64,000 nucleotides of DNA from Prevotella sp. (GTDB taxonomy: Bacteria; Bacteroidota; Bacteroidia; Bacteroidales; Bacteroidaceae): contig JAGAPR010000005.1 in NCBI GenBank assembly GCA_017623155.1, positions 55,933-119,932 of the forward strand. The letters are read 5' to 3'. How positions within the stretch are numbered: position 1 is the first letter of the stretch; every line of letters begins with the position of its first letter. A program made the position numbers and the translations under genes. Shown here one piece after another: positions 1 through 64,000 of this stretch. The notes below the pieces were generated by a model that ran no database searches, was not told the DNA's origin, and saw only the letters and a list, made by a program, of their open reading frames with translations.

Positions 1-387
1 GAGGTATACCACATTCCACGCTCTGTCCCGTCCTTTCAGTGCGATGTAAGTCTGCAACAGTGCAGTAAGTCCGCCGCCGCAGTCGTTGCTGCCAAGCCCG
101 TAGAGCCTGTCACCCTCAACGACAGGAGCAAACGGGTTTTTCGTCCACGTGGCAACGGGCTTCACCGTGTCAATATGCGCGTTGAGAAGCAGTGTGGGCT
201 TGCGTTCGTCATAGTCGTCGCATACGGAGAAAACATTGTTTGCTTCGCGTCGCGGCGACAGTGAGCGGCTTGCCATATACTCTTCGATGATGTCGGCCGC
301 GCGGCTTTCGTCTCGGCTCACCGATGGTGTCGCAATCAGTCTTTTCAACAATTCCACCGCCTCGTATGTATAATCTTTGTATTTCAT
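1..387 (-). CDS. argE: M20-family acetylornithine (or succinylornithine) deacetylase, N-terminal part
   Basis: The reverse strand reads from ATG at 387 off the left edge of the window, so only about 129 N-terminal residues are present. The frame begins MKYKDYTYEAVELLKRL and contains the M20 metallopeptidase metal-binding segment NAHIDTVKP followed by LYGLGSNDCGGGLTALL, where the Asp after the second glycine run is the usual bridging metal ligand. ArgE-type enzymes remove the acyl group from N-acyl-ornithine in arginine synthesis; Bacteroides is known to use succinylated intermediates, so the acyl group could be succinyl. Nothing suggests a frameshift. The family is clear; the exact substrate is an inference because the C-terminal half is missing. 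Confidence 0.85.
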   Translation of the reverse strand, partial: MKYKDYTYEAVELLKRLIATPSVSRDESRAADIIEEYMASRSLSPRREANNVFSVCDDYDERKPTLLLNAHIDTVKPVATWTKNPFAPVVEGDRLYGLGSNDCGGGLTALLQTYIALKGRDRAWNVVYL

Positions 388-394
388 AACGCTA

Positions 395-402
395 CAAAGT
401 TA
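395..402 (-). promoter_or_regulatory. -7 promoter box TAACTTTG for the argE-like gene
   Basis: On the reverse strand TAACTTTG matches the Bacteroidetes -7 consensus TAnnTTTG. It lies only 7 bases upstream of the start codon, so the transcript would begin at or next to the ATG. No good -33 TTTG was found at the expected distance. Confidence 0.55.
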
Positions 403-563
403 TAAATTTTTCGCCTTATATGGTCGGTAAAAGGAGAAAAAGAAAGTATTCAGGAGTCTCACCCAACATCCTCAAAAGGGAGGCGACCAGCGGATAGGGC
501 AGGGAAAAAGGGGAATAAGTATCCCGTTCCCTCCCATAATTCCTCCATTTTCCTATCCCTTCT

Positions 564-581
564 CCTCCCCTTTTGGGGAGG
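564..581. repeat. CCTCCCC/GGGGAGG palindrome in the argE-TPR intergenic gap
   Basis: CCTCCCC-TTTT-GGGGAGG forms a 7-bp stem. The whole gap 403-640 is rich in C/T and G/A runs and holds no reading frame I would believe. The same palindrome occurs between genes near 2.4, 2.6, 12.7 and 63.1-63.3 kb. Confidence 0.6.
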
Positions 582-640
582 TTGGAAGGGGCTTTTGATA
601 ACAATCTGTGATAATAATGCCTGATGTCGGGATTTTTTTG

Positions 641-648
641 TATCTTTG
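641..648 (+). promoter_or_regulatory. -7 promoter box TATCTTTG for the TPR/HTH regulator
   Basis: TATCTTTG is a perfect match to TAnnTTTG. It lies downstream of a possible start at 624, which rules that start out, and upstream of the starts at 657 and 669. Confidence 0.55.
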
Positions 649-656
649 CCGATACG

Positions 657-2405
657 ATGAAATGGGTAAAAATGAAATGTTTTGCAGTTCTCTTTCCGAT
701 TTTCATGAGCGGTATGATTGCTCATGCCGTGCCCGGATATCACTTCAAACCGATAGACAGCCGGTTTGACAGCATTGCCTGTTGCCTGCTCAACGTAGAT
801 TTCGCCAACGAGCGGCATGCCGTCGATGCGCGCATGCTCGCGCAGTTGACCAGCATTGCAGACGGTAGCGGAAACAAACAGCTCAAAGCTCGTGCCATAT
901 ATTGGCAGGTGCGGATGAGCCAGATGAGTGCCCGTCCTGCCGAGTGTATAAATCGTCTTGAAGAGGCCATGCGTCTCTGCGGCGCGGAATACGGCTACGA
1001 CCGCGGACTCATCAGTTATCAACTTGCCGGCAATTACGAGCGGCTTGGCAAGTACACAAAATGCTATAATCTTGCCACCGAGGCCATCAGTGCCTTTCGT
1101 GAAGTCGGTGACTACTATTTTCTCGGCAACACTCATCTGCTGCTCGTGCAGCTATTTCACGATATAGGTGATCTCGAGTCGGCCCGCCGCCAACTTGCCG
1201 AGAGCAAGAAGAGCTATGTCCGTGCCGGATATCCGCTCAACCGCATATACTTTTTTGAAGGCCTTTTCTGTACAGATGACACGAAAAGTCTCGGCTACTA
1301 TCGCCGTTCCGTGGCCGCGGGTGCCAAAGACTGGGGAATGACGGTACAGGCACTTATAAACATCAGTGCCATACAACTGCGACACGAACAGCCCGACAGC
1401 GCAGCATTGCAGGTGGAACATGCCCGCCGTCTGCTCGGCAGCAACGACCCCGAGAATCCTCTCTTCCGCTCACTTTTAGATAATCAGACGGCGCAGATAC
1501 TATATCAGCAAGGGCGTTACGATGAGGCTATGGCCCGGCTTCGCGAGGTTGAGCACATGACGGAGCAGTTGCACGGCGAGGCTTTTATGCTCGATACGTA
1601 TCGTTCGTTGTGGCTTATCAGCGAGAAGCGCGGCCGAATGACCGACGCATATCGTTATTTGAAAGCATATCAGGAGGCTTTCGAGCACCGGCTGGAAGAG
1701 ATACGCAAGCTCGAAGGCCCCAAGGCCGAGGCCCGTCAGGCCATCGCCCGACAGGCCGACCGCATACGGCTGCTCGAGCAGGATGCCGAGCTGAACCGCA
1801 ACTACTTCTATCTCACGCTGCTCATATCGGTGCTGGTGCTGCTCATCTGCGGCGTTGTCGTAATGTATTTCTACAACCGCTACCGCTTGCGCCGCGTGGA
1901 GAATATGCAACTTCGCCAGTCGCTCGAGCAGGAAGCCATCATCTATCAGATGAACCTGAAAAACTTTCAGGAAGACATCAAGCAGAAAGACTGCGAGATA
2001 TCGTCGTCCACCCTCCTGCTGACGAACAAGAACGAGGTGCTCCGCCAGCTGCACGACATCACCAAGCGGTATAGCGACGACGGCCGCATACCGCAGGAAT
2101 ATGTGCGTCAGGTGAACGAAGCCATCGGCGATTCGCTGCGCAACGATGACGAGTGGTCGCGCTTCAAGCTGCATTTCACGTCCGTTCACCCCGATTTCTT
2201 TGTCAAGCTGAAAGCCCGTTGCAGCGAATTGACCGAGAATGACCTGCGCCTCTGCGCATATATAAGCATCGGAATGCGGGCCAAGCAGATTGCCGAGATG
2301 CTCTCGATAAGTCCCGACAGCGTAAACAGCAACCGCTACCGGTTGCGCAAGAAGCTGGGGCTGGAGCACGGCGACTCGCTCGATGACTTTATAAGGAATA
2401 TATAG
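657..2405 (+). CDS. TPR-containing membrane regulator with C-terminal LuxR-like HTH
   Basis: This 582-residue protein starts with a signal-like hydrophobic stretch (MKCFAVLFPIFMSGM), then TPR-like helical repeats over roughly residues 40-350. A single transmembrane helix (about 383-406, LTLLISVLVLLICGVVVMYF) follows, then a coiled coil, and a C-terminal HTH (about 522-582, LTENDLRLCAYISIGM and QIAEMLSISPDSVNSNRYRL). This is the usual Bacteroidetes design in which periplasmic TPRs may sense something and a cytoplasmic GerE-like domain binds DNA. The start at 657 is chosen because the -7 box at 641-648 lies inside the longer frame; ATG 669 is also possible. It converges on the secreted-protein genes downstream. 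Target genes are unknown. Confidence 0.8.
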   Translation: MKWVKMKCFAVLFPIFMSGMIAHAVPGYHFKPIDSRFDSIACCLLNVDFANERHAVDARMLAQLTSIADGSGNKQLKARAIYWQVRMSQMSARPAECINRLEEAMRLCGAEYGYDRGLISYQLAGNYERLGKYTKCYNLATEAISAFREVGDYYFLGNTHLLLVQLFHDIGDLESARRQLAESKKSYVRAGYPLNRIYFFEGLFCTDDTKSLGYYRRSVAAGAKDWGMTVQALINISAIQLRHEQPDSAALQVEHARRLLGSNDPENPLFRSLLDNQTAQILYQQGRYDEAMARLREVEHMTEQLHGEAFMLDTYRSLWLISEKRGRMTDAYRYLKAYQEAFEHRLEEIRKLEGPKAEARQAIARQADRIRLLEQDAELNRNYFYLTLLISVLVLLICGVVVMYFYNRYRLRRVENMQLRQSLEQEAIIYQMNLKNFQEDIKQKDCEISSSTLLLTNKNEVLRQLHDITKRYSDDGRIPQEYVRQVNEAIGDSLRNDDEWSRFKLHFTSVHPDFFVKLKARCSELTENDLRLCAYISIGMRAKQIAEMLSISPDSVNSNRYRLRKKLGLEHGDSLDDFIRNI

Positions 2406-2407
2406 GA

Positions 2408-2622
2408 GCTCCTCCCTATCTCCCCAAAGGGGAGGAGCCGTGTGGGAGTTGGGAGGGCTCTGAGTTTTCGGAAGGCTCGGAGAACTTTGAGGTTTCTGAG
2501 CCCTCCGAGAGCTCCAAACCATCCTCTAAAAAGCTAAAGGGAGCATAGGCAGATGCCTATGCTCCCTTTGCTGTTACCCTGCTACAACCGGGCTCCTCCC
2601 CTTTGGGGAGATAGGGAGGGGC
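2408..2622. repeat. Inverted repeat pair around CTCCCCAAAGGGGAG palindromes
   Basis: A ~30-bp segment at 2408-2439 reappears inverted at 2591-2622 with only a few differences; each arm contains a CTCCCC-AAA-GGGGAG palindrome (2420-2434 and 2596-2610). The 150 bases between hold GAG-rich runs including CGGAGAACT, which also occurs at 63178 next to another pair of these palindromes. It resembles a small non-coding element with inverted ends. No gene is seen in 2406-2643. Confidence 0.55.
2536..2569. terminator. Strong bidirectional terminator hairpin
   Basis: A perfect 16-bp stem, AAAGGGAGCATAGGCA and its complement, is separated by two bases and ends in TTT on either strand. It lies between the convergent TPR regulator and Omp28-like gene, so it can end both transcripts. 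Confidence 0.75.
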
Positions 2623-2643
2623 TTTGAGGGCTTCCGGGGGCTT

Positions 2644-4440
2644 TTATTTCACCACCACTTTCTTGCCGTTCACGATATATACCGTTCCCGGGCGCGGAGT
2701 ATCCACGCGCTGGCCGGTCAGCGTGTAGTAGGCGCCGTCGTTGCGGGCGTAGCTTTCTGATATGCTCTTTATTGCCGTGTCTATCGATGAAATGGCGCAT
2801 TTGTCGGCGTTGCGGATAATTCCGTTCTTGTCGAGGAGTAGCACGATGAGCTCAGTGTTCTCCTTCTTCAGCACCGTCTGCGGCATGTCGAGCTCGTAGT
2901 CGTGAGTGAACGAGTCACCCTCGTTGATGTCTGTGGGGAAAATCCCGCCGATGCCCTTGTAGCCGTCGTTGTCCGCATAGCCGCGTGCCACGTCCTGAAA
3001 CCAGATGTTGTCGGCGTTGACTACTTGAGGAAGGTCCTCGAAGCCGTAGCAGTCGCCCATGCCGCCGCCGGCATATCCGTTCATCTGGTCATATCCGCAG
3101 TAGTCGTCTGTGATGCCCGTCTCGGCGTGTGTGCGGTGCACATCGTTCTCGATGACGATGTAAGCGAGCTTGAAATCGGCTCCCGTATAGTCGTTGGCGA
3201 AGAACACGTCGGTGTGCGCACTGATGCGGCCGTCCTTTCCGAGTGTTGCCTTGAGGCTCACACCTGTGTAGTTTTCCTCGCTTGTCTTGATGTTCTCGTA
3301 GTACATCGGGATGTTGCCCGGGTCTATCGAGTACATGGCGTTGCGGCTCATGACGCACCGCGGGTAGCCCGATATGCTGAATCTGCTCATCACCCACTGC
3401 CGATACTCCTCGCCGGGGATAGCCATCGAGTCGGGCACGATGGCGCTGCCGTCGTTGTGTATGGCGATGCCGATGAATCCGTCGGGATAGTTTTTGTTCA
3501 TATACTCCATGGCTCCGATACCCCGCACGCAGTACTGGCACCACGTTCCGGTGACCTCCTCGGCCACGAGCTTCCACGGATAGGCAGACAGGCGGCCGGT
3601 GACGGCGGCGCTGTCGGCTCCGCTCTTAATCCATGCGGTGTAGCCGGCCGTGGCGTTACGCTCGAGGTTTACAGGCTCGGCGATGGTGAACGGCACCTTG
3701 CTGCCTGCTTTCAGGGTGGCGTCAGACGTGTAGGTGACGGTTTTTCCGCCCATCTCGAAGCCCACGGTGTAGCCCTTTACGTCAGTCTCGCCCGTGGCGA
3801 AAGCACTTCCGCTGATGGTGATGTCGCCGTAGCCGTCGTAGCAGCGGCGCAGGTCGAGCGACAGTCCTACGGTCGACGGGATGCCCACGAAGAGGTCGTC
3901 GAGGTAGAGCATGGCCTTGTCTTTCGAGTCGTTGACGAACGCTATGTATACCGTCTTGCCGTTATATGCTTCCAGACTTACGCTGCGCTCTGTCCATGCG
4001 GCGCCTTCTTTCTTCACCGTCAGTGCCGGTGCGGCCGTGTCGAAGTCTTCGGGAGCAGCTCCCTTATCGGAGATATACACCGAGTAGCCGTCGGAATAGT
4101 CTTTGTCCGACGCTTTGGCGCGCCACGACACCACTGCCTTTGCCGAGGCCACGGTGATGGCCGGCGTCACGAGCCAGTCGTTGCTCGTGCCCGCTTTCTT
4201 GTACCATGAGGTCGAAGCGGCCACGCCGTTCTCCTCCTTGTCTACCTTGATGCCCACCCATGGCGTGCCTACGGCAAATCCCAGCTTGGCCGTCTCGTTC
4301 GAAGGCTCGTTCTTGTCGAGGTCGTAGAGCGAGAATCCGGCCGGTATGCCGTCGTCGAACGAGGTGCTGAAATAGGTTGTCTGTGCGTTGCCCGCCGTTG
4401 CGAGGGCGAGCATGCAGAATGGAATAATGATTCTTTTCAT
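2644..4440 (-). CDS. Secreted Omp28-like protein with adhesin (choice-of-anchor) domain
   Basis: The 598-residue product has a signal peptide (MKRIIIPFCMLALATAGNAQ). Residues about 25-185 form a jelly-roll adhesin domain of the gingipain/cleaved-adhesin type (FSTSFDDGIPAGFSLYDLD, DWLVTPAI). An Omp28-like thioredoxin-fold region follows around residues 285-560, with a CxxC pair in TGTWCQYCVRG near residue 300. The C-terminal tail, YTLTGQRV then VYIVNGKKVVVK, matches the short tail common on secreted Bacteroidales proteins and related in style to type 9 sorting signals. It starts 25 bases after the M6 protease gene and is probably cotranscribed with it. The CxxC may be redox active, but no function is proved. 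Confidence 0.8.
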   Translation of the reverse strand: MKRIIIPFCMLALATAGNAQTTYFSTSFDDGIPAGFSLYDLDKNEPSNETAKLGFAVGTPWVGIKVDKEENGVAASTSWYKKAGTSNDWLVTPAITVASAKAVVSWRAKASDKDYSDGYSVYISDKGAAPEDFDTAAPALTVKKEGAAWTERSVSLEAYNGKTVYIAFVNDSKDKAMLYLDDLFVGIPSTVGLSLDLRRCYDGYGDITISGSAFATGETDVKGYTVGFEMGGKTVTYTSDATLKAGSKVPFTIAEPVNLERNATAGYTAWIKSGADSAAVTGRLSAYPWKLVAEEVTGTWCQYCVRGIGAMEYMNKNYPDGFIGIAIHNDGSAIVPDSMAIPGEEYRQWVMSRFSISGYPRCVMSRNAMYSIDPGNIPMYYENIKTSEENYTGVSLKATLGKDGRISAHTDVFFANDYTGADFKLAYIVIENDVHRTHAETGITDDYCGYDQMNGYAGGGMGDCYGFEDLPQVVNADNIWFQDVARGYADNDGYKGIGGIFPTDINEGDSFTHDYELDMPQTVLKKENTELIVLLLDKNGIIRNADKCAISSIDTAIKSISESYARNDGAYYTLTGQRVDTPRPGTVYIVNGKKVVVK

Positions 4441-4465
4441 ATCGTTTGAGAGTTGTTTTGTTCTT

Positions 4466-6958
4466 TTATTGTTCTTGGAAGTAGGGATTAGTAGGGCTTG
4501 GTAGGGCTTGTAAGATTGTTCTGCCGTTCACTATATAGAGGCCCGGTGCGTTGATTTCCTTTACCTTCCGTCCGCCAATAGTGTATATTCCGGTGGATTT
4601 TGCATCCGTTTTCTCCGTCTTTACTGCTTCTATTCCGGTTGATGTGCCGGTCACTACGGCTGTCTCTTCGGTATATTCGGAGTCGGCAAGGCTGCCTGTC
4701 GCCTTCACCATGAAGGCGTAGCGGGCGTTGTCTTCCAGTCCGCTGATGTCGGTCTGCGTGTCCTTAATGCCTTCATATACGGCCTGTTCGGCGTGGTAGT
4801 AAATCTCCTCCACATCCTTGTCTTCCGTCGACTCTATCGTTCCCGCCGGCTCTATGGCTTTCGCGTTGGGGTAGAGCCGTGCGGCGTCGGCACCGCGCAT
4901 GATGATTATCGAGTCTATAAAAGCCTGCTCTTTCTGCACAGCGATGTCTATCGTGGTGGCTGTCAGTCCGGCTCCGGCAAACTTATATATATATGTACGC
5001 GGGGTCGAGGTCAGTCGGTGGCGTGCCGTCAGTCCGTTTGCCGATACCGAGAACACGGGCTGCTGTCCTGTTGCCGATGCTACTTTTACCACCACACAGA
5101 AGTCGCGGAGATGCTTGGAAAAGTTCATTTCCGGCGATTTCATCGAGCCGGAAGTCTTCACACCGCCCATTTTGAGCGTGCCTCCGGCCTGATACAACTC
5201 CGTGCCCGTCCAGCCCTTCATGGTCATGTAGTTGTCGAGCTCGCCGCTGATGTCCTTGCTGTCGGGAGTGGCGGCCGAGCCGGCGGTCATTTTGTCGAAG
5301 CCCTCGTTCATTGCGACGGTGTTGTCCGACTCGGCCCTCATCCTCGTGAGTGTCAGTGTGTATGCCTCGGCGCGGCTGTCGGCGGCCTCCCACTGCGCCG
5401 TAAATCCGTCCTTGCGTATTGCCGTCACCTGCGGGTTGAGCGGTGTCTTGAGATGGTTTGCCATGAAGTTGAACGTCACGGTGCCGTCTGCCGCGCTGAT
5501 GTCGTACACTCCGCGGTCGAGCTTCTCGCCCGTGAACGGTTTTGCGGCAGGCTTCGACGTGTCGGTGAAGCTGTCGTTGCCCGGCTGCGGGTAGAGATCG
5601 GTAGCCTCCGTTTCATATCCCGCCACCACGTCGTATGCCGCGTCGTTGTCGGCGCATACCATGTGGAAGCGCATGTGGTTGTCGTCAGGGTTTACGGCGT
5701 TCTGTTTCCACAGGCTCATGTCGAAGTCGGCGTGGGTGATCATGAGTCCGTCTCCCGGTATGTAGCTGTCCCATCCCTTGCGCTGCCGCGACTCAAGGAG
5801 GTAGAACTCATCGGCGTTTCCGCGCGTCGTGATGCGGTATGCGCTGTTGGTCTCCTGTATGTCGCCGAGCGTCAGTCCGTCTTCGGCGCGCGTCAGTTCG
5901 TCGGGCGTCAGCCATCCCACGGTCATCCTTTCGAACGCGTTGTAGCTCGGCGGCGTGCGCGAGTCGTTGTTGTATGCGCCGTAGTCCATCAGGTCGTATG
6001 CTCCGAGATGATACGAGCGGCTGTCCGCTGTGCTGTAGTGGTCGGCCAGTCCGAGCACGTGACCGAACTCATGGCAGAACGTACCTATCGCCGACGACTG
6101 CCTGCCGATGTTTCCGAACAGCTCCGACGAGCAGGCGAACACATCCAGTATCTTTCCGTCGAGCTTCAGGTTGATGCCTGCCTGTGTCAGGTTCCACTTT
6201 TTCGGCCATACCGTGTTTGCCCCGCCGCCGGCGTTCTCGCCGTATCCGGCAAATATTACGTATACCATGTCTACGTATCCGTCGCCGTCGTAGTCATATT
6301 TCGAGAAGTCTACGCCCAGTCCGTCGTGTGCTGTCTGGCACGCCTCGGCAATCATCTTCTCGCAGTTCTCGTCCACTCCGGTGTATATGTTGTTCTTTCC
6401 GTAGTATTCCGACGTGCGCGAGAGCGTCACCGGTCCCACCACGTCGAACGTCGGGCGGAACAGTCCCGACGACTGGTCGATGAAGTAGTCGCGTGCCGAG
6501 CCCATGTACCCGTCTTCCGCGAAGCCTTCCTCGTTCATCATCCTGTCGTGATATTCCTGCCCGAACGTCATCTTTTTATCGGTGAAATCGGCCAAAATCA
6601 CCAATCCGCGCACATCTCCTTTCGTCGGAAACGTGCCTATCTGATATGGCGAAGCCTGCTGCCCGGCCTTGCGCGGCGCGTTCTGCCGTGGTGCGCGTGC
6701 TATGGCCGAGTCTGCCGCCGCGGCTGCTGCGGCGTCTTTTGCAGGGTCGAAGCGGCGCATCGTTCCGTCGGCATCCTCCATCACTCTGATGCCGTCGGCG
6801 GTCATCAGACGGTGGCCGTGCTCGTCACCTATTATATATAATGTGACGATAGAGCCGTCAGCCAGACGTTTCTTCATGGCTCCCCGCCATGCCGGCACCG
6901 CATGGGTGGCAGCAGCCGTCATCATGGCGAGAAGTGCGAATGTAAGTAATTTCTTCAT
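4466..6958 (-). CDS. Secreted M6-family metalloprotease
   Basis: The 830-residue protein has a signal peptide (MKKLLTFALLAMMTAAATHA) and a propeptide-like segment. The M6 (immune inhibitor A-like) catalytic domain spans about residues 110-500, with the zinc motif HEFGHVLGLADHY near residue 293 and a calcium-loop-like DYDGDGYVDMVY before it. The second half holds beta-sandwich regions, including one that looks like a choice-of-anchor/fibronectin domain. The tail contains IYTIGGRKV and GLYIVNGRTIL, the family's sorting-type ending, but then runs on for 13 residues (ALPSPTNPYFQEQ) encoded by a degenerate CCCTACyAA repeat. It likely cleaves proteins outside the cell. The Omp28-like gene follows 25 bases on. 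Confidence 0.88.
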   Translation of the reverse strand: MKKLLTFALLAMMTAAATHAVPAWRGAMKKRLADGSIVTLYIIGDEHGHRLMTADGIRVMEDADGTMRRFDPAKDAAAAAAADSAIARAPRQNAPRKAGQQASPYQIGTFPTKGDVRGLVILADFTDKKMTFGQEYHDRMMNEEGFAEDGYMGSARDYFIDQSSGLFRPTFDVVGPVTLSRTSEYYGKNNIYTGVDENCEKMIAEACQTAHDGLGVDFSKYDYDGDGYVDMVYVIFAGYGENAGGGANTVWPKKWNLTQAGINLKLDGKILDVFACSSELFGNIGRQSSAIGTFCHEFGHVLGLADHYSTADSRSYHLGAYDLMDYGAYNNDSRTPPSYNAFERMTVGWLTPDELTRAEDGLTLGDIQETNSAYRITTRGNADEFYLLESRQRKGWDSYIPGDGLMITHADFDMSLWKQNAVNPDDNHMRFHMVCADNDAAYDVVAGYETEATDLYPQPGNDSFTDTSKPAAKPFTGEKLDRGVYDISAADGTVTFNFMANHLKTPLNPQVTAIRKDGFTAQWEAADSRAEAYTLTLTRMRAESDNTVAMNEGFDKMTAGSAATPDSKDISGELDNYMTMKGWTGTELYQAGGTLKMGGVKTSGSMKSPEMNFSKHLRDFCVVVKVASATGQQPVFSVSANGLTARHRLTSTPRTYIYKFAGAGLTATTIDIAVQKEQAFIDSIIIMRGADAARLYPNAKAIEPAGTIESTEDKDVEEIYYHAEQAVYEGIKDTQTDISGLEDNARYAFMVKATGSLADSEYTEETAVVTGTSTGIEAVKTEKTDAKSTGIYTIGGRKVKEINAPGLYIVNGRTILQALPSPTNPYFQEQ

Positions 6959-6989
6959 ATTTGTGATACTTTAAAATTTATTTATGCTG

Positions 6990-6997
6990 CAAAGTTA
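6990..6997 (-). promoter_or_regulatory. -7 promoter box TAACTTTG for the protease-Omp28 pair
   Basis: TAACTTTG followed by GCAGC on the reverse strand lies 32 bases upstream of the protease ATG. The -33 position has no clear TTTG. Confidence 0.6.
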
Positions 6998-7116
6998 CGA
7001 AAAAGAATAATAAAAGACATACTTGTTTCTATTCGCTAAGTGCGAAAAAGTATAGAAAAAAACTGATAACGGTTGAAAAAGCGGCATTCCATCGCGTTTT
7101 TTACATTATATATCAA

Positions 7117-7124
7117 TAAATTTG
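7117..7124 (+). promoter_or_regulatory. -7 promoter box TAAATTTG for the large adhesin
   Basis: TAAATTTG matches TAnnTTTG, with a T-run about 20 bases upstream. This would leave a leader of about 135 bases before the ATG at 7265. The 6959-7264 gap is otherwise AT-rich and has no gene. Confidence 0.5.
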
Positions 7125-7264
7125 CAAACAGGAAAGCGGCGGTGCACGGTTATGGTTGCCATGTTGCTTGATGTGGCAAACGGATACTCCGGAATGATAG
7201 CCGGTCACATTGAAAATTTCGATAGAGATATGAACAATAATATTAACAACAAAAAACAAAGCTT

Positions 7265-10200
7265 ATGAAGTACAAGTTACATTATCTGCTGACACTTTTC
7301 GCCTTTCTTTTGGGGGCGCAAAGACTTGTCGCGCAGAGTGAGGTGTACGGAGCGATGACCGGCGGCGAGAAAGCCGGTATCTATAAGTACACCATCGGAA
7401 GCAGTGGAATCAGCGGTGAACAGTTGGTCAAAGGCTTCTCGTTCAGTACCGAGCTGAACAACAGCGACCACATCTCAGGCGGTTTTCTCGTCGGGAACAG
7501 GTATTATTACATGACCAATAAGCATGTGACATCCGGATACCAGTCCGGCGGTTTCTTCTACTATGACCTCGATGCCGATGCCGTGGTGCAGCTTGCCGAC
7601 TATGGCGGCGCAAACCAAGGTCCTGTCGCAGCGAGCTTCTGCTACGACTACCAGACGGGAACCATGTATGCCGGCAACGGATTGCAAGGTGGCGGCAGCG
7701 CGCTGGTGACCATCGATCTCGAGAACGGAAACATCAACAAGGTGGCCGACTTTGTTTTGGACGGTGAGCCGGAGTGGATACCGACAAGTTCAAAGGGGCA
7801 ATACAACAGCATGAGTGGTATCTGCATGACTTACGACGGCGACATGTACGGAGTAAGTTACTGGGCCGGACTGTACAAGATAGACAAGAGCACGGGAGCC
7901 TGTTCGTTCATCGCTCCGGTGACCGGACTGCCGCAATATACCGATACTTACAGCGGATTTACATACTCATCGCTTCAATATACGGGTGCGTGCGACCTCA
8001 TCTACGACAACAACACCGACAAGATGTACCTCACCATGTACCAGCACCCCTACTATGGTGGCATCGGTTCGGGCTTCGGTCTCTATGAGATAGACCCGAA
8101 GACGGGTGCTGCAACCTATCTTCAGGAGCGCACGGACGAGACAAACTACACCTGTAACTCCATACCGTTCTCCATCGCCGAGGCCAGCGCCCCGGCAAAG
8201 GTGCAGGATTTCACAGTGACGCGCGGCGACAACGGTGCGCTCACAGCCACCCTCGCATGGACCAACCCCTCGAAGACATACGGCCGCGGAGGCACGCTTG
8301 AGAGCATCGACTCCGTTGTCGTGTTCCGCGACGGCGTGAAGGTCACCAAGATTGAGAACACCAAGCCCGGTGCGGCATGCACATGGACAGACGTGAGCAT
8401 CAGCAGCCGCGGCATGTACGGCTACCGCCTCATTTGCTACAACGAGGCCGGAGCTGGCGACCGTATCACCGTATCCAAGTATATCGGCCCGGGCGACCCC
8501 ATGCCCGTGACCGACGCCAAGGTTGAGCCGAGCGGCGAGAATGCCGCCATCAGCTGGACGGCGCCGACCGTAGGAAAGCTCGACTCGTGGATAGACACAG
8601 CCGACCTCACATACGACATCATGCGGTTGCCCGACAGCGTGCAGGTAGCAAAAGATCTTGCGGCAACTTCGTTTACCGACACCACCCTGCCGGCGATAGG
8701 GCTATACAGCTATACTATCACGCCGAAGGCCGGAGGCCACTCCGGTGATGCCGTGCAGACAGCTCAGGCCGTGCTCGGCCCGGCAATACAGATACCGGCC
8801 ACAATCGGCTTTGAAAGCAACGACCAGTTCAGCCTCTGGACTGTGTACGACCTCAACGGAAACTACAGCAAGTGGGGCTTCACCACAGGAAACTATCCCA
8901 CTTACACGCCGGGAGCATACATCTCGTACGCTTACGATAACCTCGCGGCCAGCGACATGCTCATCTCTCCCTACATCAAGTTTGAGGCGGGCAAGCACTA
9001 CAAGCTGACGTTCGACGCCATACCGGCCAACATCAAGGTGCCCGAGACGCTCGACATCACGTTTGCCAAGACCACAGACTATGCCCGTCAGGACAGCGTC
9101 ACCGAGTTCAACTTCTTCTCTACGGAGCAGGGACAGGTGCACTCGCTGCGTGCCAACCTGCCCGTGGTGGATAAAGATTCTACATATCACGTAGGCTTCT
9201 ACTACCGCAGCTACATGGCTACCAACTACGGAATGACAATCACCAACGTCAAGATATCCGAAGACCACGAGGGATATATCTCCGGCGTGGTGAAAGATGC
9301 TGCCGGACAGCCGCTCGAGGGTGCCCTGCTGCTTGTCAACGGAGGCGAGTTCACGGCAACGTCTGACGCCAAGGGCCGCTATACCCTCAGCTATCTGCCG
9401 GAGGGCGACTACACCGTAGAGGTGAAACTCCTCGGATATTACGACACTACCGGCACGGCCACCGTCACCGAGCTGACCACCACGACGCTCGATATCGCCA
9501 TGACAACCCTGCCTCTCCATACCCTCAGCGGAACCGTCAAGGACGTTGCGGGCGACCCCGTGGCCGACGCAACCGTTGAAGTCAGCGGCTACAACAGCTA
9601 CTCGGCACGCACCGGTGCCGACGGTAAGTTCTCGATAGCAGGCATCTATGCCAACGCCAACTATGCCGTGACGCTCACGAAGAACAAGCTGATGACCCTG
9701 CAAAAGAGCTTCAGCCTCGAGGCCGACACCGATCTGGGCGAACTCGTGATGGAAGACAACATCAAGGCTCCGAAGAGCGTTGAGGCAAAGGAGAGCGACG
9801 ACCGCTCTACGATCACCGTAGACTGGACCGCCCCGGCCAACGACCCCGCATGGGTGCGCTATGACGACGGCCAGCCCTCTACATACGTGGGCATCGACGG
9901 TGCAGGCACGAACGCCACCTTCGGTATCATCGACAACAACCCGTCTACACTCTACGGCGTGCAATTCTATATAGGAGCAGTGGCTCAGGTGACACAGCAC
10001 TACAGCGTATACCTCCGCGTGTTCGGCCTCGGTGCCGACGGACTGCCCGATGCCAACAACAAACTCTACGAGAACACATACGTTCCCGTGACCGACGACG
10101 CATGGACCACGTTTACCCTGCCCGCACCGGTTGACGCCCCCAACGGCTACTACGTGGCAATATCACACTATCAGTTTGCAGCCATAGGCATCGACGGCAA

Positions 10201-12076
10201 CGGCGACACGGCCAACTATCCGTTCAAGCAGGGTGTAAACTGCTTCACCAACGACTATACGTCGGGCAAGTGGTTCTTCCTCGAAGGCCAGTCAGCCAAC
10301 CTGCGCCACAACTTCATGATGCGTGCCTACGCCGCACCCTACACCGTGGCCGAGGATGAGGCAGCCGGCGCAAAGGCCAGCCGTATGCCGCGCTTCACGT
10401 TCGGTGCTGAAGAGGAAAGTCCGGCCCTCGACGCCGTGCCCGCAACGAAAGCCGCTGCCGAGCCCGCCGCCACAGGCATGAGCAAGACCGTACAGAGCCG
10501 CGTGCGCTACAACGTATACCGCTATGCCACGGCCGATGCCGCCAACGAGGGCGCATGGACGCTGCTGGCCGAGAACACGGCAGACCGGACGCTGACCGAC
10601 AACGCATGGAAAGACCTCGCCGCAGGCAGCTACTACTATGCCGTGAAGGCCGCATACACCGGCGGCAAACTCTCCGACGCCACCGTGTCAGACTCTATCG
10701 GCAACAAGATGAACGCCGCCGTGACGTTCCGCATCAAGACCGCAACGCCCGAGAACGAAGCATTCGGAGCACGCGTGTTCATGATTGCAGGCGGTGGAAC
10801 ACATGTATATGAGACCGTGGTGGGCGACGACGGCATAGCCAAGTTCGACAACGTGTGGAAGACCAAGTACACGGTGACCGTCTCTCTCGACGGCTTCAAC
10901 AGCGTGACGGCCGACTACGACTTCACCACGGCCGACGCCTTCACCCACGACGTTGAGTTGCAGGAGAACCGCATCAAGCCCTATAACCTCGTCATCGAGG
11001 ATGTGGAGAACAACAAGGCAAGCAAGCTCTTCATCTGGAACTATGCCGACAGCTTCAGCGACGGCTTCGAGGAGCACCCCGACTTCGCGGTCAACTCTCC
11101 CGGAAAGCTCGGCTGGCAGTATATAGACGGCGACGGAGCAGAGACCGGAGGCATGTACTACTATACATGGGAAAACCAGTTTGCCCCGATGGCATACATG
11201 GTATGGAACCCGCGTGCCACCACTCCGTCGATGTATGACGACCAATACGGCATGCGCGCCAATACCGGCGACAAGTGCCTCACGGTATGGGCACCCGACG
11301 GAGTGCAGAACGACGACTGGCTGATAACCCCGACCCTGCACTTCCAGAGCGACTTCGTGTTCAGTTTCTACGCCAAGGCGGCCGACTACAATTATCTTGA
11401 GTCGTTCCGCGTACTCTACTCCACCACCGACGCCAAGCCCGAGAGTTTCACCGTGCTTCAAGACAGTACGGATGTTTACAGCTACTATCAGAAATACAGC
11501 TACAACGTGCCCAAGGAAGCTAAATATGTGGCTCTGCAATGCTGCTCGAACGGCAAGCGCATCTTCTTCGTTGACGACGTGGTATACGGACTTCCCGAGG
11601 CTGTGGGCGCAGCAACTGGATATGCCCCCGCATGGGCACCGGCAGCCAATGGCATCAACCGCGCTCCCGCACTCGACGGAGCATACGAGGTATATCTTGA
11701 CGGCAAGAAGGTGACCGACACCGACGACACCGAATATACATTCGAGAACCTCAGCATCGGCAAGCACACGGCCGGAGTAATCGCATCGTACACATCGGGC
11801 AAGACCGAGATGTCGACGGTAGACTTCGACGTGAACTATGAGACCGGCATACAAACTGCCGTTACCAATGAGTTCCGCATGAGCGTGGACGGCCGCAGAC
11901 TGACCGTGACGGGCGAACACAGCGCCGTCAAGGCATTCGCCGCCGACGGAGCTGCCCGCGACGTCACCCGCATCGCCGACGGCGTATACAGCCTTGGTGC
12001 ATTGCCGGCAGGTGTATGCGTGATTACTGTCGAGACTCCGGGTGGACAAAAGACAATGAAAATTGTACTCAGATAA
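7265..12076 (+). CDS. Large secreted multidomain adhesin-like protein with type 9-style C-terminal domain
   Basis: The product is 1603 residues with a signal peptide (MKYKLHYLLTLFAFLLGAQ). In order: a repeat-rich region that may be a beta-propeller (about 25-300), fibronectin-type III-like segments (300-505), a cleaved-adhesin jelly roll (about 510-665), and two carboxypeptidase regulatory-like domains (about 668-750 and 752-830, each with a DAAGQPLEGA / DVAGDPVADA motif). A spacer follows, then a second jelly roll (about 1265-1445), and a C-terminal domain (about 1535-1603) with VYSLGALPAGVCVITVE and KTMKIVLR, typical of type A sorting domains of the type 9 secretion system. It is probably a cell-surface or secreted binding protein. 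Ligand unknown. It is divergent from the protease operon. Confidence 0.82.
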   Translation: MKYKLHYLLTLFAFLLGAQRLVAQSEVYGAMTGGEKAGIYKYTIGSSGISGEQLVKGFSFSTELNNSDHISGGFLVGNRYYYMTNKHVTSGYQSGGFFYYDLDADAVVQLADYGGANQGPVAASFCYDYQTGTMYAGNGLQGGGSALVTIDLENGNINKVADFVLDGEPEWIPTSSKGQYNSMSGICMTYDGDMYGVSYWAGLYKIDKSTGACSFIAPVTGLPQYTDTYSGFTYSSLQYTGACDLIYDNNTDKMYLTMYQHPYYGGIGSGFGLYEIDPKTGAATYLQERTDETNYTCNSIPFSIAEASAPAKVQDFTVTRGDNGALTATLAWTNPSKTYGRGGTLESIDSVVVFRDGVKVTKIENTKPGAACTWTDVSISSRGMYGYRLICYNEAGAGDRITVSKYIGPGDPMPVTDAKVEPSGENAAISWTAPTVGKLDSWIDTADLTYDIMRLPDSVQVAKDLAATSFTDTTLPAIGLYSYTITPKAGGHSGDAVQTAQAVLGPAIQIPATIGFESNDQFSLWTVYDLNGNYSKWGFTTGNYPTYTPGAYISYAYDNLAASDMLISPYIKFEAGKHYKLTFDAIPANIKVPETLDITFAKTTDYARQDSVTEFNFFSTEQGQVHSLRANLPVVDKDSTYHVGFYYRSYMATNYGMTITNVKISEDHEGYISGVVKDAAGQPLEGALLLVNGGEFTATSDAKGRYTLSYLPEGDYTVEVKLLGYYDTTGTATVTELTTTTLDIAMTTLPLHTLSGTVKDVAGDPVADATVEVSGYNSYSARTGADGKFSIAGIYANANYAVTLTKNKLMTLQKSFSLEADTDLGELVMEDNIKAPKSVEAKESDDRSTITVDWTAPANDPAWVRYDDGQPSTYVGIDGAGTNATFGIIDNNPSTLYGVQFYIGAVAQVTQHYSVYLRVFGLGADGLPDANNKLYENTYVPVTDDAWTTFTLPAPVDAPNGYYVAISHYQFAAIGIDGNGDTANYPFKQGVNCFTNDYTSGKWFFLEGQSANLRHNFMMRAYAAPYTVAEDEAAGAKASRMPRFTFGAEEESPALDAVPATKAAAEPAATGMSKTVQSRVRYNVYRYATADAANEGAWTLLAENTADRTLTDNAWKDLAAGSYYYAVKAAYTGGKLSDATVSDSIGNKMNAAVTFRIKTATPENEAFGARVFMIAGGGTHVYETVVGDDGIAKFDNVWKTKYTVTVSLDGFNSVTADYDFTTADAFTHDVELQENRIKPYNLVIEDVENNKASKLFIWNYADSFSDGFEEHPDFAVNSPGKLGWQYIDGDGAETGGMYYYTWENQFAPMAYMVWNPRATTPSMYDDQYGMRANTGDKCLTVWAPDGVQNDDWLITPTLHFQSDFVFSFYAKAADYNYLESFRVLYSTTDAKPESFTVLQDSTDVYSYYQKYSYNVPKEAKYVALQCCSNGKRIFFVDDVVYGLPEAVGAATGYAPAWAPAANGINRAPALDGAYEVYLDGKKVTDTDDTEYTFENLSIGKHTAGVIASYTSGKTEMSTVDFDVNYETGIQTAVTNEFRMSVDGRRLTVTGEHSAVKAFAADGAARDVTRIADGVYSLGALPAGVCVITVETPGGQKTMKIVLR

Positions 12077-12112
12077 CGATAATTGCAAAAAGCAATAGGT
12101 AAATCCTTACAC

Positions 12113-12163
12113 GAAATGCGGGGATGCGAGCCGGAAACCGGCTTTGCATCTCCGCATTTCTTT
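12113..12163 (+). terminator. Terminator after the adhesin gene
   Basis: GAAATGCGGGGATGCGAGCCGG pairs almost perfectly with the sequence ending CGCATTTC at 12160, around a short AAA loop, and is followed by TTTAT. It is 37 bases after the stop codon. Confidence 0.75.
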
Positions 12164-12229
12164 ATCATTGGATTGCTTTCGCTTTTCGAGTTAATATATT
12201 TAAAATCCCGTTAAAAACTTGTGGATGAT

Positions 12230-12636
12230 TTTTAGACAAAGTGCTCTGAGAATCGATTCTTTTTCACGAAAAAAATTTTTTTGCGAAATACGCGAGTTTT
12301 GAGGTGTTTTGTGTAAATATCTGTATTTCAAAAGTTTACGGCGATTTATTCCGATTTTCAACGCTTTGAATATTGTCTTGTTTTGCAATTAGGCCGTAAT
12401 TGCATTCCAATTAGGCCGTAATTGGACTGCGATTAGGCTGTAAATGCAATGCAATTACGGCCTTATTGCAGAGTAAAAAAGGGCGAAAAGTGCCTCTTGA
12501 CCCGAATAATTGTATTTCAACCCCAAAATAATGATACGAAAATGTCAATTTAAATTTTCGGCTTTTTCTAAACGGTGACTTCAAGTCGCACCTTTTTCTT
12601 TTAACATTTACCGCTCGGTTTTTACAAATTTTAAAA
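12230..12636 (+). repeat. Dispersed ~445-bp intergenic element, copy A
   Basis: The core at about 12386-12472 holds four near-palindromes of the type CAATTAGGCCGTAATTG, with GGCC centres 22, 22 and 23 bases apart, three in one orientation and the last inverted. The right part (about 12525-12636) contains a conserved block with CTAAACGGTGACTTCAAGTC. Copies C and D carry the same order of parts; copy A is the most diverged on its left side, so that edge is approximate. No protein is encoded. It lies in the 875-bp gap 12077-12951. Confidence 0.8.
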
Positions 12637-12677
12637 GAACGAACCCTCCCTGTCTCCCCAAGGACGCCCCTCTTAAT

Positions 12678-12693
12678 CTCCCCCAAAAGGGAG
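12678..12693. repeat. CTCCCCC/GGGAG palindrome
   Basis: One more member of the CTCCCC/GGGGAG palindrome family lies just right of element copy A. A fragment GTAGGGACGCACGGTCC at 12742, resembling the TTGTAGGGAC ends of the elements at 30.0 and 63.5 kb, follows it. Confidence 0.5.
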
Positions 12694-12894
12694 AAACGGA
12701 GTGCAAAGTTATGCTTACCTTTATATTTAGAATTTTTTAAAGTAGGGACGCACGGTCCGTATTTTGATACAGCCCCTGCTTTGCGCTTCATTTGAATTTT
12801 GACACAGCCGCATTAGAGGATACTTCAAAAAACTTTGCGTTTTAGCGTCTTGGCGTTTTTTTACCTTTTTACCTTTAATAAAAGCGTTGTTTGT

Positions 12895-12925
12895 TTTGTG
12901 TTGTCATATATTTGGAGTATTTTTG
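12895..12925 (+). promoter_or_regulatory. Promoter of the acyl-CoA ligase gene
   Basis: TTTG at 12895-12898 and TATTTTTG at 12918-12925 are separated by 19 bases, a textbook Bacteroidetes promoter. Transcription would begin near 12932, leaving a ~20-base A-rich leader. Confidence 0.8.
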
Positions 12926-12951
12926 CATTAAATTAAAAAAAAGAACAAGTT

Positions 12952-14760
12952 ATGCACGCATTCAGTCATCTTTCCGTGATGGTTCACGAGCAGGCTGCCA
13001 AATACGGCGAGCGTGAAGTAATGATGTACAAGGATTTCGGCGGTACGGAGTGGAAATCATGCTCTTGGCGGGAATTCTCAAACATGGTGAAAACCGTGTC
13101 CAACGCTTTGTTGAACCTTGGCGTGAAGCCTCAGGAGAATGTCGGCGTATTCTCTCAGAACAGTATAAACTATCTGTTGTGCGACTATGGAGCGTGGGGA
13201 GTGCGCGTTGTCACGATCCCGTTCTACGCCACGAGCAGCGAGCAGCAGATACAGTTCATGATCAATGATGCCCGGGTGAGAATACTTTTCGTGGGCGAGC
13301 AGGAACAGTATGACAAGGCTCTCAGAGTACTGTCACACTGTCCCACACTGGAGCGGATTGTGGTTTTCGACCCAAACGTGCGCATTGCCGGGCACGACAC
13401 CAACGCGATGTGTTTCGCCGATTTCCTGAAACTCGGCGAGGGATATCCCCGACAGACCGAGGTAGAGAAACTGTATGCCGAGGCTTGCGACGAAGACACG
13501 GCCAACATACTGTACACAAGTGGCACGACGGGCGACAGCAAGGGCGTCATCCTCACCCACGGACAGTATAACCATGCCCTCACGGCCAACCATAAATGCG
13601 TGCCGCTGACGGACAAGGACCGTGTGCTCAATTTCCTTCCCTTTGCCCACATATTCGAGAAGGCATGGGCCGTGCTCTGTCTTTGCGAGGGAGCCACGCT
13701 CATTGTGAACACATATCCGCAGGAGGTGCAGAAGTCTATGCGCGAGACCCACCCCACGAGCATGTGCTCGGTGCCCCGCTTCTGGGAAAAGGTATATGCC
13801 GGCGTGCTCGAAAAGATAGACAAGTCGAACCCCGTGCAGCGCAAGATTTTCAAGAACGCGCTGACCGTGGGGCGTCGCCACAACATCGAGTATCTCAGTC
13901 GCGGCAAGCGTCCGCCATTGGCATTGCATCTCGAATATGAGATGATAAACAATACGATATTCAGTCTTGTGCGCAAAGAGCTGGGACTCACTCATCCCAA
14001 CATATTCCCCACAGCCGGTGCGGCCGTCGCTCCGAAAGTGGAAGAATTTGTCCATTCCATCGGTCTCAACATGCTCTCGGGCTACGGACTGACAGAGAGC
14101 TTGGCCACCGTGAGCTGCAATCACTTGGGCAAGCCCTACACGATAGGCTCCGTGGGCTATCCGATAGACGGCATACAGGTGAAAATCAGCGACGAGGGCG
14201 AGATATTGTTGAAAGGCCCCACCATCACGCCCGGCTACTATAATCGCGAAGACCAGACAAAGGCGGCATTCGACGAGGAGGGATATTTCCGCACCGGTGA
14301 CTCCGGATATCTGAAGGATGGCGAACTTTTCCTCAAGGAAAGGATAAAGGACCTCTTCAAGACTTCAAACGGAAAATACATCGCCCCGCAGATGATAGAG
14401 ACAACATTGCTCGTCGACAAATACATCGACCAGATAGCGGTGATAGCCGACATGAGGCAATTCGTATCGGCACTCATCATCCCCGAATACTCATTGCTCG
14501 AAGAGTATGCCCGCGAAAACGGCATCGCTTTCAGCAGTCGCGAGGACCTTTGCGCCAATGAGCGCATACACAAAATGATAATGGAGCGCATCGATACGCT
14601 GCAACAGCAACTCACACACTATGAGCAAGTGAAACGCTTCACGCTGCTGCCGCACCATTTCACCATGGAAAAAGGCGAACTGACGAACACGTTGAAACTG
14701 AAACGGCGTGTCGTTGCCGAGAATTACAAGAAAGAAATAGACAAAATGTACGAAGTCTGA
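12952..14760 (+). CDS. Long-chain fatty acid-CoA ligase (AMP-dependent synthetase)
   Basis: The 602-residue enzyme activates fatty acids to acyl-CoA through an acyl-adenylate, in the cytoplasm or at the inner membrane. The ANL-superfamily P-loop-like motif ILYTSGTTGDSKGV lies near residue 187, the A5 motif GYGLTESLA near 380, the A7 motif YFRTGDSGYL near 445, and the linker KERIKDLFKTSNGKYIAP near 462. The length fits the FAA1/FadD-like group. It has its own promoter. prfB starts 26 bases downstream in the same direction and could be cotranscribed. The chain length preferred cannot be read from the sequence. Confidence 0.92.
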   Translation: MHAFSHLSVMVHEQAAKYGEREVMMYKDFGGTEWKSCSWREFSNMVKTVSNALLNLGVKPQENVGVFSQNSINYLLCDYGAWGVRVVTIPFYATSSEQQIQFMINDARVRILFVGEQEQYDKALRVLSHCPTLERIVVFDPNVRIAGHDTNAMCFADFLKLGEGYPRQTEVEKLYAEACDEDTANILYTSGTTGDSKGVILTHGQYNHALTANHKCVPLTDKDRVLNFLPFAHIFEKAWAVLCLCEGATLIVNTYPQEVQKSMRETHPTSMCSVPRFWEKVYAGVLEKIDKSNPVQRKIFKNALTVGRRHNIEYLSRGKRPPLALHLEYEMINNTIFSLVRKELGLTHPNIFPTAGAAVAPKVEEFVHSIGLNMLSGYGLTESLATVSCNHLGKPYTIGSVGYPIDGIQVKISDEGEILLKGPTITPGYYNREDQTKAAFDEEGYFRTGDSGYLKDGELFLKERIKDLFKTSNGKYIAPQMIETTLLVDKYIDQIAVIADMRQFVSALIIPEYSLLEEYARENGIAFSSREDLCANERIHKMIMERIDTLQQQLTHYEQVKRFTLLPHHFTMEKGELTNTLKLKRRVVAENYKKEIDKMYEV

Positions 14761-14786
14761 ATGACGAATTCGTAATTAAAAAGAAT

Positions 14787-15908
14787 ATGATAACAGCAGA
14801 CCAACTGAAAGATGTGCTTGAGCGCGCGGAGGCCTTGCGTCGCTATCTCGACATCGATAGGAAGAAGATAGAATTTGAGGAGGAAGACCTCCGCACGCAG
14901 GCACCCGACTTCTGGGACGACCCCAAGCGCGCAGAGGAGCAGATGAAGAAGGTGAAGGGCATCAAGCGCTGGCTCGACGGATATTCGGAGGTACGCACTT
15001 GTGCCGATGAGTTGCAACTCGCGTTCGATTTCTACAAGGAAGAGATGGTGACCGAAGAGGAGGTCGATGCCGACTATGCCAAGGCCGTCGCAGCCATCGA
15101 AGACCTCGAACTGAAAAACATGCTGCGCCAGAAGGAAGATCCGATGGACGTGGTGATGAAGATAAACAGCGGCGCCGGCGGCACGGAAAGCCAAGACTGG
15201 GCATCGATGCTGATGCGCATGTATCAGCGGTGGGCCGAGGCTCACGGGCACAAGGTCACGATAAGCAACCTTCAGGACGGCGACGAGGCCGGAATAAAGA
15301 GTGTCACCATGCAGATAGAGGGCGGTGAATATGCCTACGGATACCTCAAAAGCGAGAACGGAGTGCATCGTCTCGTGCGCGTGTCGCCGTTCAACGCGCA
15401 GGGCAAGCGCATGACGAGCTTCGCCAGCGTGTTCGTCTCTCCGCTCGTCGACGACACCATCGAGGTCTACGTAGACCCCGCCAAGGTCAGCTGGGACCTC
15501 TTCCGAAGCGGCGGTGCCGGAGGCCAGAACGTCAACAAGGTGGAGACCGGTGTGCGTCTGCGCTATCAGTATGTGGACCCCGATACGGGCGAAGAGGAGG
15601 AAATCCTCATCGAGAACACCGAGAGCCGCAAGCAGCTCGAGAACCGCAACAACGCCATGCGACTCCTTAAATCGCAACTCTATGACCGCGCGATGAAGAA
15701 GCGGCTCGAGGCACAGGCCAAGATAGAGGCAGGCAAGAAGAAGATAGAGTGGGGCAGCCAGATACGCAGCTATGTGTTCGACGACCGCCGCGTGAAGGAC
15801 CACCGCACCAACTACCAGACCACAGACGTGGACGGAGTGATGGACGGCGACCTCGACGGCTTCATCAAGGCATACCTGATGGAGTTCCCGGTGAACGATG
15901 AGCAGTAA
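14787..15908 (+). CDS. prfB: Peptide chain release factor 2
   Basis: RF2 ends translation at UGA and UAA. The 373-residue frame carries the stop-recognition motif SPF at about residues 200-202 (VSPFNAQGKRMTSF) and the peptidyl-hydrolysis motif GGQ at 245-247 (GGAGGQNVNKVETGV). Most bacterial prfB genes have an in-frame UGA near codon 25 read by +1 frameshift. Here the equivalent place (14844-14852, TAT CTC GAC) has no stop and the frame is continuous, so that autoregulation is absent. ATG 14787 is preceded by an A-rich tract. A small membrane protein gene and the CYTH gene follow closely. Confidence 0.95.
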   Translation: MITADQLKDVLERAEALRRYLDIDRKKIEFEEEDLRTQAPDFWDDPKRAEEQMKKVKGIKRWLDGYSEVRTCADELQLAFDFYKEEMVTEEEVDADYAKAVAAIEDLELKNMLRQKEDPMDVVMKINSGAGGTESQDWASMLMRMYQRWAEAHGHKVTISNLQDGDEAGIKSVTMQIEGGEYAYGYLKSENGVHRLVRVSPFNAQGKRMTSFASVFVSPLVDDTIEVYVDPAKVSWDLFRSGGAGGQNVNKVETGVRLRYQYVDPDTGEEEEILIENTESRKQLENRNNAMRLLKSQLYDRAMKKRLEAQAKIEAGKKKIEWGSQIRSYVFDDRRVKDHRTNYQTTDVDGVMDGDLDGFIKAYLMEFPVNDEQ

Positions 15909-15973
15909 TAATACAATTAAAGGAGGTGTCTGAAATAAAAGAAAACGATAACAATAATAAAAACAAAAAAGCT

Positions 15974-16111
15974 ATGAGTAACAAAAACAATGCTCGTCGT
16001 GCGGCATACAGAGCACGTCAGGAAAAAGAAGGACGCAGAGTAGTGGTGTGGATTATATCAATATTGATATTGCTTGCCATGTTCAGTTTCATTATGTTCG
16101 CGGCACTCTGA
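15974..16111 (+). CDS. Small single-pass membrane protein
   Basis: This 45-residue protein has a basic N-terminal half (NNARRAAYRARQEKEGRR) and one hydrophobic helix at the end (VVVWIISILILLAMFSFIMF). A GTG at 15926 would add 16 Asn/Lys-rich residues; ATG 15974 is preferred because an A-rich tract precedes it. The polarity suggests the basic end stays in the cytoplasm. It sits between prfB and the CYTH gene, 11 bases before the latter. I do not recognise the family. Confidence 0.6.
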   Translation: MSNKNNARRAAYRARQEKEGRRVVVWIISILILLAMFSFIMFAAL

Positions 16112-16122
16112 CGAAACAATAA

Positions 16123-16638
16123 ATGAGCGGACTCGAGATAGAACGCAAGTTTCTTGTGCGCGGAGACGCCTATAAGCGCGTGGCGGAAAGCAGCAGTAGA
16201 ATCAAGCAAGGGTATATATGCAGCGGTCGCGGGCGCACGGTAAGAGTGCGTATCCGCGACAACCGCGGTTATCTGACAATCAAAGGACCGTCAGCTAATG
16301 GCGGTATCACGCGCTATGAGTTTGAGAAAGAGATTACGATAGAGGAGGCGGAAGAACTCTTCAAACTCTGTGAACCGGGAGTGATAGACAAGACCCGCTA
16401 TATAGTTCGCGCCGGAACGCATGTCTTTGAGGTGGACGAATTCTACGGAGATAACGCCGGACTCGTGATGGCGGAGGTGGAACTCGGTTCCGAGAACGAA
16501 ACATACTCAAAGCCCGACTTCATCGGTGACGAGGTTACAGGCGACAGGCGGTTTTACAATTCGAGTCTTCGCACATATCCGTTCAGCCTCTGGGGTGGCT
16601 CTTTGCCGCCAGAATACCGAACAAAGCAGCCAGAGTGA
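16123..16638 (+). CDS. CYTH-domain protein (triphosphate tunnel enzyme family)
   Basis: The 171-residue protein opens with the CYTH signature ExExK as E5-I-E7-R-K9 (MSGLEIERKFLVRG). Later conserved charged strands include VRVRIRDNRGYLTIKGP, RYEFEKEI, DKTRYIV and FEVDEFYGDNAGLVMAEVEL, as expected for an eight-stranded tunnel that binds a triphosphate and divalent metal. Bacterial relatives are inorganic triphosphatases or class IV adenylate cyclases; this short single-domain type is usually annotated only as CYTH. Its last 56 bases overlap the 3' end of the convergent VanZ-like gene. Confidence 0.88.
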   Translation: MSGLEIERKFLVRGDAYKRVAESSSRIKQGYICSGRGRTVRVRIRDNRGYLTIKGPSANGGITRYEFEKEITIEEAEELFKLCEPGVIDKTRYIVRAGTHVFEVDEFYGDNAGLVMAEVELGSENETYSKPDFIGDEVTGDRRFYNSSLRTYPFSLWGGSLPPEYRTKQPE

Positions 16639-16975
16639 CACCGGTGGCATTGGCCGCAAGGTCGAGCCAGTCGCCGCTGCGACGGCCTCCTGTGCAGTAT
16701 TCTTGCAGCAGTTCGATGGCTCCGCTCATCACGATGGGAGCCATCCAAGCCAGTAGGAACAGTTTTTTTTTGTTCGGATATGTGTGCTTTCGCAAGTATT
16801 CGAACCATATAGCACCGCATGTTCCGCCATACATTATAATGTGTACCCATTTGTCTATGAACCTCACATCATCGAGTTTTGTATGTGGCGGGGTAAAGAA
16901 CGACAGATACCAGACAACCGATATCAGCACCATTGATAACGGATATTTTCTTATTAATTGATATAAATATTGCAT
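16583..16975 (-). CDS. VanZ-like family membrane protein
   Basis: The 130-residue protein has about four hydrophobic segments (LSMVLISVVWYLSFF, WVHIIMYGGTCGAIWF, LFLLAWMAPIVMSGAIELLQ, LAANATGVTLAALFGILA). The pattern DKWVHI...ELLQEYCTGGRRSGDWLDLAAN, here split into pieces, is the VanZ-like signature (xxKxxH and RxxxxxDxxxNxxG). VanZ itself gives low-level teicoplanin resistance, but most family members are of unknown function, so no resistance is claimed. It overlaps the CYTH gene tail to tail and shares its upstream region with the sodium symporter. Confidence 0.85.
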   Translation of the reverse strand: MQYLYQLIRKYPLSMVLISVVWYLSFFTPPHTKLDDVRFIDKWVHIIMYGGTCGAIWFEYLRKHTYPNKKKLFLLAWMAPIVMSGAIELLQEYCTGGRRSGDWLDLAANATGVTLAALFGILAAKSHPRG

Positions 16976-16995
16976 ATTAAGTTATTATCAGGCTG

Positions 16996-17026
16996 CAAAA
17001 ATAAGATTTTTTTGTTATTTTTGCAA
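16996..17026 (-). promoter_or_regulatory. Promoter of the VanZ-like gene
   Basis: On the reverse strand TATTTTTG (17003-16996) has a TTG about 20 bases upstream (17026-17024). It overlaps the -7 box of the divergent symporter gene. Confidence 0.65.
17016..17023 (+). promoter_or_regulatory. -7 promoter box TATTTTTG for the sodium symporter
   Basis: TATTTTTG matches the consensus; no clean -33 TTTG is present. Because it overlaps the opposite promoter, the two polymerases should interfere with each other. Confidence 0.5.
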
Positions 17027-17105
17027 CTTGTAGGCGGTTTTAATAATAGTACTCCTATATTTGTATACATGGCTTTCATATTTTAAAACATAAGATATTG
17101 GCAAT

Positions 17106-18467
17106 ATGGCACAGTTGGAACGAATGAAATTCGGCAGCAAGTTGGGCATTATCTTGGCTACGGCAGGCTCGGCGGTAGGACTTGGAAACGTGTGGCGTTT
17201 CCCTTATATGGCCGGTGAGAACGGCGGAGCGGTATTTATAATAATGTATATCGGTTGTGTCCTGTTGCTCGGAATACCGTGCATGATCAGCGAGTTTATA
17301 ATCGGAAGACACGGTCAGGCCAATGCGGCGCGTGCATACAGCAAACTTGCGGGTAGGACTCCGTGGCGATTTGTAGGCTATATGGGCGTGCTCACGGGTT
17401 TTCTTATCACCGGCTATTACGCCGTGGTGTCCGGTTGGTGTCTGCAATATATCTATGCGTCTGTGCTCGGCCGTCTGCAAGCCGATACCGAATACATTAA
17501 AAATTACTTCACCGCTTTCGAGCAAGACCCGGTGAAACCCATCTTCTGGATGGTGCTTTTCCTGTTTGTCACCCATTTCGTCATATCGCACGGTGTGCGC
17601 GACGGCATTGAGAAAGCGTCCAAAATACTGATGCCCACGCTGTTTATCCTGCTGCTGTTCATCGTCGGAGCCTCATGCTCTCTGCCCGGAGCGGAAGCCG
17701 GAATAGCCTTTCTTTTCAAGCCCGACTTGTCGAAACTCACTGCCGAAGTGTTTTTCGGAGCCCTCGGACAGGCCTTTTATTCACTTAGCATAGCCATGGG
17801 CTGTGTGTGTACGTATGCTTCTTATTTCAGCAGACACACCAATCTGTCGCGTTCGGCGATACAAATCGGTGTGATAGACAGTATCGTTGCCATTCTCGCA
17901 GGTCTGATGATATTCCCCGCCGCGTTCTCTGTCGGGGTCAGTCCCGACTCCGGTCCGTCGCTGATATTCATCACCCTGCCCAATGTTTTCCAGCAGGCAT
18001 TCGCGTCGATGCCGGCTGCCGGCTATGTCGTGTCGCTTCTGTTCTACGGCCTTTTAGCCCTTGCGGCCCTCACGTCGCTTATATCTTTGCACGAGGTGAG
18101 CACCGCGTTTTTACATGAGGAGATGCATATATCGCGTCGTCAGGCCGCTCTTTGCGTCACGATATCATGTTCGATAATCGGTGTTTTCTGCTCTCTCTCG
18201 CTCGGGAAGTTCGACGGGTTGCAGTTGTTCGGAATGCCGTTGTTCGACTTTTTCGACTTTGTCACAGGACAGATATTCCTTCCTGTCGGCGGTTTCCTGA
18301 CATGTTTGTTCCTCGGTTGGTATGTTCCCCATAAGATAGTGCGCGACGAATATACCAACAACGGCACTCTGCGCAGCCGCACATTACATCTTTATCTGTT
18401 CTGTGTGAAGTATGTTTGCCCCGTGTGCATCGTCATAATATTCCTCAATCAGTTCGGTCTCATATAG
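17106..18467 (+). CDS. Sodium-dependent transporter, NSS/SNF family
   Basis: The 453-residue inner-membrane protein has about 11 hydrophobic helices. The first helix carries the unwound sodium/substrate site ATAGSAVGLGNVWRFPYM seen in LeuT-type transporters, and GENGGAVF follows. Bacterial NSS members usually import amino acids with sodium; the substrate here is not evident. The length is a little shorter than the 12-helix eukaryotic members and typical of bacterial 11-helix ones. Next downstream, 18 bases away, is the helix-hairpin-helix protein. Confidence 0.92.
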   Translation: MAQLERMKFGSKLGIILATAGSAVGLGNVWRFPYMAGENGGAVFIIMYIGCVLLLGIPCMISEFIIGRHGQANAARAYSKLAGRTPWRFVGYMGVLTGFLITGYYAVVSGWCLQYIYASVLGRLQADTEYIKNYFTAFEQDPVKPIFWMVLFLFVTHFVISHGVRDGIEKASKILMPTLFILLLFIVGASCSLPGAEAGIAFLFKPDLSKLTAEVFFGALGQAFYSLSIAMGCVCTYASYFSRHTNLSRSAIQIGVIDSIVAILAGLMIFPAAFSVGVSPDSGPSLIFITLPNVFQQAFASMPAAGYVVSLLFYGLLALAALTSLISLHEVSTAFLHEEMHISRRQAALCVTISCSIIGVFCSLSLGKFDGLQLFGMPLFDFFDFVTGQIFLPVGGFLTCLFLGWYVPHKIVRDEYTNNGTLRSRTLHLYLFCVKYVCPVCIVIIFLNQFGLI

Positions 18468-18485
18468 CCGTAGTGCTTTTGGCAA

Positions 18486-19445
18486 ATGGAAAAGCCGTGG
18501 AAATCACATTACAACAGGTCTGACCGCAAGTCGTTCGCCGCGCTTGTTCTCGTTATTGCGGCAACTGTGGCTGCGTTGGTTTTCATGGGAAACGGCAATA
18601 TCGGTGCCCTGTGTTTCGGCCCCGGGAAAAACATTTCTGCCGGCGACAGCTTGGAATTCAGCCGGTATCATGCCGACAATCGCGGTGAGAGGGGATACGG
18701 GAAATACACCGGAACAGGCCGAAACGTCCGATTACATCGACAAAACGAGCCGTATTATGCGGCAGACGAGTGCAAGACCGAGCTTTTTTATTTCGACCCC
18801 AATACCGCCGACAGCACAGCATTGCTGCGTCTCGGACTTCAACCGTGGCAGGTGCGCAATATATATAAGTACAGGGCGCGCGGCGGGATATACCGCAAGC
18901 CCTCGGATTTTGCCCGCCTTTACGGTCTTACGGCCGGCCGATACAAGGCACTTGAACCGTATATCCGCATATCGTCCGACTATAAATCCGCTTCCGTGTT
19001 TGCTGAAGCAGAGCATGACAAGCGCGACAGCTTGAAATATCCCGTTAAAATTGGCGACTCCGAACGTATCGTGCTGAACACCGCCGACACCACCCAATTG
19101 AAGCGCGTGCCGGGAATAGGCAGCGGATTTGCCCGTGCGATAGTGGCTTTTCGCGAGCGTCTTGGCGGATATGTGAGTATTGATCAGCTTGATGAAATCG
19201 ACGATTTCCCGCTCGACGCAAAGCATTTCTTTGTATTGGGCGATAGTAAACCGAGAAAGATTGATGTCAACACGTGTACGCTTGCGCAGATGAAACGCCA
19301 TCCGTACATGGGCTTTTTCCGTGCGAAAGCCATTGTCGATTATCGCCGCATACACGGAGCGTTGACAAATATCGATGAGTTGGCGCTTCATCGCGATTTC
19401 CCCGGGGAGGCCATAAAACGCCTGAAACCATATCTGGAATATTGA
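18486..19445 (+). CDS. Membrane-anchored helix-hairpin-helix (ComEA-like) protein
   Basis: The 319-residue protein has an N-terminal transmembrane helix (about 18-35, FAALVLVIAATVAALVFM) and three helix-hairpin-helix modules. These start FDPNTADSTALLRLGL (about 100), LNTADTTQLKRVPGIGSGFA (about 198) and DVNTCTLAQMKRHPYM (about 261). The repeated NTAD/T-x-L-xx-x-PGIG pattern is that of ComEA DNA receptors for DNA uptake. ComEA usually has one or two such motifs, so three is long. Lone HhH proteins of this type are common in Bacteroidetes and their part in competence is untested. The anaerobic sulfatase maturase starts 15 bases after it. Confidence 0.82.
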   Translation: MEKPWKSHYNRSDRKSFAALVLVIAATVAALVFMGNGNIGALCFGPGKNISAGDSLEFSRYHADNRGERGYGKYTGTGRNVRLHRQNEPYYAADECKTELFYFDPNTADSTALLRLGLQPWQVRNIYKYRARGGIYRKPSDFARLYGLTAGRYKALEPYIRISSDYKSASVFAEAEHDKRDSLKYPVKIGDSERIVLNTADTTQLKRVPGIGSGFARAIVAFRERLGGYVSIDQLDEIDDFPLDAKHFFVLGDSKPRKIDVNTCTLAQMKRHPYMGFFRAKAIVDYRRIHGALTNIDELALHRDFPGEAIKRLKPYLEY

Positions 19446-19460
19446 AACCGTGCCCGGACA

Positions 19461-20648
19461 ATGAACATCTCGCAACCGTTTTCCCGACCTTTTTATGTCA
19501 TGGCGAAGCCCGCCGGCTCGCTGTGCAACCTCTCGTGCCGTTATTGTTACTATCTCGAAAAGAAGAAATACTACGATGAAACGGGCGTTTTTCGCATGTC
19601 GGACGAACTTCTCGAAGATTTCACCCGCCAGTATATCGAGGCTCAGACCATGTCCGAAGTGCTTTTCACGTGGCATGGCGGCGAACCGTTGCTGCGCCCT
19701 CTGTCGTTTTATGAGAAAGCACTGGCGCTGCAACGGCGTTATGCCGGCGGCCGACATACAGACAACTGCATACAGACAAATGGCACGCTCATCACCGACG
19801 AGTGGTGCCGGTTCTTTCGCGACAACGGTTTTCTCGTGGGCGTTTCCATCGACGGCCCGCGCCGGTTTCACGATGCCATGCGCCCAGACTCGTTCGACCG
19901 CGTGCTGCGCGGCATTGAACTGTTGAACAAACACGGTGTGGAGTGGAACGCAATGGCCGTTGTCAACAGTATGAACGTGGATTATCCGATAGAGTTTTAC
20001 AGGTTTTTCAAGTCCGTGGGATGCCGTTATCTGCAGTTTACGCCCGTCGTGGAGCGGCGCGACGATGCAGGAATGCTGATGCCCGGCATGACCGAAGGCG
20101 GTACATTGACATCCACATCCGTATCGCCCGAAAAGTGGGGGCGCTTCCTTTGCACTCTGTTCGACGAGTGGGTGCATCGTGATGTAGGCGAGATTTTCGT
20201 GCAGCTGCTCGATGCCACGCTCGCCAACTGGGCCGGCGTGCCGCCCGGAATATGCTCGCTCTCGCCCGTGTGCGGTCATTCCGCCGCTTTGGAACATAAC
20301 GGCGACTTATATAGCTGCGACCATTTTGTGTTTCCGGAGCACAAACTCGGCAATATACGGCGCGACACGATTACATCGATGATGTACGGCCCACGGCAGA
20401 CAGCTTTCGGAAACGCAAAGCGGGCAAGTCTTCCGCGCCAGTGCCGCGAGTGTGAATATCTTTTTGCCTGCAACGGCGAATGTCCCAAAAACCGCTTCGT
20501 GCGCGACCGCTATGGCAACCCCGGGCTGAACTGGCTCTGCTCAGGATATCATCGCTTCTTCGCCCATGCCGCCCCCTACATGGATTTCATGAAAGCCGAA
20601 CTCGACGCGGGGCGTGCGCCGGCGAATGTTATGAATTGCGAATTTTGA
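19461..20648 (+). CDS. Anaerobic sulfatase-maturating enzyme (radical SAM/SPASM)
   Basis: The 395-residue protein has the radical SAM CxxxCxxC motif at C22, C26, C29 (CNLSCRYCYYLEKKKYY) and the family-typical VSIDGPRRFHDAMRP. A SPASM domain with two further iron-sulfur cluster ligand sets follows (CGHSAALEHNGDLYSCDHF, and CRECEYLFACNGECPKNRF). Such enzymes oxidise a cysteine or serine of sulfatases to formylglycine without oxygen, making them active; Bacteroidetes use them to grow on sulfated glycans and mucin. No sulfatase gene is in this window, so the target lies elsewhere. It may be in an operon with the symporter and HhH genes. Confidence 0.9.
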   Translation: MNISQPFSRPFYVMAKPAGSLCNLSCRYCYYLEKKKYYDETGVFRMSDELLEDFTRQYIEAQTMSEVLFTWHGGEPLLRPLSFYEKALALQRRYAGGRHTDNCIQTNGTLITDEWCRFFRDNGFLVGVSIDGPRRFHDAMRPDSFDRVLRGIELLNKHGVEWNAMAVVNSMNVDYPIEFYRFFKSVGCRYLQFTPVVERRDDAGMLMPGMTEGGTLTSTSVSPEKWGRFLCTLFDEWVHRDVGEIFVQLLDATLANWAGVPPGICSLSPVCGHSAALEHNGDLYSCDHFVFPEHKLGNIRRDTITSMMYGPRQTAFGNAKRASLPRQCRECEYLFACNGECPKNRFVRDRYGNPGLNWLCSGYHRFFAHAAPYMDFMKAELDAGRAPANVMNCEF

Positions 20649-20694
20649 ATTACGAATCTGCGAGTTGTAGGCCGGCGGCCGATGAAAAATCAAT

Positions 20695-20805
20695 GAATTA
20701 CGAATTTGTTACGCGGCCGAAGTAACATTGTTACTTGGTCCAAACCACATCGTTACTACGGCCAAATCACATCGTTACTACGGCCGCGTAACAAATTCGT
20801 AATTC
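20695..20805. repeat. 111-bp palindromic element with four GGCC-core units upstream of priA
   Basis: Perfect 25-bp inverted repeats (20695-20719 and 20781-20805, sharing ACGAATTTGTTACGCGGCCG) enclose a small array. One unit GGCCGAAGTAAC is inverted; three follow as GTTACTTGGTCC and twice GTTACTACGGCC. GGCC (or GTCC) centres lie at 20715, 20738, 20760 and 20782, i.e. 23, 22 and 22 bases apart. AATTACGAATT-type words also flank it at 20648 and 20871-20888. No gene is present in 20649-20937. Confidence 0.85.
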
Positions 20806-20904
20806 AACAATTGGCTGCTGTCGACATTCGTTTCTTCATCACATCGCATCGAAAAACGACCCGTAATTCCCAATTCGTAATTCGTAATTTTGCCGGCAAA
20901 TGAT

Positions 20905-20912
20905 TATCTTTG
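20905..20912 (+). promoter_or_regulatory. -7 promoter box TATCTTTG for priA
   Basis: TATCTTTG followed by GCAC lies 25 bases upstream of the ATG at 20938, which places the start there rather than at the upstream TTG 20890. Confidence 0.6.
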
Positions 20913-20937
20913 CACTGTTTATTCCATAATAAAAGAA

Positions 20938-23214
20938 ATGCTCTACGCGGATATAATATTGCCGTTGCCCCTTGACGGGCTGTTCACATATTCCGTGCCC
21001 GACGGTATGGCCGCCCGGGTGCGCTTCGGCGTGCGCGTGTCGGTGCCGTTCGGGAAGTCAAAGGTGCATGTGGGCATCGTGGCGCGCATGCACGGTGACA
21101 CGCCGCAGGGATATACCGTGAAGTCGATATTGCGCGTGCTCGACGATGCTCCCGTGGTGCTCGATGCCCAATACAACTTGTGGCGTTGGATATCCGATTA
21201 CTACATGTCGCCCGTCGGCGAGGTGTATAAGGCCGCTCTGCCCTCGGGCCTGAAAGCCGAAGACGGATACAAGCCGCGGAAAGAGCTCTATGTGCGCCTT
21301 GCCCCGGCCTTTTGCGACGAGCGGTCGCTGAGCGTGGCGTTCGAGATGCTGCGCCGTGCCGACAAGCAACGCCGCGCACTTACCGAATATCTGTCGCTCG
21401 CTTACGGTGAGAATCTCTCCTCCGAGGCTTTGGCCGGGGCACAGACGGACATCACCCGCGAGGAACTCATGAACTCGGGACATATCGACGTGGGGGCGGT
21501 GACGGCACTCGTGAAGCGTGGAATATTCGAGACCTACGAGCGAGAGGTGGGCAGGCTCAACCAAGGCGGCACTCCGCATCCCGAATGGATAAAGCCCCTC
21601 AGCGGGCATCAGCAGGAGGCTTACAACAAGATTGTGTTCTCCTTTCTGCAAAAAGAGGTCGCCCTGCTGCACGGAGTGACGTCGAGCGGCAAGACAGAGA
21701 TATACATCCACCTCATCCAAAAGGAGATAGACAGCGGGCGGCAGGTGCTCTATCTGCTGCCCGAAATAGCCCTCACGGTGCAGATAATGGAGCGGTTGCG
21801 CGCCGTGTTCGGCAATCGTCTCGGCATATATCACTCCAAATACTCCGATGCCGAGCGTGTGGAGATATGGCAGAAACAGCTCTCCGCCGCCCCCTACGAC
21901 ATCATCCTCGGCGCGCGCTCGGCCGTATTGCTGCCTTTCAGTCGCCTCGGCCTTGTGATAGTGGACGAGGAGCACGAGAGCAGTTATAAGCAACAAGACC
22001 CCGCCCCGCGCTATCATGCCCGCAGCGCGGCAATAATGCTCGCCCGCAGCATGGGCGCGAAGACACTTCTCGGCACGGCAACGCCTTCGATGGAGACATG
22101 GCATAACGCCACGGTGACGGGCAAATACGCGCTCGTGCAGCTCACGGAGAGATACAAAGGGGTGGAACTTCCAGAGATACAGGTGGTCGACATCAAAGAC
22201 CTTCGCCACCGGAAGATGATGCGCGGCCCGTTTTCCCCGCTGCTGCTCGCCAAAGTTCGCGAGGCAATAGAGCGCGGAGAGCAGGCTATTCTGTTTCAGA
22301 ACCGACGCGGCTTCGCCCCGATGATAGAGTGCAAACAGTGCGGGTGGGTGCCACGGTGCGAGCATTGCGACGTCAGTCTGACGCTGCACCGCAATATGAA
22401 TGCCCTTACATGCCATTATTGCGGATTTACATACTCGGTGCCGCAAGAGTGTCCCGCCTGCGGAAACACCGATCTTAAAAGCCGCGGGGCCGGCACAGAG
22501 AAGATAGAAGACATTATCCGCGACATATTCCCCGAGGCACGGGTGGCTCGTATGGACCTCGACACCACACGCACAAGGAACGCCTACGGCAGGATAATAG
22601 ACGACTTCTCGGCCGGCAAGACAAACATTCTCGTCGGCACGCAGATGATAAGCAAGGGACTTGATTTCGGCAAGGTGAGTGTCGTGGGGATACTTGATGC
22701 CGACTCGATGATGAACTACCCCGATTTCAGAGCCTACGAACAGGCTTTCATGATGATGGCTCAAGTGGCCGGAAGAGCGGGTAGGCGGGGGCGGAGAGGA
22801 CTTGTCGTGTTACAGACAAAGAGTCCCGATGTGCCGCTGATAAGTCAGGTGGTGCACAACGATTACCGCTCGCTCTACGCCGATTTGACAGTTGAGCGTC
22901 GCACGTTTCACTATCCGCCGTTTTACAGCCTTATATATATCTACCTGAAACATCGCGACGACAACACCGTGAACACGGCCTCGATAGAACTCGGGAGTAT
23001 GCTGCGCTCATGGTTTACCGACCGAGTGCTTGGTCCCGACAAACCCGCAGTGGCGAAAGTCAAGACTCTGAACATAAGAAAAATCGTGCTTAAACTCGAG
23101 CCGGGAATAGACCGCCGCACCGTGCGTCGCTACCTGATAATGGCCCGCGACCGTCTCACCTCCGATAAGCGTTACGCCTCGTTGCAGGTTTACTTCGATG
23201 TGGATCCGGGGTGA
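20938..23214 (+). CDS. priA: Primosomal replication protein PriA (3'-5' helicase)
   Basis: PriA reloads the replisome at repaired forks. The 758-residue protein begins MLYADIILPLPLDGLFTYSVP, the DNA-binding N-terminal domain. The helicase core has Walker A HGVTSSGKTEIY, the DEEH box (VIVDEEHESSYKQ), GTATPSMETW and, late in the core, QVAGRAGRRGRRG. Zinc-binding cysteines are in CKQCGWVPRCEHCDVSL, CHYCGF and CPACGN. The start is set by the promoter at 20905. It is a single-gene unit bounded by the GGCC-unit element upstream and a hairpin downstream. Confidence 0.95.
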   Translation: MLYADIILPLPLDGLFTYSVPDGMAARVRFGVRVSVPFGKSKVHVGIVARMHGDTPQGYTVKSILRVLDDAPVVLDAQYNLWRWISDYYMSPVGEVYKAALPSGLKAEDGYKPRKELYVRLAPAFCDERSLSVAFEMLRRADKQRRALTEYLSLAYGENLSSEALAGAQTDITREELMNSGHIDVGAVTALVKRGIFETYEREVGRLNQGGTPHPEWIKPLSGHQQEAYNKIVFSFLQKEVALLHGVTSSGKTEIYIHLIQKEIDSGRQVLYLLPEIALTVQIMERLRAVFGNRLGIYHSKYSDAERVEIWQKQLSAAPYDIILGARSAVLLPFSRLGLVIVDEEHESSYKQQDPAPRYHARSAAIMLARSMGAKTLLGTATPSMETWHNATVTGKYALVQLTERYKGVELPEIQVVDIKDLRHRKMMRGPFSPLLLAKVREAIERGEQAILFQNRRGFAPMIECKQCGWVPRCEHCDVSLTLHRNMNALTCHYCGFTYSVPQECPACGNTDLKSRGAGTEKIEDIIRDIFPEARVARMDLDTTRTRNAYGRIIDDFSAGKTNILVGTQMISKGLDFGKVSVVGILDADSMMNYPDFRAYEQAFMMMAQVAGRAGRRGRRGLVVLQTKSPDVPLISQVVHNDYRSLYADLTVERRTFHYPPFYSLIYIYLKHRDDNTVNTASIELGSMLRSWFTDRVLGPDKPAVAKVKTLNIRKIVLKLEPGIDRRTVRRYLIMARDRLTSDKRYASLQVYFDVDPG

Positions 23215-23234
23215 CGGAATTACGAATTTTGAAT

Positions 23235-23267
23235 TACGAGTTGTCGGCCTTTGGCCGACAACTCGTA
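23235..23267. terminator. Bidirectional hairpin between priA and the FadL-type gene
   Basis: A perfect 15-bp stem (TACGAGTTGTCGGCC and complement) closes on TTT. It is preceded by GAATTACGAATTTTGAATTACGAG-like words, split here as GAATTACGA plus ATTACGAG, related to the element upstream of priA, and again ends in a GGCC. It can end both convergent genes. Confidence 0.7.
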
Positions 23268-23274
23268 TCCGTAA

Positions 23275-24783
23275 TTACAATTTCAAGTCCACTCCGAGAC
23301 CGATTACACGGTTGGAACGAGTGAAAGAGTTTGTCGTTACGGCCGGAGCTGTGCCGGAAGTCATGTCGTAATCGTCATAAAGAGTCTGGAACCAAGCGGC
23401 GTTTATTTTCACTTTCTCGCTCACTTGCACGCCAATGCCCAATCCGTAAGAGTATGAGCTGACATTGAAGCTGATGTCGTTCATGCCCTTGTCTTTCATG
23501 TCGTATGCCGTGCGCTGCATTCCCGCACTCACCTGCACACGCTTGCAGATGTCGTACTCGGCTCCAAACAGATACTCGTTGCTGTCGCCGAGCATGTTTT
23601 TGGTGAATTGCTCCGTGTCGGCATCGAAGTAGTGATGCCATCCGGCCATCACGCGCAGACTCGGGGTAAGCTCGTATTGCGCTCCCACTGTGAGCAGGGC
23701 GGGAGTGTCTTCGGCCACCTTATTGCCGTCGGCATACTTGTCGAGCAGCGATATACCCTTTGCACTGGCACTGTTTGCCGACTTGTTCTTGAGTCGCATG
23801 CGGGTCTTGAACTCGTATTTCGCCGCGAGGTTGAGACGTCCTGTCTTGTAGTCGACACCGATAATAGGAGCCACGCCCCAACCGGTCTGGTCGCAGTTCA
23901 GCTCGATGTCCTGTGTGGCTACGGACAATGTTCTTGTCTGTGCGGCAGCCTGCTTAAGTCCTTCCGCAGCCTGTGCGTTACCCATGCCCTCCATCATTCC
24001 GGCATATTGCAGCAGTTGCGATGTGAGTTCTCCGAAGTGTTCGGTGGCCGAAACCATGCTCGACGCGCCGTCTTTTATGTGTTCCACGCTGATGTTTTTC
24101 ACATATCCGTAGTAGTTTGCCGTGCCGTACAGCATGCGCAATCCACCGTATACGCTGAGGTTGTCGGTCAGTTTGTATGCCGCTCCGAGCGTAAATCCGT
24201 AGTAATACTGCCGTCCGCGCATGTAAGAATCGTAATTGTATTTGCTTCCCATTGCATGATTTGCCATGCCGGGGATGCCCAATGCACCGAGAGTGCCGTA
24301 CAGTCCGTTCACAGCGTCCTTGTATGTTGTCACGCCGGCCACTACCTGTTCGAACGAACCGAGCCCGTTGTCAAATTCGCATTTGCCTCCTCCACCGGTG
24401 ATGGCGAAGCCGAATTGCAAGCTCCATTTGCCTTTGTTGTAAGCCGCTTGCAGCGATGGTATAATCGGAGCGTCGGCCTTTCCCTTGAACTCGCGCGTGG
24501 TTTCGCCGAGATGATTTACGTTGTTTACGAAGAGCGGAAAGCCCGTCAGCACTGTTCTCGTCTGCTTGGCACTCTGCAAGTTCAGCGATATGTATGTGCC
24601 TTCGCCGAGGAATATCACGCCGGCGGGGTTGCTGTATACGCCGTCAATGCCTATTGCCGCGTCGCGTGCGGGGTTTCTGAGGAATGCTACATTCTGGTTT
24701 GTGTTTGTAAGCAGTCCGCCTGCCATAACCTGATTTGCCACGGAAATCAATGCGGCGGCAAATGCAATTTTTAACGTTTTCAT
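23275..24783 (-). CDS. OmpP1/FadL/TodX-type outer-membrane transport protein
   Basis: The 502-residue protein has a signal peptide (MKTLKIAFAAALISVANQVMA) directly followed by GGLLTNTNQNVAFLRNPARD and SNPAGVIFLGEGTYIS, the N-terminal hatch pattern of FadL-family channels (NPA...). The rest alternates in strand-like fashion and ends GLGVDLKL, as expected of a 14-strand barrel. FadL channels take up long-chain fatty acids or other hydrophobic molecules across the outer membrane; a fatty acid-CoA ligase gene lies 8 kb away but not in the same unit. The substrate is an inference. Confidence 0.88.
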   Translation of the reverse strand: MKTLKIAFAAALISVANQVMAGGLLTNTNQNVAFLRNPARDAAIGIDGVYSNPAGVIFLGEGTYISLNLQSAKQTRTVLTGFPLFVNNVNHLGETTREFKGKADAPIIPSLQAAYNKGKWSLQFGFAITGGGGKCEFDNGLGSFEQVVAGVTTYKDAVNGLYGTLGALGIPGMANHAMGSKYNYDSYMRGRQYYYGFTLGAAYKLTDNLSVYGGLRMLYGTANYYGYVKNISVEHIKDGASSMVSATEHFGELTSQLLQYAGMMEGMGNAQAAEGLKQAAAQTRTLSVATQDIELNCDQTGWGVAPIIGVDYKTGRLNLAAKYEFKTRMRLKNKSANSASAKGISLLDKYADGNKVAEDTPALLTVGAQYELTPSLRVMAGWHHYFDADTEQFTKNMLGDSNEYLFGAEYDICKRVQVSAGMQRTAYDMKDKGMNDISFNVSSYSYGLGIGVQVSEKVKINAAWFQTLYDDYDMTSGTAPAVTTNSFTRSNRVIGLGVDLKL

Positions 24784-24808
24784 TCTGTTTATGTTTTAAA
24801 ATTGGTTG

Positions 24809-24816
24809 CAAAAGTA
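24809..24816 (-). promoter_or_regulatory. -7 promoter box TACTTTTG for the FadL-type gene
   Basis: TACTTTTG on the reverse strand is 26 bases upstream of the start codon. No clear -33 box was found at the right distance. Confidence 0.5.
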
Positions 24817-24935
24817 AATAAATTGTTCTTTATTTCCGTAAAACAAGAACTTTTATTAAAGATAATTAACATTGAATATATCTAAAACTTTTGCGCTTAC
24901 CACTCTTCACTCATTGCTGTCCGGCATATGTTTTT

Positions 24936-24949
24936 AACTCACGTGAGTT
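24936..24949. promoter_or_regulatory. Perfect 14-bp palindrome, possible operator
   Basis: AACTCACGTGAGTT is fully symmetric and lies in the divergent region between the FadL-type and 7TM-HD genes, 126 bases upstream of the latter. Such symmetry fits a dimeric repressor site. No regulator is assigned. Confidence 0.35.
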
Positions 24950-25074
24950 TGCAGGCGATGGCTGCATTAATACCGATAACTCCTGCAAGATAAATAAAAA
25001 GTGCCTGTTAAAAACGGCAAATGTCGTTTTTTTTGTTTAACTTCGCACCTTATAAGTACATATTAATATATATT

Positions 25075-27126
25075 ATGAGTAATTTCAGCCTTAGATACGA
25101 CTTGACATTGCGCAGTGTGTTGGTGCGCATCGCGATTATTGTAGGTGCTGTGATTGTCACAATCTGGGCAATGCCCGGCGACAGTGCGGCCAACTTTAAC
25201 GCCGAACAGGGACGCCCTTGGCGGTATGGCGACTTCACGGCACCGTTCGATTTTCCGATATATAAGTCAAAAGAGAGGGTGAAACGCGAGCGCGACAGTC
25301 TCATGAGAGAGTATCAGCCATACTACAATTACAACAGCGAGATAGAGGGACAGCAGGTGCGTAAGTTCGTATCCGACTTCTCCGACGGCATTCCCGGGCT
25401 TACGGACGATTTCATAAGTATCATCGCCAACCGTCTGCACAGTATTTATCGCCGCGGAATAATAAGTTCGGCGGCATATTCGAAACTGGGTGGCGACACG
25501 CTGAAAACAATACGGGTGGTGAGCGGAAAGAACGCTGTGGCCGTGAGTTTGGCAAGTATTTACTCGGAAAAGGCTGCATACGAGCAGCTTTTTCTCGACA
25601 AAACTCTGGCCGAACACCGTCAGGCATTGCAGCGATGCAACCTCAACTCGTATATCGTTCCCAATCTGATGTATGATAAGGAACGTAGCGATGCCTCGTT
25701 GACAGACCTTCTGAACACCATCCCCTTGGCCGGCGGCATGGTGCAAAAGGGACAGAAAATCATCGGCCACGGCGATATCGTGAGTGAAGAAGTATACAGA
25801 ATACTCGAATCTTTCAAGCTCGAGACGGCGAAAAGAAACCGCAATCCGATGCAGATGCAGCTCACCGTTGTTGGCGAGACCGTGTACGTGGCACTCTTCC
25901 TGATATGTTTCACCATCTATCTCACGCTCTTCAGAAAAGACTATTTCGAGAAACCGAGGAGCATAGCCATGCTTTATTCGCTGATAGTGATATTCGTGTT
26001 GCTCACATCGGTGCTGGTAAGAAACAATATAGGGCACGTATATATGTTGCCATACGCCATGGTGCCCGTGTTTGTAAGGGTGTTCATGGACTCCCGCACG
26101 GCCTTTATCACTCACTTTACGATGGTTATGATATGCGCCTGTATGCTGCAATATCAGTTTGAATTTGTGGTTGTTCAGTCGCTGGCGGGCCTTGTCGCAA
26201 TCTATTCGCTGCGGCAATTGGAGTATCGTTCACAGCTTTTCAAGACCGCGCTGATGGTGGGTATTGTGGCAATGGGCGTCAATGCGGCTTTCGATTTGAT
26301 ACGGGCGTCAACATTGAGCGACTTCGATTCGAGCACATATAATTATATAATAGTAAACAGTATCATGTTGCTCTTTGCTTATCCGCTGCTGTATCTCATG
26401 GAAAAAATGTTCGGATTTACATCGGATATCACGCTGATAGAACTGTCTAACACAAGCAATCCGCTGTTGCGGCGCATGAGCGAGGTGGCACCCGGAACGT
26501 TTCAGCACTCCATCATGGTGGGAAACCTTGCCGCGGCGGTGGCAAACAAGATTGGGGCGAAGAGCCAGCTTGTGCGTACGGGAGCTTTATATCACGACAT
26601 AGGAAAGATGTCCAACCCGATATATTTCACTGAAAACCAGTCGGGAGTGAACCCGCATGGCAGCCTTTCGAGCATAGACAGCGCACAGATAATAATCAGT
26701 CACGTCACCGAAGGACTTAAAATGGCCGAGAAAGCCAATCTGCCGGCTGTCATAAAAGATTTTATCAGTACGCATCACGGCCTCGGAAAGGCCAAGTATT
26801 TCTACATGAAATACAAGAACGAACACCCGGACACCGATGTGGATGAACTGTTGTTCACCTATATCGGTCCCAATCCGTTTACCAAGGAACAGGCAATTCT
26901 GATGATGGCCGACACGGTAGAGGCTGCATCGCGCTCGCTGCCGGACTATACGGAAAAGTCTATTCGCGACCTTGTCAACCGTCTTATAGACGGACAATTG
27001 GCCGACGGATACTTCCGCGAGTGTCCTATCACGTTCAGGGATATAGCATACGCCAAGACGGTGATGATAGACAAGTTGAAGACGATGTATCATACAAGAG
27101 TCAGTTATCCATCGGAAAAAGCATAG
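25075..27126 (+). CDS. 7TM-HD domain phosphodiesterase (PgpH/YqfF family)
   Basis: The 683-residue inner-membrane protein has an N-terminal membrane helix, a 7TMR-type extracellular region (about 60-260), seven transmembrane helices (about 270-460), and a cytoplasmic HD domain. The HD residues H478 (TFQHSIMVGNLA) and H507-D508 (LYHDIGKMSNP) are visible. Characterised relatives such as PgpH degrade cyclic di-AMP, so this may control that second messenger; the sequence shows only the family. ATG 25075 is chosen because the longer frame from 25021 adds a poorly supported 18-residue extension and because MSNFSLRYDLTLR resembles a cytoplasmic start. gltX follows. Confidence 0.88.
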   Translation: MSNFSLRYDLTLRSVLVRIAIIVGAVIVTIWAMPGDSAANFNAEQGRPWRYGDFTAPFDFPIYKSKERVKRERDSLMREYQPYYNYNSEIEGQQVRKFVSDFSDGIPGLTDDFISIIANRLHSIYRRGIISSAAYSKLGGDTLKTIRVVSGKNAVAVSLASIYSEKAAYEQLFLDKTLAEHRQALQRCNLNSYIVPNLMYDKERSDASLTDLLNTIPLAGGMVQKGQKIIGHGDIVSEEVYRILESFKLETAKRNRNPMQMQLTVVGETVYVALFLICFTIYLTLFRKDYFEKPRSIAMLYSLIVIFVLLTSVLVRNNIGHVYMLPYAMVPVFVRVFMDSRTAFITHFTMVMICACMLQYQFEFVVVQSLAGLVAIYSLRQLEYRSQLFKTALMVGIVAMGVNAAFDLIRASTLSDFDSSTYNYIIVNSIMLLFAYPLLYLMEKMFGFTSDITLIELSNTSNPLLRRMSEVAPGTFQHSIMVGNLAAAVANKIGAKSQLVRTGALYHDIGKMSNPIYFTENQSGVNPHGSLSSIDSAQIIISHVTEGLKMAEKANLPAVIKDFISTHHGLGKAKYFYMKYKNEHPDTDVDELLFTYIGPNPFTKEQAILMMADTVEAASRSLPDYTEKSIRDLVNRLIDGQLADGYFRECPITFRDIAYAKTVMIDKLKTMYHTRVSYPSEKA

Positions 27127-27219
27127 CCCGACCACCCGTGAAGCGCCATTATGATATATTAAAAGATGTGGATGACAGCGAAAATACGGGAAAAAGCAAT
27201 GTAAATGAAAAAAAAAGTG

Positions 27220-27227
27220 TAATTTTG
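27220..27227 (+). promoter_or_regulatory. -7 promoter box TAATTTTG for gltX
   Basis: TAATTTTG followed by GCAA is 36 bases upstream of the gltX ATG. The upstream 20 bases are A-rich with no TTTG. Confidence 0.55.
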
Positions 27228-27263
27228 CAAAAAATATTTGCTTGTATTTAATTATCTTAAAAA

Positions 27264-28781
27264 ATGGCAGAAAGAAAAGTAAGAGTACGCTTTGCGCCGA
27301 GTCCCACGGGAGCATTGCATATCGGTGGTGTGCGTACTGCACTGTATAATTACCTCTTTGCCCGCAAAAACGGCGGCGAGTTTATATTCAGAATAGAAGA
27401 TACCGACTCCAATCGTTTCGTTCCCGGAGCCGAGGAGTATATCATAGAATCGTTCCGCTGGCTCGGCATCAAGTTTGATGAAGGCGTGTCTTTCGGTGGA
27501 AATCACGGCCCGTATCGCCAGAGCGAACGGCGCGACATATATAAGAAGTATGTAAAGCAATTGCTCGACGGCGGCAAGGCATACATAGCTTTCGACACTC
27601 CCGAAGAGCTCGAAGCGAAGCGCAAGGAGATAGAAAACTTCCAGTATGACGCCCATACGCGCATGCAGATGCGCAACTCGCTCACAATGTCGAAAGAGGA
27701 TGTGGACAAACTGATTGCCGATGGGCATCAGTATGTGGTGCGTTTCCTTATCGAGCCGGGTCGTGAGGTGCATGTCGACGACCTCATACGCGGCAACGTG
27801 CGCGTCATGAGCGACATCCTTGACGACAAAGTGCTATACAAGAGTGCCGACGAGCTGCCCACATATCACCTCGCAAACATTGTCGACGACCACCTGATGG
27901 AGGTCACTCATGTCATAAGAGGCGAGGAGTGGCTGCCCAGCGCGCCGCTGCACGTGCTGCTCTACGAGGCTTTCGGATGGACAGACACCATGCCGCGCTT
28001 CGCCCATCTGCCGCTGCTGCTCAAGCCCGAGGGCAAGGGCAAGCTCAGCAAGCGCGACGGCGACAGGCTCGGTTTCCCGGTGTTCCCCCTCGAATGGCAC
28101 GACCCTAAGAGCGGCGAGGTGTCGTCGGGATTTCGCGAGAGCGGCTATTTCCCCGAGGCGGTGATAAACTTCCTCGCTTTCCTCGGTTGGAATCCGGGCA
28201 CCGAACAGGAAATATACAGTCTCGATGAGCTTGTCAATCTGTTCGACATATCGAAGTGCAGCAAGGCCGGCGCGCGCTTCGACTATCAGAAAGGAATATG
28301 GTTTAACCACGAGTATATACTGCGCAAGAGCGCCGATGAGATTGCCGCTGTGTTCGCACCGGTGGTCCGTGAGCACGGCATTGACGAGACGATGGAGCGC
28401 ATCACCGCCGTCGTGGCGATGATGAAAGACCGTGTCAGCTTCGTCAGCGAGCTGTGGCCGCTCTGCTCGTTCTTCTTCGTCGCCCCCACGGAGTACGACG
28501 AGAAGACACGCAAGAAGCGCTGGAAAGAAGACTCCGCCGCGGTAATGGCAGAACTTGTCGGTGTGCTTTCCGGTATGGACGACTTCTCCGTGGAAAATCA
28601 GGAGCGCGTTGTTGAAAAGTGGATAGAGAGCAAAGAGTATAAACTCGGCAACGTGATGAACGCTTGGAGACTCACTCTTGTCGGCGAAGGCAAGGGTCCC
28701 GGGATGTTCGATATATCCGCTTTTCTCGGCAAGGAAGAGACAATAGCCCGAATGAGACGTGCAATCGAAGTGCTTGGCTGA
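27264..28781 (+). CDS. gltX: Glutamyl-tRNA synthetase
   Basis: The 505-residue class I synthetase charges tRNA-Glu with glutamate. The HIGH-type motif is [11 protein letters not shown] (residues 12-22) and the KMSKS-type motif is KLSKRDG near residue 260. The length matches bacterial GluRS. There is no sign of a separate GlnRS here; whether it also charges tRNA-Gln cannot be told. The stop codon overlaps the next start in a TGATG arrangement, so waaA is almost certainly cotranslated. Confidence 0.97.
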
Positions 28782-29998
28782 TGTACGATATAGCGATATA
28801 CTTGTATCTTTTCGGGGTGGCGATAGCCTCTTTGTTCGATAAGAAGGTGCGTACCATGTGGCGTGGAGAGCGTGCTGCGTTCGACAAGTTGCGCCGCGAG
28901 GTCGAGCCCGGAGCAAGTTATGTGTGGTTTCATGCCGCCTCTCTCGGCGAGTTTGAACAGGGACGGCCGCTTATTGAGCGCCTACGCAAGTCACATCCCG
29001 AATACAAGATACTCCTGACTTTCTTTTCTCCGTCGGGATATGAGGTGCGGAAGAACTATGACGGGGCGGATATCATTTGCTATCTGCCGCTTGACACCCG
29101 TCTGAATGCAATCCGTTTCCTGCGTCTTGTGCGGCCGGTGAAAGTCTTTTTCATCAAGTATGAGTTTTGGTACAACTATCTTCACATCCTGAAACATCGT
29201 GGAGTGCCGGTATATAGCGTGTCGAGCGTATTCCGGCCCGACCAGATTTTCTTCCGTTGGTATGCCCGTGAGTATGCGAAAGTGCTGCGATGCTTCACCC
29301 ATTTCTATGTTCAGAATGATATAAGCCGCGATTTGCTGGCCAAGATTGGCATCACCGAAGTCACTGTTACTGGCGACACACGCTTTGATCGTGTACTAAG
29401 CATCCGCGAACAGGCTAAGGATTTGCCTGTCGTTGAGGCTTTCCGTGGCGATAGTAAAGTGTTTGTCGCAGGCTCGAGTTGGGCTCCCGACGAAGATATT
29501 TTCATCCCTTTCTTCAACGAGCGCAAGGATTGGAAACTTATAATAGCTCCCCATGTTATATCCGAAGAGCACTTGCAGCAGATTACGTGCAAGTTGAAAG
29601 GCCGCGTGGCGCGTTACTCTCAGGCCACGCCCGATGAGGCACGCGATGCCGATTGCCTCATTATCGATTGCTACGGACTGCTGTCGAGCGTATACAGATA
29701 CGGCGATGTGGCATACGTCGGCGGCGGTTTCGGTGTTGGAATACACAATGTTTTGGAGGCCGCCGTATGGAATATGCCTGTCGTTTTCGGTCCGAACAAC
29801 GAGCGTTTCATTGAGGCTCAGGGACTGAAAGCTGCCAAAGGGGGCTTTGATATATCCTCATACGATGATTTCAACGGCATAATGACACGCCTGATGACAG
29901 ACAGTCACGCTCTTGCCGATGCGGGAAAAGCTGCCGGAGATTATGTTGCCTCATGCACGGGAGCCACGGAGAAAATTCTCGGCGACGTGAAGTTGTGA
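28781..29998 (+). CDS. waaA: 3-deoxy-D-manno-octulosonic acid (Kdo) transferase
   Basis: WaaA (KdtA) adds Kdo to lipid A precursor at the inner membrane. The 405-residue protein begins [19 protein letters not shown], a membrane-anchor helix. The first Rossmann-type half has YVWFHAASLGEFEQGRPLI with the family's catalytic Glu, then LLTFFSPSGYE and VFFIKYEFWYNYL. The second half carries VAGSSWAPDED and GGGFGVGIHNVLEAAVWNMP, the nucleotide-sugar binding part. ATG 28781 overlaps the gltX stop. It is the last gene before a long inverted repeat that may end the unit. Confidence 0.93.
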   Translation: MYDIAIYLYLFGVAIASLFDKKVRTMWRGERAAFDKLRREVEPGASYVWFHAASLGEFEQGRPLIERLRKSHPEYKILLTFFSPSGYEVRKNYDGADIICYLPLDTRLNAIRFLRLVRPVKVFFIKYEFWYNYLHILKHRGVPVYSVSSVFRPDQIFFRWYAREYAKVLRCFTHFYVQNDISRDLLAKIGITEVTVTGDTRFDRVLSIREQAKDLPVVEAFRGDSKVFVAGSSWAPDEDIFIPFFNERKDWKLIIAPHVISEEHLQQITCKLKGRVARYSQATPDEARDADCLIIDCYGLLSSVYRYGDVAYVGGGFGVGIHNVLEAAVWNMPVVFGPNNERFIEAQGLKAAKGGFDISSYDDFNGIMTRLMTDSHALADAGKAAGDYVASCTGATEKILGDVKL

Positions 29999-30033
29999 TT
30001 GTTATAGGCAAATAACGATATCTCGTTCATAAC

Positions 30034-30126
30034 ATTGTAGGGACATATTCTTGTATTTGTCCGCCACCAAAATATGATTTATTCATACGTTGATTGCGGA
30101 CAAATACAAGAATATGTCCCTACAAT
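30034..30126. mobile_element. MITE-like element with 31-bp perfect inverted ends, TTGTAGGGAC family
   Basis: ATTGTAGGGACATATTCTTG begins a 31-base arm (30034-30064) whose exact complement is at 30096-30126, with a 31-base loop. Twenty-five of the first thirty bases from TTGTAGGGAC match the right end of the element at 63483-63630, so the two belong to one family. It has no coding capacity. It lies downstream of waaA and could also work as a terminator. No target duplication was seen. Confidence 0.65.
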
Positions 30127-30199
30127 TTTGATGTAACGCATCGCCCGTTTGGGTGCAAATCGCCGTCCGATGCGTTTTATCTCCATTATTAATGTCTTT

Positions 30200-30718
30200 T
30201 TATTTGCTCTCGCCTTCCTCGAGATACCATTTTGAATACTCTATATAATGCGCCGCGAAGCTCTCGGCCTGGTCGGGGCTTGTCTTCTTGATGAATTTTG
30301 CCGGCACGCCGCCCCATATCTCGTGGGCTCCCACTTTCGTGCCCTGCAGCACGAGTGCGCCTGCCGCCACTACGGCTCCCTCGCCTATCTCGCACCGGTC
30401 GAGCAGCGTGGCTCCCATGCCTACGAGTGCCCCGTCGTGTATGGTGCATGCGTGCACGGTGGCGTTGTGGCCTATCGACACGTTGTTGCCGATGTGCGTC
30501 GGGCCTACGGTGTTGGTCACATGCACGCATGCTCCGTCCTGCACGTTGACGCCGTTGCCCATCGTTATCGGAGCCACGTCGCCGCGCACGACGGCGTTGA
30601 ACCAAACGGAGCACTCGTCTCCCATTGTCACTTCGCCCACGATGGTGGCGTTCTCGCTGAAGTAGCAGTCTCTTCCCCACTTCGGGGTGAGGCCTTTTAT
30701 TGATTTTATCAGTGCCAT
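30200..30718 (-). CDS. Gamma-class carbonic anhydrase-like hexapeptide protein
   Basis: The 172-residue protein is a left-handed beta-helix of hexapeptide repeats (for example VRGDVAPITMGNGVNVQDGA and HIGNNVSIGHNATVHACTIH, the latter supplying metal-binding histidines). It fits the YrdA/CaiE gamma carbonic anhydrase group, about 170 residues. Members hydrate CO2 when all three histidines and the active-site glutamine and arginine are present; the key histidines are here, but activity in this branch is often weak or absent. It stands alone with its own promoter. Confidence 0.9.
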   Translation of the reverse strand: MALIKSIKGLTPKWGRDCYFSENATIVGEVTMGDECSVWFNAVVRGDVAPITMGNGVNVQDGACVHVTNTVGPTHIGNNVSIGHNATVHACTIHDGALVGMGATLLDRCEIGEGAVVAAGALVLQGTKVGAHEIWGGVPAKFIKKTSPDQAESFAAHYIEYSKWYLEEGESK

Positions 30719-30762
30719 GATTCTTTCTTTTTAATGTTGTCTTGATATCTTCTTTGCGGCTG

Positions 30763-30770
30763 CAAATATA
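30763..30770 (-). promoter_or_regulatory. -7 promoter box TATATTTG for the gamma carbonic anhydrase gene
   Basis: TATATTTG followed by GCAGCC on the reverse strand, 45 bases upstream of the start codon. Confidence 0.55.
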
Positions 30771-30787
30771 CCGTTTTTAGTTCATAA

Positions 30788-30859
30788 GACCCGTATTTGC
30801 AGACCGGTATTTTCATTTTGAGGCCGTATATTTGTGTTGAGTGGCCGCTTTTAATACGG
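30788..30859. repeat. Loose array of GRCCG units in the divergent gap
   Basis: GACCCG, GACCGG, GGCCGT and GGCCGC begin at 30788, 30802, 30822 and 30843 (14, 20 and 21 bases apart), and CCGTATT at 30791 is repeated inverted as AATACGG at 30853. It recalls the GGCC arrays elsewhere in the window but is less regular. Confidence 0.35.
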
Positions 30860-30866
30860 TTATCCC

Positions 30867-30897
30867 TTTGCCGTTACATATTATTTACTTACCTTTG
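30867..30897 (+). promoter_or_regulatory. Promoter of the TonB-domain protein gene
   Basis: TTTG at 30867-30870 and TACCTTTG at 30890-30897 are 19 bases apart. Transcription should begin near 30904, so ATG 30954 is the start used. Confidence 0.8.
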
Positions 30898-30953
30898 CCA
30901 CGTTGAAAGACAACAGATTGATATTGAAAAGACAACTAAACAACAAGTTTATC

Positions 30954-31652
30954 ATGAAAAAGAGAGTATTAACGGCATGTCTGTCGCTGTGCGCCTGCGC
31001 ACCGTTGTGCGCCCAGACGGCGGCTGGCAGCGTCAAGACGGTGAAGAATGTCACCTTCACGACGAATGCGACGCCGGAGCAACTGAGGCAGAACGCCGAC
31101 ACACTGAGGCGCAGTGCCGCAGCGATGAGGCAGAGTGCGGCGGAGATGAGGCAGAGCGCCAAGGCCATGGAGAAGCAGGCCAAGACGGCGGACAAGGTCT
31201 CGAAGAATAACATCAAGGCGGGAGCAAGAAACATGGAAGCAGGAGCCCGTAACATGGAACTGGGCGCGGCGTCTATGGAGATGGCTGCCAAGAGCATGGA
31301 GCAGAATGCCAAGACACCGGCAAAGGGCGGCGACAAGACTATATGCGATAAACCTGACAAGTTCCCCTCGTTTCCCGGCGGGCCGTCGTCGCTGTTCCGC
31401 TATCTGCAGAAGGAAGTCCGCTATCCGGCCGATGCGGCCAAGGACCATATCGCCGGCAAGGTCATTGTGCGCTTCGTGGTAGATACCGACGGCACTATTT
31501 CCGATGCGGAGGTTGTGCGCGGGGTGCATCCCGAGCTCGACCGCGAGGCCTTGCGTGCCGTCAAAGCCATGCCGCGGTGGACGCCCGGACAGAAAAACGG
31601 CAAGCCGGTGCGCGTGAGATTCAGCACGCCGATAACGTTTAAATTGCCATGA
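30954..31652 (+). CDS. Periplasmic protein with coiled-coil repeats and TonB C-terminal domain
   Basis: The 232-residue protein has a cleavable-looking signal peptide (MKKRVLTACLSLCACAPLCAQ). Residues about 43-120 form an Ala/Met/Ser-rich heptad region (LRQNADTLRRSAAAMRQSA and similar repeats). The TonB C-terminal domain (about 139-232) follows, with VRYPADAAKDHIAGKVIVRF and AVKAMPRWTPGQKNGKPVRV. True TonB proteins are anchored by an N-terminal helix and span the periplasm with a Pro-rich rod; here the anchor is replaced by a signal peptide and the rod by a helical repeat. It may be a soluble partner or an outer-membrane-side protein. Function unknown. Confidence 0.8.
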   Translation: MKKRVLTACLSLCACAPLCAQTAAGSVKTVKNVTFTTNATPEQLRQNADTLRRSAAAMRQSAAEMRQSAKAMEKQAKTADKVSKNNIKAGARNMEAGARNMELGAASMEMAAKSMEQNAKTPAKGGDKTICDKPDKFPSFPGGPSSLFRYLQKEVRYPADAAKDHIAGKVIVRFVVDTDGTISDAEVVRGVHPELDREALRAVKAMPRWTPGQKNGKPVRVRFSTPITFKLP

Positions 31653-31703
31653 GCAGGCCTTTCCCAGCATCCGCGAAGAAAACTTGATGGTGTTAAATAA
31701 GCC

Positions 31704-31743
31704 AAAGGAGTTAAGGAGTGATATACCCTTAACTCTTTTTTTT
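31704..31743 (+). terminator. Terminator after the TonB-domain gene
   Basis: GAGTTAAGG (31708-31716) pairs with CCTTAACTC (31727-31735) and is followed by nine T residues, a typical intrinsic terminator. Confidence 0.85.
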
Positions 31744-31904
31744 GTCTTTTGATTTTAACTTAAAAATGTTAATGAAAAGTAAGAAGACATTACATTTGAA
31801 ATATTTGAAGTAGGTTTTATTAACTTAAAAATATTAACATGTATAGCCTTTGTTTTAATATTAGATAACAGTTGACGGCCATTTTCTTCATATTTTTCCC
31901 GTTC

Positions 31905-32125
31905 TTACTCTGCAATAAGGCCGTAATTGCACTGCATTTACGGCCTAACGGGCGTGCAATTAGGCCGTAATTGGAATGCAATTACGGCCTAATTGGAAAA
32001 CAAGACGGTTTTAAGTGCCTTTAAAAAAACGTGTAAACATCCGTATCTTTCTTATATACAGATAATTACGTAAAGTGCTCCGTAATTCGCTTATTTGCGT
32101 GCTCGAAACTTTTTTTTTCAGAAAA
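31905..32125 (-). repeat. Dispersed intergenic element, copy B (partial, inverted)
   Basis: Read on the reverse strand, the core matches the other copies. Four GGCC-centred units lie between about 31911 and 32000, with centres 23, 21 and 23 bases apart. The AT-rich part to about 32125 (with runs like AGAAAAACGCAAATATGAG) corresponds to the left part of copies A, C and D. The right-hand block with GGTGACTTCAAGTCGCAC is absent, so this copy is truncated. Together with a TTTTAGTTCA/TGAACTAAAA hairpin (32164-32189) it fills most of the 31653-32577 gap. Confidence 0.75.
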
Positions 32126-32282
32126 ACGCAAATATGAGCAGCGTTAATTTTTTTAACTGTCCGTTTTAGTTCATTATATTGAACTAAAATAGGGGTTAAG
32201 GAGTTAACTCCCGAGATTTCCTGTTGTCGCGCATGCTGAATTCGCATCCGCAATATAGCGGATTGTAGAAGCGTACCTCTGA

Positions 32283-32369
32283 TTATCGCCGATGAACATG
32301 GTGCGCGCAAGTATGCGGCAACACACGGTCGGCTCCGCCCGGCACTTCTGTATTGAATTTCTTTTTCAT
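32283..32369 (-). pseudogene. Short frame behind an orphan promoter, possible gene remnant
   Basis: A 28-residue frame begins MKKKFNTEVPGGADRV at 32369, with an A-rich tract ahead of it and a -7 box at 32390-32397. It soon stops, and nothing recognisable follows. It may be the start of a gene whose body was lost, or a real small peptide. Confidence 0.3.
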
Positions 32370-32389
32370 GCTTGTTGTCTCTTGCTTTG

Positions 32390-32397
32390 CAAAGTTA
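32390..32397 (-). promoter_or_regulatory. -7 promoter box TAACTTTG pointing away from the GH31 operon
   Basis: TAACTTTG followed by GCAAAG on the reverse strand, 20 bases before the ATG at 32369. No proper -33 box. Confidence 0.4.
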
Positions 32398-32472
32398 CAT
32401 TTATTTATGTTTATAAATCGTTAAATTTGGTGATTTTGTCACATTTTGCCGGGCTTTTAAAGTTTTTTACTC

Positions 32473-32480
32473 TACCTTTG
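32473..32480 (+). promoter_or_regulatory. -7 promoter box TACCTTTG for the GH31 operon
   Basis: TACCTTTG matches TAnnTTTG; a TTTG lies at 32445-32448, with a spacer of 24, a little longer than usual. The leader to ATG 32578 holds the hairpin motif described next, and the box rules out a start at 32485. Confidence 0.55.
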
Positions 32481-32487
32481 TAGAATG

Positions 32488-32545
32488 CAGGCCGATCCTT
32501 GGCAACATGATACATGTTTCGTCGCGCTCGGCTTGCGCTGTCTTT
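32488..32545 (+). promoter_or_regulatory. Conserved leader hairpin motif ahead of the GH31 gene
   Basis: The segment matches the two copies at 61965-62074 over more than 50 bases, including GTTTCGT and GCGCTCGGCTT. AACATG-ATA-CATGTT (32504-32518) forms a hairpin where the other copies have AACTTG-AAA-CGAGTT, so both arms changed while pairing stayed. It ends in TGTCTTTG, close to a second -7 box. Confidence 0.5.
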
Positions 32546-32577
32546 GTAAATACACACTACAATCTACTGACAGGAAA

Positions 32578-35544
32578 ATGAATAAGATAAAAACACTTGT
32601 TTTGTCGATGCTTTTTGTCGGAACATCGGCTGTTTGTGCCTCGGATGTGGTGAAATCGGGGCAGAGTGTCACCGTGTCGTTGGACGAACCCGCCGCAGGA
32701 GCGGCAAAGACAGTGCGCCTCACGGTAATGGGAGAGAAGATAATAAAGGTTGAGGCCACGCCCGACGCTGCCATACCGCACAAGCGGCAGAGCCTCATTG
32801 TAGTGCCGCAAAAATCGAAAACGGCTTACACCGTGACGGAAAGCGACAGCGGCGTGACGCTCGCCACGGCCGCACTGGCAGTCACGATAGACAAGCGCGA
32901 CGGGCGGATAGAATATCGCGACCGCTCCACGGGCAAGGTAATTCTCGGCGAAGCGGCAGGTGGAAAGACGTTCAGACGGTATGTATCAAATCAGACGATG
33001 ATGCCCGAGGGTTATCATCCTACGTCGCCCGACGAACTGAACTGGGGCAGGAAAGGCGACCTCAGGCAGATTTCGCTCGACGACCGCTCCGGATATACGT
33101 GGCATCTGCAATTCGACGGAAACGACGACGAGGCAATATACGGACTCGGGCAACACCAGTCGGAAGACATGAACTACAAGGGCCGCGACGAGGAATTGTT
33201 CCAGTATAACACCAAGGTGAGCATACCGTTTGTCATGTCGACGGCCGGATACGGACTGCTTTGGGACTCGTATTCATACGGCCGGTGGGGAAATCCCGAC
33301 GGATACGTGCAGCTCGGCAACGTGTTTAAACTGTACGACAGAGACGGAAATCCCGGCCGTCTCACCGGAACATACACCGAAAAGGGCGGCCGAATGATTG
33401 TGCGCGGCGAAGACTCCTTATACTTCGAGAACTCGCGCGAGATAGTAAACCTGCCCCGTAAGTTCAAGTTCAATGGCTCGCGGGTGATATACGAGGGGTG
33501 GATAGAAGCCCCCGCATCCGACGAGTACCGCTTTATCCTCTACTATGCCGGATATACCAAGGTCTATGTCGACGGACGTTTGGTGGTTCCCGAGATATGG
33601 CGCAAGGCATGGAATCCCAATGCCCGCAAGTTCACAGCCACGCTGCTGAAAGGGCGCAAGACCAAAATCAGGATAGAGTGGCAGCCCGACGGCGACGTGA
33701 GCTACTGCGGTCTGCGTGTGGCCGTGCCGCAGTCGGAGGCCGACCGTCGGCGCGTGAGCATCTGGAGCGAGATGTCGAAGGACATGACATATTATTTTAT
33801 CGCCGGAACCGACATGGACGATATTATCTCCGGCTACCGCCGTCTCACGGGAAAGGCGCAGGTGATGCCCCGCTGGGCGCTGGGCTTCTGGCAGAGCCGC
33901 GAGCGATACAAGACACAGAAAGAAGTGGAACACACGATGGCGGAGTTCCGTCGGCGCGGTATTCCGTGCGATGTGATAGTGCAGGACTGGAATTACTGGC
34001 CCGACTCGGAGTGGGGAAGCCACAAGTTTGAGACCTCGCGCTATCCCGACCCGCAGGCCATGTACGACAGCATACACAGCATGCACGGCCGGTTGATGAT
34101 CAGTTGCTGGCCCAAATTCTATGAGTCTACCGACAATTACAAGGAGTTTGCCGCCAACGGATGGATGTATCGCCGGGCGGTGGAAGACAGTATAAAAGAC
34201 TGGGTGGGTCCCGGCTACGTGGGCTCATTCTACGATGCCTACTCGAAAGGAGCACGAAAGATATTTTGGAGACAGATGGACGAGAACCTGTATTCCAAGT
34301 TTGGCAAGGGCATGGACGCGTGGTGGATGGACGCCAGTGAGCCGAACGTGCGCGACTGCACGCCCATCGACTATCGCAAACAACTCTGCGGTCCCACGGC
34401 AATGGGCACGAGCGACGAGTATTTCAACGCTTACTCTATCGTGAATGCCGATGCGATATACAACGGCCAGCGCTCGGTGAGTCCCGACAAACGCGTGTTC
34501 CTGCTCACGAGGAGCGGTTTCGCCGGGCTGCAACGTTACAGTACGGCCACGTGGAGCGGCGATATAGGCACCCGTTGGGAAGACATGCGGGCGCAAATCA
34601 CCGCCGGTCTCAACTTCTCAATGGCCGGAGTGCCGTTTTGGGGAATGGATCAGGGAGGCTTCACCACCGAAGACCGCTACGTGAAAGCACAGAAACTGTT
34701 TGACAAGACAGGCCGGGAGAACGACGACTTGCGCGAGTGGCGCGAGCTTAATGCCCGCTGGCATCAGTTCGGTTGCTTCGTTCCGCTGTTCAGAACGCAC
34801 GGCCAGTGGCCGGCGAGAGAAGTGTGGAACCTCGCCCCGGAGAGCCACGAGTGCTACAAGACGATAGTCGCCTATACCAAGTTGCGCTATCGGATGATGC
34901 CCTATCTCTACTCCATGGCCGGATGGGTGAACCGCCATGACTACACCATTATGCGCGGACTGGCGATGGATTTCGCCGCCGACAGGCATGTATACGACAT
35001 CGCCGACCAGTGGATGTTCGGTCCGGCGTTTATGGCTTGTCCCGTCACCGAGTACAAAGCCCGTAGCCGACAGGTCTATTTCCCCGCCGGCAGCGGTTGG
35101 TATGACCTGTATACCGGAAAACATGTCGGGGGCGGCCGTGAACTGACGGTGGATGCCCCGTACAGTCGCATGCCCGTGTTTGTGCGTGAGGGAGCGATTG
35201 TTCCATTCGGTCCCGACATGCAATGGAGCGACGAACGCCGGCCCGACACCATCGACCTTTACGTATATGCCGGTGCTGACGGCCGCTTCGAACTGTATGA
35301 GGACGAGGGTACGAACTATGATTACGAGCGCGGCCGCTTCGCCACGATAGAAATATCGTATGACGACAAGGCCCGTACCGTGACGATAGGCAATCGCAAG
35401 GGAACGTTCAAAGGCATGCTGAAAGAGCGCGTTTTCAATGTCGTTCTCGTGTCGGAAGAGCATCCTTGCCCGCTCAATCTCGACAATCCGGAAGGAATGA
35501 AAGTGAAATATGACGGAAAGAAAGTGGTGATAAAACAATTATAA
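32578..35544 (+). CDS. Glycoside hydrolase family 31 (alpha-xylosidase/alpha-glucosidase type) with PA14 insert
   Basis: The 988-residue secreted or periplasmic enzyme has a signal peptide (MNKIKTLVLSMLFVGTSAVCA). An N-terminal beta-sandwich (FDGNDDEAIYGLGQHQSED) is followed by a PA14-like insert (about 285-385, GWIEAPASDEYRFILYYAGY). The TIM barrel carries the nucleophile Asp of WWMDASEPNV near residue 585. The C-terminal sandwich resembles DUF5110 (YVYAGADGRFELYEDEGTNY). PA14-bearing GH31 enzymes in Bacteroidetes are often alpha-xylosidases acting on xyloglucan oligosaccharides, but substrate cannot be fixed from sequence. It is the first gene of an operon with the GH3 enzyme. Confidence 0.93.
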   Translation: MNKIKTLVLSMLFVGTSAVCASDVVKSGQSVTVSLDEPAAGAAKTVRLTVMGEKIIKVEATPDAAIPHKRQSLIVVPQKSKTAYTVTESDSGVTLATAALAVTIDKRDGRIEYRDRSTGKVILGEAAGGKTFRRYVSNQTMMPEGYHPTSPDELNWGRKGDLRQISLDDRSGYTWHLQFDGNDDEAIYGLGQHQSEDMNYKGRDEELFQYNTKVSIPFVMSTAGYGLLWDSYSYGRWGNPDGYVQLGNVFKLYDRDGNPGRLTGTYTEKGGRMIVRGEDSLYFENSREIVNLPRKFKFNGSRVIYEGWIEAPASDEYRFILYYAGYTKVYVDGRLVVPEIWRKAWNPNARKFTATLLKGRKTKIRIEWQPDGDVSYCGLRVAVPQSEADRRRVSIWSEMSKDMTYYFIAGTDMDDIISGYRRLTGKAQVMPRWALGFWQSRERYKTQKEVEHTMAEFRRRGIPCDVIVQDWNYWPDSEWGSHKFETSRYPDPQAMYDSIHSMHGRLMISCWPKFYESTDNYKEFAANGWMYRRAVEDSIKDWVGPGYVGSFYDAYSKGARKIFWRQMDENLYSKFGKGMDAWWMDASEPNVRDCTPIDYRKQLCGPTAMGTSDEYFNAYSIVNADAIYNGQRSVSPDKRVFLLTRSGFAGLQRYSTATWSGDIGTRWEDMRAQITAGLNFSMAGVPFWGMDQGGFTTEDRYVKAQKLFDKTGRENDDLREWRELNARWHQFGCFVPLFRTHGQWPAREVWNLAPESHECYKTIVAYTKLRYRMMPYLYSMAGWVNRHDYTIMRGLAMDFAADRHVYDIADQWMFGPAFMACPVTEYKARSRQVYFPAGSGWYDLYTGKHVGGGRELTVDAPYSRMPVFVREGAIVPFGPDMQWSDERRPDTIDLYVYAGADGRFELYEDEGTNYDYERGRFATIEISYDDKARTVTIGNRKGTFKGMLKERVFNVVLVSEEHPCPLNLDNPEGMKVKYDGKKVVIKQL

Positions 35545-35573
35545 ATACTAAGTTCCTAAATTATAAAAAGGAT

Positions 35574-37778
35574 ATGAAAAAGCAACTGATGGCCGTATTA
35601 CTTTTGGCGGCGGGCGCATTGACGACGAGCGCACAGGTCTATCTCGACCCGAAAGCACCGCTTGAAGAGCGGGTTAAGGACGCGCTGTCGCGGATGACGG
35701 TGCACGAAAAAGTGAGCATTCTGCACGCTCAGAGCAAGTTCTCATCGCCGGGAGTGCCACGTTTGGGAATCCGTCAGCTCAATATGGCCGACGGCCCGCA
35801 CGGAGTGAGGGAGGAAATAGAGTGGAACTCATGGAGTGCGGCCAAGTGGAACAACGACTCTGTCGTGGCGTTCCCGTCGCTTACATGTCTTGCCGCCTCG
35901 TGGAACAGGGATTTGAGCCGTTGTTACGGAGATGCGGTGAGCGAGGAATTCGCTTTCCGCGGCAAGGATATCATGCTCGGTCCCGGTACCACCATAGCCC
36001 GGATGCCGCTCAACGGCCGCAGCTTCGAGTACATGGGCGAAGACCCGTATCTGGCCGGCGAGATGGCCGTGCCGTACATACAGGCGGCTCAGGCCAACGG
36101 AGTGGCATGCTGCCTGAAACACTTTTTCCTCAACAATCAGGAGATAGACCGCTTCGGGGTTAACGTGAACGTGAGCGAGCGGGCGATAAACGAGATTTAT
36201 CTTCCCGCCTTTGAGAAAGCCGTTCGGCAGGGCGGACTGTGGACAATCATGGGCTCTTACAACAAATGGCTGGGCGAATGGTGTTGCGAGAACGACTCTC
36301 TGCTTAACGGAATACTGAAAAAACGTTGGGGATTTGACGGTGCGGTGGTCAGCGATTGGGGCGGCACGCACACCACGATGGGTGCCGCGCTGGGCGGACT
36401 CGACCTCGAAATGGGTACCGATACCGATGGAAAGACGAAAGACAAGAGCAAGGGATACAACACATACAGGCTTGCCGACGCGTTCGAGAAACTCATCAAC
36501 GAGGGCCGGATACCCATGAGTGTGCTCGACGATAAGGCATCGCGCGTGCTGCGAACGATATTCCGCACGTCGATGAACGAGGACAAAGTGATAGGCTCAC
36601 AATGCTCCGACGCGCACTATGACGTGTGCCGCCGGGTGGGCGAAGAGGGCATCGTGCTGCTTCAAAACCGCGGAAACATTCTTCCGATAGACGCATCCCG
36701 ATATGGAAGAATACTCGTTGTGGGCGATAATGCCGTGCGGAACATGAGCGAGGGAGGCGGCTCATCGGAGCTGAAAACGAAGTTCGACATATCGCCGCTC
36801 GACGGTCTGCGTGCCGTTTATGGCGACAAGATAGACTTTGCCCGCGGGTATTATGCCGGCCGACCGCACTACGGCCGCGCCGACAAACTGAGTGCCGACT
36901 CGCTCGAAAGGCTGCGCAACGAGGCGTTGGAGAAAGCAAAGTCGGCCGACCTTATTATATTTATAGGCGGCATGAACAAGAATTTCAGACAGGACTGCGA
37001 GAACAACGACCGTGAGAATTACGACCTGTCGTACGGTCAGAACAAGCTCATTGCCGATTTGGCAAAGGTTCAGAAGAATATTGTTGTGGTCACTTTCGGC
37101 GGCAATCCGTATGCCATGCCGTGGGCAAAGGACGTACGCTCGATACTGCATTGCTGGTATCTCGGCTCGATGTCGGGCAAATCGTTGGCCGGAGTACTGT
37201 CGGGCGAAGTCAATCCGAGCGGCAAGTTGCCCGTGACATTTGCCGTGCGGCAGGAAGATTATCCCTGTTTCAAGTTCGGCAAAGAGGGCTATCCCGGCGT
37301 GGACAAGCAGGTATATTACAAGGAAGGGATATACGTCGGCTACCGCTGGTTCGATACCAAGGGCGTGAAACCGCAATTCCCGTTCGGTCACGGACTCAGT
37401 TATACCACGTTCAAATACGGCAAACCGACACTCTCGGCAGCCTCAATGAGTGAGAACGGCACGCTCACAGTGACCGTGAACATCACGAACACGGGCCGGA
37501 GAGCGGGCAAAGAGGTGGCGCAATTATATATCGGTGACGACAAGTCGACCGTGGACCGTCCCGTGAAAGAGTTGAAAGGATTTGAGAAAGTATCCCTCAA
37601 CCCGGGCGAGACAAAGGCAGTATCGTTCACCATAACGCCCGCCGACCTGTCTTTCTACAGCGAGAATGAGCATCGATGGGTGGCCGAGCCGGGCACGTTT
37701 CGGGCGTATGTGTGTGCTTCGGAGACTGATGTGCGCGGCATGGCTGTATTTGATTATGTGCCCGGTGGCGCACGATGA
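35574..37778 (+). CDS. Glycoside hydrolase family 3 (beta-glucosidase-like)
   Basis: The 734-residue enzyme has a signal peptide (MKKQLMAVLLLAAGALTTSAQ). The first domain contains MADGPHGVREE, the KHF motif (CCLKHFFLNNQE) and the catalytic nucleophile D260 in FDGAVVSDWGG. The second domain follows (GGSSELKTKF region), and a fibronectin III-like domain ends the protein (GRRAGKEVAQLYIGDD). The family removes non-reducing beta-linked sugars. Placed 29 bases after the GH31 gene, the two would act together on a branched glycan with both alpha and beta side or end sugars, for example xyloglucan; that pairing is an inference. Confidence 0.94.
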   Translation: MKKQLMAVLLLAAGALTTSAQVYLDPKAPLEERVKDALSRMTVHEKVSILHAQSKFSSPGVPRLGIRQLNMADGPHGVREEIEWNSWSAAKWNNDSVVAFPSLTCLAASWNRDLSRCYGDAVSEEFAFRGKDIMLGPGTTIARMPLNGRSFEYMGEDPYLAGEMAVPYIQAAQANGVACCLKHFFLNNQEIDRFGVNVNVSERAINEIYLPAFEKAVRQGGLWTIMGSYNKWLGEWCCENDSLLNGILKKRWGFDGAVVSDWGGTHTTMGAALGGLDLEMGTDTDGKTKDKSKGYNTYRLADAFEKLINEGRIPMSVLDDKASRVLRTIFRTSMNEDKVIGSQCSDAHYDVCRRVGEEGIVLLQNRGNILPIDASRYGRILVVGDNAVRNMSEGGGSSELKTKFDISPLDGLRAVYGDKIDFARGYYAGRPHYGRADKLSADSLERLRNEALEKAKSADLIIFIGGMNKNFRQDCENNDRENYDLSYGQNKLIADLAKVQKNIVVVTFGGNPYAMPWAKDVRSILHCWYLGSMSGKSLAGVLSGEVNPSGKLPVTFAVRQEDYPCFKFGKEGYPGVDKQVYYKEGIYVGYRWFDTKGVKPQFPFGHGLSYTTFKYGKPTLSAASMSENGTLTVTVNITNTGRRAGKEVAQLYIGDDKSTVDRPVKELKGFEKVSLNPGETKAVSFTITPADLSFYSENEHRWVAEPGTFRAYVCASETDVRGMAVFDYVPGGAR

Positions 37779-37827
37779 GTGCGACGTCCGGAGCGAAGAA
37801 TAAAGTGAAACCAATAAAATTGTAGTT

Positions 37828-38790
37828 ATGAAAAATATTGTTTGTCTTTTGTTTGCGGCTCTGATGACCGCCGATATCGCGTCGGCGCAGACAGCCGGAG
37901 GGCGTGAGGAGCCGATAAAATATGGAGATATGGAGCATTGGGTGACTCGAAAGATACACGAATCGGCAATCATCGGCGGAGATACGAAGACGCTTTACGA
38001 GATAGGACCCACGCAAATGATAGACGGCAACAAGCCCTATACCAACCTCGGAGGCTCTCCTTGGGGTACATCGAACGTGCTCGCGAAGGTGGCCGGCATC
38101 GTAAAGACAAACAATTCGGTATATAAAGACACACGGGGAAGCGGCCATTGCGTGAAAATGACCACGCATATAGAGCGCGTAAAGGTGCTCGGACTTGTCA
38201 ATATCAGTGTTCTTGCAGCCGGCTCCGTGTTTCTCGGCGACATGAGAGAACCCATAACGGGAACAAAAGACGGGCCGAAAGCACTGAACTGGGGCATCAG
38301 GTTCAACAAGAGACCAAAGGCTTTGCGCTATGACTACAAAGTGCAGACAGCCGGCGGAGGCAGCAGGATAAAGATGACAGGTTTCAGTAGCAAGAGCACC
38401 GTGCCCGGGAAAGACTATGCCATCACCGTGTTCTTGTTGCAGAAGCGCACGGAAGACGCGAAAGGAAACATCACGGCAAAGCGTGTGGGGACAATGGTCG
38501 TGAAATACGGAACGTCTACCGGTAAATGGATCGACAATGCAACATACGAGATATTGTATGGCGACATAAGGAGCAATCCCAAGTATGACGCAGCCACAAT
38601 GGGGCTTCGCTCCACCGACTATGCCCGTAACAGCAAGGGAAAGAGCGTGCCCGTGAAAGAGACGGGGTGGGCTTCGGCCGACGAGACGCCCACACACATG
38701 CTGCTGCAATTCTCTTCCAGCCATGGAGGAGCGTACATCGGTTCGCCCGGAAACACGTTCTGGATAGACAATGTGAGATTGGTTTACTGA
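37828..38790 (+). CDS. Secreted protein resembling the PCMD (putative carbohydrate metabolism) domain
   Basis: The 320-residue protein has a signal peptide (MKNIVCLLFAALMTADIASAQ). The pattern of paired aromatics and KALNWGIRFNKRPKALRYDY is typical of the PCMD domain, a beta-sandwich found in Bacteroidetes secreted proteins near glycoside hydrolases. It ends FWIDNVRLVY, as such jelly rolls do. No catalytic residues are evident; a carbohydrate-binding role is plausible. It is the third gene of the GH31-GH3 operon, 13 bases before the next. Confidence 0.65.
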   Translation: MKNIVCLLFAALMTADIASAQTAGGREEPIKYGDMEHWVTRKIHESAIIGGDTKTLYEIGPTQMIDGNKPYTNLGGSPWGTSNVLAKVAGIVKTNNSVYKDTRGSGHCVKMTTHIERVKVLGLVNISVLAAGSVFLGDMREPITGTKDGPKALNWGIRFNKRPKALRYDYKVQTAGGGSRIKMTGFSSKSTVPGKDYAITVFLLQKRTEDAKGNITAKRVGTMVVKYGTSTGKWIDNATYEILYGDIRSNPKYDAATMGLRSTDYARNSKGKSVPVKETGWASADETPTHMLLQFSSSHGGAYIGSPGNTFWIDNVRLVY

Positions 38791-38803
38791 CGAAAAGCCG
38801 GAC

Positions 38804-39958
38804 ATGAGGATAAAGACAACCATCATATCAATAGCTCTTCTCGCCTCCGTCATGCCGTGCATGGCGGAAATCGGTGATGCTGATACGTGTCGGGCAGTAA
38901 AGCGGAAATCGTTTTTCGACAAGTTCTTGGACTATTTCAACGATGCCAACAAGAACAAACACGACCGCAAATTCGATTTCAGCATCATCGGCGGACCACA
39001 TTACAGCACCGATACCAAACTCGGTCTGGGGCTTGTGGCCGCCGGATTATATAAGACCGACCGCCGCGACTCGCTCCTTCCGCCATCGGATGTGTCGCTG
39101 TTCAGCGATGTTTCCACTGTCGGTTTCTACATGCTCGGCATACGTGGAAACAACATTATGCCGAAAGACCGGGCACGACTCGACTACACAGTATACTTTT
39201 ATTCGTTCCCGAGCCGCTTCTGGGGTGTGGGATACGACATGGGAAACAACGACGACAACGAGTCGGACATGAAGCGGTGGCAGGCCCGTGTGAGGGCAAG
39301 TCTGCTCGTGCGGGTGGCCGAAAATCTGTATGTCGGTCCCACGGCGATGTATGATTTCGTAAAAGCAAGCGACATGGAACGTCCCGAACTGCTGGCCGGC
39401 ATGAGTCGCCATGCATCGTGTTTCGGTATGGGGCTGTCGTTGGTCTACGACTCGCGCGACGTGCTCACCAATCCGCACCGCGGTGCACGTGTGGCCGTGT
39501 CGCAGTATTTCCGCCCCCGTTTTATAGGAAACAGCTACACTTTCAGCACCACCGACATAGCCGCGAGCGCATATCGCACGGTGTGGGGCGGGGGAGTGCT
39601 TGCAGCGGAAGTCCGGAGCGTGCTCAACAGTGGCGATACGCCGTGGGCTCTGATGGCTCTTCTGGGCGGCTCCAACAGCATGCGGGGATACTACGAGGGC
39701 CGTTACAGGGATAAAAACAAGATAGAGGGACAGGTGGAACTGCGCCAACACGTGTGGAAACGCAACGGCATTACGGCATGGATTGGTGCAGGCAGCGTGT
39801 TCGACAGGTTCTCATCGCTTCGTGTCCGCCGTATACTGCCAAACTACGGCATCGGTTACAGGTGGGAATTCAAGAAAAACGTAAACGTGAGACTCGACTA
39901 CGGATTTGGCAAGAACGGACAGTCGGGATTCCTTTTCAATATCAATGAAGCATTCTGA
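38804..39958 (+). CDS. Omp85/BamA-family outer-membrane barrel without POTRA domains
   Basis: The 384-residue protein has a signal peptide (MRIKTTIISIALLASVMPCMA) and is almost wholly strand-like. The family motif for loop L6 is seen as SMRGYYEGRYRDKN, and the C-terminus ends in Phe (FLFNINEAF), the BAM recognition signal. The length leaves room only for the 16-strand barrel and a short N-terminal part, not for the POTRA repeats used by BamA. Such short members may be translocators or lipid-related; the cargo is unknown. Its last 14 bases overlap the next start, so the two are probably cotranslated. Confidence 0.82.
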   Translation: MRIKTTIISIALLASVMPCMAEIGDADTCRAVKRKSFFDKFLDYFNDANKNKHDRKFDFSIIGGPHYSTDTKLGLGLVAAGLYKTDRRDSLLPPSDVSLFSDVSTVGFYMLGIRGNNIMPKDRARLDYTVYFYSFPSRFWGVGYDMGNNDDNESDMKRWQARVRASLLVRVAENLYVGPTAMYDFVKASDMERPELLAGMSRHASCFGMGLSLVYDSRDVLTNPHRGARVAVSQYFRPRFIGNSYTFSTTDIAASAYRTVWGGGVLAAEVRSVLNSGDTPWALMALLGGSNSMRGYYEGRYRDKNKIEGQVELRQHVWKRNGITAWIGAGSVFDRFSSLRVRRILPNYGIGYRWEFKKNVNVRLDYGFGKNGQSGFLFNINEAF

Positions 39959-41669
39959 ACATTATAGTATCAGGCGCATCAAGCAATTGTTGATGGCTTT
40001 TTGTGCGCCGCGCGTGCTGCTTGTCGCGGTGCTGCTCGTTCTCGCCGTGCCGTGCGTGGCATTGTTTTTTACCGAGAACAAGCCCTTGCCGGCACGCCTT
40101 TGCGGCATAGTGCTGCCCGTATTGTTCTATTGGATGATGCTCACGCTGAGCCGTAATGTCGGCCGCATGGTGTGGCTCATGTTCTTTTTCATCTTTCTTT
40201 CGGCCTTTCAGATAGTGCTGCTCTACCTTTTCGGGCAGGGACCGATAGCCGTGGACATGTTTCTTAACATACTTACAACCAATCCCGGAGAGGTTTCCGA
40301 ACTGCTCGGCAACCTGCTTCCCGCAATAGCCACGGTGGTATTGTTGTATATCCCGCCGCTCGTGGCCGCCACGGTGGCCGTAAGGAACAAGCTGCGGCTG
40401 CCCGGAAGCTACGTGAAATGCCGTCGGCCGATGGCGGCAGGATGTTTCTTGGCGGGCATGGCACTCACAATCTGTACGGCGATGTGTGTGCCCCGGTTCA
40501 GCATGGCGAAAGATATTTTCCCGCTGAACGCTTGCTATAATCTCGTGCTTGCCGTGCAGCGGGCGTATGCCACGGCACATTATGACGACACTTCGGCCGC
40601 TTTCAACTTTGGAACATCGTCGGAACACGATGCCGACAAGCGCGAAATTTACGTGCTCGTAATAGGAGAAACGGCCCGGGCGGACAACTTCGCACTGTGC
40701 GGATACAGCCGTAATACGACACCGTTGCTTGCAAAAGAGAGCGGACTCACCGTGTTCAAGACCGCACTCTCGCAATCGAACACCACCCACAAGAGTGTTC
40801 CCATGCTACTGTCGGCCGTGTCGGCAGAAAACTATGACAGTATTTACTACCACAAGAGTATCATCACCGCATTCCGTGAGGCGGGATTTTATACCGTGTT
40901 TCTGTCAAATCAGAAGCGCAATCACTCGTTTATAGATTTCTTCGGAGCCGAGGCCGACCGCTGTATGTTCGTAAGCGACAGTATATCGGGAGACATTACG
41001 GCACAGGATGACGTGCTGGCCGACTATGCGAAGAAAGATATCGACGGCAGCCGGCGCAAGATTTTCATCGTGCTTCATACCTACGGGTCGCACTTCACAT
41101 ACAACGAGCGATACACGAAAGACGGCTCTTATTTCCGCCCCGATACCGACATGAGTGCGCTGAGGGATAATCGTGCGAGCCTGATAAATGCCTATGACAA
41201 TACGATAAGGCATACCGACCGAATGTTGGCGCGGCTGATAGGAATGTTGAAAGACAGCGGAGCCGAGGCGGCAATGCTGTATACGTCGGATCATGGCGAG
41301 GATATTTTCGACGACGGCAGTTCGTTTCTCCATGCATCGCCCGTTCCGTCATACTTCCAACTGCACGTGCCGCTGCTCATCTGGACCTCCGACGCATATC
41401 GCGCGGCCTATCCCGACGCTGCGAGAGCATTGCGGACAAACAGCGTGAAGCCTGTGGCTACGAGCCTGTCGGTGTTTCATTCCATGCTCGATATTGCCGG
41501 ACTGTCAACACCTTACCGTCGTGACAGCCTCTCAGTGGCAAGTCTGCATTTTGCTCCCGCCCCACCGCTGTATCTCAACGACCACAATGAGGCGGAGCGA
41601 CTGGAAGATACAGGAATGACGGATGCCGACATGCGGATGTTTGAGAAAATCGGTTCGTGGCCCCGGTAA
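39945..41669 (+). CDS. Phosphoethanolamine transferase (EptA/sulfatase-fold)
   Basis: The 574-residue inner-membrane enzyme has about five N-terminal transmembrane helices (to about residue 190) and a periplasmic sulfatase-fold domain. The catalytic Thr is in SQSNTTHKSVPM near residue 280; metal ligands appear in VIGETARADNFALCGYSR and YTSDHGEDIFDD. Family members move phosphoethanolamine from phosphatidylethanolamine to lipid A or other surface glycans, which lowers binding of cationic peptides. Which acceptor is used here is not shown. It starts within the stop region of the barrel gene and is the last gene of the operon. Confidence 0.9.
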   Translation: MKHSEHYSIRRIKQLLMAFCAPRVLLVAVLLVLAVPCVALFFTENKPLPARLCGIVLPVLFYWMMLTLSRNVGRMVWLMFFFIFLSAFQIVLLYLFGQGPIAVDMFLNILTTNPGEVSELLGNLLPAIATVVLLYIPPLVAATVAVRNKLRLPGSYVKCRRPMAAGCFLAGMALTICTAMCVPRFSMAKDIFPLNACYNLVLAVQRAYATAHYDDTSAAFNFGTSSEHDADKREIYVLVIGETARADNFALCGYSRNTTPLLAKESGLTVFKTALSQSNTTHKSVPMLLSAVSAENYDSIYYHKSIITAFREAGFYTVFLSNQKRNHSFIDFFGAEADRCMFVSDSISGDITAQDDVLADYAKKDIDGSRRKIFIVLHTYGSHFTYNERYTKDGSYFRPDTDMSALRDNRASLINAYDNTIRHTDRMLARLIGMLKDSGAEAAMLYTSDHGEDIFDDGSSFLHASPVPSYFQLHVPLLIWTSDAYRAAYPDAARALRTNSVKPVATSLSVFHSMLDIAGLSTPYRRDSLSVASLHFAPAPPLYLNDHNEAERLEDTGMTDADMRMFEKIGSWPR

Positions 41670-41756
41670 CACCGTGAAAACGTTTATATGACAACGGAAA
41701 TTCACCATAAGCCATGTTCGTTCGGTCAATAACTCCAAATATCGGATGAGCCATTA

Positions 41757-41789
41757 TTTACCGGACAACAATGTTTTTTACCGGACAAC
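41757..41789. repeat. Two 13-bp direct repeats TTTACCGGACAAC, 20 bases apart
   Basis: TTTACCGGACAAC at 41757-41769 and again at 41777-41789, immediately left of element copy C. Period 20 suggests sites on one face of the helix, or a small tandem duplication. The rest of 41670-41795 shows nothing else. Confidence 0.4.
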
Positions 41790-41795
41790 CAACCG

Positions 41796-42240
41796 TTAAT
41801 AAACTTTAATGCTATTAACAATTCTGATATTATATTTACAAAATAAGGCCTCATAATTGCGTTCTTTTCAAAAAATAATTTCCTCGGCGAAAAAAACGCA
41901 ATTTTAGAGCATTTTGCGTAAAATGTTGTCTGTCAACATCTTACCTACAAAACCTACCATCCCTACGCCCCTTACAACCCCTCCTCATTTCCAATTAGGC
42001 CGTAATTGCATTCCAATTAGGCCGTAATTGGAACGCAATAAGGCCGTAAATGCAATGCAATTACGGCCTTATTGCAGAGCAAAAACACCCGAAAATCATG
42101 CTTAACCCCGAATAATTGCAGTCCAACCCCGAAATAATGATACGAAAATGTCAATTTAAATTCTCAGCTTTTTCTAAACGGTGACTTCAAGTCGCACTTT
42201 TTGCTTTTAACAAATACCTCTCGATTTTTACAAATTTAAA
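41796..42240 (+). repeat. Dispersed ~445-bp intergenic element, copy C
   Basis: The left part (from TTAATAAACTTTAATGCT) is shared with copy D at 62677, followed by a block with CTCGGCGAAAAAAACGCA. The core at about 41994-42080 has four GGCC-centred units 22, 22 and 23 bases apart, and the right part has CTAAACGGTGACTTCAAGTC as in copies A and D. It ends near AAATTTAAA at 42240. No protein is encoded. It occupies most of the 41670-42473 gap between the GH31 operon and rpsU. Confidence 0.85.
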
Positions 42241-42372
42241 CACAAAAGATGCAGAGACTCACAGAGTAACTTCTTGCCCACATAGGCACGGAGACACAGA
42301 GCTTTTTTGCCGTCCGGTCATTGGCAATAAAGCAATGACAGAATAAGTTTTTTTCAAAAAAGTGTCTGAATA

Positions 42373-42404
42373 TTTGGCTGTTAGATATTTTAATTGTAAT
42401 TTTG
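42373..42404 (+). promoter_or_regulatory. Promoter of rpsU
   Basis: TTTG at 42373-42376 and TAATTTTG at 42397-42404 are 20 bases apart. The leader begins GCAGCCGC, like that of the tRNA-tuf promoter, and is ~60 bases long. Confidence 0.8.
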
Positions 42405-42473
42405 CAGCCGCAAATCGTGGCATTGCCTCGAAAGCATGTAAGTTTAATTAAAAATTTAAAACCAAAAAACAAA

Positions 42474-42665
42474 ATGATTATTGTACCGGTAAAAGAAGGC
42501 GAGAACATTGAAAAAGCCCTCAAAAAGTTTAAGAGAAAGTTTGAAAAGACAGGTGTTGTTAAGGAGCTTCGCGCACGTCAGCAGTTTGACAAACCCTCTG
42601 TTTTGAAGAGACTTAAGATGGAGCACGCCATTTACGTACAGAAAATGAGAAACACCGAGGAATAA
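42474..42665 (+). CDS. rpsU: 30S ribosomal protein S21
   Basis: The 63-residue basic protein MIIVPVKEGENIEKALKKFK is a typical bacterial S21, part of the small-subunit platform near the anti-Shine-Dalgarno end of 16S rRNA. The longer frame from 42402 overlaps the -7 box, so ATG 42474 is chosen. It opens the block leading to xer, hpf and the tRNA-tuf operon. Bacteroidetes S21 is of interest because it helps to hide the anti-Shine-Dalgarno in this phylum. Confidence 0.95.
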   Translation: MIIVPVKEGENIEKALKKFKRKFEKTGVVKELRARQQFDKPSVLKRLKMEHAIYVQKMRNTEE

Positions 42666-42745
42666 AAAATCCTTGGAAAATTTGGTAGTTTGAATATATT
42701 TCCGTAAATTCGTTGCCGAAAGATTAATTGGAGGCAAAGCGTTTT

Positions 42746-43633
42746 ATGGTTATCGAACAATTTTTGGACTACTTGCGCTATGAGCGTAACAGAGCTTCGC
42801 TTACAGTGCAAAACTACGAGAAAGACCTCAGGGATTTCGAATCGTATTTCAAAAGATTGGATAATCAGCTCTCTTGGCAGTCGGTAGACTCCGATATCAT
42901 CCGCGGGTGGATGGAGAGCATGATGGATAAAGGAAACGTCGCGACCTCAGTCAACAGACGGCTGAGTGCCCTGCGTTCCTTTTTTCGTTTTGCCTTGCTC
43001 CGCGGATTGGTGGACAAAGACCCCACGCTGCTCGTCAGCGGGCCCAAACGGGCGAAACTGTTGCCGCAGTTTGTGAGGGAAGACGAGATGGAAAGACTCC
43101 TCGACGGAGAAGAGATGTGGGACAACACATCTTTTAATGACGTACGCGCACGTACTATATTATCCGTGTTCTATGAGACCGGCATGCGTCTTTCCGAACT
43201 TACGGGGCTTGACGATGCCGCTGTAGACATCGACGGGCGGCAGGTGCGCGTCACCGGAAAGCGCAATAAACAGCGCGTGATACCTTTCGGTGAGAGTCTC
43301 GAGCACACGTTGCGAGAGTATTGCGCCATGCGCGACGGGGAGATACCTTGTACCGACGGAGCGTTTTTCGTGGACGACAAGGGGCGAAGAATGAAACCGT
43401 ATAACGTGCGGACACTGGTGAAAAAGCATCTGTCGAAGGTGCTCACCCGAAAAAAGCGCACGCCGCACGTGCTCCGACACTCGTTTGCCACAGCCATGCT
43501 TAACAATGGCGCAGGAATAGAAAGTGTGAAAAAACTGCTCGGGCATGCCGGGCTCGGCACCACCGAGATATACACTCACACCACGTTCGAGCAGTTGAAG
43601 AGAGTATACAAAGAAGCCCATCCGAGGGCATAA
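42746..43633 (+). CDS. Tyrosine recombinase, XerC/XerD type
   Basis: The 295-residue protein has the core-binding SAM-like domain (about 1-85, FLDYLRYERNRASLTVQNYE) and the catalytic domain. All catalytic residues are visible: R148 (ETGMRLSEL), H241 and R244 (HVLRHSFAT), H267 (LLGHAGL) and nucleophile Y276 (TTEIYTHTT). Xer proteins resolve chromosome dimers at dif. A rare true Shine-Dalgarno, GGAGG at 42731, lies 11 bases ahead of ATG 42746, supporting this start over TTG 42728. Its place between rpsU and hpf is a chromosomal one, not a phage one. XerC and XerD cannot be told apart by sequence alone. Confidence 0.9.
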   Translation: MVIEQFLDYLRYERNRASLTVQNYEKDLRDFESYFKRLDNQLSWQSVDSDIIRGWMESMMDKGNVATSVNRRLSALRSFFRFALLRGLVDKDPTLLVSGPKRAKLLPQFVREDEMERLLDGEEMWDNTSFNDVRARTILSVFYETGMRLSELTGLDDAAVDIDGRQVRVTGKRNKQRVIPFGESLEHTLREYCAMRDGEIPCTDGAFFVDDKGRRMKPYNVRTLVKKHLSKVLTRKKRTPHVLRHSFATAMLNNGAGIESVKKLLGHAGLGTTEIYTHTTFEQLKRVYKEAHPRA

Positions 43634-43657
43634 CCTTTAAAAAAACAGGAGGTAACT

Positions 43658-43957
43658 ATGGAAATTAAGATTCAGTCAATTCACTTTGACGCTACCGAGA
43701 AATTACAGGCGTTTATCGAAAAGAAAGTCGCCAAGTTAGAAAAATCTTACGAAGAAATACAGAAAGTAGAGGTGCAATTAAAAGTTGTAAAGCCCGCCAC
43801 GGCTCAAAACAAAGAGGTAAGCCTCACGGTGACAGTGCCGGGAAGCACTCTTTTCGTAGAGAAAGTGAGCGACACGTTTGAGGAGAGTGTAGACCTTTGC
43901 GTCGACTCAATGCGGGCTCAACTGCAGAAATTCAAGGAAAAATTAAGGAAATACTAA
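43658..43957 (+). CDS. hpf: Ribosome hibernation-promoting factor, short form
   Basis: The 99-residue protein MEIKIQSIHFDATEKLQAFI has the beta-alpha-beta-beta-beta-alpha fold of HPF/RaiA (S30AE domain). It lacks the C-terminal dimerisation domain of long HPF. It binds the 30S decoding region to silence or preserve ribosomes in stationary phase. An AGGAGG precedes the start by 8 bases. Coupling to xer upstream (24 bases) suggests one transcript. Confidence 0.9.
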   Translation: MEIKIQSIHFDATEKLQAFIEKKVAKLEKSYEEIQKVEVQLKVVKPATAQNKEVSLTVTVPGSTLFVEKVSDTFEESVDLCVDSMRAQLQKFKEKLRKY

Positions 43958-43974
43958 AAAAAACCTTGAAAAGT

Positions 43975-44005
43975 TTTGGTGATTAAAAAATAATGCTTAA
44001 CTTTG
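43975..44005 (+). promoter_or_regulatory. Promoter of the tRNA-tuf operon
   Basis: TTTG at 43975-43978 and TAACTTTG at 43998-44005 are 19 bases apart. It fits a strong promoter for the tRNA, tuf and probably downstream genes. Confidence 0.8.
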
Positions 44006-44052
44006 CAGCCGTTTTCAGACAGGTCGTAACTCAAAAGAGAACGGCTGCAAAG
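44001..44052 (+). promoter_or_regulatory. Leader hairpin ahead of the first tRNA
   Basis: CTTTGCAGCCGTT (44001-44013) and its exact complement AACGGCTGCAAAG (44040-44052) form a 13-bp stem. The 5' arm includes part of the -7 box, so part of the stem lies ahead of the transcript start. It may mark 5' processing of the tRNA precursor. Confidence 0.5.
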
Positions 44053-44056
44053 AAAC

Positions 44057-44130
44057 GCCTCTTTAGCTCAGTTGGCCAGAGCACGTGATTTGTAATCTCG
44101 GGGTCGTTGGTTCGAATCCGACAAGAGGCT
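44057..44130 (+). tRNA. tRNA-Thr (TGT)
   Basis: The cloverleaf is complete: acceptor GCCTCTT with AAGAGGC, D stem GCTC/GAGC, anticodon loop TTTGTAA (anticodon TGT, reads ACA), T arm GTTGG-TTCGAAT-CCGAC, discriminator T. The anticodon stem has one T-T mismatch. CCA is not encoded. Confidence 0.95.
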
Positions 44131-44162
44131 CGGAAGCAGAGGCATGAATGAAAACATTATAA

Positions 44163-44245
44163 GGGTGGTTACCAGAGTGGCCAAATGGGGCAGACTGTAA
44201 ATCTGCTGTCTTTCGACTTCGGTGGTTCGAATCCATCACCACCCA
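44163..44245 (+). tRNA. tRNA-Tyr (GTA)
   Basis: Acceptor GGGTGGT pairs with ACCACCC; anticodon loop CTGTAAA gives GTA. The long variable arm (GCTGTCTTTCGACTTC region) gives 83 bases, as for bacterial tRNA-Tyr. CCA is not encoded. Confidence 0.95.
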
Positions 44246-44269
44246 CTCTCTTTCAGAAAGGGAAGTTTT

Positions 44270-44342
44270 GCGGAAATAGCTCAGTTGATAGAGCACTAGC
44301 CTTCCAAGCTGGGGGTCGCGGGTTTGAGCCCCGTTTTCCGCT
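44270..44342 (+). tRNA. tRNA-Gly (TCC)
   Basis: Acceptor GCGGAAA pairs with TTTCCGC; D arm GCTCAGTTGATAGAGC; anticodon loop CTTCCAA gives TCC (reads GGA/GGG); T loop TTTGAGC. 73 bases, no encoded CCA. Confidence 0.95.
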
Positions 44343-44349
44343 CTTTGTC

Positions 44350-44421
<72 letters not shown>

Positions 44422-44469
44422 CTAAAACATTAAAATCAAGATTATTCATTAAAATTAAAACAATAAGCT

Positions 44470-45657
44470 ATGGCTAAAGAGACATTTGTGCGCACCAAAC
44501 CGCACGTAAACATTGGAACTATCGGTCACGTTGACCATGGTAAGACCACTCTTACAGCTGCCATTACAACAGTTTTGGCAAAGAACGGTCTTTCTGAAGT
44601 TAAGTCTTTCGATCAGATTGACAACGCTCCCGAGGAAAAAGAGCGTGGTATCACCATCAACACTTCTCACGTAGAGTATGAGACAGCTACTCGTCACTAT
44701 GCTCACGTAGACTGCCCGGGTCACGCCGACTACGTAAAGAACATGGTAACTGGTGCCGCTCAGATGGATGGTGCAATCATCGTGGTTGCCGCAACAGACG
44801 GTCCTATGCCCCAGACACGTGAGCACGTTCTGCTCGCTCGTCAGGTGAACGTTCCCCGTTTGGTTGTGTTCCTGAACAAGTGCGATATGGTTGAGGACGA
44901 GGAAATGCTCGAACTCGTAGAGATGGAAATGCGCGAGCTTCTCGATCAGTACGAGTATGATGGCGACAACACTCCTATCATCCGCGGTTCTGCTCTTGGT
45001 GCACTGAATGGTGTTGCTAAGTGGGAAGAGAAGGTTATGGAGCTTATGAACGCTGTTGACGAGTGGATCCCGCTGCCTCCGCGTGATACAGACAAGCCTT
45101 TCTTGATGCCTGTTGAGGACGTATTCTCAATCACAGGTCGTGGTACTGTTGCCACAGGTCGTATCGAGACCGGTGTTATCCACGTAGGTGATGAGGTTGA
45201 GTTGCTCGGTCTTGGTGAGGACAAGAAATCGGTTGTTACCGGTGTCGAGATGTTCCGCAAGCTCCTCGATGAGGGTCAGGCCGGTGATAACGTAGGTCTG
45301 TTGCTCCGTGGTATCGACAAGGCTGAAATCAAGCGCGGTATGGTACTTTGCCACCCGGGACAGATTAAGCCGTTCAAGAAGTTCAAGGCTCAGATCTATG
45401 TATTGAAGAAGGAAGAGGGTGGACGTCACACTCCGTTCGGAAACAAGTATCGTCCCCAGTTCTATCTCCGTACTATGGACTGTACCGGTGAAATCTCTCT
45501 GCCGGAAGGCGTTGAAATGGTAATGCCCGGTGACAACGTAACAATCACCGTTGAGCTTATCTACGCCGTTGCATTGAACGTTGGTCTGCGTTTCGCTATC
45601 CGCGAAGGTGGCCGTACGGTAGGTGCAGGTCAGATCACAGAGATCATCGACGATTAA
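44470..45657 (+). CDS. tuf: Elongation factor Tu
   Basis: EF-Tu carries aminoacyl-tRNA to the ribosome. The 395-residue GTPase shows G1 [10 protein letters not shown], the switch region with [13 protein letters not shown]3 [12 protein letters not shown] and G4 NKCDMVED, then domains 2 and 3 ending [17 protein letters not shown]. Codon use is markedly different from the neighbours (many T- and C-ending favoured codons), as in highly expressed genes. It follows four tRNA genes in the conserved order Thr-Tyr-Gly-Thr-tuf-Trp-secE. A hairpin follows it before tRNA-Trp. Confidence 0.98.
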
Positions 45658-45716
45658 TAATCGGATACACTCGGGCATGAAAACCATAGTAATGCCTGTG
45701 TAGATAAAATCAAAAA

Positions 45717-45747
45717 GATTCCCGTTCTCTGGGCGGGAATCTATTTT
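45717..45747 (+). terminator. Hairpin between tuf and tRNA-Trp (terminator or attenuator)
   Basis: GATTCCCG (45717-45724) pairs with CGGGAATC (45734-45741) and is followed by TATTTTA. The tRNA-Trp begins just one base later, so it may be a partial terminator or a processing site. Confidence 0.6.
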
Positions 45748-45820
45748 ACGGGATTAGCTCAGTTGGTAGAGCACTGGTCTCCAAAACCAGGTGTCGGGAG
45801 TTCGAGCCTCTCATCCCGTG
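45748..45820 (+). tRNA. tRNA-Trp (CCA)
   Basis: Acceptor ACGGGAT pairs with ATCCCGT; D arm GCTCAGTTGGTAGAGC; anticodon stem CTGGT/ACCAG with loop CTCCAAA gives CCA; T loop TTCGAGC; discriminator G. 73 bases, no encoded CCA. Confidence 0.95.
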
Positions 45821-45837
45821 CTAAAAAAAAGAACGTC

Positions 45838-46029
45838 ATGTTTAAAAGATTTGTGAATTATTGCAAGGCTTGTTACGACGAACTTGCGCATAAGACTACT
45901 TGGCCAACGTTGCCACAACTCACGCACACTGCTGTAATCGTATTATCAGCTTCCTTGGTTATAGCATTGATAGTGTGGGTCATGGATTTGGTTTTCAAGT
46001 TTGTCATGAGTTCTGTTTATCCTAATTAA
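45838..46029 (+). CDS. secE: Preprotein translocase subunit SecE
   Basis: The 63-residue protein has an amphipathic N-terminal part (MFKRFVNYCKACYDEL), the conserved KTTWPTLPQL segment and one transmembrane helix (TAVIVLSASLVIALIVWVMD). SecE clamps SecY in the Sec channel. ATG 45838 is 17 bases after the tRNA-Trp; a start inside the tRNA is not credible. nusG follows 15 bases later. Confidence 0.93.
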   Translation: MFKRFVNYCKACYDELAHKTTWPTLPQLTHTAVIVLSASLVIALIVWVMDLVFKFVMSSVYPN

Positions 46030-46044
46030 TCATTACTATTTGAG

Positions 46045-46590
46045 ATGTCTGAAACAGGAATGAAATGGTATGTACTCCGTGCCGTTAGTGGAAAAGAAGC
46101 GAAAGTCAAGGAATATCTTGAAGCAGCTATCAAACACGACGATGTATTGGCTGCCAATGTGGGTCAGGTCCTCCTGCCTATGGAAAAGTATGCCATGCTT
46201 CGTAACGGCAAGCGTGTAATCAAGGAGAAATTGTTTCTTCCGGGTTATGTGCTTATAGAGGCAAACCTGCAAGGCGAGGTGGCGCACACGTTGCGTTTCA
46301 TGCCTAATGTTTTGGGCTTCTTGGGTGGTTTGGATAATCCGACCCCTTTACGACAGGCTGACATAAACCGTATCCTTGGTACTGCCGAAGAGACAAATAT
46401 CGAGAATGTGGATATGAACATTCCGTATAGTGTGGATGAGACAGTGAAGGTGACGGAAGGACCTTTCAGCGGTTTCAGCGGTGTCATTGAAGAAGTGAAT
46501 GCCGAGAAACGTAAGTTGAAAGTGATGGTTAAGATCTTCGGACGTAAAACTCCGTTGGAATTAAGTTTTATGCAAGTAGAGAAAGAGTAG
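46045..46590 (+). CDS. nusG: Transcription termination/antitermination protein NusG
   Basis: The 181-residue protein has the NGN domain (MKWYVLRAVSGKEAKVKEYL, binds RNA polymerase clamp) and the KOW domain (ETVKVTEGPFSGFSGVIEEV, contacts Rho or ribosomal protein S10). NusG aids elongation and couples transcription to translation. The place between secE and rplK is the one found in most bacteria. Confidence 0.97.
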   Translation: MSETGMKWYVLRAVSGKEAKVKEYLEAAIKHDDVLAANVGQVLLPMEKYAMLRNGKRVIKEKLFLPGYVLIEANLQGEVAHTLRFMPNVLGFLGGLDNPTPLRQADINRILGTAEETNIENVDMNIPYSVDETVKVTEGPFSGFSGVIEEVNAEKRKLKVMVKIFGRKTPLELSFMQVEKE

Positions 46591-46600
46591 GGCGCAAATT

Positions 46601-46659
46601 GTTACGGTGTGCCTGATGCTTTCGTATACGACGGAACAGACGTAAGTCTGCAACGTAAC
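46601..46659 (+). promoter_or_regulatory. Structured leader of rplK, possible L1 autoregulation site
   Basis: GTTACG (46601) pairs with CGTAAC (46654-46659), enclosing CGTATACG and a hairpin CAGAC-GTAA-GTCTG (46637-46650) with a GNRA loop. In many bacteria ribosomal protein L1 binds a leader here to repress rplK-rplA; this shape and the GATGCTTTCG between the helices are consistent with that but do not prove it. Confidence 0.4.
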
Positions 46660-46684
46660 TATAATCAAATTAATTAATAAAGAA

Positions 46685-47125
46685 ATGGCTAAAGAAGTTG
46701 CTGGATTAATCAAATTACAGATTAAAGGTGGCGCAGCGAATCCCTCACCTCCAGTAGGACCTGCATTGGGTTCTAAGGGTATTAACATCATGGGATTCTG
46801 CAAAGAGTTCAACGCCAGAACCCAGGATAAGGCAGGAAAGATACTACCTGTCGTTATCACTTACTACGCTGACAAGTCATTCAGCTTTATAATCAAGACT
46901 CCTCCTGCAGCTGTTCAGCTGAAAGAGGCAGCCAAGGTTAAGAGCGGCTCGGCACAGCCTAACCGAAACAAAGTTGCGACAGTGACTTGGGAACAGGTAA
47001 GAACTATTGCTGAGGACAAAATGAGCGACTTGAATTGCTTTACCGTAGAATCGGCCATGAAGCTGATTGCCGGAACAGCAAGAAGTATGGGTATCACTGT
47101 ACAAGGGGAGTTTCCCGGTAAATAA
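46685..47125 (+). CDS. rplK: 50S ribosomal protein L11
   Basis: The 146-residue protein [40 protein letters not shown] and MGITVQGE is a typical L11. It forms the GTPase-associated centre with 23S rRNA helices 43-44 and is needed for stringent-response sensing and thiopeptide binding. rplA follows 17 bases on. Confidence 0.97.
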
Positions 47126-47142
47126 TTAATAACTTCAAGAAA

Positions 47143-47835
47143 ATGAGTAAACTGACAAAAAATCAAAAGTTAGTAGCTGATAAGGTTGAAGCAGGGAAAG
47201 CATACTCTTTGAAAGAAGCGGCAGAACTGGTGAAAGAGATTACTACCACCAAGTTTGACGCATCGCTTGATATTGACGTACGCTTGGGTGTTGATCCGCG
47301 TAAGGCAAACCAGATGGTTCGCGGCGTGGTTTCACTCCCCCACGGAACAGGTAAGGTTACCCGCGTGCTCTGCCTCTGTACACCGGACGCTGAAGCAGCT
47401 GCTAAGGAAGCAGGTGCTGACTACGTTGGTCTTGACGAGTATATCGAGAAGATCAAAGGTGGTTGGACAGATGTTGATGTTATCATAACAATGCCGTCAT
47501 GTATGGGTAAGATTGGTGCGTTGGGTCGTGTTCTCGGTCCCCGCGGATTGATGCCTAACCCAAAGAGTGGTACTGTGACAATGGATGTTGCCAAGGCAGT
47601 AAAGGAAGTAAAGCAAGGTAAAATCGATTTCAAGGTTGATAAGGCCGGTATCGTGCACACGTCAATCGGTAAGGTATCGTTTACCGCTGATAAAATCTAT
47701 GATAACGCGAAGGAATTCATCCAGACCATTATCAAATTGAAACCTGCCGCTGCTAAAGGTACATATATTAAGAGTATCTTTATATCAAGCACCATGAGTA
47801 AGGGTGTAAAGGTAGATCCTAAATCAGTTGAATAA
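47143..47835 (+). CDS. rplA: 50S ribosomal protein L1
   Basis: The 230-residue protein has the two-domain L1 pattern, with [38 protein letters not shown] and [10 protein letters not shown]. It builds the L1 stalk that helps deacylated tRNA leave the E site and often represses its own mRNA. Confidence 0.97.
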
Positions 47836-47855
47836 CTCGTTAAAAGTTTAGTAAA

Positions 47856-48374
47856 ATGAAAAAGGAATTAAAAGATACTATAATCGTAGAACTTGGAGAG
47901 AAGTTGAAAGAGTATCCGCATTTTTATTTGGTTGACATAACCGGATTGAATGCAGAGAAAACAAGCAATCTCCGCCGTAAATGTTTCAAGAGCGATATCA
48001 AGATGGTTGTCGTGAAGAATACTCTTCTCCATAGAGCGTTCATGGCATCAGACGTTGATTTCGAGCCGTTCTATGGCTGCTTGAAAGGAAGTACGGCCGT
48101 AATGTTCACAAATACGGCGAATGTACCGGCAAAATTGCTCAAGGAATATCAGAAGGAAGGTATCCCGGCACTTAAAGCGGCTTATGCCGAAGAGAGCTTG
48201 TTCGTGGGTGCTGACAAACTTGAGGAATTGGCAGCTTTGAAGAGCAAGAACGAACTTATTGCAGATGTTGTGGCTTTGCTGCAATCTCCGGCAAAGAATG
48301 TCGTTTCTGCTTTGCAGTCAGGCGCAAACACCATCCACGGTGTGCTGAAGACTTTAGGCGAGCGTCCTGAGTAA
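47856..48374 (+). CDS. rplJ: 50S ribosomal protein L10
   Basis: The 172-residue protein (ELGEKLKEYPHFYLVDITG, SNLRRKCFKSDIKMVVVKNT) anchors L7/L12 dimers through its C-terminal helix to the stalk base. It is 20 bases after rplA, too short for a separate long leader, so L10 control, if any, must act on the junction. rplL follows after 73 bases. Confidence 0.97.
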   Translation: MKKELKDTIIVELGEKLKEYPHFYLVDITGLNAEKTSNLRRKCFKSDIKMVVVKNTLLHRAFMASDVDFEPFYGCLKGSTAVMFTNTANVPAKLLKEYQKEGIPALKAAYAEESLFVGADKLEELAALKSKNELIADVVALLQSPAKNVVSALQSGANTIHGVLKTLGERPE

Positions 48375-48447
48375 AAACTTGGCTTAGTGCCTTACAGTTT
48401 AAAAGTCAAATAATTCAACATTAAAAAACATTAAAATTTTAAATAAA

Positions 48448-48828
48448 ATGGCAGATATTAAAGCTATTGCTGAAGAGTTAGTAAATCTTACAGTTAAGGA
48501 AGTAAACGAGTTGGCAACAGTCCTGAAGGACGAGTATGGAATTGAGCCCGCCGCTGCAGCTGTTGCTGTTGCTGCCGGTCCTGCTGCTGGTGGCGCTGCT
48601 GCCGCAGCTGAGGAGAAAACTTCTTTCGACGTAGTTCTGAAAGAGGCCGGTGCTGCTAAATTGCAGGTTGTAAAGGCTGTTAAAGAGGCTTGCGGTCTTG
48701 GTTTGAAAGAGGCTAAGGATCTTGTAGACGGTGCTCCTTCTACATTGAAAGAGGGTCTGTCTAAGGACGAGGCTGAGAACTTGAAGAAGGCAATCGAGGC
48801 TTCTGGCGCAGTAGTTGAGCTCAAATAA
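48448..48828 (+). CDS. rplL: 50S ribosomal protein L7/L12
   Basis: The 126-residue acidic protein has the N-terminal dimerising part ([20 protein letters not shown]), an Ala-rich hinge (about 37-52), and the factor-binding C-terminal domain with [19 protein letters not shown]. Present in several copies per ribosome, it stimulates the GTPases of translation. A hairpin separates it from rpoB. Confidence 0.97.
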
Positions 48829-48848
48829 TATAGTGCGCAACAATATTT

Positions 48849-48886
48849 AATGGTTAAGGATCTCTCAGTAGGAGATTCTTAACCAT
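48849..48886 (+). terminator. Attenuator-type hairpin between rplL and rpoB
   Basis: AATGGTTAAGGATCTC pairs (one wobble) with GAGATTCTTAACCATT around a TCAGTAG loop and is followed by TTGTG, a short T-run. A partial terminator here would lower rpoBC relative to the ribosomal genes, as known in other bacteria. Confidence 0.65.
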
Positions 48887-48954
48887 TTTGTGTCTTTTAC
48901 AATATACAACAAGACAAAAACGGGATTATGCCCGTTATAAGATAAATTCATTTT

Positions 48955-51900
48955 ATGGCTTCAAAAATAATAGACAACAGAGTAAATTTTGGCAGCGTCA
49001 AGAATCCGATGCCGTTCCCGGATTTCCTCGATGTGCAATTAAAGTCTTTCAAGGACTTCCTGCAATTAGACACTCCGCCTGAGGAACGCAAGAATGACGG
49101 TTTATATAAGGTGTTCTCGGAGAACTTCCCTATTACCGATACGAGAAACAATTTCGTTCTTGAGTTCTTGGATTACTATATCGACCCGCCCCGCTACACC
49201 ATTGACGAGTGTTTGGAGCGCGGATTGACATATAGCGTACCTTTGAAGGCTAAGTTGAAACTTTATTGTACGGATCCTGACCATGAAGATTTCGGTACGG
49301 TTATTCAAGATGTGTTCCTCGGCCCCATTCCTTATATGACGGAAAACGGCACGTTTGTCATTAATGGTGCCGAGCGTGTTGTGGTATCACAGCTGCATCG
49401 TTCGCCGGGAGTATTCTTCGGTCAAAGCGTACATGCCAACGGCTCTTTGTTGTATTCGGCGCGTATAATTCCTTTCAAGGGCTCTTGGATTGAGTTTGCG
49501 ACGGATATCAACAATGTGATGTATGCCTATATTGACAGAAAGAAGAAGTTGCCGGTAACGACTCTTCTTCGTGCCATTGGTTTTGAAGCCGACAAGGACA
49601 TTCTTCGTATATTCGATTTGGCCGATGAGGTTAAGGTAAATAAGACGAATATAAAGAAGTATATCGGAAGTAAGTTGGCCGCACGTGTATTGAAGAGTTG
49701 GAACGAAGATTTCGTTGACGAAGATACGGGCGAGGTTGTTTCCATCGAGCGTAATGAGGTAATCATGGAGCGCGAGACCGAAATTACCGAGGATAACATG
49801 AATGAAATATTGGAGAGCGGCGCACAGACGATACTCGTTCATAAGGATGAGTCGGTGGCGCAAGACTATTCCATCATATTCAATACCTTGCAAAAGGACC
49901 CGAGCAACTCGGAGAAAGAGGCCGTGCTGTATATTTACCGCCAGTTGCGTAATGCCGACCCTGCCGATGATGCAAGTGCGCGTGAGGTTATCCAAAACCT
50001 ATTCTTCTCTGATAAGCGATACGACTTGGGTGATGTAGGTCGCTATCGTATAAACAAGAAATTGGGCCTCAATACCGAAATGGATGTTCGTGTCCTTACC
50101 AAAGAAGATATAATAGAGATTATCAAGTATTTGATACAGCTGATAAACTCAAAGGCCACGGTAGACGATATCGACCACTTGTCAAACCGTCGTGTACGCA
50201 CTGTTGGCGAGCAGTTGAGCAATCAGTTCTCAATCGGTCTGGCACGTATGAGCCGTACAATTCGCGAACGAATGAATGTGCGCGACAATGAGGTGTTTAC
50301 TCCCACAGACTTGATAAACGCAAAAACAGTGTCGAGTGTCATAAACTCATTCTTCGGTACCAATCCGTTGTCACAGTTTATGGATCAGACCAACCCGCTT
50401 GCCGAGGTGACTCACAAGCGTCGTCTGTCTGCCCTTGGCCCCGGCGGTTTGTCTCGTGAGCGTGCAGGATTTGAAGTGCGTGACGTTCACTATACACACT
50501 ACGGCCGTTTGTGTCCTATCGAGAGTCCTGAAGGTCCTAACATCGGACTTATCTCTTCTCTTTGTGTATATGCGAAGATTAATGAGCTTGGTTTCATCGA
50601 GACTCCTTATCGTAAGATAGAGAATGGTGTGGCCAATCTTAACAATGATGATATTGTATATCTCACAGCTGAAGAGGAAGAAGACCATGTGATAGGTCAG
50701 GGTAACGCTCCGCTTAATGATGACGGAACGTTTATCCGTGAGGTTGTAAAGTGTCGTCAGGATGCTGATTTCCCGGTTGTTCCGCCGTCACAGGTAGACC
50801 TTATGGATGTGTCTCCCCAGCAGATTGCTTCTATCGCGGCTTCTCTTATCCCGTTCTTGGAGCATGACGATGCCCACCGTGCGCTGATGGGTTCTAACAT
50901 GATGCGTCAGGCTGTGCCTTTGCTTCATAACGAGGCTCCTATCGTCGGAACAGGTATAGAGAAACAAGTTTGTGAGAATTCTCGCACGATGGTAACAGCA
51001 GAAGGTGATGGCGTCGTGGAATATGTTGACGCTACCACTATTCGTATCCTTTACGATCGCACGGAAGATGAAGAGTTCGTAAGTTTTGAGCCGGCTTTGA
51101 AAGAATACAGAGTGGCAAAATTCCGTCGTACGAACCAAAATATGACAATAGACCTGCGGCCTATATGTAATAAAGGACAGCGCGTGAAAAAGGGTGATAT
51201 CCTTACGGAGGGATATGCAACCGAGAATGGAGAATTGGCTCTCGGACGTAATCTTCTTGTAGCTTACATGCCTTGGAAAGGATACAACTATGAGGATGCT
51301 ATCGTTCTTAACGAGCGAATTGTGCGTGATGACGTGTTGACATCAGTTCATGTAGATGAATATTCACTTGATGTTCGCGAGACAAAGCGCGGTGTAGAAG
51401 AATTTACCAGTGACATACCGAACGTCAGTGAGGAGGCCACAAAAGATTTGGATGATAACGGTATCATTCGTGTTGGCGCCCGTGTTGAGCCCGGTGACAT
51501 ACTTATCGGTAAGATTTCTCCGAAAGGTGAGAGCGATCCGTCACCGGAGGAGAAGTTGCTGCGTGCGATATTTGGCGACAAGGCCGGTGACGTGAAAGAC
51601 TCTTCGCTCAAAGCAAATCCGTCTTTGACAGGTGTTGTTATTGACAAAAAACTGTTTGCACGTGCCATAAAGAATCGTCAGACGAAGCAGCAAGACAAAG
51701 TCATTCTTGCGAAGATAGACGAGGAATACGAGGCAAAGGTGGACGATTTGAAAGACATCTTGGTTGACAAGCTCCTTGCTTTGACAGAAAATAAGGTGTC
51801 ACAGGGTGTTAAAGACTATACCGGAGCGGAGATAATCACTAAGGGTAGCAAGTTTACAATGACCAATTTGAAAAATCTCGAATACGGAGATGTTCAGATT

Positions 51901-52767
51901 AGTAATTGGACTGATGATGAGCATAACAACGGACTCATTGCCAAGTTGATAATAAACTACATGAAGAAATACAAACTTCTTGATGCAGAGATGAAGCGCA
52001 AGAAGTTTGCCATAACAATCGGCGACGAGTTACCATCAGGCATATTACAGATGGCAAAGGTTTATGTTGCCAAGAAACGTAAGATTGGCGTTGGAGACAA
52101 ACTTGCCGGCCGTCATGGTAATAAAGGTATTGTATCAAAAGTTGTCCGTCAGGAAGATATGCCTTTCCTTGAAGACGGTCGCCCCGTAGATTTGGTTTTA
52201 AATCCCCTTGGTGTGCCTTCTCGTATGAACCTCGGTCAGATATTCGAGGCAATCCTTGGTGCGGCAGGCAAGAAACTCGGCGTGAAATTCGCCACTCCGA
52301 TTTTTGACGGAGCGAAACTTGAAGACCTCGCAGAATGGACAGACAAGGCCGGACTGCCACACTTGTGTTCTACTCATCTTTATGATGGTGAAACCGGTGA
52401 GCGTTTCGACCAGCCGGCTACTGTCGGTATTACCTACTTCCTTAAACTTGGTCACATGGTTGAGGACAAGATGCACGCCCGCTCGATAGGTCCGTACTCA
52501 CTTATTACGCAGCAGCCTCTTGGTGGTAAAGCGCAATTTGGTGGTCAGCGTTTCGGAGAGATGGAGGTCTGGGCACTTGAAGCGTTCGGCGCAAGCCATG
52601 TTCTTCAAGAGATACTTACCGTCAAATCTGATGATGTTGTCGGACGTAGTAAGGCATACGAGGCTATTGTTAAGGGAGAACCGATGCCTGCTCCCGGTAT
52701 TCCGGAGTCGCTCAATGTGCTTTTGCATGAGTTGAAAGGTCTCGGTTTGAGTGTAACTCTCGATTAA
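48955..52767 (+). CDS. rpoB: RNA polymerase subunit beta
   Basis: The 1270-residue subunit is complete. The rifampicin region reads [16 protein letters not shown] then LSALGPGG (about 475-500), with the Asp, His and Ser usually mutated in resistance all in wild form. Other signatures are [12 protein letters not shown] and the C-terminal [20 protein letters not shown]. The beta subunit forms half of the active-site cleft. It is 40 bases ahead of rpoC. Codon use is less biased than tuf but similar to rpoC. Confidence 0.98.
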
Positions 52768-52807
52768 TCAAGCAACTCTTTACATAAATAATATATACAA
52801 AGAAAAT

Positions 52808-55800
52808 ATGGCTTTCAAAAAAGAATCAAAGATAAAGAGTAATTTCACTAAGATTACCATAGGACTTGCGTCTCCCGAAGAGATTTTGGAAAGTTCTTTT
52901 GGTGAGGTGACCAAACCGGAAACAATCAACTACCGCACATACAAACCTGAGCGTGACGGCTTGTTCTGTGAGCGTATTTTTGGTCCTACAAAGGATTATG
53001 AGTGTGCTTGTGGCAAATATAAACGTATTCGTTATAAGGGTATAGTCTGTGACAGATGTGGTGTTGAGGTTACGGAAAAGAAAGTTCGTAGAGAGCGTAC
53101 CGGTCATATCGAATTGGTTGTGCCGGTGGCTCATATATGGTATTTCCGTTCATTGCCAAATAAGATAGGCTATTTGCTTGGCTTGCCCACAAAGAAACTT
53201 GATGCAATTATCTACTATGAGCGTTACGTTGTCATTCAGCCGGGTGTGATGGCTGGCAGGAAAGACGCGGAAGGTAATGATGCGGTAGGTTCAAATATGT
53301 TCGATCTTCTTTCCGAAGATGATTATAACGATATTCTGGACAATCAGCTGCCGCCGGAGAATGCATATCTTGACGACAGCGATCCGAACAAGTTTATAGC
53401 AAAGATGGGTGCAGAAGCCATCTACGATCTTTTGCTTAGGTTAGATTTGGATTCATTGTCATACGAGTTGCGTGACCGTGCAAACAGCGATACTTCCGTG
53501 CAGCGCAAGAATGAAGCACTTAAGCGTTTGCAGGTTGTCGAGGCATTCCGTTCAAGCAAGGATATTAATCATCCGGAATGGATGATAATGAAAATCATCC
53601 CTGTTATTCCGCCTGAACTTCGCCCGTTGGTACCGTTGGATGGCGGCCGTTTTGCCACGACAGACCTTAACGACCTTTATCGTCGTGTGATAATACGTAA
53701 CAATCGTTTGAAGAGACTTGTGGAGATAAAGGCTCCCGAGGTTATTCTTCGAAACGAGAAGCGTATGTTGCAGGAAGCCGTCGACAGCTTGTTCGACAAT
53801 TCCCGCAAGAGCAGTGCGGTGAAGAGCGACAGCAACCGTCCTTTGAAATCGCTTTCAGACTCATTGAAAGGTAAGCAGGGACGCTTCCGCCAGAACCTTC
53901 TCGGTAAGCGTGTCGACTATTCGGCTCGTTCGGTTATCGTTGTAGGTCCGGAATTGAAGATGGGCGAGTGCGGTCTGCCTAAGTTGATGGCTGCCGAGCT
54001 TTACAAGCCGTTCATCATCCGTAAGCTCATCGAGCGTGGTATCGTTAAGACTGTCAAAAGTGCCAAGAAGATTGTCGATCGCCGTGAACCGGTTATTTGG
54101 GATATTCTTGAGAATGTGATGAAAGGTCATCCCGTGCTTCTCAACCGTGCCCCGACACTTCACCGTCTCGGTATTCAGGCATTCCAACCCAAACTTATTG
54201 AGGGTAAGGCAATCCAGTTGCACCCGTTGGCATGTACGGCGTTCAATGCCGACTTCGACGGCGACCAGATGGCTGTTCACCTCCCGTTGGGCAATGAGGC
54301 CGTGCTCGAAGCGCAGATATTGATGCTTCAAAGCCACAATATCCTCAATCCTGCCAATGGTGCTCCTATCACAGTGCCTTCTCAGGATATGGTGCTCGGA
54401 CTCTATTACATCACCAAGATACGTCCCGGAGCAAAAGGTGAGGGACTCACGTTCTATGGCCCCGAGGAAGCAATCATCGCCCATAACGAAGGCCGTTGCG
54501 ATTTGCATGCTCAAGTACGCGTAATCGTTAAAGACCTTGACGATAACGGTAATCTTGTAGACAAGATGGTAGAGACCTCCGTCGGCCGTGTGATTGTAAA
54601 CGGAATAATACCGGATGAAGTAGGATTTGTAAATAAGGTCATTTCCAAGAAGAGTTTGCGCGACATTATTGCAGATGTTATTAAGTCCGTCGGTTTTGCC
54701 GAGGCTTGCGAGTTCCTCGACGGAATAAAGAACCTTGGTTATCGCATGGCATATCTTGCAGGACTTTCTTTCAACCTCGATGACATAATCATTCCTGAAG
54801 AAAAGGCTACGCTTGTGGAGCGAGGAAATGAAGAAATCCGGCAGATTACCGAGAACTATAATATGGGATTTATCACCGATACCGAGCGTTACAATCAGGT
54901 TATCGATACATGGACTCATATCAACAACGATCTCGGCAATGTGCTTATGAAAGAAATGACCGAGGCCGACCAAGGATTTAACGCTGTGTTCATGATGCTT
55001 GATTCCGGTGCCCGTGGTTCAAAAGATCAGATACGTCAGTTGTCAGGTATGCGCGGACTTATGGCCAAGCCACAAAAGGCCGGTGCCGAGGGTGCCCAGA
55101 TTATCGAGAACCCGATTCTTTCAAACTTCAAGGAGGGAATGTCCGTGCTCGAATACTTTATTTCAACCCACGGTGCTCGTAAGGGTCTTGCCGATACCGC
55201 CATGAAAACGGCCGACGCCGGATATCTTACACGTCGTCTTGTAGACGTTTCGCATGATGTCATTATCTCTGAAGAAGATTGCGGCACATTGCGCGGACTT
55301 GTATGCACGGCGTTGAAAAATGGCGATGAGGTTATATCCACTCTTTATGAGCGCATTCTCGGTCGCGTTACCGTTCACGATATCATCCATCCCACTACCG
55401 GCGAGAAGATATTGTCTGCCGGCGAGGAGATTACGGAAGCTGCGGCTCAGATAATAGAAGACTCGCCTATCGAGAGCGTTGAAATTCGTTCGGTGCTCAC
55501 TTGCGAGAGCAAGCACGGTGTTTGTATGAAGTGTTACGGACGCAACCTTGCCACCCGCCGTATGGTACAGAAAGGCGAGGCCGTCGGCGTAATCGCCGCT
55601 CAGGCTATCGGTGAGCCGGGTACTCAGCTTACTCTTCGTACGTTCCACGCCGGTGGTGTGGCTGCCAATGCCGCTGCCAACGCGTCTATCGTGGCAAAGA
55701 ACGACAGCCGCATAGAGTTCGAAGAGTTGCGCACAGTGCCTTTTGAAGAGGAAGGTCGCAAGTGCGAGATGGTTGTCAGCCGTCTTGGAGAGATTCGTTT

Positions 55801-57136
55801 CGTTGATGCAAATACGAATATCATATTGTCTACGATGAACGTTCCTTACGGTTCGTCACTCTATTATAAGACCGGTGACGTTGTTTCCAAGGGCGACAAG
55901 ATAGCCCAGTGGGACCCGTTCAATGCCGTTATCGTTACCGAGTATGCCGGAACATTGAAGTTTAATGATGTTGTCGAAGGTGTGACGTTCCGTTCTGAAA
56001 CCGACGAGACAACCGGCTTGACAGAGAAGATTATCACTGAGTCAAAGGATAAGTCGAAAGTTCCTACTTGCGATATCCTCGATGCCAGTGGCAAGAAGAT
56101 AGGTACGTATAACTTCCCTGTGGGTGGTCACGTGGTGGTTGAAGACGGCCAGACCGTCAAGACCGGTGAAACGCTTGTCAAGATTCCTCGTGCCGTTGGT
56201 AAGGCCGGCGATATCACGGGAGGTCTTCCCCGTGTCACCGAGCTCTTCGAGGCGCGCAACCCGTCAAATCCTGCCGTTGTATCCGAAATCGACGGTGAGG
56301 TTACAATGGGCAAGGTTAAGCGCGGTAACCGTGAGATTGTCGTCACTTCCAAGACCGGTGAGCAGCGCAAATATCTTGTTTCCCTGTCGAAGCAAATCCT
56401 TGTTCAGGAACATGATGCCGTGCGTGCGGGCACTCCGCTTTCCGACGGTGTCATCACTCCGGCCGATATCCTTGCCATCAAAGGCCCGACCGCTGTTCAG
56501 GAGTATATCGTCAACGAGGTTCAGGATGTATATCGTTTGCAAGGTGTGAAGATAAACGACAAACACTTCGAGATAATCGTGCGTCAGATGATGCGCAAGG
56601 TACAAATCAATGACCCGGGCGATACATCGTTCCTCGAACTCGAGATTGTCGACAAACTCGACTTTGCCGAGGAGAACGACCGTATATGGGGTAAGAAAGT
56701 GGTAATCGATGCCGGTGACAGTGAGAATATGAAAGCCGGTCAGATTGTCACGGCACGCAAGCTCCGTGACGAGAACTCGTCACTCAAGCGTCGCGACCTC
56801 CGTGTCGTTCAGGTGCGCGATGCTGTGCCAGCCACGTCTACACAGATACTTCAAGGTATTACTCGTGCCGCTTTGCAGACAAAGAGTTTCATGTCTGCCG
56901 CTTCGTTCCAAGAGACTACCAAGGTGCTCAACGAGGCAGCTATCCGCAGAAAGGTAGACCGTCTCGAGGGTATGAAAGAGAATGTTATCTGTGGTCATCC
57001 CATTCCTGCCGGTACCGGTCTGCGTGAGTACGATAAGATTATTGTCGGTTCCAAAGAAGATTACGACCGCATCATGGCCAATCGCAAGAATGTTCTCGAC
57101 TTTGCCGAGGAGACGGTGGAAGCATCAAAGGACTAA
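52808..57136 (+). CDS. rpoC: RNA polymerase subunit beta'
   Basis: The 1442-residue subunit shows the N-terminal zinc ribbon (CACGKYKR and CDRCGVEVT), the lid and rudder region, the catalytic [12 protein letters not shown] (about 480-491) that holds magnesium, the trigger-loop/bridge-helix area ([11 protein letters not shown]) and a second zinc site with [14 protein letters not shown]. It makes the catalytic half of the enzyme with beta. A clear terminator follows 28 bases after the stop. Confidence 0.98.
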
Positions 57137-57164
57137 AAAAACAATCATTTATATATCGGTAAAG

Positions 57165-57198
57165 AAAGGCAAGTCTCATTGGAGATTTGCCTTTTTTT
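57165..57198 (+). terminator. Terminator of the rpoBC operon
   Basis: AAAGGCAAGTCTC (57165-57177) pairs with GAGATTTGCCTTT (57182-57194) with one wobble, ending in a run of seven T residues. Confidence 0.9.
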
Positions 57199-57283
57199 GT
57201 TTTAACGGTTTTTATTCCCGCTTGCTGTTTTATCCCGCTTGCCATCGTATTTGTGATAATCGAAAGAATATATGCCGTTTGGG

Positions 57284-57295
57284 GGCTATATAGCC
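57284..57295. promoter_or_regulatory. 12-bp palindrome just upstream of the hydrolase promoter
   Basis: GGCTATATAGCC is fully symmetric and ends 10 bases before the -33 box at 57306. It could be an operator. The rest of 57199-57283 shows only two CCCGCTTGC direct repeats. Confidence 0.35.
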
Positions 57296-57305
57296 GTGGT
57301 TTGTT

Positions 57306-57336
57306 TTTGTGATATATGAATAAATTGATATCTTTG
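57306..57336 (+). promoter_or_regulatory. Promoter of the alpha/beta hydrolase gene
   Basis: TTTG at 57306-57309 and TATCTTTG at 57329-57336 are 19 bases apart. It leaves a ~120-base leader that includes a 20-codon frame (MPDDASVTSPARCRRLRTDT, 57377-57439), possibly a leader peptide but unsupported. Confidence 0.8.
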
Positions 57337-57462
57337 CGGTAGCAATTATAATATAGTTGTTTGTGATAAGGCGGCTTATGCCGGACGATGCGTCGGTCAC
57401 CTCGCCTGCTCGATGTCGTCGACTACGAACTGATACTTAATGAATAAAAACAATAGATAGAG

Positions 57463-58638
57463 ATGAGAAGTATTATTGAAAGATTGTGTCTCGTGACACT
57501 CCTTGCGGCTGTCTGCCTGTGTGCGGAAGCCCAGAAGTCAAAGAAATTGCAAAAACGTGACAAGTACGAGTTCTCGTTCGACCTGCCGTGCTATGTCGAG
57601 CAGCTCAAGCAGGAGCTTACATATCCCATGGCGTGGGGGCGTAGCGATACGAAAAACTTTGCGAAATGGAAAAAGAAAGCCCGTGCCAAGGTGTTCGAGT
57701 GCATGATGGCGCCGCCGTTGCGTGCCGCGTCTTTCGACATGAAAGTCATCGGCGAGGAGCGTCGCGACGGATATACCGCCCGCAAGGTGGAGTTCAATGT
57801 CAACGCCTATTCGCGCGTCACGGCCTATCTGCTCGTGCCGGATGGCAAGGGACCTTTCCCTGCCGTCAACATGCTGCACGACCACGGGGGGCATCTTTTC
57901 ATCGGCAAGGAGAAGATGATACGCCCGTTCGATGAGGATACCGTCGTCACCAATGATGCCGACCGTTGGGCGGAGCGGCTTTACGACAGCAGCTACTTCG
58001 GCGATTTCCTTGCCCGCCACGGCTATGTCGTCTTTTCCGCCGACGCCCCGATGTGGGGCGAGCGCGGGCGTGAGGAGGGCGTAGACCGCAGCAAGTACGA
58101 CATCATTGCCGGAAACATGATGATGCTTGGCCGCGACCTGAGTGCTTTCATGACCTACGACGATATCGCAGGCACCGAGTTCCTCGCCACCCTGCCTTGT
58201 GTCGATGCATCCCGGATAGGGTGCACGGGGTGCTCCATGGGTGCCTATCGGGCGTGGATGCTGGCCGCGCTGAGCGACAGGATAAAGGCCGGTGCTGCCG
58301 TATGCTGGATGGTTACCACCGATGTGCAGATGTCTGTGAAAGACAAGAAGCGCGAGTACGGCGGCTTTGCAAATTGTATTCCTGCCCTGCGACAGTATCT
58401 CGACTATCCCCACATTGCCTCTCTTGCCTGTCCGAAGGCGATGCTCTTCATCAATGGCAGCCGCGACCATCTTTTCCCCACCGATGGCGTGCGAGATGCT
58501 TTCAATACGATGCACGATGTGTGGAACAGTCAGGATGCGGCCGGAAATCTTGAGACAGAGATATGGGATATACCCCATTCCTGCGGATTGAAAGCGCAGC
58601 AGCGGGTACTTGAGTTCTTTGATAAGAAATTGAAGTAA
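57463..58638 (+). CDS. Secreted alpha/beta hydrolase, dienelactone hydrolase/acetyl xylan esterase-like
   Basis: The 391-residue protein has a signal peptide (RLCLVTLLAAVCLCAEAQ). The alpha/beta hydrolase triad can be placed as S258 (GCTGCSMGAYRA), D335 (NGSRDHLFP) and H372 (DIPHSCG). An oxyanion-type HDHGGH segment lies near residue 147. This architecture is common in Bacteroidetes esterases that deacetylate plant glycans, but the substrate is not shown. It has its own promoter and converges on the sensor kinase gene, separated by a hairpin. Confidence 0.8.
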   Translation: MRSIIERLCLVTLLAAVCLCAEAQKSKKLQKRDKYEFSFDLPCYVEQLKQELTYPMAWGRSDTKNFAKWKKKARAKVFECMMAPPLRAASFDMKVIGEERRDGYTARKVEFNVNAYSRVTAYLLVPDGKGPFPAVNMLHDHGGHLFIGKEKMIRPFDEDTVVTNDADRWAERLYDSSYFGDFLARHGYVVFSADAPMWGERGREEGVDRSKYDIIAGNMMMLGRDLSAFMTYDDIAGTEFLATLPCVDASRIGCTGCSMGAYRAWMLAALSDRIKAGAAVCWMVTTDVQMSVKDKKREYGGFANCIPALRQYLDYPHIASLACPKAMLFINGSRDHLFPTDGVRDAFNTMHDVWNSQDAAGNLETEIWDIPHSCGLKAQQRVLEFFDKKLK

Positions 58639-58640
58639 GT

Positions 58641-58675
58641 GGAGTTATGGGTGGCGCAGTGCCTCCCATAACTCC
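58641..58675. terminator. Bidirectional hairpin between hydrolase and sensor kinase
   Basis: GGAGTTATGGG (58641-58651) pairs with CCCATAACTCC (58665-58675), 11 bp. No long T-run, so its strength is uncertain. Confidence 0.5.
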
Positions 58676-58692
58676 CATTTCTCCCGTTCTTC

Positions 58693-61600
58693 CTACAACA
58701 GTATGAAGTGCGATTTCAATACAGATTTCAGCTCCTCGTTGAGTTTCTTCGCATTGATAGGTTTCGAGACGTAGCTGTTAAATCCGTTCTTCATGATGTT
58801 CTCCTTGTCCGAGGCGAACGCGTAAGCCGTCACGGCGATGATGGGCACGGTGGCCGATTTCTTGCGTATCTCTCGTGTGGCTTCGTAGCCGTCCATCCTC
58901 GGCATGTTGATGTCCATGATGATGAGTTGCGGGTTGTGCTTGTCGAACAGTTCCACCGCCTCCATGCCGTCCCATGCGTGAATCAGCTTGTAGTGTGGGC
59001 CGAGTATGGTCTCGAAGAGCAGGTAGTTGCTCTCGTTGTCCTCAGCCACCAGCAGCGTCACTTTCTCGCGCTGTATCTGCTTTTTGGGACTTTCTGCTGT
59101 TTCCGTCTTTTTCTCTATTACGGTAGGCGTGTAGGGAATGGTGAACCAGAACATGCTGCCTTTGCCTTCGCCTTCCGATTTCACTCCTATGCTGCCGCCC
59201 ATCTTTTCTATGATGCTTTTGCAGATTGGCAGTCCGAGACCTGTTCCCTGAACGAAGTTGTTGAGTTTCACAAACCGTTGGAATATCTGTGCCTGTCCTT
59301 CCTTGGATATTCCGCTTCCGGTGTCGCGCACGAAGAAGTAAATTTCCTTGTCGTGCAACTCGTATCCGAATGTTATGCTGCCTTTCTTTGTGAATTTGCA
59401 GGCGTTTGTGAGCATGTTTATCAGCACTTGGGCGAGGCGGTTCGGCTCCGTGTCGATATGGCATTCGTTGGCTCCTAACGTGTAGTTCAGCACCACGTCC
59501 GGCTGCACTTTCATCCTCACCGTCTCATCTATGTTTCTGATGAACTCGTTGAGGTCTGTCGGCTTGTAAGTGAATTCGAGGGTGTTCGCCTCTACTTTTG
59601 CAAGGTCGAGGATGTCTCCGATGAGTTGCAATAGCAACTGGTTGTTGTTTTCGATGATGTTTATGAACTTCTGCTTGTCCTCCTCGTCGTCTGTCGTGGC
59701 CAGCAGGTTGGAAAATCCTATGATGGCGTTCAGCGGGGTGCGTATCTCGTGGCTCATGTTGGCGAGGAAAGCCGATTTCAGCCTGTCCGATTCTTTCGCC
59801 GCTTCTTTTGCCGCGATGAGGTTGGCCTCCTGTTGCTTGCGTGCGGTGATGAGCAGCAGTGAGCCTATGAGTTCTTCCGGCCGCCGGTTCTCGTCATATT
59901 TGGATATCGAGGCGTTCACTTCCATCCAGTCCACGCTCTCCCGGCCCTCGTTTTCCGAAACAATCCTGAATTCGCCCTTGATATATTGCTTGTCGCCTTT
60001 GATGAGGTTGTGATACAGTCTTTTCACGCCGTCAAGATCGTCGGGATGAATTCTTTTCAAGTATTCGTTTTCCTCTATCACATGTGTGCATGCGGTGGAG
60101 TCAGGGCGTTTCGGTATGTTCATGTGCTGCATCACTTTGTTCGCCTCGCAGGAAATAAGATGTGTCTTCAAGTCCCATTTCCATGGTATTATGTGTGCCA
60201 CGGCCAGTGTCATTTCCAGTGTCCGCGACGTGTCTTTCAGCGACTTTTCCGATTTCACCTTGTCGGTGACGTCCATTCCGAACAGCTCCACTTCATCATC
60301 GTTCATCGTCTGGCATATCACGAAGTCATAGTATTTGTCCGTCCGGTCGAAGTAGTGCGTGAATTTGATGTTCTTCTTTGTCTTGCGCAGGTCACCGGCC
60401 ATATTGATGATATATTCCGGGTCGAACAGCTTGTCAGTGCCGTCGTTTGTGTTTTTGTCTGCAAGCTGTTGTGCCTCGTGGTTGCCCGAAGTGAATTTTA
60501 TGTCTGTCACCTTCCCTTTGTTGTCCGATATTATCTGTCCTGTCATGTAGCATATCGGCATGTTGTTTATCATCTTGTCGCGCGAGGCCATCATCAGTAT
60601 CCGTTTGCGCTGGAAGAAGATGAACATTCCCGACACGCACAGCATGGCTGCGATGATGATGCCGCCTAATATTATCTGCCAGAAATACTCCTCCCATAAG
60701 GTCTTTGGCTTGTTGATGAACACGGTGTCTTCCGGGCAGTTGCTTTCCTTTATCGCTCCGTTGTTTTTTATGCGCTCGTAGTTCACTTTCGGTTTTTTAT
60801 TGGTGATGTATGAGAAAGGAATCTCGCGCATGTTTCCTGTTTCCTGCATTGTCCTGAAAGCGGCAAGGCTGTTTTTCAGTATCTCTTCCTTGTTGGGGTA
60901 GTATCCGCCTATCGCGCCGAAGTTCATGTAGCTCTCGCTCAGCGAGAACACGGGGTGGGGTGCGGAGGATATTATCTTCACGTCTCCCGTCACAAGGATG
61001 GGATATCCCATGGCGCTCGGCCGGGCATAGTACCACGACGACAGCAGCATGCCGATGGTCATGTCCTTGGAGGTTAGATACTTCTGTATGGCCTTGCGCG
61101 ATTTTTCAGAGGCTATCAGCCATTCGTATTCGAGGTGTGGATATTTTGCCGACAGGTATTCCCTTATTTTCTTGTCAAGCTCCATGTTGGACACGAGTTC
61201 GTCGGAGGCGAATACCAGCTTCTTCATTTCCGGCTGCATGCCGGCCATCATGTCGATGGTTTCCTTGTACAGGTCGGGCACCTCTACGAACGTGAAGTTA
61301 TAGTCTGCCCTAAGGCTGGACAGCGGTTTATGCTCCGCGTTGGTATACGACTTGTCGCCGGACAGGTATCTGTTGCCCGGGCATATCATGTCGTCCACTC
61401 CGAGAAAGAGCATGGGGATTTCCCTGCCCCATTCGGCTTTTATGCGGTCGCGGAGCGAGAAGGCCATCTTGCCGATGATTACGAGATAGTCGGGATGGTT
61501 GGATTTGAAGCGGTCGAAGATACCGTTCTCGATATTCTCGTACATCGAGTCGGTGCGTATCAGCGAGCTGTTCATGTGCACTACATCGCAGTCGAGCATG

Positions 61601-61824
61601 TCGTTTTTCGACGCTTCCAGCATGAACGGCGTAATATACGACTGCACCCATGGAGCGCTCTCGTTATACGAGTTTATTATCAGCAGTTTCTTTGCTTGTG
61701 GCTCTGCGTGCATCTGCGCCGGCATCAGCACATGGAATATGGCGATCAGGCAGATTGTCGCAATGATGTAGAATTGGCTCCGCCGCGGGAGTAAAAGTGC
61801 ATGTTTTTTTGCTCTGTATGGCAT
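58693..61824 (-). CDS. Hybrid sensor histidine kinase/response regulator with periplasmic substrate-binding-like sensor
   Basis: The 1043-residue protein has an N-terminal helix (about 18-38), then a periplasmic domain (about 45-350) resembling ABC-type substrate-binding proteins (LLIINSYNESAPWVQSYI, FLGVDDMICPGNRYLSGDKS). A second helix lies at about 378-402 (IILGGIIIAAMLCVSGMFIF). PAS-like segments follow, then HisKA with the phospho-His in ANMSHEIRTPLNAIIGFS (about 692), HATPase (NMLTNACKFTKKG, DTGSGIS) and a C-terminal receiver with the phospho-Asp in IIMDINMPRMDG (about 968). No DNA-binding domain, so phosphate must pass on to another protein. Hybrid kinases of Bacteroidetes often sense glycans; the ligand here is unknown. 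Confidence 0.92.
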   Translation of the reverse strand: MPYRAKKHALLLPRRSQFYIIATICLIAIFHVLMPAQMHAEPQAKKLLIINSYNESAPWVQSYITPFMLEASKNDMLDCDVVHMNSSLIRTDSMYENIENGIFDRFKSNHPDYLVIIGKMAFSLRDRIKAEWGREIPMLFLGVDDMICPGNRYLSGDKSYTNAEHKPLSSLRADYNFTFVEVPDLYKETIDMMAGMQPEMKKLVFASDELVSNMELDKKIREYLSAKYPHLEYEWLIASEKSRKAIQKYLTSKDMTIGMLLSSWYYARPSAMGYPILVTGDVKIISSAPHPVFSLSESYMNFGAIGGYYPNKEEILKNSLAAFRTMQETGNMREIPFSYITNKKPKVNYERIKNNGAIKESNCPEDTVFINKPKTLWEEYFWQIILGGIIIAAMLCVSGMFIFFQRKRILMMASRDKMINNMPICYMTGQIISDNKGKVTDIKFTSGNHEAQQLADKNTNDGTDKLFDPEYIINMAGDLRKTKKNIKFTHYFDRTDKYYDFVICQTMNDDEVELFGMDVTDKVKSEKSLKDTSRTLEMTLAVAHIIPWKWDLKTHLISCEANKVMQHMNIPKRPDSTACTHVIEENEYLKRIHPDDLDGVKRLYHNLIKGDKQYIKGEFRIVSENEGRESVDWMEVNASISKYDENRRPEELIGSLLLITARKQQEANLIAAKEAAKESDRLKSAFLANMSHEIRTPLNAIIGFSNLLATTDDEEDKQKFINIIENNNQLLLQLIGDILDLAKVEANTLEFTYKPTDLNEFIRNIDETVRMKVQPDVVLNYTLGANECHIDTEPNRLAQVLINMLTNACKFTKKGSITFGYELHDKEIYFFVRDTGSGISKEGQAQIFQRFVKLNNFVQGTGLGLPICKSIIEKMGGSIGVKSEGEGKGSMFWFTIPYTPTVIEKKTETAESPKKQIQREKVTLLVAEDNESNYLLFETILGPHYKLIHAWDGMEAVELFDKHNPQLIIMDINMPRMDGYEATREIRKKSATVPIIAVTAYAFASDKENIMKNGFNSYVSKPINAKKLNEELKSVLKSHFILL

Positions 61825-61908
61825 AAGTCTTTAATTAATTGTAATGATGAAATATGTGCAAAGATGCCAAGTCGTTTCTTAACGAATAGTCTGTGCATAA
61901 AAACGCTG

Positions 61909-61916
61909 CAAAGATA
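61909..61916 (-). promoter_or_regulatory. -7 promoter box TATCTTTG for the sensor kinase
   Basis: TATCTTTG followed by GCAGCG on the reverse strand, 85 bases upstream of the kinase start. No good -33 box; divergent to the DUF3467 promoter. Confidence 0.5.
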
Positions 61917-61959
61917 GCGATTTTTTTGTATAAACAGGTGTATTTTAGATTAAAACAGT

Positions 61960-61967
61960 TATCTTTG
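61960..61967 (+). promoter_or_regulatory. -7 promoter box TATCTTTG for the DUF3467 gene
   Basis: TATCTTTG followed by GCATAAAACAGG marks the start of a leader with two tandem copies of a hairpin motif. A -33 box is not obvious. Confidence 0.55.
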
Positions 61968-62074
61968 CATAAAACAGGCTTCGCCTCGGCAACTTGAAAC
62001 GAGTTTCGTTGCGCTCGGCTTACACTGTTTTTGCATAAAACAGGCTTCGCCTCGGCAACTTGAAACGAGTTTCG
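61965..62074 (+). repeat. Two tandem copies of the conserved leader hairpin motif
   Basis: The same 44 bases occur at 61965-62008 and 62031-62074 (period 66), running from TTGCATAAAACAGG to GAGTTTCG. Each has the hairpin AACTTG-AAA-CGAGTT, and the part between them includes TTGCGCTCGGCTTACACTG. The leader of the GH31 operon (32488-32545) has a related copy with altered but still paired bases. The second copy is preceded by TGTTTTTG, a near -7 box. Confidence 0.7.
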
Positions 62075-62110
62075 CCGTATTGAAAAGAACAAGATTATTA
62101 ACCAAGATAA

Positions 62111-62443
62111 ATGAAAACGATTATGAGTGAAAATGAAAACAAGCAGCAGGGACAGTTTCAGGTGGAGCTGCCTCAGGAAACAGCACAAGGAGAATATGCC
62201 AACTTTGCCATAATTACCCATTCGAGCAGCGATTTTGTGCTCGACTTTGCCCGTGTGCTCCCCGGAGTGCCAAAAGCACAGGTGCGCAGCCGCGTCATTC
62301 TTGCCCCCGAGCACGCCAAGCGTCTGCTCATGGCCCTGCAAGAGAACATCGTGCGCTACGAGCGTGAGTTCGGACAAATAAAAATACCAAATCAAGAGCC
62401 GCGCACCATAGCCCCCTTTAACGTTGGGAAAGGAGAAGCGTAG
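62111..62443 (+). CDS. DUF3467 protein
   Basis: The 110-residue protein MKTIMSENENKQQGQFQVEL has the DUF3467 pattern ANFAIITHSSSDFVLDFARV then LPGVPKAQVRSRVILAPEHA. Many Bacteroidetes carry this gene directly after rpoC; here a hydrolase and sensor kinase come between. Function unknown. ATG 62123 (MSENENKQQ) is an equally good start and matches the family's common N-terminus. Two leader-hairpin copies lie upstream. Confidence 0.88.
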   Translation: MKTIMSENENKQQGQFQVELPQETAQGEYANFAIITHSSSDFVLDFARVLPGVPKAQVRSRVILAPEHAKRLLMALQENIVRYEREFGQIKIPNQEPRTIAPFNVGKGEA

Positions 62444-62444
62444 A

Positions 62445-62501
62445 TTAAATGAAGAATGAAGAATTACCATGCGGCATGACAATTCTTCATTCTTCACTTA
62501 A
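62445..62501. terminator. Bidirectional terminator hairpin after the DUF3467 gene
   Basis: TTAAATGAAGAATGAAGAAT (from 62445) pairs over 20 of 21 bases with the complement ending CACTTAA at 62501. It overlaps the stop codon of the broken higA frame on the other strand. Confidence 0.7.
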
Positions 62502-62674
62502 AATGCTGCAACAGATTTCCGTATATGTTCGAGAATGACAGACAGTTTGCTGTCGCGGCGGGTCGTCTGCATGTTGTAGGCCGATTGCATGTTTATCCAT
62601 ATATAGGCCGGTATTTCCGTTGCCGCTTCGATTTTCAGTGCCGTGCCGGTTGAATCTCCGTTTGTCCCCGCGAT
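62498..62674 (-). pseudogene. C-terminal fragment of a HigA-type antitoxin
   Basis: The reverse strand encodes about 56 residues ending in a normal stop: GTALKIEAATEIPAYIW, INMQSAYNMQTTRRD and SVILEHIRKSVAAF. ALKIEAATxIPAxxWxNMQ is the C-terminal half of HigA/VapI antitoxins (XRE-family helix-turn-helix). The N-terminal helix-turn-helix is missing: the frame runs into element copy D at 62677. No higB toxin is nearby. It is probably dead. Confidence 0.75.
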
Positions 62675-62676
62675 TA

Positions 62677-63122
62677 TTAATAAATCTTAATGCTGTTAAC
62701 GTCTCTGATATTATATTTACAAAATAAGGCCTCGTAATTGCGTTCTTTTCAAAAAATAATTTCCTCGGCGAAAAAAACGCATTCTCAGAGCATTTTGCGC
62801 AAAACACTGTCTGTCAGCCTTTTATCTGCAAAATCTACCTTTCTTACACACCCTACAACCCCTACTCATTTCCAATTAGGCCGTAATTGCATTCCAATTA
62901 GGCCGTAATTGGACGCTCGTTAGGCCGTAAATGCAATGCAATTACGGCCTTATTGCAACGCAAAAACACCCGAAAATCATATCCGACCCCGAATAATTGC
63001 AGCCCAACCCTCAAATAATGACACGAAAATGTCAATTAAAGTTCTCGGCTTTTTCTAAACGGTGACTTCAAGTCGCACTTTTTTCGTTTAACAATTACCT
63101 CGCGATTTTCACACTATTTAAA
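62677..63122 (+). repeat. Dispersed ~445-bp intergenic element, copy D
   Basis: It begins TTAATAAATCTTAATGCT, parallel to copy C at 41796, and runs in close agreement with it to ATTTAAA at about 63122. The core (about 62874-62960) has four GGCC-centred units spaced 22, 22 and 23. The conserved CTAAACGGTGACTTCAAGTC is in the right part. C and D are the two closest copies. It abuts the higA fragment. Confidence 0.85.
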
Positions 63123-63140
63123 GGAGAGACCCCTCTTAAT

Positions 63141-63279
63141 CTCCCCAAAGGGGAGAAAGGGGAGTACGTCACAGTTTCGGAGAACTCTGAAAATAAATAC
63201 AGCCAATCATGCCTCTGCCTTTCTCCTCCCCTTGGGGAGGCTGGGGCTTCTCATCACTCCGTTTCTCCCCTTTGGGGAG
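63141..63279. repeat. Cluster of three CTCCCC/GGGGAG palindromes
   Basis: Palindromes at 63141-63155 (CTCCCCAAAGGGGAG), 63225-63240 (CCTCCCCTTGGGGAGG) and 63265-63279 (CTCCCCTTTGGGGAG). Between them is CGGAGAACTCTGA, close to the spacer of the pair at 2408-2622. Confidence 0.65.
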
Positions 63280-63301
63280 ATTAGCAAATAAGAAATAAAG
63301 T

Positions 63302-63427
63302 ATGAAAAAGATTTTTGTTATTGCTTTTGCTGGCATTTTCGTGCTACCCAAGTTCTGTGATTATGCTTCAATGGAGGCAAAGTTTCATAAAAAACATACA
63401 TCGAATGGCACTATGAATAAAAAATGA
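63302..63427 (+). CDS. Possible small secreted or membrane peptide
   Basis: A 41-residue frame, MKKIFVIAFAGIFVLPKFCD, has a signal-like N-terminus and then a short polar part (EAKFHKKHTSNGTMNKK). It has no neighbours that suggest a role and lies among repeats. It may be a remnant. Confidence 0.3.
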   Translation: MKKIFVIAFAGIFVLPKFCDYASMEAKFHKKHTSNGTMNKK

Positions 63428-63482
63428 ATTTCATTCCGATTTATGGACTATGACATTCTTTCCGGAACGATTGTAATCACAT

Positions 63483-63630
63483 TTGTAGGGCCGGAGTCTT
63501 GTCTTTGGCCGTAGCCCGCAAGGGCTTTCGGATGGAAATAGAATGTCTTTAACATAAAACATGAATGTCATATCTGCACGTGAATTAGCCCTTACGGGCT
63601 GCGGGCAAAGACAAGACTCCGTCCCTACAA
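63483..63630. mobile_element. MITE-like element with 44-bp inverted ends, TTGTAGGGAC family
   Basis: The left arm (63483-63526) and right arm (63587-63630) match at 40 of 44 positions when one is reversed, around a 60-base centre. The right end reads GTCCCTACAA outward, as in the element at 30034-30126. It has no coding capacity and shows no clear target duplication. Confidence 0.7.
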
Positions 63631-63766
63631 TTCAATACGTTCACCGCGGATTTTATACTGAGCCATTAAAATTTGGAACAATGTGCCTTGCGGTGACATT
63701 CGCCGCAGGATTTGTTAATTTACTATAAATAAATTGTTTAATAAAAAAACGTATCATAATTATTTG

Positions 63767-63774
63767 TATTTTTG
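63767..63774 (+). promoter_or_regulatory. -7 promoter box TATTTTTG for the last gene
   Basis: TATTTTTG is 34 bases upstream of ATG 63809; no clear -33 box. Confidence 0.55.
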
Positions 63775-63808
63775 TAAAAATTTATTTTAAACTTATAACC
63801 GTATCATT

Positions 63809-64000
63809 ATGAAAAAAGTATTTATCAACATCTTTATTATCAGCTGTATAGCCGCATGTCCGAGTTTTGCGCAACTCAAAGTAAACACTAACGGCAATGT
63901 ATCCGTCAAAAGTATTACCGGAACACCGTTATCCCCGCTATGTATCGGGAGCAACGGAGATACTATCTTCAATATTCACTCTGTGAACTTGTCCAAAAAC
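63809..64000 (+). CDS. Secreted protein, N-terminal part (cut by the window edge)
   Basis: Sixty-four residues are visible. A signal peptide (MKKVFINIFIISCIAACPSFAQ) leads into LKVNTNGNVSVKSITGTPLS, which resembles the start of Bacteroidetes secreted proteins with tail-fibre-like or adhesin domains. The remainder lies outside, so no function is given. Confidence 0.75.
   Translation, partial: MKKVFINIFIISCIAACPSFAQLKVNTNGNVSVKSITGTPLSPLCIGSNGDTIFNIHSVNLSKN

Follow-up and report, generated by a model that had tools for sequence, protein, structure and literature searches.

Evenly spaced intergenic arrays of GGCC-centred palindromes in a Prevotella genome and in related species

The element described here, an intergenic sequence with four 22-nt GGCC-centred palindromic units at its middle, is real and is a member of a larger system. 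It was first noticed in a 64,000-nt stretch of DNA from a gut Prevotella sp. (the window), the source genome of which (G000) is a 2.74 Mb MAG that is 84% complete; other genomes of the genus are likewise referred to by number. In G000, two array families with different arms, alpha and beta, keep a single even spacing along the chromosome, and arrays with arms of their own are evenly spaced in two further species of the genus. We think it possible, at somewhat short of an even chance, that the arrays serve to bind proteins or to wrap DNA and that they act upon the whole chromosome, not upon single genes. The main rival is a MITE-like element with local insertion exclusion, and neither reading is proven. 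Interspersed bacterial repeats have mostly been explained as selfish or gene-local. An even spacing in three species whose arms differ, common also to two families of one chromosome, would speak for repeats being retained for the sake of spacing at the scale of the chromosome; the MITE-like rival, if true, would have target immunity shaping a whole chromosome. We know of no name for the element.

Anatomy of the element and its sequence constraint

The element opens with a leader, continues with four palindromic units of 22 nt that are each centred on GGCC, and closes with a tail. It occurs in two types: type I has the unit order + + + - and the tail CTAAACGGTGACTTCAAGTCGCAC, and type II has the unit order + - + - and a tail around AGTTAACAAAACCTACTT. 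Our own sorting assigned 21 of the 44 arrays in the long stretches of G000 described below to type I and 23 to type II. Within the window, arrays were present at all four places that had been claimed as copies, and the predicted array of four GGCC units in the middle of the element was confirmed. Copy C (41796..42239, plus strand) is a full type I element that extends from TTAA to TTAA and reads, left to right and all on the plus strand, as a conserved outer leader block (41826..41899), a variable inner leader, the + + + - array of four 22-nt units (41992..42075), a linker, and finally CTAAACGGTGACTTCAAGTCGCAC as the tail motif (42174..42197). Copy D (62677..63121, plus strand; array at 62873..62956, plus strand) is likewise full type I from TTAA to TTAA and is 88% identical to copy C, in agreement with the claim that the two are alike from end to end. 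Copy A (12230..12645, plus strand; array at 12386..12469, plus strand) was said to keep the same order of parts; compared with the consensus by eye, its leader is type II-like and its array and tail are type I, so that copy A appears to be a hybrid. Copy B (31745..32160, minus strand; array at 31913..31997, minus strand; all ends approximate) had been taken for a truncated copy of C and is instead a type II element, with the unit order + - + -, another tail and degenerate outer parts. A fifth array was overlooked in the original prediction: located at 20695..20805 (no strand assigned, ends read by eye), it has inverted outer ends and belongs to beta, the second array family, which has the arms GTTAC/GTAAC.

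Mapping of the ends showed them to be sharp, as copies are bordered on both sides by TTAA and the consensus fades beyond it. Of the 20 type I copies that the long stretches contain, five have no recognised type I leader and, because copy A also looks hybrid, modules may be exchanged between copies. By eye, the inner leader of type I (about 41940-41990 in copy C) has CTAC words every ~9 nt within a pyrimidine-rich stretch. Words like CCCCTCTTAATCTCCCC and GAGACACAGAG, which are further short repeats, crowd around the copies at 12650-12730, 42240-42310, and 63120-63290.

Substitutions per site were computed across 14 type I copies, which were left after six of the 20 sorted ones had been excluded (five for want of a recognised leader, one for having five units). 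They amounted to 0.023 in the outer leader, 0.160 in the inner leader, 0.021 in the array, 0.084 in the linker, 0.020 in the tail, and 0.160 in the outer tail; altogether these copies carried 406 substitutions but 0 indels. The corresponding values for 17 type II copies (21 sorted, four set aside) were 0.153, 0.193, 0.036, 0.158, 0.029, and 0.208, with 1076 substitutions and 13 indels. All three modules were matched in 26 of the best 30 loci from the whole-copy search reported below, and the distances between them were 216 and 132 nt in 26/26; these loci were chosen by score, a choice that favours ungapped copies. The claim that the copies lack a reading frame also stood, as 14 copies of type I and 17 of type II revealed neither a common open frame nor a 3-base, codon-like periodicity, and a coding function was rejected on these grounds.

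Copy number and spacing along the chromosome

Searching G000 with the array core pattern (≤3 mismatches) returned 103 forward and 105 reverse matches, compared with 0 matches for the same pattern written backward; this excess lies far outside chance, as do the folds of the arrays of B, C, and D given below. The core pattern differs from its reverse at only 2 positions, and we therefore read these 208 strand matches as about 104 arrays. A whole-copy search of the same genome found at least 40 copies (the best 40 of 128 candidates scored), and among the copies listed those of type I share ~84-95% identity across as many as 445 bp. Extrapolation from the array density of the long stretches would suggest about 156 arrays per genome. 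The type I tail matched 46 times in G000 and, when the tail and array matches were compared, an array lay at the usual distance from the tail in 46/46 cases, one of these partners being supplied by the array calls in the long stretches and not by the core-pattern list.

The original prediction offered two options for the element, mobile or chromosome-organising. Its copy number, its sharp ends and the rarity with which sites are shared between species do speak for mobility, and they are also what one would expect of a selfish, MITE-like, non-autonomous element. Under this rival, an outside transposase would read the 22-bp units of alpha and beta by the same recognition plan and insert copies into intergenic DNA, and bound copies would shield the kilobases around them (target immunity) and so give rise to the even spacing; we regard it as a serious contender that is nonetheless clearly below an even chance. 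It can draw upon the ~104 arrays, the sharp ends with their TTAA borders, the different sites occupied in different species, the breaking of contigs at element copies in the G000 assembly, and the inverted outer ends that we made out by eye in copies of G235 and G140 and in the beta copies of the window; in alpha, terminal inverted repeats are weak. Immunity would also account for the exclusion distance reported below. On the other hand, the two flanks of a copy were found to have no longer words in common than the flanks of other copies (15 type I, 18 type II), which gives no signal of target-site duplication, although a duplication of TTAA itself would not be distinguishable from TTAA ends. 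Similarly, none of the 46 type I tails in G000 lacks an array, and no Y1 (REP-type) transposase (PF01797), the one transposase family searched for, was found in G000, G235, G284, G128, or G133. Selfish decay also should not spare the array and tail while holding length. The MITE-like rival explains the copy number, the ends and the spacing, and the substitution-only pattern less well; MITE status is not established. A Y1 transposase is present in 14/24 array-rich and 10/24 array-poor genomes, and mobilisation of the REP/RAYT kind was rejected because Y1 is missing from the richest genomes. The element fails a defining test of RAYT-borne REPs.

The chromosome-organising option gains from the substitutions without indels, from the even spacing of the arrays and from the single spacing of the two families. 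We found 44 arrays in 772 kb of G000 (C89 1-343900, C42 1-217000, C102 60001-207092, and the window), these stretches being long contigs chosen for holding arrays. Four units were called in 41 of the arrays, and 43 lie outside called genes, the exception being a small frame inside a copy. The 40 spacings have a mean of 18.2 kb, a CV of 0.433 and a minimum of 7.35 kb, and none of 5000 random placements into intergenic gaps was as even; a separate analysis concurred. Although contigs break at copies, an assembly artefact was rejected as the source of this pattern since spacing was measured inside long contigs. The other G000 contigs gave 29 spacings with a minimum of 7.9 kb and a CV of 0.57, based upon a core-match list that is incomplete (it includes 36/40 of the arrays known on C89, C42, and C102); an exponential law would put 8.5 of those 29 spacings below 7 kb.

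Fuzzy searching located beta in 12 places in G000, of which one, the remnant of a single unit lying 356 nt away from alpha, was dropped and 11 were kept, including three that had one pattern match only and were accepted as arrays by eye. These 11 beta arrays sit 6.1-19.1 kb from the nearest alpha array, such that 0/11 lie within 6 kb of alpha vs. 5.8 expected for random gaps without alpha, an avoidance matched by 2 of 20,000 simulations. An extra beta array from a fold scan lies 9.7 kb from alpha. As a control, six other repeated intergenic words fell <6 kb from alpha at 52/61 loci and <1 kb at 36/61. When alpha and beta were pooled, the CV was 0.405 and the minimum 6.1 kb. One spacing is kept jointly by the two families despite their different arms. 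It seems most improbable to us that this evenness is a by-product of recombination, in which close repeats recombine and are lost while distant ones stay. The type I copies are similar enough over a sufficient length to suggest such a process, but the arrays of G235 and G284 are short and variable and yet as even, and alpha and beta avoid each other with differing arms when other repeats in the genome show no avoidance.

By our first gene caller, 19/41 G000 arrays occupy divergent gaps and 4/41 convergent gaps, compared with 39/142 and 28/142, respectively, for all gaps over 300 nt, and the tail points towards the start of a gene in 17/20 type II copies for which both neighbours were called. 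A divergent count of 22/39 from a second caller was rejected as too high, since this caller placed a spurious frame within type II copies; both callers are simple in-house scripts. Together with the strong folds of the arrays on both strands (z from -5.6 to -9.7 for copies B, C, and D), this gene context could indicate an RNA or transcription element, i.e. tandem UTR hairpins that terminate transcription, shield mRNAs or contain promoters. We consider this improbable. Palindromic DNA folds on either strand regardless of any RNA function, compensated changes were seen in 2/71 predicted pairs with a covariation term of -0.8 (25 aligned type I copies, in which the array hardly varies), and an Rfam search at gathering scores matched five tRNAs only, leaving the element unmatched. 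A structured RNA family was rejected on the basis of these last two results. Moreover, the rival leaves the spacing unexplained, and no clear gene-orientation preference was found for the arrays in G235 and G284, which speaks against a gene-local role.

Related arrays in other Prevotella genomes

Related Prevotella had been proposed as the place to look for further copies, and the alpha array core was found in 0/99 other genomes of the genus. Arrays of the same build with other arms do occur. Using the pattern GGCC-N18-GGCC-N18-GGCC, 17/397 other genus genomes had ≥10 matches and three times as many as a CCGG control, among them G235 (101/0), G284 (76/1), G069 (68/2), G128 (45/5), and G133 (42/1); matches were counted as overlapping, and hence long tandems such as those of G118 score repeatedly. 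Three genomes instead have CCGG in excess over GGCC (G160, 10/48; G273, 2/24; G328, 0/14). A marked excess of either array was absent from 377/397 genomes, so that the genus can do without the system. Across the order, the triple pattern was matched in 20/294 other genomes and never more than 10 times. Arms vary among the species: ~AAAC-GTTT in G284 and G133, AAAC/ATTTCGCA in G235, TATAT-ATATA in G140, and TCACT-AGTGA in G118. An array of G128 (L262) has the arms GTTACATGGGCCGTGTAAC, which are close to the beta arms of G000. In G118 (L120-L126), the 22-nt palindromic unit forms longer tandems with up to eight GGCC in a row, in which the arms are constant and the loop bases variable. Among the nine best symmetry axes in each of seven families were axes ~11 bp apart, with the exceptions that G235 had them on one side only and that those of G118 were offset by 1.5 bp from the GGCC centre. 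By our reading, AT/GC phasing is clear in four of the seven families only.

Spacing was even in G235 (25 arrays in 347 kb, 15 called with four units; CV 0.425; 1/5000 simulations as even) and G284 (31 arrays in 200 kb, six called with four units; CV 0.440; 0/5000 simulations as even), in stretches drawn from contigs known to hold arrays. The arrays were called with a matrix trained separately for each species on the runs of its genome, which replaced a crude GGCC-run detector after the weak result of the latter had been seen. The crude detector gave a CV of 0.72 in both genomes and no significant evenness (p 0.06-0.08 in G235 and 0.17-0.28 in G284), which we attribute to its inclusion of GGCC pairs without arms. 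G133 was rejected as a further evenly spaced species (26 weaker calls in 349 kb; CV 0.907), and the stretches of G069, G128, and G210 contained too few arrays for a spacing test. Sites were rarely shared. Comparison of G000 with G235 gave 49 reciprocal best hits and hence 98 gene sides, at which an array lay beside both genes once, beside the G000 gene only six times and beside the G235 gene only eight times, and the other five species pairs, with 2 to 13 reciprocal best hits each, had no array sites in common.

The gene downstream of copy C encodes a tyrosine recombinase, which is probably XerC as judged by its neighbours. Its nearest named relatives are in Prevotella sp. MGM1 (83%) and Xylanibacter rodentium (71%), in a search that may have left out its own species. 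Upstream of the same rpsU-xerC promoter region in MGM1 is a 296-bp element (L158:5113-5395) that is bounded by perfect inverted repeats of 16 nt; it differs from alpha and was rejected as a form of it; the MGM1 genome has one complete and four weak partial matches to this element.

Possible roles and known systems

If the arrays do organise the chromosome, symmetry axes that recur every ~11 bp, or one helical turn, over ~88 bp would place bound dimers or a wrapping enzyme, for which gyrase is a candidate, on one face of the DNA, and the leader, array and tail at their fixed distances might then assemble one larger complex. With one site per roughly 6-18 kb, the chromosome could be pinned, looped or supercoiled. 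New sites would arise by copying into intergenic DNA and older families such as beta would yield to newer ones such as alpha. Because sites too near an existing one would not be kept, the spacing would survive as sequence and position turn over between species. For this organising reading we count the evenness in G000, G235, and G284 with differing arms, the avoidance of alpha by beta and not by six other repeats, the conserved modules at fixed distances with type I free of indels, the ~11-bp recurrence of symmetry axes in seven families, and the absence of a preferred gene orientation in G235 and G284. The axes, the phased AT and GC blocks of four families, the module distances and the kilobase spacing would suit a DNA complex that is wrapped or built of several proteins. 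Against it we count the uneven G133, the 377/397 genomes without a marked excess, the lack of site conservation between species, the null result of the crude detector, the phasing limited to four of seven families, and the preselection of stretches for arrays. A stronger proposal, which on balance we consider unlikely, is a "spacing code" in which interchangeable palindrome arrays of 22-bp pitch, reworded from species to species, would punctuate some Prevotella chromosomes at nearly regular intervals. Selection would then act to preserve their geometry and spacing rather than their sequence or their neighbouring genes, as array families replace one another. The organising and MITE-like readings can hold together, should a spreading element have later been put to use.

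In the literature that we searched, we found neither a comparable element in Prevotella nor an intergenic repeat family with even spacing, nor a spacing common to arrays with different arms. matS and parS are short chromosome-acting motifs with many or several sites that are bound by conserved proteins. The present system similarly has many short sites and a proposed action upon the chromosome, but its sites are four-unit arrays and their wording differs between species of one genus. Spacing of the arrays along the chromosome is non-random in G000, G235, and G284, and not in G133.

In layout the element recalls BrickBuilt, and in its clustered palindromes it recalls BIMEs. BrickBuilt is found in Porphyromonas gingivalis, which belongs to the Bacteroidales, the same order as Prevotella. 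BrickBuilt is reported to be a MITE with 19 copies and 23-nt tandem units that number from 1 to about 23, its terminal repeats resemble IS5-family elements, and its proposed effects are at the transcript or promoter level, as the RNA/transcription rival also invokes (PMC4596501). Both elements are intergenic, have a leader, short tandem units and a tail, and are limited to a species or its near relatives (PMC4596501), whereas here there are ~104 arrays of usually four palindromic 22-nt units with even spacing, the alpha ends read as TTAA, and IS5-like ends were not found.

REPs and BIMEs share with the present arrays clustered intergenic palindromes of alternating orientation and species-specific families (PMC3733652, PMC6379681), and here 43/44 arrays are intergenic with the unit orders +++- and +-+-. 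REPs are described as having GTAG or CGTC ends and being tied to RAYT genes (PMC3733652, PMC6379681); by contrast, Y1 is missing here from the richest genomes, and the arrays have a strict 22-nt pitch and even spacing. In E. coli, BIME-2 attracts gyrase and is cut by it, and the gyrase motif is described as symmetric, about 130 bp in length, and phased in GC at 10.75 bp (PMC6379681). This motif is degenerate and defined by cleavage and is not a repeat (PMC6379681), unlike the present arrays; its phasing is reminiscent of the phased arrays described here.
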